Source: a virus. From it: 23,306 nucleotides of DNA. The notes beneath the pieces were generated by a model. It was not told the DNA's origin, ran no database searches, and saw nothing but the letters and a program-made list of their open reading frames with translations. This document shows positions 1 to 23,306 of the stretch, one piece after another. The stretch lies in IMG/VR virus record IMGVR_UViG_3300022845_000382, positions 1 to 23,306 of that record, one strand, 5' to 3'. Numbering within the stretch: the first letter of the stretch is position 1; every line of letters begins with the position of its first letter. The translations under genes were made by a program, and so were the position numbers.

Positions 1-474
1 GACCATGGGACCCGGCAGGCGTTGATGAACGAGAGTGTTCAAATCATTGATCGAGGCCAACAAGGCCGTGGGATCACTATCCAAAAATATTTCCAGAGCG
101 GCCTCGTCGAGAGTTGGGCGTTCGCGGATTTCCAATTCACTGGTGACTTCCCATAAAATACCGGACCGGGGCCGAGCATCGAACGGACGGGTAAAACGAG
201 CTTCATGAGCAACAAGACCAAGCCCGCCCAAGAGGTCTATTTCAAACCACTCAGCGCCTTCTTTGGCATGCCAGCGATACCAGGCTTCAAACAGGGCGAG
301 CTGTTCTCGGCGAAACGACCAGCGCACCGTAATCCGGCTAGGCACCTGCGTGTAACGTCGACGTTGACGGGCGGGGCCAGCTTCCATTTCCGTGCGCAGG
401 ATTGCTTCGCCCGGATGGAGGCCATACCCCTGAATACTGGGAAGGGGTAATGTATTGGGCCAAGTGATTGTCAT
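1..474 (-). CDS. Phage tail protein in lambda gpM position, 3' part cut off by window edge
   Basis: Reading leftwards from ATG at 474 the frame stays open for 158 codons to base 1, so the gene continues outside the window. The protein begins MTITWPNTLPLPSIQGYG and carries a central stretch RREQLALFEAWYRWHAKEGA followed by WFEIDLLGG. That layout (beta-rich N-terminus, an LxxFxxWY helix, then a compact WF.I/L strand) resembles minor tail proteins placed directly after the tape measure, such as lambda gpM, but I do not recognise a named family with certainty. It starts 12 bases after the tape-measure stop, with no clear Shine-Dalgarno sequence, so translation is probably coupled to the tape measure. 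Likely role: a tail-tip or distal-tail component assembled on the tape-measure end. The function is inferred mainly from position. Confidence 0.75.
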   Translation of the reverse strand, partial: MTITWPNTLPLPSIQGYGLHPGEAILRTEMEAGPARQRRRYTQVPSRITVRWSFRREQLALFEAWYRWHAKEGAEWFEIDLLGGLGLVAHEARFTRPFDARPRSGILWEVTSELEIRERPTLDEAALEIFLDSDPTALLASINDLNTLVHQRLPGPMV

Positions 475-486
475 TTTAAAACTCGA

Positions 487-3405
487 TTAATAGCTTCCCG
501 CAGCTGGGTTAAGGCCGTAGCGGCGTTCTAGAGTGGGAGCCAATCCTTCACCTCGACTGATGTTACGGGCCAGTTTGCCCTCGACTTTTTCGACGACAAT
601 ATCCAAACCCAGACTGCCACTGGAATCGCGCCGCGATTGCACTGTGGCTTCTGTTCCCGGAGCCCGGTTATTCACGTTAACAACGACCTTAACTTCCGGC
701 TTCTGGCCTAGTTCCGAACCCAACATCCGCATCTGGCCCGCCGTGAACACCGTCTCACCCCGCTTGGCGATGATCGGAACTTCGCCGCCAACCACACCAC
801 CACTATGAAACCGTGGAACAGATGCAAATACCGCCGGATCAACAGATCGACTGGCAAGGGTGTCCATGCCAATGACGCCGCCCGTATGAGCAACCATCAC
901 CGGGCCTGCCGCCGGAAAGTCTCCCACCGGTGCAGATGACCCGCCACTAAACAAATTGGCCCCAATGGTGCTGAATACGTTTTCCAGAAAACCACTGAAG
1001 GGCTTGATGACCGACATACGAATGGCAGCCCGCATTGCCTCTTCGGCAATGGTGTTAAACAAATCAGCTGCATTGAACTTGCCAGTCTTGGCCCATTGAA
1101 CAAAAGCATCCTCCCCGGCCTTTAATGACCGAGTCGTAACCTGCTCAAACTGCTTGGCGGCATTACCTGCTTCATCGGCATAATCGCGCAAGGCCCGGGT
1201 GACGCCATCCGACCATTCCCGGCTGGCACTGAGCATCCGGCCATAGGCTTCCTCAGATGCGCGGGCAAAAGTCTCTTGAGCAATAGCTCCTTCATCAAGC
1301 AGACGATTGAGGTCCGCGATCTCGGCCTTATAGGCTTCCTGCGCTGTGCGCAGACTTTCCGTCAGGGCGCGTCCTTTTTCTTTCAGCTTGGCAGATTCCT
1401 GCTCTGCCTTATTACGGGCTTCAATGGCTTGCTGTTCATCGAACAATGCCCCGGCCAATTGCCGCACCTGTTGATGTTCAACAACCGTGGCTTCAGCAGA
1501 TAACCGCCGCAGAGCCTGTGAGATAAAACGTTGTTTGTCAGTCATCGCGAGCGCGTCATGTTCGCCGCGCAATCCATCAATGACCTTTCTATTGGCTTCA
1601 GCAATTCGGCCAGCTGCTTCCTGTGCCTTGGCGGCTAATTTTGCCAATTTGGCATCGCGCACGGAGGAAGCTTGATCCATCAAGGCATCCACCTGGGATT
1701 GGTTGCTGCCGTCCGGGGCAAGCAAGGCCTCAATGTCTTTTGCCAGTTGTTCGTATTCAGCACGGATACGATCCGCGCCCTGATGGGTCAGGGTGAACAA
1801 TTGCCGCTGCAGGTCTTTCTCAAATTTAGTGATGCTATCCGATCTTGCCTGTACAGCCTTGAAATCAACATCCGCTGTGCCGTCCGACGTAACCGTACTG
1901 GTTTTGGGATCTGGCTTGCCGCCCATATCTCGTTGCATCCAGGCAAGCTTTGCGGCCCATTGCTGATAAATGGCTGTCTTTTCTTTAAGCTGGCGTTCCA
2001 ATGCCACCTTGCGGCCCCAGCCAAGGGGATCGTCCATAAACCCGACATCGCCCAGTTCTTTTAACTCACGGGCAATGTCCTGCAATTCCTGACGGCGTTC
2101 CGCAACAATGGAGCGGGTGCTACCGAGGCTCAAACCATCAAAGTTAAAATCACCTTGGGCCAGAAGTTTCAATTGCTCATAGGCAATACTGGCTTGGTTT
2201 GCCAGGCTGCCCAATTCCTTAACTGCAGTGGTCACCCCGGGAGCCAAATCTTCGCCGATAGAACGCGCCAGAGATTTAATGTTATTCCACATCAGCTCCG
2301 TCTGGCTGTTTAGGCTCTCAAATGCTTTTGCCGCTTCTTCGTTCAAGGCCGTGGCGTTCTCGGTCTCACGATTGGCAAGATTAAGGGCTGTGGCCAACAA
2401 ATCAGCACGGCTTGCCAACACTGGCAGTGTTTTTAACAATCGTTGATCTGACAGACCCAATGCCGCCATGGCTTCCGCTGCAGATCCACCGGCATCGCTG
2501 ATCCGTTTCAAACCCTCGATAAACAACACGAAGGCTGCCGTAGCATCTTGGTTAAACAGGGTTTTGATTTCTGCACCGGTTTGACCGGTAATCTTCGATA
2601 AAATATCCAAATGCTTGCCACCACTGCGAACGGCGGCGTCCATCATATGCATGACCCGGCCAACAGACGTGCCTGCCACCTCGGATTTAACGCCAACGGA
2701 AGCCAATGCAGCCGCCAGCGCCGATGCCTGAGCAGAGCTCACGCCAAAGATAGCGGTGGCCCGGGCAATCTCGGTTGTCATTTCTGTAATTTGGCTTTCC
2801 GTGGCAGCAAAGTTATTGCCGAGAGCCACGATCACCGACCCCAGCACGTCCACGGTATCCATGGTCTCACCAGTAACATTAAGAATTCGCGCCAAAGCCA
2901 TCGCTGCTTCATTGCCCGATAGATCCGTCGCGGTTCCCAGTTTAGCCACAGTCTCGGTAAACCTAAGAATATTAGCGGCACCCTTGACCCCCAGCTGACC
3001 CGCACTTTGAGCAATGGCTAATAATTCGTCTGTGGCCACTGGGATCCGTTTGGAAAGCGCGTCGATATCTTGACCCAATGAGGTCAGTTCGCCTTTGGAC
3101 AGGTTGGCCGTCTTGCCAACGCCAATCAATCCAGCTTCAAAGTCAGCGTAGAGTTTGACCATTTCCTGCAGGCCACGAATGGCCCCGGCAGCAGCGATTG
3201 CTCCGTAGAGAAACTTCATATTGCGGCCCAGAGAGTGAGCGCGATCAGATAACTTGGTCAGGCCACGCGATGCTTTGCCACCAGCAGCCTCAATCTTCTT
3301 GAGAGACTTATCGCCAGCGCGGCCCACATCCATGAGCTCTGCCTTAACCTTGCCGCCACCGTCAACGCTGAGACGGATTGCATAGGTGTGTTTGGCTTTA
3401 GCCAT
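487..3405 (-). CDS. Phage tail tape measure protein (TP901 core, lambda-H-type C-terminus)
   Basis: 972 residues. It sets tail length and is packed in the tail tube lumen; in this family it also helps DNA entry. The N-terminal 50 residues are basic. A hydrophobic segment (FLYGAIAAAGAIRGL, about residues 65-80) leads into the TP901-type core (about 80-400), rich in A/S/T and with SAGQLGVKG and FGVSSAQASALAAALASVGV segments. The middle is strongly helical and coiled-coil-like (about 430-720). Residues from about 730 (RALRDYADEAGNAAKQFEQV, then WAKTGKFNAADLFN) match the lambda tape-measure C-terminal domain. At the roughly 0.15 nm per residue known for lambda, the tail would be near 145 nm (inference). 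Its ATG overlaps the stop of the preceding chaperone frame by one base (TAATG), a coupling arrangement. Confidence 0.95.
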   Translation of the reverse strand: MAKAKHTYAIRLSVDGGGKVKAELMDVGRAGDKSLKKIEAAGGKASRGLTKLSDRAHSLGRNMKFLYGAIAAAGAIRGLQEMVKLYADFEAGLIGVGKTANLSKGELTSLGQDIDALSKRIPVATDELLAIAQSAGQLGVKGAANILRFTETVAKLGTATDLSGNEAAMALARILNVTGETMDTVDVLGSVIVALGNNFAATESQITEMTTEIARATAIFGVSSAQASALAAALASVGVKSEVAGTSVGRVMHMMDAAVRSGGKHLDILSKITGQTGAEIKTLFNQDATAAFVLFIEGLKRISDAGGSAAEAMAALGLSDQRLLKTLPVLASRADLLATALNLANRETENATALNEEAAKAFESLNSQTELMWNNIKSLARSIGEDLAPGVTTAVKELGSLANQASIAYEQLKLLAQGDFNFDGLSLGSTRSIVAERRQELQDIARELKELGDVGFMDDPLGWGRKVALERQLKEKTAIYQQWAAKLAWMQRDMGGKPDPKTSTVTSDGTADVDFKAVQARSDSITKFEKDLQRQLFTLTHQGADRIRAEYEQLAKDIEALLAPDGSNQSQVDALMDQASSVRDAKLAKLAAKAQEAAGRIAEANRKVIDGLRGEHDALAMTDKQRFISQALRRLSAEATVVEHQQVRQLAGALFDEQQAIEARNKAEQESAKLKEKGRALTESLRTAQEAYKAEIADLNRLLDEGAIAQETFARASEEAYGRMLSASREWSDGVTRALRDYADEAGNAAKQFEQVTTRSLKAGEDAFVQWAKTGKFNAADLFNTIAEEAMRAAIRMSVIKPFSGFLENVFSTIGANLFSGGSSAPVGDFPAAGPVMVAHTGGVIGMDTLASRSVDPAVFASVPRFHSGGVVGGEVPIIAKRGETVFTAGQMRMLGSELGQKPEVKVVVNVNNRAPGTEATVQSRRDSSGSLGLDIVVEKVEGKLARNISRGEGLAPTLERRYGLNPAAGSY

Positions 3406-3659
3406 TAATCTGTTTCTTTCTGGTTCATCGCTTCAATCAACCCGTTTTCTGCCGCGCTCAAAAGTTCCGACAATACGCCGGTCTCAAAGCCCCGAACCTC
3501 GGCAATCTTGAGGGCAGCGCTCATATCAATGCCCGCCACATGGCCAGACGGTGTAAACCGCAATTGACCAAGGCAGGCGTTGAGCACGTCCCAGGCTTGG
3601 TGTTCTTCCGCTGATTGCAAGGCGTGTTCTTGGTAGGGGCAAAGATCGTCATCTATGAC
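3405..3659 (-). CDS. Tail assembly chaperone T-like frame, probably expressed as a -1 frameshift fusion
   Basis: The frame is open to the slippery A_AAG at 3662-3659 and ends at 3405. The first conventional start codon in it is a TTG at 3620 without a Shine-Dalgarno sequence. The part upstream of that TTG encodes VIDDDLCPYQEHA, and a CP-Y/W-x-E motif at the N-terminus is typical of short phage tail chaperones of the DUF1799 kind. Using the TTG would remove this motif. The rest (WDVLNACLGQLRF, GIDMSAALKIAEVRG) also fits that family. In lambda the T domain is made only as a G-T fusion that binds the tape measure and recruits tail tube subunits, and the same is inferred here. If made alone from TTG it would be 71 residues. 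Confidence 0.75.
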   Translation of the reverse strand, partial: VIDDDLCPYQEHALQSAEEHQAWDVLNACLGQLRFTPSGHVAGIDMSAALKIAEVRGFETGVLSELLSAAENGLIEAMNQKETD

Positions 3660-3680
3660 TTTGCGGCCACGGTGTCCTGT
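3653..3680 (-). other. Candidate -1 programmed ribosomal frameshift site (G to G-T)
   Basis: Near the end of the G-like gene the zero-frame reads GCC GCA AAG TCA TAG. The tetramer A_AAG (3662-3659) is a known -1 slip motif, and slipping one base back gives AAG-GTC-ATA-GAT, exactly the frame that continues to the T-like domain. An AGGA (within ACAGGACACCG) lies about 12 bases upstream, in the range where Shine-Dalgarno-like elements stimulate -1 shifting. A short inverted repeat GTCAT/ATGAC follows immediately. The upstream codon GCA does not re-pair well on CGC, so this is not a full XXXYYYZ heptamer, and efficiency may be low, as suits the minor G-T product. Confidence 0.6.
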
Positions 3681-4180
3681 GCCGCCTTGCGCGCAGGACG
3701 CGCCTTCTTCCCGGCATCCTTCGCAGTATCCGGGCCCTCCGCCTGACTTAAAGTGCCAGAGGCAGAGAGCCCTGATGCGTTTTTTGCGGCGTTGAGCAAC
3801 ATCTGCTGCAAAGTCAGCTTTTGCAGAAACTGCTCGCCGACTGGATAGAGGTCCATCACCGCGATGATATTGTCCCGGGTGACCGGTGGATCATCTTCGA
3901 TGCCGATCCAGGCGGTAATCTGGCGTGTGGCCAATTCATAAACGACCTGACATTGCAGAAAGCCGTCCCGCTCATCATTGATGCTTAAGTCAGGGAGCCC
4001 GTCCAACGACAGACCTGATTCTTTGCGGTCGCGCACTTGGGTTTCCACTGCTTCGACGCGACGACGGGCACCGGCTTGAGCCGCTGCCATTGCCGTTGTG
4101 GTTAAGGGTGTAACGGTGACGGTAATGGCGTAGGGAAGCTCAATGTCAAAGGGCTCGTTCGGTTGTTTTAATGAGATCAT
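3653..4180 (-). CDS. Tail assembly chaperone (gpG-like)
   Basis: 175 residues, between the tail tube gene and the tape measure, which is the place of lambda G. The N-terminus (ISLKQPNEPFDIELPYAITVTVTPLT) is a strand-rich region, the middle is helical (AMAAAQAGARRRVEAVETQVRD), and the last 40 residues are low-complexity and basic (KDAGKKARPARKAAQDTVAAKS), as expected for a linker before a fused T domain. Its ATG overlaps the tail tube stop (ATGA, 4180-4177). The role is to coat the tape measure during tail assembly and leave before completion. The assignment rests on position, length and the frameshift context, not on a strong sequence motif. Confidence 0.8.
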   Translation of the reverse strand: MISLKQPNEPFDIELPYAITVTVTPLTTTAMAAAQAGARRRVEAVETQVRDRKESGLSLDGLPDLSINDERDGFLQCQVVYELATRQITAWIGIEDDPPVTRDNIIAVMDLYPVGEQFLQKLTLQQMLLNAAKNASGLSASGTLSQAEGPDTAKDAGKKARPARKAAQDTVAAKS

Positions 4181-5127
4181 GAGTATTCTGTCCCATCCAG
4201 ATCGTTGATCAATGTCACCGTCAGCATGCGACCTGCCGCTTCATTCTTGGCCCCTTGAAAATCAAAGCTGGCCTGAATGCCGCCAGGACCTTCTACGGCC
4301 AGCTTGGGCTTTGGCAGATAAACTTCGTGAGCCGTGAACATGACGCTGGATGTGCCAACCGTATATCCGAATTCCAGATCCACTGGCGTTCCGCTGGAAG
4401 CCGCGTCAATCAGTGTGGTATCGGCAAACCGTACATCGATGCGACCTGACAATGATGCCACTGTGGGGTCAGCACCATCAATCAATCCATCAGAACGGAT
4501 GGTTTCTATTTTCTCAAGATTATTGGAATAGGTCAGTGAGCCGGAAGTGAGGTTTGCGACCGCCGTGCCCGCTTGTTTGATGGAGCCCTGGAATTGGCTG
4601 ATGCGGTTGAAAGCTAGTGTACTTGGTGTGCCGCCCTGGGATGTGCCATTACGGGTCTCTCCCTGAGCGATGGCATTGATGGTCGCCGCTGCAGCACCGG
4701 ACCGCTGAAAGTCCAAAGCAATGGAATTAAGAACCACACCTGCATGCATAAAGAAGGCTGGCACCTGGGCCATGCCAACTTCAAGAGAATAGCTTGGTAG
4801 GCTGTCTACACCCGACACAAATACATGACTGAAGGTACCGTCCAAATTATCGGTGCTGGCTGGATCACCGAACAAGCCGGTGAGCCAGAGGCCCAGATAA
4901 CGTGGGTCCATTGGGACCGTGATATCGCCTTCATCGTTGATCACATCCTGCAAGGGTGCCAGAGGGTCACGGCCCTGACCCAAAACCGGATCATCAATCA
5001 GGCCTTGTTCTGATCCCAAAGAGACGCTGTTGAACGGCATCCGGATGTAATCGCCAGGTGGCGATGTGCCATAGGCGGTTTCTCGTTTGAGCAGCAGTGT
5101 TGCGCTCGAACCATAGGCTCGCGACAT
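4177..5127 (-). CDS. Major tail tube protein (Phage_tube_2-like, gpV position)
   Basis: 316 residues, forming the hexameric rings of the tail tube. The N-terminus (SRAYGSSATLLLKRETAYGTSP) and the following MPFNSVSLGSEQGLIDDPVLGQGRDP are typical of the tail tube family in which an 'E..YGT' start is followed by a strand-rich beta sandwich. PMDPRYLGLWLTGLFGDP and the later SGSLTYSNNLEKIETIRSDG support the match. A good ribosome binding site (AGGAG, 7 bases before the ATG) indicates high expression, as expected for the most abundant tail protein. It is followed by the gpG-like chaperone with a four-base overlap. Confidence 0.9.
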   Translation of the reverse strand: MSRAYGSSATLLLKRETAYGTSPPGDYIRMPFNSVSLGSEQGLIDDPVLGQGRDPLAPLQDVINDEGDITVPMDPRYLGLWLTGLFGDPASTDNLDGTFSHVFVSGVDSLPSYSLEVGMAQVPAFFMHAGVVLNSIALDFQRSGAAAATINAIAQGETRNGTSQGGTPSTLAFNRISQFQGSIKQAGTAVANLTSGSLTYSNNLEKIETIRSDGLIDGADPTVASLSGRIDVRFADTTLIDAASSGTPVDLEFGYTVGTSSVMFTAHEVYLPKPKLAVEGPGGIQASFDFQGAKNEAAGRMLTVTLINDLDGTEYS

Positions 5128-5154
5128 AGAACGTCTCCTGTGATTGAATTATGG

Positions 5155-5586
5155 TTAGCCGAGTGGGCTGGTGGTTTCGTATTCGACGGTTACGGTCATC
5201 ACACCGGTCTTGATAGCCGGGGCACCCGCCACAGCTTCCGTGTTAATTTCTGGACGGCCATAGGCCATACCGAAGGCAAGGCCACCGAGGGTGGGATCAA
5301 CCTCCAGTACAGTGCCAATCGCCTGCACTAATGCATCAAAGGCGGTATCGCGGGCTGTTGCGTTGCCGTCCTCGATGTAAATTTCGATTTCGATATTATG
5401 GCTGTAATAGATGCCCCCAAAGCCACCAAGTGCTGTCTCAGGCTCCCCGGGGTCGCCATCGCGCAGCACGATCAGGCCGCCAGTTGGTACTTTCTCGGGA
5501 ACTGCGGTGTTGCGCTCGACCTTGCCTCCCGGCACCGTTATGAGCAGGGCTTTGATTGCTTCAAGAATTTGTTCTGTTCTACTCAT
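5155..5586 (-). CDS. Tail terminator / minor tail protein (gpU position)
   Basis: 143 residues. The start MSRTEQILEAIKALLITV followed by the strand VERNTAVPEKVPTGGLIVLRDGDPGEPE, the middle HNIEIEIYIEDGNATARDTAFDALVQAIG and the closing MTVTVEYETTS match the small alpha/beta fold of phage tail terminators, which cap the completed tube and join it to the head. It lies just before the tail tube gene, as U precedes V in lambda. It is separated from its expected upstream partner (DUF6441, 6440-7081) by the oppositely oriented toxin-antitoxin cassette, so the late transcript must cross about 0.85 kb of antisense sequence to reach it. Confidence 0.8.
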   Translation of the reverse strand: MSRTEQILEAIKALLITVPGGKVERNTAVPEKVPTGGLIVLRDGDPGEPETALGGFGGIYYSHNIEIEIYIEDGNATARDTAFDALVQAIGTVLEVDPTLGGLAFGMAYGRPEINTEAVAGAPAIKTGVMTVTVEYETTSPLG

Positions 5587-5654
5587 TCATAAAATCCTTG
5601 AAAATGGCACCTTTTTGACGTACAGTTACAGTTAGCAAGAAAAGGATCAAAACC
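5587..5654 (+). promoter_or_regulatory. Promoter and likely operator of the toxin-antitoxin cassette
   Basis: A sigma70-like pair is visible: TTGAAA (5598-5603), 17-base spacer, TACAGT (5621-5626). The -10 overlaps a tandem direct repeat ACAGTT ACAGTT (5622-5633), a reasonable place for a ribbon-helix-helix antitoxin to bind and autorepress. AAGGA at 5642-5646 sits 8 bases before the antitoxin ATG. A second -35-like TTGACG (5615-5620) has no matching -10 at normal distance. Confidence 0.5.
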
Positions 5655-5942
5655 ATGACGGCAATAGCGATTTCAAAAACCCAACGCGTTAACCTGCGTC
5701 TCAATGACGATGCCAAACACACCATTGAACGCGCCGCCTCGTTTGAGGGAAAAACGGTTAGTAAATTTATTCTTGCCAGCGCACTGGCGTCTGCAGAACA
5801 GACGATCCATGAGCATGAAACCATGACCCTCAGCAAAAGAGATGCTGAGACATTCTTTAATGCTTTATCTAAGCCAATTAAATTAAATGCAAAGCTGCTC
5901 TCCGCGCTTGATGAGCACGATCAGCGTGTTGTTTCTAAATGA
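5655..5942 (+). CDS. tacA: DUF1778 (TacA-type) antitoxin
   Basis: 95 residues. The N-terminal half (SKTQRVNLRLNDDAKHTIERAA, then FEGKTVSKFILASALASAEQTI) is the DUF1778 ribbon-helix-helix DNA-binding domain: a short strand RVNLRL followed by two helices. The acidic/polar C-terminus (LSKRDAETFFNALSKP and onward) is the part that, in the family, wraps around and neutralises the GNAT toxin. Autorepression with the toxin as co-repressor is known for the family. It is on the plus strand inside a minus-strand late operon and looks more AT-rich than its neighbours, which suggests separate acquisition. It overlaps the toxin start by four bases (ATGA). Confidence 0.93.
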   Translation: MTAIAISKTQRVNLRLNDDAKHTIERAASFEGKTVSKFILASALASAEQTIHEHETMTLSKRDAETFFNALSKPIKLNAKLLSALDEHDQRVVSK

Positions 5943-6439
5943 CGAATAGGCCAGATTTGGTCATTGAGCCGCTTGGGAAAAAACATAACCGGGCGGTTTT
6001 TTCTTGTGGCACAGATGAACTCGACACCTACCTCCAGCGACAAGCTTCTCAAGATACCAAAAGACGGATCTCTAGAATTTTTGTCATACGTTCTGAAGAA
6101 GATGATCAAACCATTCTCGGCTATTACACCCTGAGTGCCCTTTCGATTGATCTTTCTTCCTTACCAAGTGATCTTGCCAAAAAACTACCCAAGCACCCTC
6201 TTCCAGCTGCATTAATTGGTCGGCTGGCAGTCAGCACAAAATCTCAAGGAGCCGGGCTCGGAAAAGTCCTTCTTGCCGACGCCATAAAACGAACCCTTGC
6301 TCTCAGTGATGAGATCGGTGTTTACGCCATGGTTGTTGATGCATTGAATACGGATGCTGAAGCGTTTTACCAAGGTTTCGGATTTTCTAAATTGGGCACA
6401 GCCACAAATCGTCTGTTTTTACCGTTGAAATCCGTCTAA
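5939..6439 (+). CDS. tacT: GNAT-family acetyltransferase toxin (TacT-like)
   Basis: 166 residues. Family members acetylate the amino group of charged aminoacyl-tRNAs and stop translation. The N-terminal signature FSCGTDELDTYLQRQASQD (about 21-39) is typical of TacT-type toxins. The acetyl-CoA loop QGAGLGK lies at 103-109, following RLAV, and Tyr144 in EAFYQGFGF is the expected catalytic-region tyrosine. Length is normal and no lesion is visible, so it should be active. Its stop codon (ends 6439) abuts the stop of the convergent DUF6441 gene (ends 6440) with no base between and no terminator, so the two transcripts must overlap. Confidence 0.93.
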   Translation: MTNRPDLVIEPLGKKHNRAVFSCGTDELDTYLQRQASQDTKRRISRIFVIRSEEDDQTILGYYTLSALSIDLSSLPSDLAKKLPKHPLPAALIGRLAVSTKSQGAGLGKVLLADAIKRTLALSDEIGVYAMVVDALNTDAEAFYQGFGFSKLGTATNRLFLPLKSV

Positions 6440-7081
6440 TTATCTCATTTTTCGACCAATTAATTCCGGCAATTTCCGTTCCCAACGTTTGGCTTCTCGC
6501 ACCACATCCAATCGTTTCTTAAGTTTCACCTGCGGCACCATGATAAACATGACCACCGTGGTGATGCCTTGCTTCATGCGTCCGGTTTTGGTGAACGCGC
6601 CACCCTTGGCACGACGACCAACCCGCCCTGATCTATTGATACGCACCCCATCCACCACCAGAAGTGACGGATGTCCACGCCGAAAAACAAATCTCAATGG
6701 CCCAAACCGGTGCTCCGGAAAATTACCCGGATTGATCCGCTTGCCACCAACCCCGCGTTTCGGAGCTGCCGGTGTCGGAATGGCCAGCCAAAGACCGGAC
6801 TTGCTTCGGATCACTGCCCCTTCATCGAACGTCCGTATGATCTGTGGGGCCTTGGACCAGACCAATGTCGCCGCGTCATGCCCTTTGTTGGGATACGCAC
6901 GGCTTCTCCAGGTTCTCGCCAACCTTGGCCCTAAACCGGCAGCAACCACCTGTTTACGAAGGTCGCCTTTGAGCCCGTCGCCTGCTTCCTTGACGCCAGC
7001 AGCGACACCGCGCTCAATGCGCTTTGTCTCCGCCTGCATATCAGCCATGAGGGAGCCGACAATGGTGGCACCAAGTTTCAT
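6440..7081 (-). CDS. DUF6441 family minor tail / head-tail completion protein (gpZ position)
   Basis: 213 residues from the ATG at 7081, chosen because it overlaps the upstream stop as ATGA (7081-7078); an earlier ATG at 7105 would overlap the previous gene by 28 bases. The start MKLGATIVGSLMADMQAE is a helix, followed by the conserved core LARTWRSRAYPNKGHDAATLVW, then APQIIRTFDEGAVIRSKSGLWLAIPT. These are hallmarks I associate with DUF6441 prophage proteins. The protein is strongly basic (RRAKGGAFTKTGRMKQG). It occupies the slot of lambda Z, needed for tail completion or joining, and that role is inferred from synteny. Confidence 0.82.
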   Translation of the reverse strand: MKLGATIVGSLMADMQAETKRIERGVAAGVKEAGDGLKGDLRKQVVAAGLGPRLARTWRSRAYPNKGHDAATLVWSKAPQIIRTFDEGAVIRSKSGLWLAIPTPAAPKRGVGGKRINPGNFPEHRFGPLRFVFRRGHPSLLVVDGVRINRSGRVGRRAKGGAFTKTGRMKQGITTVVMFIMVPQVKLKKRLDVVREAKRWERKLPELIGRKMR

Positions 7082-7395
7082 GCTGGTCTCGTATCTAGAG
7101 TCCAAACCAACCGATGAGGATCTCGGCGTTCAGGCTCACCCTGAATAACGTAATCAACCCCATCAATGGAGAGAAGGTCATCAGGCCGTGGTTGCGCCAA
7201 TTCCGAAACACGAACTTCAAACAGGGCCGTTTCAGCGTGAACACGGGTTTCACCAAACCCGACAATTTCGTCGGGGCGGATGGCGATCACCCGGATATTC
7301 ACAGCGGCACCCCCTTGCGGGGAATACAATGCATCAACACCAAATTCATCAAACGTGATGTTGAGTGCTTCCAAAGCCAGGGAGGCGAAGGTCAT
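7078..7395 (-). CDS. Head-tail joining protein (lambda FII-like)
   Basis: 105 residues. After a helix (ASLALEALNITFDEFG) comes a strand-rich barrel: DALYSPQGGAAVNIRVIAIRPD, then ALFEVRVSELAQPRPDD, then LLSIDGVDYVIQGEPERRDPHRLVWTLD. This pattern is typical of phage head-tail attachment proteins of the gpFII kind, which bind the connector after DNA packaging and receive the tail. It overlaps both neighbours by four bases (7392-7395 and 7078-7081), so translation is probably coupled. Confidence 0.8.
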   Translation of the reverse strand: MTFASLALEALNITFDEFGVDALYSPQGGAAVNIRVIAIRPDEIVGFGETRVHAETALFEVRVSELAQPRPDDLLSIDGVDYVIQGEPERRDPHRLVWTLDTRPA

Positions 7396-7583
7396 TTATC
7401 TTCACTGGGCGTATCAGGTTCTGGTTTGGCCTTGCCGTCCTTTTTGACAGGTTGTTCAGTGACCAGGCTTGCGAGTTTGCGATCAACAAGCCTGCGACCC
7501 TCGTCTTCGTTGATATCGAACGTATCACCCGGAGAATGAGTTTTCTTACCGGCGACGACCATGACGTTTGCTTTAAGCTTCAT
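7392..7583 (-). CDS. Small head protein in lambda FI position
   Basis: 63 residues from ATG at 7583, which has GAGAGG about 7 bases upstream; a GTG at 7598 overlapping the capsid stop is an alternative. The sequence MKLKANVMVVAGKKTHSPGDTF then DINEDEGRRLVDRKLASLV looks like a small beta domain followed by an acidic/basic tail ending EPDTPSEDK. Proteins of this pattern (a strand, a G-K/T-x-x-PGD turn, then a 'LV..G.A' helix) are common just after the major capsid gene in siphoviruses. The lambda counterpart FI helps DNA packaging, but homology to FI is not shown. Confidence 0.72.
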   Translation of the reverse strand: MKLKANVMVVAGKKTHSPGDTFDINEDEGRRLVDRKLASLVTEQPVKKDGKAKPEPDTPSEDK

Positions 7584-7594
7584 GACAGGGCCTC

Positions 7595-8635
7595 TCACAA
7601 TACGGTTGCACAGAAACTGGCGTTGGCGCGGTAAGGCACCACCAGGGCTGAAGACTGCAGGAGCATGTAGCGCACCGGCGGATCGTTTTCCGACCAGGAT
7701 TTAACGAAGTATTCCAGCGGGCGAATGCCTGCGGCCTCGTCAAGAATGGCCCCGTGGTGACGGACACCTTCCAACCCCGTGCGAGCTACGAGCAATACCG
7801 TGCCGGTGGGGAGCAGCGTTTGATCGACGCCATCGTCATCCACATAGACATCGTTGTAGGTCCAGATATCAAAGCTGCCAATGTTGCCACGAAACACGGA
7901 TTTTTCATCCGCGACGATGGGATCAAGGGACAGGCTGATAGAGGTTCCGCGCCTAACGTCGAACAAGGCCTTCACTTCCGGATCTTTGATAAATTGCTCA
8001 AACGCACTGTCTTCCATAATCACCGTGCGCGGGCTGAGACCAGAATTTCCCCGTACCGTAATCGCCCAGGAACGAAGGTCAGCCAGAGGGCTCACCCCGG
8101 CTTCGCCCCAACGGGATGCACCGGTGAGCGCCACCGTATGGGTCGGGTCTCGCTGAAAATCGACCACCTGGGTGGCGTAACCTTCACCGGCAACCACTTG
8201 TTTGCCGGTCAAAAGAACTTCTGTCGCCATCACTTCAAAGCGACGGTTCAGCATTTTGAGCATATCAGCCAGGTTGTCGGCGACTGCGGCCTGAATGCGG
8301 CTTTCAGGAGACATGCCACCCATAAATGCCTCACCCGGGCGGCGTTTGAGACCCTGTTGAGGCCGAACCACCCGTTTTTCCTTGAGGTAGGCTGGTTTAA
8401 AACTCTTGGTCTCGTAACCACGGTTCGCCACCACCTTGCCTTCAACCAAAGGCGAGACAAAGGGCGTGATGCGTGGTTTGCCATCGACCACATCGAAGAA
8501 AATCTCCTCCGTGTCAGATCGTGAGACCGTTGAGAAAAAGGTTCGGGCTAGAAACTGGACCGGCTCGGCGTTGGAGGCGACAATTCCTTCAATGACGCGC
8601 TCCAGGCGACCGGTATCATAAGCGTTAATCGGCAT
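7595..8635 (-). CDS. Major capsid protein (lambda gpE family)
   Basis: 346 residues forming the icosahedral shell. The N-terminal region (NAEPVQFLARTFFSTVSRSDTEEIFFDVVDGKPRITPFVSP) and VEGKVVANRGYETKSFKPAYLKEKR are characteristic of the gpE family, as are RIQAAVADNLADMLKMLNRRFEVMATEVLLTGK (spine helix) and the C-terminal SWSENDPPVRYMLLQSSALVVP. Length is close to lambda gpE (341). A strong AGGAG lies about 9 bases before the ATG, fitting very high expression. It follows the decoration protein by 4 bases, as E follows D in lambda. Confidence 0.95.
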   Translation of the reverse strand: MPINAYDTGRLERVIEGIVASNAEPVQFLARTFFSTVSRSDTEEIFFDVVDGKPRITPFVSPLVEGKVVANRGYETKSFKPAYLKEKRVVRPQQGLKRRPGEAFMGGMSPESRIQAAVADNLADMLKMLNRRFEVMATEVLLTGKQVVAGEGYATQVVDFQRDPTHTVALTGASRWGEAGVSPLADLRSWAITVRGNSGLSPRTVIMEDSAFEQFIKDPEVKALFDVRRGTSISLSLDPIVADEKSVFRGNIGSFDIWTYNDVYVDDDGVDQTLLPTGTVLLVARTGLEGVRHHGAILDEAAGIRPLEYFVKSWSENDPPVRYMLLQSSALVVPYRANASFCATVL

Positions 8636-8639
8636 GGAT

Positions 8640-9020
8640 TTAGGCTCCTACAACAGGCTTGAGGAAAATACTTTGAGACCGAAGCCCCGGCTTGGCGGTG
8701 GACTTGTCATGACCGGTGCCGAAGACGAGGGCGTCTTCGTTAAAGCAACCGGTGAACCAGACGGCAGCCTTGATAGCCCCGGCACTGGCATCCACATCGC
8801 TTTGCAGAATGGCGATAGGGTTTTCAGAACCGTCGGCGGCGGCGGCGAGTGAAAGCTTGAAGGTATTGTCGGCAGTCACTTCACCCAGCACGGCACCCAT
8901 GCCCAAGGTTTCACCGGCGGCGATGACCACGGTGTCGGTGTGACGAGGAAAATCACCGGCAATGAGGTCTTCTTGAGTGAATGCATCAACATTGCCAAAA
9001 TTGGGATCGCGTAGCGCCAT
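8640..9020 (-). CDS. Head decoration protein (lambda gpD family)
   Basis: 126 residues, slightly longer than gpD (110). The core VVIAAGETLGMGAVLGEVTADNTFKLSLAAAADGSENPIAIL matches the gpD/HDPD family, whose trimers sit on the expanded capsid and hold it together against DNA pressure. The end ALVFGTGHDKSTAKPGLRSQSIFLK is the usual 'L...GI.l' finishing strand. AAGGAG lies just upstream of the ATG. It is between the protease/scaffold gene and the major capsid gene. Confidence 0.93.
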   Translation of the reverse strand: MALRDPNFGNVDAFTQEDLIAGDFPRHTDTVVIAAGETLGMGAVLGEVTADNTFKLSLAAAADGSENPIAILQSDVDASAGAIKAAVWFTGCFNEDALVFGTGHDKSTAKPGLRSQSIFLKPVVGA

Positions 9021-9022
9021 GA

Positions 9023-9457
9023 TCAGGCTCCTTGATTAGGTGTGGGTTTATGGCCGAGGGTCGAAAGCGCCCGGGCCGTCATGGCTTCAACGACAGTGTC
9101 TTCTTCACCTTCCGGGGCATCGGCTCCAACAACCGGATTGTCGATACTCGCCATGGCCGCTTTCAGCAGGCTGCCAGTTTTCGGCTGTTCAGGTGTGGAC
9201 GACAGAACCTTGATGGCGCTCGCGGCGTCCAGGTCAGTTTCCAGCGCAAGAGATCGAGCCAAGTCAGTGCGGCCTTCTGCTTCTGTTGCATTCAAGATGG
9301 CTGCAATGCGGCTGCGCTCAGACGCCTGACCACCCCGATGGCCCTCCAACTTCAAAGCATCAGTATCAATCGGCGTGACTTTTAATGATTGTGCATGGTC
9401 CTTAGCGCCGGGGTTTTCCTGGGTGGCATCAATAGGCGTGTCTTGGTCTTCATCCAT
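9023..9457 (-). CDS. Nested in-frame scaffold protein (Nu3-like) from an internal start
   Basis: An ATG at 9457, in frame with the protease (its residue 297), is preceded by AAGGA at 9470-9466 with an 8-base spacing, a better ribosome binding site than many of the annotated starts here. It would yield a 144-residue protein beginning MDEDQDTPIDATQENPGAKD with helical segments SERSRIAAILNATEAEGRTDLA and LLKAAMASIDNPVVG. Lambda makes its scaffold Nu3 in the same way, from inside gene C. The inferred role is to shape the procapsid before being degraded by the protease. Confidence 0.75.
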   Translation of the reverse strand: MDEDQDTPIDATQENPGAKDHAQSLKVTPIDTDALKLEGHRGGQASERSRIAAILNATEAEGRTDLARSLALETDLDAASAIKVLSSTPEQPKTGSLLKAAMASIDNPVVGADAPEGEEDTVVEAMTARALSTLGHKPTPNQGA

Positions 9458-10345
9458 CTGTCTTTTCCTTATGGTTGAGACATGATGCGCAGCGGCCCGC
9501 ACACCTGTTGTTGTTACCGACGGGGCCGCCCGTCGCTCTAATTCTGATAAAGTTTCAGCGAAGGTCGCAATGTCATCGGCAAGACTCGTGGCGACAGCTT
9601 CTTGTGGGTTGAGCCATCCCGCCTCAGTGGCGCGAACGACACTTGCATCAATATTTCGATTGCGGGCTACCGTGGAGACGAACAAGCCATAAAGCCGATC
9701 CACCTCAGACTGGAGCGAGGACTTAGCCTCAGCTGTCAGCGGAAAATACTCGCTACCATCAATCTTGCGATCACCGGCAAAGACCGGCGTGTAGACGTAT
9801 CCCTGCTTGGCATCTTTCGCGCTTTGGTCCATGTGCATGGCGACCACGCCAATAGAACCAACACCGGCGGAGCGTGGCAGCGTGAGACGTTCCGCCGCAC
9901 TGGCAATTGCATAGGCTGCCGAATAAGCATTCTCGTTGGCGATGGCCCAGACCGGTTTGATGCTTCGAGCCTGATAAATGGTGTCCGCCAAATCAAACAA
10001 TCCGGCGACTTCTCCGCCAGGACTATCGATTTCCATGAGCACGGCACGGACTTGAGTGTCGGTCATGGCCTCACGGACCTGTGCGCCGATAGAGGCGTAA
10101 CTGGTCAACCCGCTTTCCGCATCCAGACCACTGGAACGCTGTACCAAAGTGCCCTGCACAGGGATAACGGCAACACCACCACCTGAGACGGAATAAGAAG
10201 CCCGCCCGTTGGTATCTGGGCGGCTTATTGCTGCCAGCGGTTCATCGAGATGCTTTCTAAACACACCTTCGATCACTCGCAGCTTATCGAACCCGATGGC
10301 CAGCGGCGTGTTATAGAGCCGTGACCACAGACGGGGATATTTCAT
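9023..10345 (-). CDS. Prohead protease, S49 (SppA/gpC-like) with C-terminal scaffold domain
   Basis: 440 residues, the size of lambda gpC (439). The oxyanion segment EIDSPGGEVAG lies at about 105-115. Nucleophile Ser142 is in NENAYSAAYAIASAA, followed by GVGSIGVVAMHMDQS. Lys194 (GDRKIDGSEYFPLT) is in the position of the general-base lysine of S49 peptidases. Family knowledge: it cuts scaffold and head proteins during procapsid maturation. The C-terminal third (from about 297) is acidic and helical and can be made separately from an internal start. The ATG overlaps the portal stop (10345-10342, ATGA). Confidence 0.93.
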   Translation of the reverse strand: MKYPRLWSRLYNTPLAIGFDKLRVIEGVFRKHLDEPLAAISRPDTNGRASYSVSGGGVAVIPVQGTLVQRSSGLDAESGLTSYASIGAQVREAMTDTQVRAVLMEIDSPGGEVAGLFDLADTIYQARSIKPVWAIANENAYSAAYAIASAAERLTLPRSAGVGSIGVVAMHMDQSAKDAKQGYVYTPVFAGDRKIDGSEYFPLTAEAKSSLQSEVDRLYGLFVSTVARNRNIDASVVRATEAGWLNPQEAVATSLADDIATFAETLSELERRAAPSVTTTGVRAAAHHVSTIRKRQMDEDQDTPIDATQENPGAKDHAQSLKVTPIDTDALKLEGHRGGQASERSRIAAILNATEAEGRTDLARSLALETDLDAASAIKVLSSTPEQPKTGSLLKAAMASIDNPVVGADAPEGEEDTVVEAMTARALSTLGHKPTPNQGA

Positions 10346-11892
10346 GGCTTTGCTTCCTTACCGTGACCTGCTTCTTGATCGGGTGATTCCTCAACAAACG
10401 GCTGCCCCGACACGACATCTGCCGCACCCAGTAGACCAAGCTCGGCCATGCGTTCGCGTTCCCGCGCCCGTTGTTCCAGGACTTCTTCCCAGTCAAGACC
10501 TTGCTCGGCGCATTCGTTCTCCAAAGTCGAAACTCCGATATCCATACGGGTCTGAGCGGCTTTAGCTTCCTTGACCGGATCCACCCACCCCCGCCCTGGC
10601 CCAATCCAACGGGACCGAGCATAAGCACGGCGATGTTCATAAAAATCTTGGGCTTCGATCAGCCCGGCCTCGATGACTTCCTCGAGCCAGAGTTCGTAAA
10701 CGGGCTGCGTCCATTGGGCTGACAGCCATTGCCGACGACCATTAAAAAACCGCGAGGCTTCCAATAATGCCGCCCGGGCACTGGAGTAATTGGTCTTGCT
10801 AAAATCCTTGAGCAAAAGTTCGTAGGGCATGTGCAATGCCGCCGCCACATGACGGGACATGGCCTCAACAAAAGGAGCAAACCCATCTGCCGGGCGAGAC
10901 GGCGCGAACGATGACAACTTGTCACCCGGAAACAACGGCATAACCGCTCCACCTTTGAGACGGACCCGGTTTTTGATATAGGCGTTGCGGTCCTGCATAT
11001 ATTGATCGGCGTCGCCGCCAAACATCTCGACAATGCTGTCCTGATCCATAGGCGTTTCAATGAAGGCCGCGATCATGGCGTTGATAACGGCAGCCTGCAG
11101 TTCACTGCTCTGGTATTTATCCAGCATACGAAACTGCTTCATCACTGCAGAGAACAGAGGCTTTCCCCGGCTCTGGCCTGTGCGTTCCTTGTCATGGACA
11201 TGAATGACGCGGTGGCGGCCCCAGCGCGTAAACGCAGGCACCCGCTGCCAATCAGTGGCCGCATATCCCCAGGTGAAATGATCACCGGGATGAGTTTTCT
11301 TAATCCAATAAGCCTGCGGCGCACCGTAGCCATCAACCTCAATACCGGCGCGCATGCCTTTGCCATCACTTTTGTGCGGTGGCGTCGACAGACGGTCGGC
11401 CTCAATCACTTGAATACGGGTGGCGAACGGTCCGTCGCCGGGTAACCACAAGGGAAGCGCCAACGCTTCGCCGTTTAATAATCCAGAACGAAACACCAGT
11501 TGGGTGAGGCCTGCAAAATTCAGCGTTCGACCTGCATCACAGTCAGTTCCATCAGCCCAGGTCCGCCACAGGGCTTCAATCTGATTGCTCCATTCATCAG
11601 CCCAAACCTTGTCACGACCCAGCGCCCGATAGTCAGGCTTGGCCGATAACCGGAACCCGGTGCCGACCACATTGTCGGTGATGGTCTGGATTGCGCCCGA
11701 AGCAATGCCGTTATTAATCGCTAAATCACGATTGCGCGCCCGCAGAATGGGCAGGTCATCCAGCAAGTCCGCATCAGCTGAACCGAATGATGCCTGCCAG
11801 GAAGCTGTTTCCCGGTCCGTGGTCGAGGCACCATGATAGGCTCCCGCTTGAGCCTTTGGCCGCGAGATGAAAGAACGCAATCGATGGAGCAT
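10342..11892 (-). CDS. Phage portal protein (lambda gpB family)
   Basis: 516 residues, close to lambda gpB (533). It forms the dodecameric ring through which DNA enters and leaves the head. Family traits in order: LPILRARNRDLAINNGIASGAIQTI with TDNVVGTGFRL (about 45-80), the IEALWRTWADGTDCDAGRTLNFAGLTQLVFRS block, VIEADRLSTP, and the HVAAALHMPYELLLKDFSKTNYSSARAALLEASRFF helix region near 350-385, very typical of this family. The C-terminus is charged and lower in complexity. The start directly follows the gpW-like stop (TAA-ATG) with no gap, and the end overlaps the protease by four bases. Confidence 0.95.
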   Translation of the reverse strand: MLHRLRSFISRPKAQAGAYHGASTTDRETASWQASFGSADADLLDDLPILRARNRDLAINNGIASGAIQTITDNVVGTGFRLSAKPDYRALGRDKVWADEWSNQIEALWRTWADGTDCDAGRTLNFAGLTQLVFRSGLLNGEALALPLWLPGDGPFATRIQVIEADRLSTPPHKSDGKGMRAGIEVDGYGAPQAYWIKKTHPGDHFTWGYAATDWQRVPAFTRWGRHRVIHVHDKERTGQSRGKPLFSAVMKQFRMLDKYQSSELQAAVINAMIAAFIETPMDQDSIVEMFGGDADQYMQDRNAYIKNRVRLKGGAVMPLFPGDKLSSFAPSRPADGFAPFVEAMSRHVAAALHMPYELLLKDFSKTNYSSARAALLEASRFFNGRRQWLSAQWTQPVYELWLEEVIEAGLIEAQDFYEHRRAYARSRWIGPGRGWVDPVKEAKAAQTRMDIGVSTLENECAEQGLDWEEVLEQRARERERMAELGLLGAADVVSGQPFVEESPDQEAGHGKEAKP

Positions 11893-12120
11893 TTAAAATT
11901 CCACGTAAATCGGAGCCCGCCGAGACAGACCCTTAAGCTTGGCAATCTGGTTTTTAAGACCAGCGACATACAGACGCAGGTCAGCAACATTGGCTGGCGT
12001 ATAGGCAACACGCCCACCGGTGCCGATATCCACGACCTGGCGTTGACCGCCCGTGGCAAGCACATGCAGAGCAGCCTCGGCTTGCGTAAGCCGGGTTTCC
12101 AATGTTGATAATTCAGTCAT
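11893..12120 (-). CDS. Head-tail connector (lambda gpW family)
   Basis: 75 residues from ATG at 12120; an upstream start at 12174 would lie inside the terminase gene and adds a segment unlike the family. The sequence TELSTLETRLTQAEAALHVLATGGQRQVV, with a beta turn DIGTGGRVAYTPAN and a second helix VADLRLYVAGLKNQIAKL, is the helix-hairpin-helix arrangement of gpW. gpW binds the portal after packaging and allows FII to attach. It lies between the large terminase and portal genes exactly as in lambda. Confidence 0.9.
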   Translation of the reverse strand: MTELSTLETRLTQAEAALHVLATGGQRQVVDIGTGGRVAYTPANVADLRLYVAGLKNQIAKLKGLSRRAPIYVEF

Positions 12121-12134
12121 GATCTCAAACCTGT

Positions 12135-14045
12135 TTAGAGCCAGGGATCGTCGGACAAGATAGGATCTGCCCAACGCGATGATGTGTCGGTTTCCGCCTC
12201 CGGCATGGTTAGCGATGGTTTGACTTTCACCGCGTTGCCCTTGTTATTTTCCTTGGCGTTTTCTTCCAGTTTGCTTTCCTTGTTACGCGCTACACGCTCG
12301 GTCAGTCGCACCAGATCATATTCAGCTGCCGCTCGGGCATAGACCCGGCAATCCAGCGCCTCGTTACGTTCACGGGTTTTTTGCCACTCGATAACGGCAA
12401 ACCCGTTTTTCTTAACCCGGGTCACAGCCTGCTCGGCGGTCAGTTGCTTAAAATACTCCGGGTCATACTGCGGAAAATGACAGTATCCCGGCGGAAACCC
12501 TTCGCCCTCCGCTTCATCAGGCGTTTCTTGACGCAGATTGCCATAGAGCTCGGCCTTGAATACCGGCCCGCAGACCGTCCACAGCTTGGCACCACGCTTG
12601 CGTTTGCGCTTGCCAATCTTAACCTCGACATCGCTCGGTCCCTGAATGGGGAAGCGGCTTTTATCCACGCCCTTAATAGGCATAACCCGCCCCAGTGGAG
12701 CCGTCCGCGACCAGGCATACACTTCCTGGGTGGCGTAACCGGAATCAACCGCCATGCGCTCAATAATCATACCGGCCCCGGTTCTCGCATGAGGAAACCG
12801 TTCTTCCAGCATGGCGCTCAGCTTGTTCCAGACACCGGCCTTGGCCGTATCGCCAAGGAGAACCCGGTAGTCCACCGACCAGCTTTCTCGGCTCCGACCC
12901 CAGGCCACAACCTCGACCTCAATACGGTCGCGTTGGATATCGGCACCAGCTGTCAAAAACAGTCCGCCTTCAGGCACAGTGCCAATCGGGTATTCCTCAC
13001 GACAGTTGTAAATACGTTCCCATTCCGGAGCTTCGCCCCGGATTTCAAAGACCTCCCCCAACGAAGTGTTGATGAACGTCTTCATGGCCTCCTCGCCTTG
13101 CTCCTTGGCGGCAAGAAATTCACGCACCATTTTTTCAAGCTTTATCCAGGGTGAGTAAATCTCGTTCAAATGAAACCCGGCGGTATCCACGAATGGATTT
13201 TCTGCTCGCCACTCACCCAAATGGATCGTTGCCCAGCGTTGAGGGTCGCTCCAGATATCGCCACAGTGCTCACAAACGTAGCGAGCGCTCTCGGGCAGAT
13301 GCTTGCTCTCTTTGTCCTTTTTCCCGCCACCTTTTTCCCAGTGCACCTGCTCCCAACGCAGGGTCTGGTATTCACCACAAGAAGGGCAAGGCACCCAATA
13401 GCGGCGTTTGTCACTTTTCTCCCAGGCAGCATCGATCCGGCTCGCCCCCTTGATCGTCGGGGTGGAAACCATGATGATCTTACGATTCCAAAAAGTAACC
13501 GTGCGTTTCTTGGCCAGATTAACCGGATCACCTTCGGCTCCAGCGCTGGCCGGATAACGGTCCACTTCATCACAGAGCAAAATGCGAATGGGCCGCATGG
13601 CCAATCCGGATGGCGCGTTGGAACCCACCAAAGTCAGCTGGCCGCCAATAAATTTCTTATGCAGGATCTTGTTCGATCCATCGCGCGATTTGGGACCAGA
13701 CAGTTTCCCCCGCAAACATTGCGTGTCACGGACCATGGGCGCGAACCGGTCCTTTGACCAGGACTCCGCATCTCTCTCCGTCGGCAGAACCACCATCATC
13801 GGAGCCGGATCCTGGTCGATATGATAGCCGACCATGTTCAAGCCGATTTCTGACTTGCCAATTTGGGACGATGACTTGATCACCACGGTTTCCACCGAGG
13901 CGTCAGACACCGCGTCCATGATTTCACGTTGGTATTCAGCCCGGCCTGTGTGCCATTGCCCCGGTTCGGAACTGGATTCAGAACTAAGCTTACGGTATCG
14001 GTCCGCCCACTGACTTATGCTCAGATTGGGCGGAGGTGCCGCCAT
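12135..14045 (-). CDS. Terminase large subunit (lambda gpA family)
   Basis: 636 residues from the ATG at 14045 (MAAPPPNLSISQWADRYRKL), the usual N-terminus of this family; earlier ATGs at 14114 and 14195 only add basic sequence overlapping the small subunit. The motor ATPase has a Walker A-like SSSQIGKS at about 58-65 and Walker B ILLCDEVD at about 155-162. A zinc-ribbon-like pair CPSCG and CEHCG follows in the middle. The C-terminal nuclease holds FLTAGADIQRDRIEVEVVAW (first acidic strand) and MAVDSGYATQEVY. It cuts concatemers and pumps DNA into procapsids. Length is like lambda gpA (641), supporting this start. Confidence 0.95.
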   Translation of the reverse strand: MAAPPPNLSISQWADRYRKLSSESSSEPGQWHTGRAEYQREIMDAVSDASVETVVIKSSSQIGKSEIGLNMVGYHIDQDPAPMMVVLPTERDAESWSKDRFAPMVRDTQCLRGKLSGPKSRDGSNKILHKKFIGGQLTLVGSNAPSGLAMRPIRILLCDEVDRYPASAGAEGDPVNLAKKRTVTFWNRKIIMVSTPTIKGASRIDAAWEKSDKRRYWVPCPSCGEYQTLRWEQVHWEKGGGKKDKESKHLPESARYVCEHCGDIWSDPQRWATIHLGEWRAENPFVDTAGFHLNEIYSPWIKLEKMVREFLAAKEQGEEAMKTFINTSLGEVFEIRGEAPEWERIYNCREEYPIGTVPEGGLFLTAGADIQRDRIEVEVVAWGRSRESWSVDYRVLLGDTAKAGVWNKLSAMLEERFPHARTGAGMIIERMAVDSGYATQEVYAWSRTAPLGRVMPIKGVDKSRFPIQGPSDVEVKIGKRKRKRGAKLWTVCGPVFKAELYGNLRQETPDEAEGEGFPPGYCHFPQYDPEYFKQLTAEQAVTRVKKNGFAVIEWQKTRERNEALDCRVYARAAAEYDLVRLTERVARNKESKLEENAKENNKGNAVKVKPSLTMPEAETDTSSRWADPILSDDPWL

Positions 14046-14568
14046 CCGGCAGGTCGTCGTCACCACTTTCAGTAGTTCCGGCGTCCCCGTCAGAGCGAGG
14101 CGTAATCTCGACATCCGTTTCGGCAATTTCTGTGAGGACTTCGTAGACCGCCTTTTTGATGACGTCTTTGGCCTGGTTGATACTTGTCGTTTCATGAACC
14201 ACCGGTGCGATTTTATCGGGCAACACCAACAGTCGTGCCCGCATCAGCGCCACGATCTCTGTCCAAGCCGCTGTCACGTCGGACGCGAACAAAAGATCGC
14301 CCCGTATTTGTGAAGCTTCCATTTCAGCCAAATCAGCCCTGGCTTTTATCAATCGAGCGCGCTGGGTGCCGTAGTCAGCTGGGCCAACATCGCCCTGAAT
14401 ATTTAAATCTCGCAGATACCGAATGTAGCCACGAACCGCTCCGACCATCTCGTAACGCCCCCGCGCCACCTTAGGGATAATCCCTTCGGCGCTGAGTTGG
14501 CGCACACGCCGCTCAGTAATATCGAGCAGCTTCGCCAGCACCTCGGCGGATTGAGCGTTTTCAGCCAT
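13990..14568 (-). CDS. Terminase small subunit (Nu1-like, DNA recognition)
   Basis: 192 residues, close to lambda Nu1 (181). The N-terminal winged-helix is visible: SAEVLAKLLDITERRVRQLSAEGIIPKVARGRYEMVGAVRGYIRYL (about 7-53), with the recognition helix in ITERRVRQL. A helical dimerisation region follows (RARLIKARADLAEMEASQI), and a C-terminal acidic/Gly-rich tail (DGDAGTTESGDDDLPDGG) would contact the large subunit. It binds the packaging site and recruits the large subunit. The coding end overlaps the large-subunit start by 56 bases. It is the first gene of the late block. Confidence 0.92.
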   Translation of the reverse strand: MAENAQSAEVLAKLLDITERRVRQLSAEGIIPKVARGRYEMVGAVRGYIRYLRDLNIQGDVGPADYGTQRARLIKARADLAEMEASQIRGDLLFASDVTAAWTEIVALMRARLLVLPDKIAPVVHETTSINQAKDVIKKAVYEVLTEIAETDVEITPRSDGDAGTTESGDDDLPDGGTSAQSEHKSVGGPIP

Positions 14569-14669
14569 GGGCGGTCAAAAACCTTTTAATTGCAGTCTAT
14601 TAACGTTGATGTATGGGCGCTATAGAGCGTTACTGGCTCAACCAAATGATTGAACCAGAAGGAAAAGTT
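14569..14669. promoter_or_regulatory. Divergent control region between terminase and small plus-strand gene
   Basis: Must hold the start signals of the plus-strand gene at 14670 and possibly the late promoter or packaging site. I see an imperfect 10-bp inverted repeat, TGGCTCAACC (14634-14643) and GATTGAACCA (14648-14657), 8 of 10 pairs matched around an AAAT loop, overlapping the ribosome binding site region of the plus-strand gene. There is also TTAAT/ATTAA (14586-14603). No convincing -35/-10 pair with standard spacing was found on either strand. A cos site next to the small terminase gene would be expected in a lambda-type phage but cannot be recognised by eye. Confidence 0.4.
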
Positions 14670-14918
14670 ATGACCACCATTGCTATTTTGATGAACGACG
14701 GCAGCACAGAAATTCCGCGCCCTTGGAACCGCGCATCAAACGAAAGCGAACTTCTGGAAATGATCGAACATTATATTGCCCACCACACCGGAAAGACCGG
14801 CAAGCGGGCGTTGGACATGATTAACATTGACCATATCGACCTAGATGCCACCGTCGCAAAAATCGCCTTACGAGATGGCCAGATTATTCGTTTTTACGCT
14901 TTCACTGAACAGTTTTGA
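14670..14918 (+). CDS. Small protein of unknown function, plus strand
   Basis: 82 residues from ATG at 14670, preceded by GAAGGA with a good spacing; an in-frame ATG at 14613 is less likely. I do not recognise a family. The sequence starts MTTIAILMNDGSTEIPRPWN, has a helix ESELLEMIEHYIAHHT, and ends in strands TVAKIALRDGQIIRFYAF, so it looks like a small soluble alpha/beta protein. It is the only plus-strand gene outside the toxin-antitoxin cassette and the IS remnant. It is divergent from the terminase genes and convergent with the DUF7220 gene 7 bases away. Could be a regulator of the adjacent switch between early and late operons, but nothing in the sequence proves DNA binding. Confidence 0.6.
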   Translation: MTTIAILMNDGSTEIPRPWNRASNESELLEMIEHYIAHHTGKTGKRALDMINIDHIDLDATVAKIALRDGQIIRFYAFTEQF

Positions 14919-14925
14919 TTTTGCT

Positions 14926-15153
14926 TCAAACCCAGACTTTCCGCATCCGGATTTCTTCAAACACCCGGCGAAGCGTATAACTCCGCACAATTGAAATGCC
15001 GGTAAAGATCGCCCCAATGACAAGATTGTCTACCAAAGAAACTTCAAGCCCAAACAGAGGAAAGACCAAAACCTGAGCCGATACGGCAACGCCATATCCA
15101 ACGGCCACGTTAATCAATGATTCCAATAATGACATTCGTTTCGATTGTCTCAT
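14926..15153 (-). CDS. DUF7220-like small membrane protein
   Basis: 75 residues with two predicted hydrophobic segments (LINVAVGYGVAVSAQVLVFPLFGL at about 13-36 and VDNLVIGAIFTGISIVRSY at about 41-59) and a basic C-terminus (RRVFEEIRMRKV). The start MRQSKRMSLLESLINVAVGYG is highly characteristic of a small family seen in alphaproteobacterial phages (DUF7220). Its function is unknown; inner-membrane location is inferred. The ATG overlaps the methyltransferase stop (15153-15150, ATGA), so it is coupled to that gene. Confidence 0.82.
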   Translation of the reverse strand: MRQSKRMSLLESLINVAVGYGVAVSAQVLVFPLFGLEVSLVDNLVIGAIFTGISIVRSYTLRRVFEEIRMRKVWV

Positions 15154-16475
15154 GCGGGTACTCTTTCTTCTTGAATTTCATCAAACGAACGGTCATCACC
15201 ATCCAGCATTGCGGCTTTACCTGTAGCTTTTTGCCACCGCATCACGGCCACGTCTACATATGTCGGCCCGATCTCCATGGCATAAACTCGGCGTCCGGTG
15301 CTTTCACCGGCCATGATCTGCGATCCCGAACCAGAAAACGGCTCGTAGCACAGACCGCCAATCTCCACATGCTGGCGCATGGGGATGGCAAAACAATCAA
15401 GTGGTTTCGGCGTTGGGTGGTCCGGGCGTTCATCACCGCTGAGACCGTGAATATCCCAGACCGATGCCAGGAAATCAGCACCATCAATTTTTGGCGGCAT
15501 GTTGCCCTTAATCCAGCCCATCAGGCAGGGCTCATGTTTCCAGAGATACTTGGAACGGGTGAGCACACCCTTTTCCTTATTCCAGATAATTTGCTGATGC
15601 TGAAACGCGCCCAGCTCCGTCCAGACTTCTTCCAGCATGGCTTGGCGGCGCGATGCATGCCAGCAATACCAGGCTGCATTGAGCTCGATGGCTTCGGCAA
15701 TGGCAGCCTTGATAAATCCACGATATAGTTCGGGGCCTTGAGATGAATCATCCCAGGTCACACCATAGGTTTCAGACCAATCCTTGTTGCCGTCGGTCCC
15801 GCTTTTATCGCCCTTGGCCACCTTGCCTTTGCGCGCACTGTTTTGCGGATGGTTGGTGCCATCGTAATCGACTAAGTAAGGCGGGTCGGTAGCAAACAGG
15901 ACGGCGCGCTCGCCGTTCATCAGGCGTTTGACATCTTCCGCATTGGTGCTGTCGCCGCACAGCAGACGGTGATCACCGAGCAACCACAGATCGCCGATTT
16001 TGGAAACTGGTGTGACAGGAGGTTCTGGAACATCGCCATCACCTATGCCACCGGGTTCGCCCAAAGCATTCGCCAACATGGTCGCAACTTCGTTTTCATC
16101 AAACCCAAGCGGGCCTGCAAACTCATCATCCTTGAGCGCTTGTAGATCAATGACCAACTGATCCAGGTCCCATTCGGACTCTGCAGATTTATTGTCCAGC
16201 AGTCGTGCGGCCTTCACCTGTGCCGGGGTCAGATCGTCGCGCACGATGACCGGCACCGACGCAAGCCCGAGGCGCACAGCAGCCAAGCGCCGACCATGTC
16301 CCTTGATGATCACGCCATCGACATCAACCACAATGGGTTGGTCAAAACCGTACTCGGCGATAGATCCTGCAATCTTATCGATCTGATCATCCGGATGGGT
16401 TTTGGCGTTGTGGGCGTAGGGTGTCAGCTCCGCCGGATCCTTTTGGATCACGTCAGCCAGAAAAGTTTTAGACAT
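15150..16475 (-). CDS. ParB-N domain fused to a beta-class DNA methyltransferase (orphan)
   Basis: 441 residues. The N-terminal ParB/Srx-like domain (about 15-100) has KGHGRRLAAVRLG (GHGR at 59-62). The methyltransferase has motif IV DPPY at 197-200, a target region, HPTPKPLDCF at 353-362 and motif I FSGSGSQIMAG from 380. That order (IV before I) is the beta class, which modifies the exocyclic amino group of adenine or cytosine. No restriction endonuclease is next to it, so it is an orphan phage methylase, perhaps protecting phage DNA from host restriction or timing replication/packaging. ParB-MTase fusions are common in tailed phages. The start lacks a strong ribosome site (GGGA at about 11 bases). 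Confidence 0.93.
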   Translation of the reverse strand: MSKTFLADVIQKDPAELTPYAHNAKTHPDDQIDKIAGSIAEYGFDQPIVVDVDGVIIKGHGRRLAAVRLGLASVPVIVRDDLTPAQVKAARLLDNKSAESEWDLDQLVIDLQALKDDEFAGPLGFDENEVATMLANALGEPGGIGDGDVPEPPVTPVSKIGDLWLLGDHRLLCGDSTNAEDVKRLMNGERAVLFATDPPYLVDYDGTNHPQNSARKGKVAKGDKSGTDGNKDWSETYGVTWDDSSQGPELYRGFIKAAIAEAIELNAAWYCWHASRRQAMLEEVWTELGAFQHQQIIWNKEKGVLTRSKYLWKHEPCLMGWIKGNMPPKIDGADFLASVWDIHGLSGDERPDHPTPKPLDCFAIPMRQHVEIGGLCYEPFSGSGSQIMAGESTGRRVYAMEIGPTYVDVAVMRWQKATGKAAMLDGDDRSFDEIQEERVPA

Positions 16476-16648
16476 GCATGTTTGTTTCCCAAAAATTTAG
16501 GGGCGTTTCCGTTTTGGCACGGAGGGTCATTTCCGTTTGCGGGCAAACGTGCCGGTTGGCAAAACACCAGTGTTTGCAGGCCTTGCGGGCCGCAATTCGA
16601 TATCCTCAAACGGAAACGGAAATGGCTTTTTTATTTTTCGTCACTAGG
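16476..16648. promoter_or_regulatory. Structured upstream region with four TTTCCGTTT boxes
   Basis: No convincing gene here. Four copies of TTTCCGTTT occur: direct at 16506-16514 and 16530-16538, inverted and overlapping at 16608-16616 and 16614-16622. Between them are a GGCACG/CGTGCC pair (16516-16521 and 16548-16553), a hairpin GCAAAACAC...GTGTTTGC, and TTGCGG-G-CCGCAA. Such a set upstream of the methyltransferase start (16475) suggests operators for a repressor or a folded leader RNA. Which it is cannot be told from sequence alone. Promoter boxes of standard form were not found. Confidence 0.5.
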
Positions 16649-16675
16649 AAAATGCCGGGCAAAGCCCGCCAGCAT
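16649..16675 (-). terminator. Rho-independent terminator after the SNase-like gene
   Basis: On the minus strand, 27 bases after the nuclease stop, arms GCGGGC and GCCCGGC form a stem with a TTT loop, extended by ATGC/GCAT pairs with a TGG bulge and ended by TTTT. This should stop transcription of the nuclease before the methyltransferase operon. Confidence 0.55.
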
Positions 16676-16701
16676 AGGAAATCCGCCAGGAAGGAACCAT
16701 T

Positions 16702-17400
16702 TTATTGCTGTGACCGCCGCCAGCCAGCAACTTTAGCCTCTTCCTCAGAGCAGAACCAACGTTCGCCCTTTGACTCGTCAATGCGTGTTTGTTCGTAATG
16801 ACGCTCGCCGGGCACATGAAATATCTTGGAGCCATTGCGGCTGACATTGCCTTTGATCTCGCACCCACCAGAAGCCTGATCTGTTGAGGTGGTTCGGTCC
16901 GTGGCGGCGAGCCTTGCACCCTTGCGCCAGTCCCAAGGGGCGATGAATGAGCCCGCCCAAAGTCCGCGATTGTTGCTTTTGGCTTCGGCTTCCTCGCCAA
17001 CAAACTCGTTGGAGTAGCGACGATAAGCCAGCGCCCATCCTTGACTGACGAGGGATGCGTTGAGGTTTGTCTGATCTACGAAGCAAACGGCAATCACACG
17101 ACCATAGCGATCCTGATCCGTACCCTCGCACCGCACATCAGTGGAGCCTATCAGCTCACTCAGAGCGACCGTAGCCTTCTGCCCACATCGATAGGTTTTG
17201 CCATTTGTCTGACAGCTTTGTTTGCTCTCAGGCGCATCGATGCCGTGCATACGGATCTTGGTGCCAGTGATTTCAAGGGTGTCACCATCCACGACCCTGG
17301 CCGGACCAACAACGTCAGCCTTGGCTGTGATCGGCACAATAGCAACGGCGATAGCCGCAAGTGCAATCAGCAGAAATGACCGGATAGATCCAAACGACAT
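16702..17400 (-). CDS. Secreted SNase-like (thermonuclease-family) nuclease
   Basis: 232 residues from ATG at 17400; a TTG at 17439 is rejected because the ATG gives a clean signal peptide (MSFGSIRSFLLIALAAIAVA with AKA-D cleavage after about residue 28). The SNase core follows: ARVVDGDTLEI (33-43), RMHGIDAPESKQSC (50-63, with Arg50, Asp55 and Glu58), DRYGRVIAVCF with the second catalytic-type Arg, and NASLVSQGWALAYRRYS. The C-terminal domain GCEIKGNVSRNGSKIFHVPG ending in GERWFCSEEEAKVAGWRRS is the add-on often attached to bacterial SNases. It likely acts in the periplasm or outside and degrades nucleic acid. It appears to be a self-contained accessory gene flanked by terminators on both sides. 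Confidence 0.88.
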   Translation of the reverse strand: MSFGSIRSFLLIALAAIAVAIVPITAKADVVGPARVVDGDTLEITGTKIRMHGIDAPESKQSCQTNGKTYRCGQKATVALSELIGSTDVRCEGTDQDRYGRVIAVCFVDQTNLNASLVSQGWALAYRRYSNEFVGEEAEAKSNNRGLWAGSFIAPWDWRKGARLAATDRTTSTDQASGGCEIKGNVSRNGSKIFHVPGERHYEQTRIDESKGERWFCSEEEAKVAGWRRSQQ

Positions 17401-17530
17401 GATCTCAACAACTTTCAAACAACAGGTAATTTGACCCAAGAAAAATGGTTTCTATGTTGCCACCGTGTCCGTGCCAAACTCTCCTGAGAATAGTCAAAAA
17501 CATAGCCCATTTGCCCTTTTCTGTCCGCGC
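17401..17530. other. Leader and spacer upstream of the nuclease gene
   Basis: No gene seen. The nuclease must be transcribed from here because a terminator-like hairpin lies just upstream (17531-17556). Candidate boxes are weak: TTTGGC, 16 bases, CATAGA on the minus strand. The ribosome site before ATG 17400 is also poor (GTTGAGATC). Confidence 0.3.
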
Positions 17531-17556
17531 GAAAAGTGTTCACCGAACACCTTTTT
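17531..17556 (-). terminator. Hairpin terminator at the end of the replication operon
   Basis: Perfect stem GTGTTC (17536-17541) and GAACAC (17545-17550) with a 3-base loop, flanked by AAAA on one side and CTTTTT on the other, so it can work on both strands. It begins 9 bases past the DUF6362 stop codon, the right place to end the early operon. Confidence 0.6.
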
Positions 17557-17565
17557 ATACACTAC

Positions 17566-18009
17566 TCACGACTTCGCCGATTGGACCATCGCAATCACGT
17601 CTCGCCGCGAACGATTACTTGGCAGCCTATGACCGTTAAGCCTCCAGGCAATCACGCAATGGCCAAAAAGATAGCGTTGATGGACGGCTGAGCGCTGCAA
17701 TCCGACCTTTCCGCAGATAATTTTCCACCGTTTGCCTGCAGCCCTAAACCAACAGATCTTCGCCACATCAGGATCTAACCACTGCAGCCACTGCATGGTC
17801 TCATCCATTCGGTCAATGGAGCCCGGCGAGGGCCAAGGCCTGCGCAAAACCGGATCATGCCAACCAAAGGATTCATTGAGATCATGGACCACATCAGGCC
17901 ATGCTGAGAAATACCCCTGTACCTTTTCTTCAGGCAGTCGCTTCAATACGGCTGCAGCCTCAACCAATCGTTCTTCCACCAGAGTTGGCGTCCAGTGATT
18001 ATTGCCCAT
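17566..18009 (-). CDS. DUF6362 family protein, possible HTH regulator
   Basis: 147 residues from ATG at 18009, chosen for its AAGGA (9 bases upstream). The N-terminal motif HWTPTLVEERLVEAAAVLKRLP, followed by GYFSAWPDVVHDLNESFGWHDPVLR, and PSPGSIDRMDETMQWLQWLDPDVAKICWFRAAGKRWKII, are typical of DUF6362 proteins of alphaproteobacterial prophages. The C-terminal half (RWKIICGKVGLQRSAVHQRYLFGHCVIAW, about 94-122) looks like a sigma-region-4-type helix-turn-helix, so a role as transcription regulator is possible but unproven. It is the last gene of the early operon and overlaps the small upstream gene by 11 bases. Confidence 0.85.
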   Translation of the reverse strand: MGNNHWTPTLVEERLVEAAAVLKRLPEEKVQGYFSAWPDVVHDLNESFGWHDPVLRRPWPSPGSIDRMDETMQWLQWLDPDVAKICWFRAAGKRWKIICGKVGLQRSAVHQRYLFGHCVIAWRLNGHRLPSNRSRRDVIAMVQSAKS

Positions 18010-18193
18010 GATTATCTTCCTTTCGCTTGCCGTAGAGCTTTTCACCCACTTGGCGGATTAATTCTTTTTCAGGCCAGGTCAGCCGATCATCCTCAACCGA
18101 CACGGCCAGCATTCCTTGTTCCTGCCAGCCATCATGTTTGACCTGATCGGCGTCTCGACGTGTGCCGCCGTAACCGCGTGGATGCCATTTCAT
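17999..18193 (-). CDS. Small conserved phage protein of unknown function
   Basis: 64 residues: MKWHPRGYGGTRRDADQVKH, a middle GWQEQGMLAVSVEDDRLTWPE, and a basic helix LIRQVGEKLYGKRKED. I recognise this as a recurring companion of RuvC-like and DUF6362 genes in alphaproteobacterial prophages, but its function is not known to me. The ATG overlaps the RuvC-like stop (18193-18190), and its end overlaps the DUF6362 start, so the three are likely translated as a coupled set. Confidence 0.78.
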   Translation of the reverse strand: MKWHPRGYGGTRRDADQVKHDGWQEQGMLAVSVEDDRLTWPEKELIRQVGEKLYGKRKEDNHGQ

Positions 18194-18708
18194 GACGCAC
18201 CTCCCATGCGGTGATCCTGTGCCCAGCCCAGCAGAGCCAAAGCATCGGCCTCGTTGTCGTCCGTTGGATTAAACCCACGGGCACACATGGCAGCGATCAT
18301 GGCGTCCTTGTTGGCGTTGCCCTTGCCAGTGGCATGACGCTTGATGGTGCCGACGGGGACTGCCTCATAGGGGATTTGATGGTGTTCGCACCAAGCCGTG
18401 ACATGGGCCAGAAAACCGCCGTAAGCGTGGGCAGCATCAACACCGGCATGACGCCGGACCTCTTCGACGAACACAGCATCTAAGCCACCGGCCATTTGCT
18501 TGATCTCGGTCAGCCATTGCTTGAACCGCAAGAAGCGCATGCCGCCACCTTGCCATCGGTCGTTTTTAAATTCGGTGGTTCCACTGGTGATGGACTGGTC
18601 TTGGCCATGCAGTGCCCACCCGGTCTTGGTGCCGAGGTCGAGAGCGAGCACCTTGATGCACCCGCCATCTGAATGTGTTGGAGTTTTGGTCAAAGAATTT
18701 TCAGGCAT
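18190..18708 (-). CDS. RuvC-like Holliday junction resolvase
   Basis: 172 residues from ATG at 18708 with GGAG 9 bases upstream; the longer open frame to 19164 runs through the repeat region and is not credible. RNase H-fold acidic residues: Asp24 in KVLALDLGTKTGWAL, Glu in DAVFVEEVRRHAG (about 77), and the pair in TDDNEADALALLGWA near 155. GTIKRHATGKGNANKD is the conserved basic loop of phage/bacterial RuvC-type nucleases. It resolves branched DNA made during phage recombination or before packaging. It follows the primase-helicase but is separated by a repeat-rich spacer. Confidence 0.9.
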   Translation of the reverse strand: MPENSLTKTPTHSDGGCIKVLALDLGTKTGWALHGQDQSITSGTTEFKNDRWQGGGMRFLRFKQWLTEIKQMAGGLDAVFVEEVRRHAGVDAAHAYGGFLAHVTAWCEHHQIPYEAVPVGTIKRHATGKGNANKDAMIAAMCARGFNPTDDNEADALALLGWAQDHRMGGAS

Positions 18709-18780
18709 GATGATCTCCGTGTCTGATGAACAATGTGGTGGGGTGGGATTGGGCCGATGGATTCTGACAGCCATGGCAAA

Positions 18781-18833
18781 GAGGGTTCGCCAAGCGTCAG
18801 CGCTGGCGTAGCCCTCTCCCCCTGTAAGGGGGA
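18781..18833. repeat. REP-like double hairpin
   Basis: First stem: GAGGG 18781-18785 with CCCTC 18812-18816, CGCCA 18788-18792 with TGGCG 18804-18808, GCG 18794-18796 with CGC 18801-18803. Second stem: TCCCCC 18817-18822 with GGGGGA 18828-18833. The sequence style is that of a dispersed chromosomal repeat, so it may have arrived in the prophage from the host genome. Confidence 0.55.
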
Positions 18834-18910
18834 GGTATTCACTTGGATTCTGGAATTGGCTCTGAACACCGCAGAAAACATGGTTTTTTGTCCAGAATCC
18901 AGAATCCAAA

Positions 18911-18934
18911 TCCAGAATCCAGCTGGATTCTGGA
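18911..18934. repeat. Perfect 24-bp palindrome
   Basis: Twelve bases TCCAGAATCCAG are followed at once by their exact reverse complement, centred between 18922 and 18923. It could extrude as a cruciform or serve as a dimer binding site. It is built from two CCAGAAT heptamers facing each other. Confidence 0.9.
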
Positions 18935-18977
18935 ATGGGCCTTAACCCGTTGATTTTGTTGGAAACGAGTGTCCAGG

Positions 18978-19009
18978 CAGAATCCAGAATTTTTGGATTC
19001 TGGATTCTG
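18978..19009. repeat. 13-bp perfect inverted repeat with 6-base loop
   Basis: CAGAATCCAGAAT (18978-18990) pairs with ATTCTGGATTCTG (18997-19009) around TTTTGG. It begins 18 bases after the primase-helicase stop on the minus strand, so as RNA it would be a strong 3' hairpin, but it has no U-run to act as an intrinsic terminator. Confidence 0.85.
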
Positions 19010-19027
19010 GATTGATGATTTTGGAGC

Positions 19028-21232
19028 CTATTCATCGGCCAGCTCCTCATCGTGATAGACCCAAACATTCGGGCTTTCGACTTCGAGAACGGCCCCCGAT
19101 TGACGACATTTGTAATGGGTTGGAAGCAAGGGGTGAGTGACCTGAGAGACCTCTCCAGTGTCATCGTCTACGACATCGAGTGCCGCACCCAACTGCATGT
19201 CTTCCACGCAGAGATAACCGTACCGGGACCGGGACAGGGGTGGCAGGTCATGATCTTCCGGATTGCGAAAGAACTTGATGTAGCCCTTCGTTGAAAGAAC
19301 ACTGATGCGCTCGATAATGGTGCTTCGACCACCAAGCCCTGCGGTGTTCTCAAACGTCTCGGCAAATTGCGTCGACGTGTAAACACGTTCAGAGCGCGCT
19401 TCTTCAAACAACATCTGCAAGATGACATCGCGTTTGCGCAGGCGCTCGGCATCAAGCCTTTCGCCGTATTCCTGACGAACCAGACGCTCCGATGACGGAT
19501 CAATTTCAATCCACTGGCCGTCATGCTTATCAACAATCTTTGCCGCTAACGCAGGGCCATTACGAAGCTCGGTGATCAGGCGGCGTTCCGGCTGCGCCTC
19601 ATCCGGGCGAAACAAAATCATGCCTGAGCTGTAATAGCCTCTGAGCGACCCTGCCCCGGAGAGTGCCTGGAACGGATCTTCGTCGACCTGCTTCTTGGAA
19701 AGCTTCTTGGTGTGGTGAACAAGAACAATGCCAGCGTCAGGATCGACGTTGTCGCGCAGTTGCTCGACACGGTCCCGCAGGAAGAACAACATGGCGTTGT
19801 TGTCGTTCTCACTGGCCCCGGCCTCTCCACCGTCAAAGACATTGCGGATGGGATCTATGACGATGATATCGAGCCCGTCGGGGAAGTGTTTTGTGATGAG
19901 GGCAGTGACGGTGGCGATGCCTGCTTCGTTCAAGATCAGCTTAAGCTGTGGCGTGATCACCAGATTGTCATGCGCGTCCGTTATAACCTCGGGCGGCAGG
20001 TTGATCTGGCGAATGCGCTCACGCAGATAATGGTATTGGATTTCTGCCTGCAGATAGAAAATCCGCAATGGACGTGGCGGGATGAAGGAAAGAAACGTAA
20101 CGCCTGCCGCCATATGAACGAGCCAGCTAAGCAAGAAGTCGCTTTTGCCCACCTTTGGCGCGCCGCCAAACACCAGCATTCCCGATGGCGTTAAAACACG
20201 CGGTGCAATGATGTCTTCTGGCATGGGTGATGTATCTCGAAGCATATGCCCGAGACTGAAGGCTTTGGCTGGGTTCTGTGGAACGACAACTACCTGGCGT
20301 TCGGCATCAACAATGAATGCCGCGACGTCCATACCGTCGGTAATGGCATCCGCAGCGTCCCATTTGTCCGGTTTGTCTTCCGGCGGCATGAGAATGGCGA
20401 CGGAGTTAGCCCCGGCACCCAACACTGCCTTTGCCGCAGCTTCGGCGTACTGCCATCCGGCGGCGTCCTTGTCGGGCCAAATCACCACGCGCTTGGCAGC
20501 AAGCGGCGACCAGTTAGTTTTCTCGACCGGAGCACTGGCACCGTTCATGGCCGTGGTGGCACAGACACCTTGCCCAATAAGAGCCTCGGCGGCCTTTTCA
20601 CCCTCGACCAGGATGACTTCAACCGCTGACCTCATGGCGGGTTGGTTATAGAGAGGGCGCGGGTTGGGAGCCTTCATCTTGCGCGAAAGCACGTCCCAGG
20701 GCCGAAACTCTTTTCCGCTGGGCGGATCGTAGCGGTAGACACAGGCCAGCAAACGGCCTTCACCGTCATGGTAGTCCCACTTGGCGGTGACTGGGCCCAG
20801 TTCATCAACGGGAGCGGTTATCTCAGATTGAACGTGAGTGCTTTCTTGTCTTGGCTCGCCCAGCCATTGCCGGATGTCATCGAGCAGTGCCGGAAAAGCT
20901 GAGCGGGATTCCCGACCCGTCGCCGCCGCCCACAGGCTGATGATGTCGCCACCTTCCTTGGTGGCGAAGTCATGCCACATTCCGGCTTTACTGCCGGTCA
21001 GCTCAACCGTCAGGCTTTCGCCCTTGTTGCCCTGAACATCGCCGACCAGAAACTTGCCATGGCGAAACACACCGGCAGGAAACAGATAGGACAGAACTCC
21101 ACGCAGGTTGCCAAGCAGACGCGACTTGAGATCGTCAACACTCAGTTCTGATTGCCGATCATCATCCTGTCTTTGCGGGGCTGCTGAATTGAAGTCACGC
21201 CAGAGGTCGAGCTTTACCACGTCACCGCTCAT
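19028..21232 (-). CDS. TOPRIM primase fused to RepA-like replicative helicase
   Basis: 734 residues from ATG at 21232 (ATGA overlap with the upstream stop); an in-frame start at 21262 is less likely. The N-terminal CHC2-like fold lacks obvious zinc cysteines: GMWHDFATKEGGDIISLWAAATG (about 84-106). TOPRIM: VEGEKAAEAL at 209-218 and VVIWPDKDAAG at 249-259. C-terminal RecA-like ATPase: Walker A variant GGAPKVGKSD at 356-365, Walker B DIIVIDPIRN at 455-464, and VLVHHTKK at 503-510, which is typical of RepA/AAA_25 helicases. It should prime and unwind phage DNA at the fork. It lies between the PD-(D/E)XK exonuclease and the RuvC-like gene. Confidence 0.92.
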   Translation of the reverse strand: MSGDVVKLDLWRDFNSAAPQRQDDDRQSELSVDDLKSRLLGNLRGVLSYLFPAGVFRHGKFLVGDVQGNKGESLTVELTGSKAGMWHDFATKEGGDIISLWAAATGRESRSAFPALLDDIRQWLGEPRQESTHVQSEITAPVDELGPVTAKWDYHDGEGRLLACVYRYDPPSGKEFRPWDVLSRKMKAPNPRPLYNQPAMRSAVEVILVEGEKAAEALIGQGVCATTAMNGASAPVEKTNWSPLAAKRVVIWPDKDAAGWQYAEAAAKAVLGAGANSVAILMPPEDKPDKWDAADAITDGMDVAAFIVDAERQVVVVPQNPAKAFSLGHMLRDTSPMPEDIIAPRVLTPSGMLVFGGAPKVGKSDFLLSWLVHMAAGVTFLSFIPPRPLRIFYLQAEIQYHYLRERIRQINLPPEVITDAHDNLVITPQLKLILNEAGIATVTALITKHFPDGLDIIVIDPIRNVFDGGEAGASENDNNAMLFFLRDRVEQLRDNVDPDAGIVLVHHTKKLSKKQVDEDPFQALSGAGSLRGYYSSGMILFRPDEAQPERRLITELRNGPALAAKIVDKHDGQWIEIDPSSERLVRQEYGERLDAERLRKRDVILQMLFEEARSERVYTSTQFAETFENTAGLGGRSTIIERISVLSTKGYIKFFRNPEDHDLPPLSRSRYGYLCVEDMQLGAALDVVDDDTGEVSQVTHPLLPTHYKCRQSGAVLEVESPNVWVYHDEELADE

Positions 21233-21990
21233 GCACCCGTTCTCCAGCACCGATCTGACCAATCACAGAATTTGCACTCGAAGAAATCAGCAGATTGAGC
21301 AATGCGTGGAAGCAGCTCACCGGCTTCGGTCGCCTGAATGATGCGCACACCCTTGTCGCTCATCTTCTGGGCCATACCGCCATCAAACGGGACCTGCTCG
21401 TGATAAATTTCTGAGGTGTCTTTATTGATCGCCGTAAACAGGGCCGGATTCTGAGAAATGCCCGGTACCGTCGCTTCCATGTAAGCCTGGTAGACGGCGA
21501 CCTGAGCGGCATAAACCGGCTTGGAAGCAGCCAACCCTTTCTTCACCGTATCCTTCCAGGATTTGGCGTTCATGGATTTGCATTCCCAGAGAGCGGGAAA
21601 GCCGGTCAGAACGGGACCGCCATTGACGATGCCGTCCACATGGCCGCGAATACGTCCGTCCGCCACTGAGAAGCCGAACTGCTCACCCCCGGGCTTGTTG
21701 CCTTTGGTGGTGTAAAGATCAAACCCGGCCATATGCAGCCAGCGGATGGCCATGTCTTCAAACAGGTGACCGGCAGCAAATATGCGCAGGGTCTGGCCTT
21801 TAAAATCCCGCCCATCGTCTTTTGGGGCCTGAGCATACTCAAATTGCAGGGCGCGCTCGCAGGCGACACCAAGGCGCGATCCACCCAGATATTTACGGGA
21901 GGACTGGGCCTGGTTTTCCGCCACAAGAGCTTCGTCGATATAGACGTTTATTTGGTCGGCAAAGTTGGCCGAAGAATTGTAATCAAGCAT
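21229..21990 (-). CDS. PD-(D/E)XK exonuclease with Cas4/AddB-like cysteine set
   Basis: 253 residues. Catalytic core: RGHVDGIV with Asp119, then ALWECKSMN with Glu136 and Lys138, then QVAVYQAYM with Gln163 and Tyr167 of the RecB-nuclease motif III. An upstream AGHLFEDMAIRWL (73-85) supports the RecB-type fold. Four cysteines, Cys44 (GVACERAL) with Cys239, Cys242 and Cys248 (ECKFCDWSDRCW), are placed as in Cas4 and AddB nucleases that hold a [4Fe-4S] cluster around the fold. It probably resects phage DNA ends for recombination, but I see no annealase next to it in this window. The ATG overlaps the DUF6511 stop by one base (TGATG). Confidence 0.9.
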   Translation of the reverse strand: MLDYNSSANFADQINVYIDEALVAENQAQSSRKYLGGSRLGVACERALQFEYAQAPKDDGRDFKGQTLRIFAAGHLFEDMAIRWLHMAGFDLYTTKGNKPGGEQFGFSVADGRIRGHVDGIVNGGPVLTGFPALWECKSMNAKSWKDTVKKGLAASKPVYAAQVAVYQAYMEATVPGISQNPALFTAINKDTSEIYHEQVPFDGGMAQKMSDKGVRIIQATEAGELLPRIAQSADFFECKFCDWSDRCWRTGA

Positions 21991-22397
21991 CAGAATGGGA
22001 TCTCCGTGTCATCGGCCTTGGCCGTTGCCAACATGGCGTCCTGGAAGCCACCAACGGCAACTTCAATGAGGGTGAGGACCTGGGCTTCAGACAGGTCAAT
22101 CAAGCGGGTCTGCCAGCCGATCTCTTCCATGATTTCCGCTGCCATTTTCATGGCGTAGCGAATGGCGGCTTGTTCTTGCTCGGTCAGGTCAACCATGCCC
22201 AAGCCCTCCTTCGCCAATCGAGACCAGTAACCCTGGCAAGCCATGGAACAAAACCAACGCATAGACCGAGGTCGTTTCGATGAGCGGCGGTCGAACCAGC
22301 CAAAACCACGAGTTGGTCGCCGACAGACGGCACAGAGATGTCCACGCGGATGCCAGAGGCGCAGGCGATGGGCTGCATTTTCGGGTGAATGCGCCAT
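21990..22397 (-). CDS. DUF6511 zinc-binding phage protein
   Basis: 135 residues. The N-terminal region has a treble-clef-like cysteine set: C22-x2-C25 (GHLCAVCRRPTRGFGW) and C50-x3-C54 (MRWFCSMACQGYWSRL), which would bind one zinc. The rest is helical: LTEQEQAAIRYAMKMAAEIMEEIGWQTRL then LSEAQVLTLIEVAVGGFQDAM. This is the pattern of DUF6511 proteins in alphaproteobacterial phages. The function is unknown; position beside the exonuclease and primase suggests a DNA-replication accessory or nucleic-acid-binding role. It follows the broken gene at 22401 by 3 bases. Confidence 0.82.
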   Translation of the reverse strand: MAHSPENAAHRLRLWHPRGHLCAVCRRPTRGFGWFDRRSSKRPRSMRWFCSMACQGYWSRLAKEGLGMVDLTEQEQAAIRYAMKMAAEIMEEIGWQTRLIDLSEAQVLTLIEVAVGGFQDAMLATAKADDTEIPF

Positions 22398-22400
22398 GGG

Positions 22401-22640
22401 TCATGCTGCCCTCCGGTCACCATCAGGGGCGTTCAACACCAGATTGGTGATAGCCGCCTTGTTGAACTGGAAGGTCAGCAGAGCCGAAGCCTGATACCGG
22501 GTGAGGCCAAAATCCTGGCGGTATTCAGGTGGTAAGAATTGGAGCTGACGGGTTGTGACCGATTGATTAAGCCAGGAACGAGACTTGTGGGCACTTTCGT
22601 CTGTCTCATTCTCATTAAGCCAGTCATCGGCTGCGGCAAA
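22401..22640 (-). pseudogene. 3' fragment of a phage gene cut by an IS remnant
   Basis: The preserved C-terminal part reads AAADDWLNENETDESAHKS, then LPPEYRQDFGLTRYQASALL, and a final FQFNKAAITNLVLNAP. It looks like a real, conserved phage protein end. Upstream of about 22640 the minus frame enters sequence that encodes a transposase on the other strand, so the natural N-terminus is lost. The open frame happens to continue to an ATG at 22733, giving a possible chimeric 110-residue protein with a meaningless N-terminus. I do not recognise the original family. A short stop-to-start gap (3 bases) links it to the DUF6511 gene, showing that it was once part of the same operon. Confidence 0.65.
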
Positions 22641-23306
22641 ACATCCAACGCGCTCACGGGAACACCGCTTGCCCGCCTGCGGCACAAGGACCGCTGTGCG
22701 GTGGCCGGTAGTACTGCTTTTCGTTGGCGTCACCGCTTCCTGCGCGCAGTGACCGCCGGTGCAATCAAGCTACGCGGCATCGTCGAAGCCGATGAGACTT
22801 TCGTTTTGAGCAGCCGTAAAGGTGAACGAAACCTGGATCGAAAGGCCCGAAAGCGGGGCGGTAAGGCCTCCAAACGAGGCGTGTCGGACGAGCAAATTCC
22901 GGTCCTGGTGGCAGCCGACCGCTCGGGTACCACCGTCAGTGCCGTATTGCCGACGGTGTCTGCCGCTCATCTGCAAGCAGTTCTGCAACCGGTTCTCGAT
23001 CCAGATGCTCTGTTGGTCACCGATGGCTGCACCAGCTATCCGCCTTGCGCGGCGGCAATGGGCATCAGCCATGAAAGCCTCAACCAAACCGCCGGTGAGC
23101 GTGTCCGGGGTGAATTGCATATTCAGACCGTCAACAGCCGCCACGAGAGGCTCAAGACTTTCCTGCGCCGTCATCGTGGGATCGCCACCAAGTATCTCGA
23201 CAGCTACCTCCGATGGTTTCACCTCGCCGTTCTTCCGAGACATCCAACACCGCGCGCAGTGCTTGCCGCAGCCGCCGGAATCCTGCCTGTCAGACAATGT
23301 GCATAG
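22635..23306 (+). pseudogene. IS1595/ISXO2-type transposase remnant, 5' truncated and internally deleted
   Basis: The frame from about GKTSNALTGTPLARLRHK to the stop at the window end matches the ISXO2-like family: DDE-domain parts GIVEADETFVLSSRKGERNL (first Asp), DALLVTDGCTSYPP (second Asp), and HIQTVNSRHERLKTFLRRHR followed by ATKYLDSYLRW with the Asn of the family's DDN motif. Two defects are visible. The N-terminal zinc ribbon (normally two CxxC pairs before GKTFNALTGTPLARL) is replaced by phage sequence. About 25 residues between LRHKDR and STAFRWRHRFL are reduced to CAVAG. It is therefore unlikely to be active. The frame is open further left to 22539, but that part is antisense to the phage gene. 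Confidence 0.8.
22635..23306 (+). mobile_element. Decayed IS1595-family insertion sequence (left end missing)
   Basis: The element is recognised only by its transposase. The left terminal inverted repeat is absent, because the transposase joins directly to phage coding sequence within about 22632-22645. The right end lies at or beyond the window edge and cannot be judged. No target-site duplication can be tested here. Confidence 0.6.

Follow-up and report, generated by a model that had tools for sequence, protein, structure and literature searches.

A -1 programmed ribosomal frameshift at the slippery heptamer A_AAA_AAC (3779-3785, minus strand) very probably joins two overlapping reading frames, G and T, into a lambda-type G/GT tail assembly chaperone gene in the sequence analyzed here. 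The window, by which we mean the whole stretch of DNA under study, is a metagenome-derived IMG/VR virus record of 23,306 bases. The initial annotation had proposed a -1 frameshift joining G and T and had placed it at the very end of G. The comparative data strongly support the fusion itself, but the place was wrong: the true candidate site lies about 120 bases earlier than the A_AAG tetramer that had been put forward.

Two overlapping frames between the tail tube and tape measure genes

The structural genes of the window lie on the minus strand in the order terminase, portal, S49 protease, capsid protein E, head-tail attachment, DUF6441, tail terminator (5155-5586; phrog_4204, E 4.3e-27), tail tube protein (4177-5127; PF18906 Phage_tube_2, E 1.1e-51), G, T, and tape measure protein (487-3405; PF10145, E 5e-19; PF09718, E 8e-22). 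G and T form an overlapping pair of open reading frames (3405-4180) flanked by the tail tube and tape measure genes, the latter following immediately after T. Between the tail terminator and DUF6441, this minus-strand operon is interrupted by plus-strand genes (5655-6439) for a TacA1-like antitoxin (PF08681, E 7e-23) and a GNAT acetyltransferase (PF13673), a probable toxin-antitoxin pair. Elsewhere on the minus strand, a single protein combines a ParB N-terminal domain (just below cutoff) with an N6/N4 DNA methylase (15150-16475), and a staphylococcal-nuclease-like protein (16702-17439; PF00565) with an apparent N-terminal hydrophobic stretch is encoded in this phage genome. A candidate IS transposase, judged by its appearance, occupies 22539-23306 on the plus strand, where its reading frame runs off the window end.

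G (3653-4180, minus strand) is the zero frame, and its unshifted product has 175 aa. We predict that it is a tail assembly chaperone from the open reading frame itself, its tail tube and tape measure neighbors, and a weak homology to phrog_313 'Tail assembly chaperone' (E 2.3e-4). A Pfam domain search with G gave no match, nor did a PDB fold search, for which the query was a low-confidence model. Direct tblastn of G against named phages also returned zero matches, whereas the same search with T did find matches. On the minus strand, the end of G reads GCC GCA AAG TCA TAG, just as it had been described.

The T extension (3405-3779, minus strand) occupies the -1 frame relative to G and comprises 124 codons plus a TAA stop at 3407-3405. 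This frame opens at 3890, following an upstream stop at 3893, and overlaps the inside of G as open frame for about 235 nt. A start-codon scan found that ATG, GTG, and TTG are all absent between the stop at 3893 and a TTG at 3620, in agreement with the earlier view that T has no ATG or GTG start and that TTG 3620 is its only usable TTG. The CPY-E motif claimed to lie upstream of this TTG is also there; in the A2 alignment its Cys-Pro never varies.

Inside the G/-1 overlap, about 130 nt before the G stop, is a canonical A_AAA_AAC heptamer (3785-3779) in the context ...GCC GCA AAA AAC GCA..., in frame with G. The initial annotation was therefore mistaken in stating that the site is not a canonical heptamer. 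Ribosomes decoding GCA AAA AAC in the zero frame would re-pair on AAA AAA. By chance, 0.24 in-frame X_XXY_YYZ heptamers are expected per 78 codons of this phage's genes.

The placement at the G end invokes slippage at the non-canonical tetramer A_AAG (3659-3662, minus strand). Both the tetramer and an AGGA 12 bases upstream of it are present in the sequence, and the -1 frame stays open beyond this point. Conservation argues against it: A_AAG is found near the G stop in just 7 of the 22 compared sequences, and because 0.35 in-frame A_AAG are expected by chance per 78 codons of this phage's genes, its presence near the stop is unremarkable. The RNA that follows is unstructured, folding no better than shuffles (z +0.93). 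In addition, a product of slippage at A_AAG would miss three of the four invariant cysteines of T together with its first helices, and the -1 frame is under protein-level selection already from the heptamer, ahead of A_AAG. We consider slippage at this position extremely unlikely and reject it as a tetramer-type (Z_ZZN) example, since a conserved tetramer with a stimulator is absent.

Conservation of the heptamer and the frame under selection

Patterns built from G only recovered 22 IMG/VR loci and patterns built from the -1 frame recovered 23, and every junction-spanning locus from the two scans has A_AAA_AAC with T in the -1 frame. Profile searches with T gave 80 viral loci and 28 genome loci, the latter including Rhodospirillales, Thalassospira, Methylobacterium, Methylocystis, Xanthobacter, Rhodoplanes, and Caulobacter. 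A canonical heptamer is located exactly at T position 1 in 109 of 111 loci, a count that includes many near-duplicates and corresponds to 79 distinct downstream regions (65, 12, and 2 of the AAAAAAC, GGGAAAC, and AAAAAAA types, respectively). Among the 109 loci themselves, these types number 93, 14, and 2. The T-based scans used short peptide patterns adjoining the junction, and the pattern for the genome collection begins at T's second codon, which introduces a slight bias toward Lys there; the first scan, built from G only, gave the same result. As for the two exceptions, L146 (978) looks frame-broken and L153 (1436) has GGGGGAA.

The breadth of this set bears on two other ways of explaining the change of frame. 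The window is a metagenome-derived record, in which a sequencing error or a broken gene could mimic a frameshift; however, roughly a hundred loci, drawn from many different assemblies as well as cultured strains, show this frame relation, and the chance of such an artifact is practically negligible. RNA polymerase slippage would produce the fusion at the level of the transcript, the A6 run being a homopolymer from which the -1 frame is reached by one added A or two lost. In the 14 loci with G_GGA_AAC, however, the homopolymer is broken and tandem -1 re-pairing is kept, and the conserved RNA hairpin found at ribosome-pausing distance fits translation. A6 is also short for efficient slippage by the polymerase, and we regard this route as scarcely plausible. 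The reading that we favor remains ribosomal slippage at the heptamer.

Stop codons in the -1 frame delimit where the slip can occur. Such a stop lies 6 nt upstream of the heptamer in three near-identical sequences (L058, L125, and L134) and 3 nt upstream of it in L123. Because these stops close the -1 frame just upstream, the slip must be at the heptamer or later.

Existing annotations treat this junction in different ways. In the Rhodobacter phages RcKemmy and RcOceanus, a two-piece joined CDS is annotated here, with G_GGA_AAC. Nostoc phage Nsp-JY21 and Synechococcus phage Sc-Yong805-1, which are identical in this region, have T annotated as a separate gene (L047/L049:1426-1659), and these two related cyanophage records speak for a model in which translation of T begins separately at an internal codon (TTG 3620 or a non-standard start), coupled to the end of G. 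Yet both phages carry a slippery A_AAA_AAA and a hairpin at the same place, upstream of the annotated gene at 1300, with a -1 stop just upstream, and their separate T gene is probably an unrecognized frameshift product. In the window, no standard start codon precedes the conserved CPY motif. An independent start would also leave out the conserved segment between the heptamer and CPY, and the conserved heptamer and hairpin would go unexplained. Independent translation of T is thus very unlikely in our judgment, and the frameshift at A_AAA_AAC remains the preferred reading. For annotation, placing the T start at the G end drops the conserved cysteine-rich segment.

We then compared selection in the two frames. 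Over 18 sequences, with pN/pS taken as uncorrected proportions and bootstrapped over related sequences, zero-frame values rise from 0.17 and 0.10 in the two stretches preceding the heptamer to 0.87-1.0 beyond it, whereas -1-frame values fall from 3.1 and 4.75 in those stretches to 0.15 (stem) and 0.20 (later T domain). The heptamer, and not the G end, marks the point where purifying selection stops acting on the G frame and begins to act on the -1 frame. The zero-frame tail of G after the heptamer (3653-3778, minus strand) is free of amino-acid constraint. It is also predicted to be disordered: the G model loses order past residue 135, where the heptamer lies, and pLDDT is <50 across residues 136-175.

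The downstream hairpin and the T domain

A GC-rich candidate stimulatory hairpin (3732-3772, minus strand) with a 12-bp stem, GGGCUCUCUGCC / GGCGGAGGGCCC, starts 6 nt after the heptamer. Its folding energy in the window is -29.8 kcal/mol, compared with a mean of -15.7 for synonymous recodings of the -1 frame (z -4.0), and none of 300 recodings is as stable. The z scores of the 79 distinct sequences average -3.36 and are negative in 78 cases; the hairpins are weak in a few distant relatives (L116, L120, and L152). The synonymous rate in the stem (0.21) is about a third of that in the rest of T (0.61). The hairpin is conserved beyond what the encoded protein requires.

The stem is re-formed with other bases in other groups, for example as GCGCCCUUGC / GCAAGGGCGC in Rhodobacter phages, and a register scan shows peaks at two stem registers that are one base apart. 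These two registers are probably the reason why RNAalifold did not detect a consensus stem in the mixed alignment and returned only a spurious 4-pair helix. They also limit column-wise covariation to few positions, so that the compensatory pairs are few (columns 15-52/53, 16-52, 20-48, and 21-46) and covariation of the stem, taken alone, is only suggestive. An Rfam search gave nothing above the gathering score, and the mir-665 hit at E 0.056 is a hairpin look-alike. A second in-frame heptamer, GGGCCCG (3737-3731), was considered as the main site and rejected; it coincides with the stem's 3' arm, and upstream of this heptamer selection already acts on the -1 frame.

When read from the heptamer, T is conserved from its first residues (KRIRAL..WHF..GGG.GYC..C), with 26-40% identity from that point onward. 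It contains a DUF7697 domain (3417-3551, minus strand; PF24752, E 4.5e-10), and an overlap with DUF1799 is weak and falls below cutoff (E 0.052). A four-cysteine module (3639-3725, minus strand) has codons starting at 3725, 3716, 3695, and 3641, and each of these positions is Cys in 35 of 35 aligned sequences; three of the four are encoded between the heptamer and A_AAG, upstream of the latter. This is possibly a zinc-binding module that is restricted to the frameshifted product, zinc being suggested by the cysteines. The AlphaFold2 model of T is confident (mean pLDDT 84) and places a first helix at residues 2-11. Several phage tape measure chaperone predictions in BFVD are similar to this model, with modest E-values, and a PDB fold search with T gave no meaningful match.

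Proposed mechanism and comparison with known systems

We propose that most ribosomes would translate G to its TAG, releasing the 175-aa protein, while a minority would pause at the hairpin and undergo tandem slippage into the -1 frame at A_AAA_AAC. The predicted fusion product would consist of G residues 1-134 followed by 124 T residues, about 258 aa in all. By analogy with lambda, G would coat the tape measure protein, recruitment of the tail tube protein would fall to the T part, and the ratio of G to GT, set by the efficiency of the slip, would provide control over tail assembly.

With the corrected site and fusion sequence, it becomes possible to choose the proper junction peptide and control mutants. 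The loci number about a hundred, use two heptamers interchangeably together with a matching hairpin, and belong to hosts distant from E. coli. They also form a natural set that is well suited to asking why these phages use slippery sites ending in AAC. It is slightly unusual that an AAC slip codon, which is weak in E. coli, is conserved together with a hairpin across a wide, mainly alphaproteobacterial phage group. As a tentative idea, and one that we hold to be somewhat less likely than its opposite, a wide range of alphaproteobacterial phages and prophages may rely on this E. coli-weak AAC slippery codon, with the conserved hairpin making the codon usable. Only the frameshift would then supply the tail chaperone with the invariant module of four cysteines, which possibly binds zinc, and a dependence of tail initiation on metal or redox state might follow.

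The window has in common with lambda gpG/gpGT the position between tail tube and tape measure, the -1 frame, a short C-terminal T without a start of its own, and a canonical heptamer late in G. This likeness is one of layout and frame features. Unlike lambda, whose slippery site is GGGAAAG, the window has A_AAA_AAC, a strong conserved hairpin, a distance of about 130 nt from heptamer to G stop, and a four-cysteine segment at the junction. A conserved frameshift in tail genes was reportedly described by Xu, Hendrix and Duda in 2004. Tail chaperone frameshifts are common (PMC5009743; PMC10885494), and in lambda the GT product links the tape measure and tail tube proteins, with GT:G at about 1:30 (PMC5009743). 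A_AAA_AAC induces far less frameshifting in E. coli than A_AAA_AAG does (PMC5009743; PMC4066793).

Rhodobacter capsulatus phages RcKemmy, RcOceanus, and their relatives have a homologous T (about 30-34% identity) in a tail assembly chaperone annotated as a joined CDS. In RcKemmy and RcOceanus, a perfect hairpin of 10 bp follows G_GGA_AAC at a distance of 6 nt; these phages differ from the window in the heptamer, in the stem sequence, and in a register that is shifted by one base. According to the accessible part of PMC3556154, Caulobacter phage phiCbK has AAAAAAC and Colossus has GGGAAAC in the chaperones preceding the tape measure gene, that is, the same two heptamers at the same gene position in phages of an alphaproteobacterial host as here. 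That part of the paper reports no stem-loop at their sites, in contrast to the hairpin in the window. The Colossus protein has a weak fold match to the T model, and the likeness is otherwise one of heptamer and position.

For Burkholderia phages KL1 and AH2, the accessible text of PMC3483164 predicts both a -1 frameshift in the tail chaperone and a stem-loop downstream of the site, the KL1 heptamer being GGGAAAC. The KL1 site adjoins the G stop, in contrast to that of the window, and the same text reports no comparative test of the KL1/AH2 stem, whereas the window hairpin was tested across its relatives. AAAAAAC is also found in Acinetobacter phage Loki (PMC5313236). Both the lambda-type G/GT family and AAAAAAC/GGGAAAC at this gene position are thus already known, and the window adds another member.
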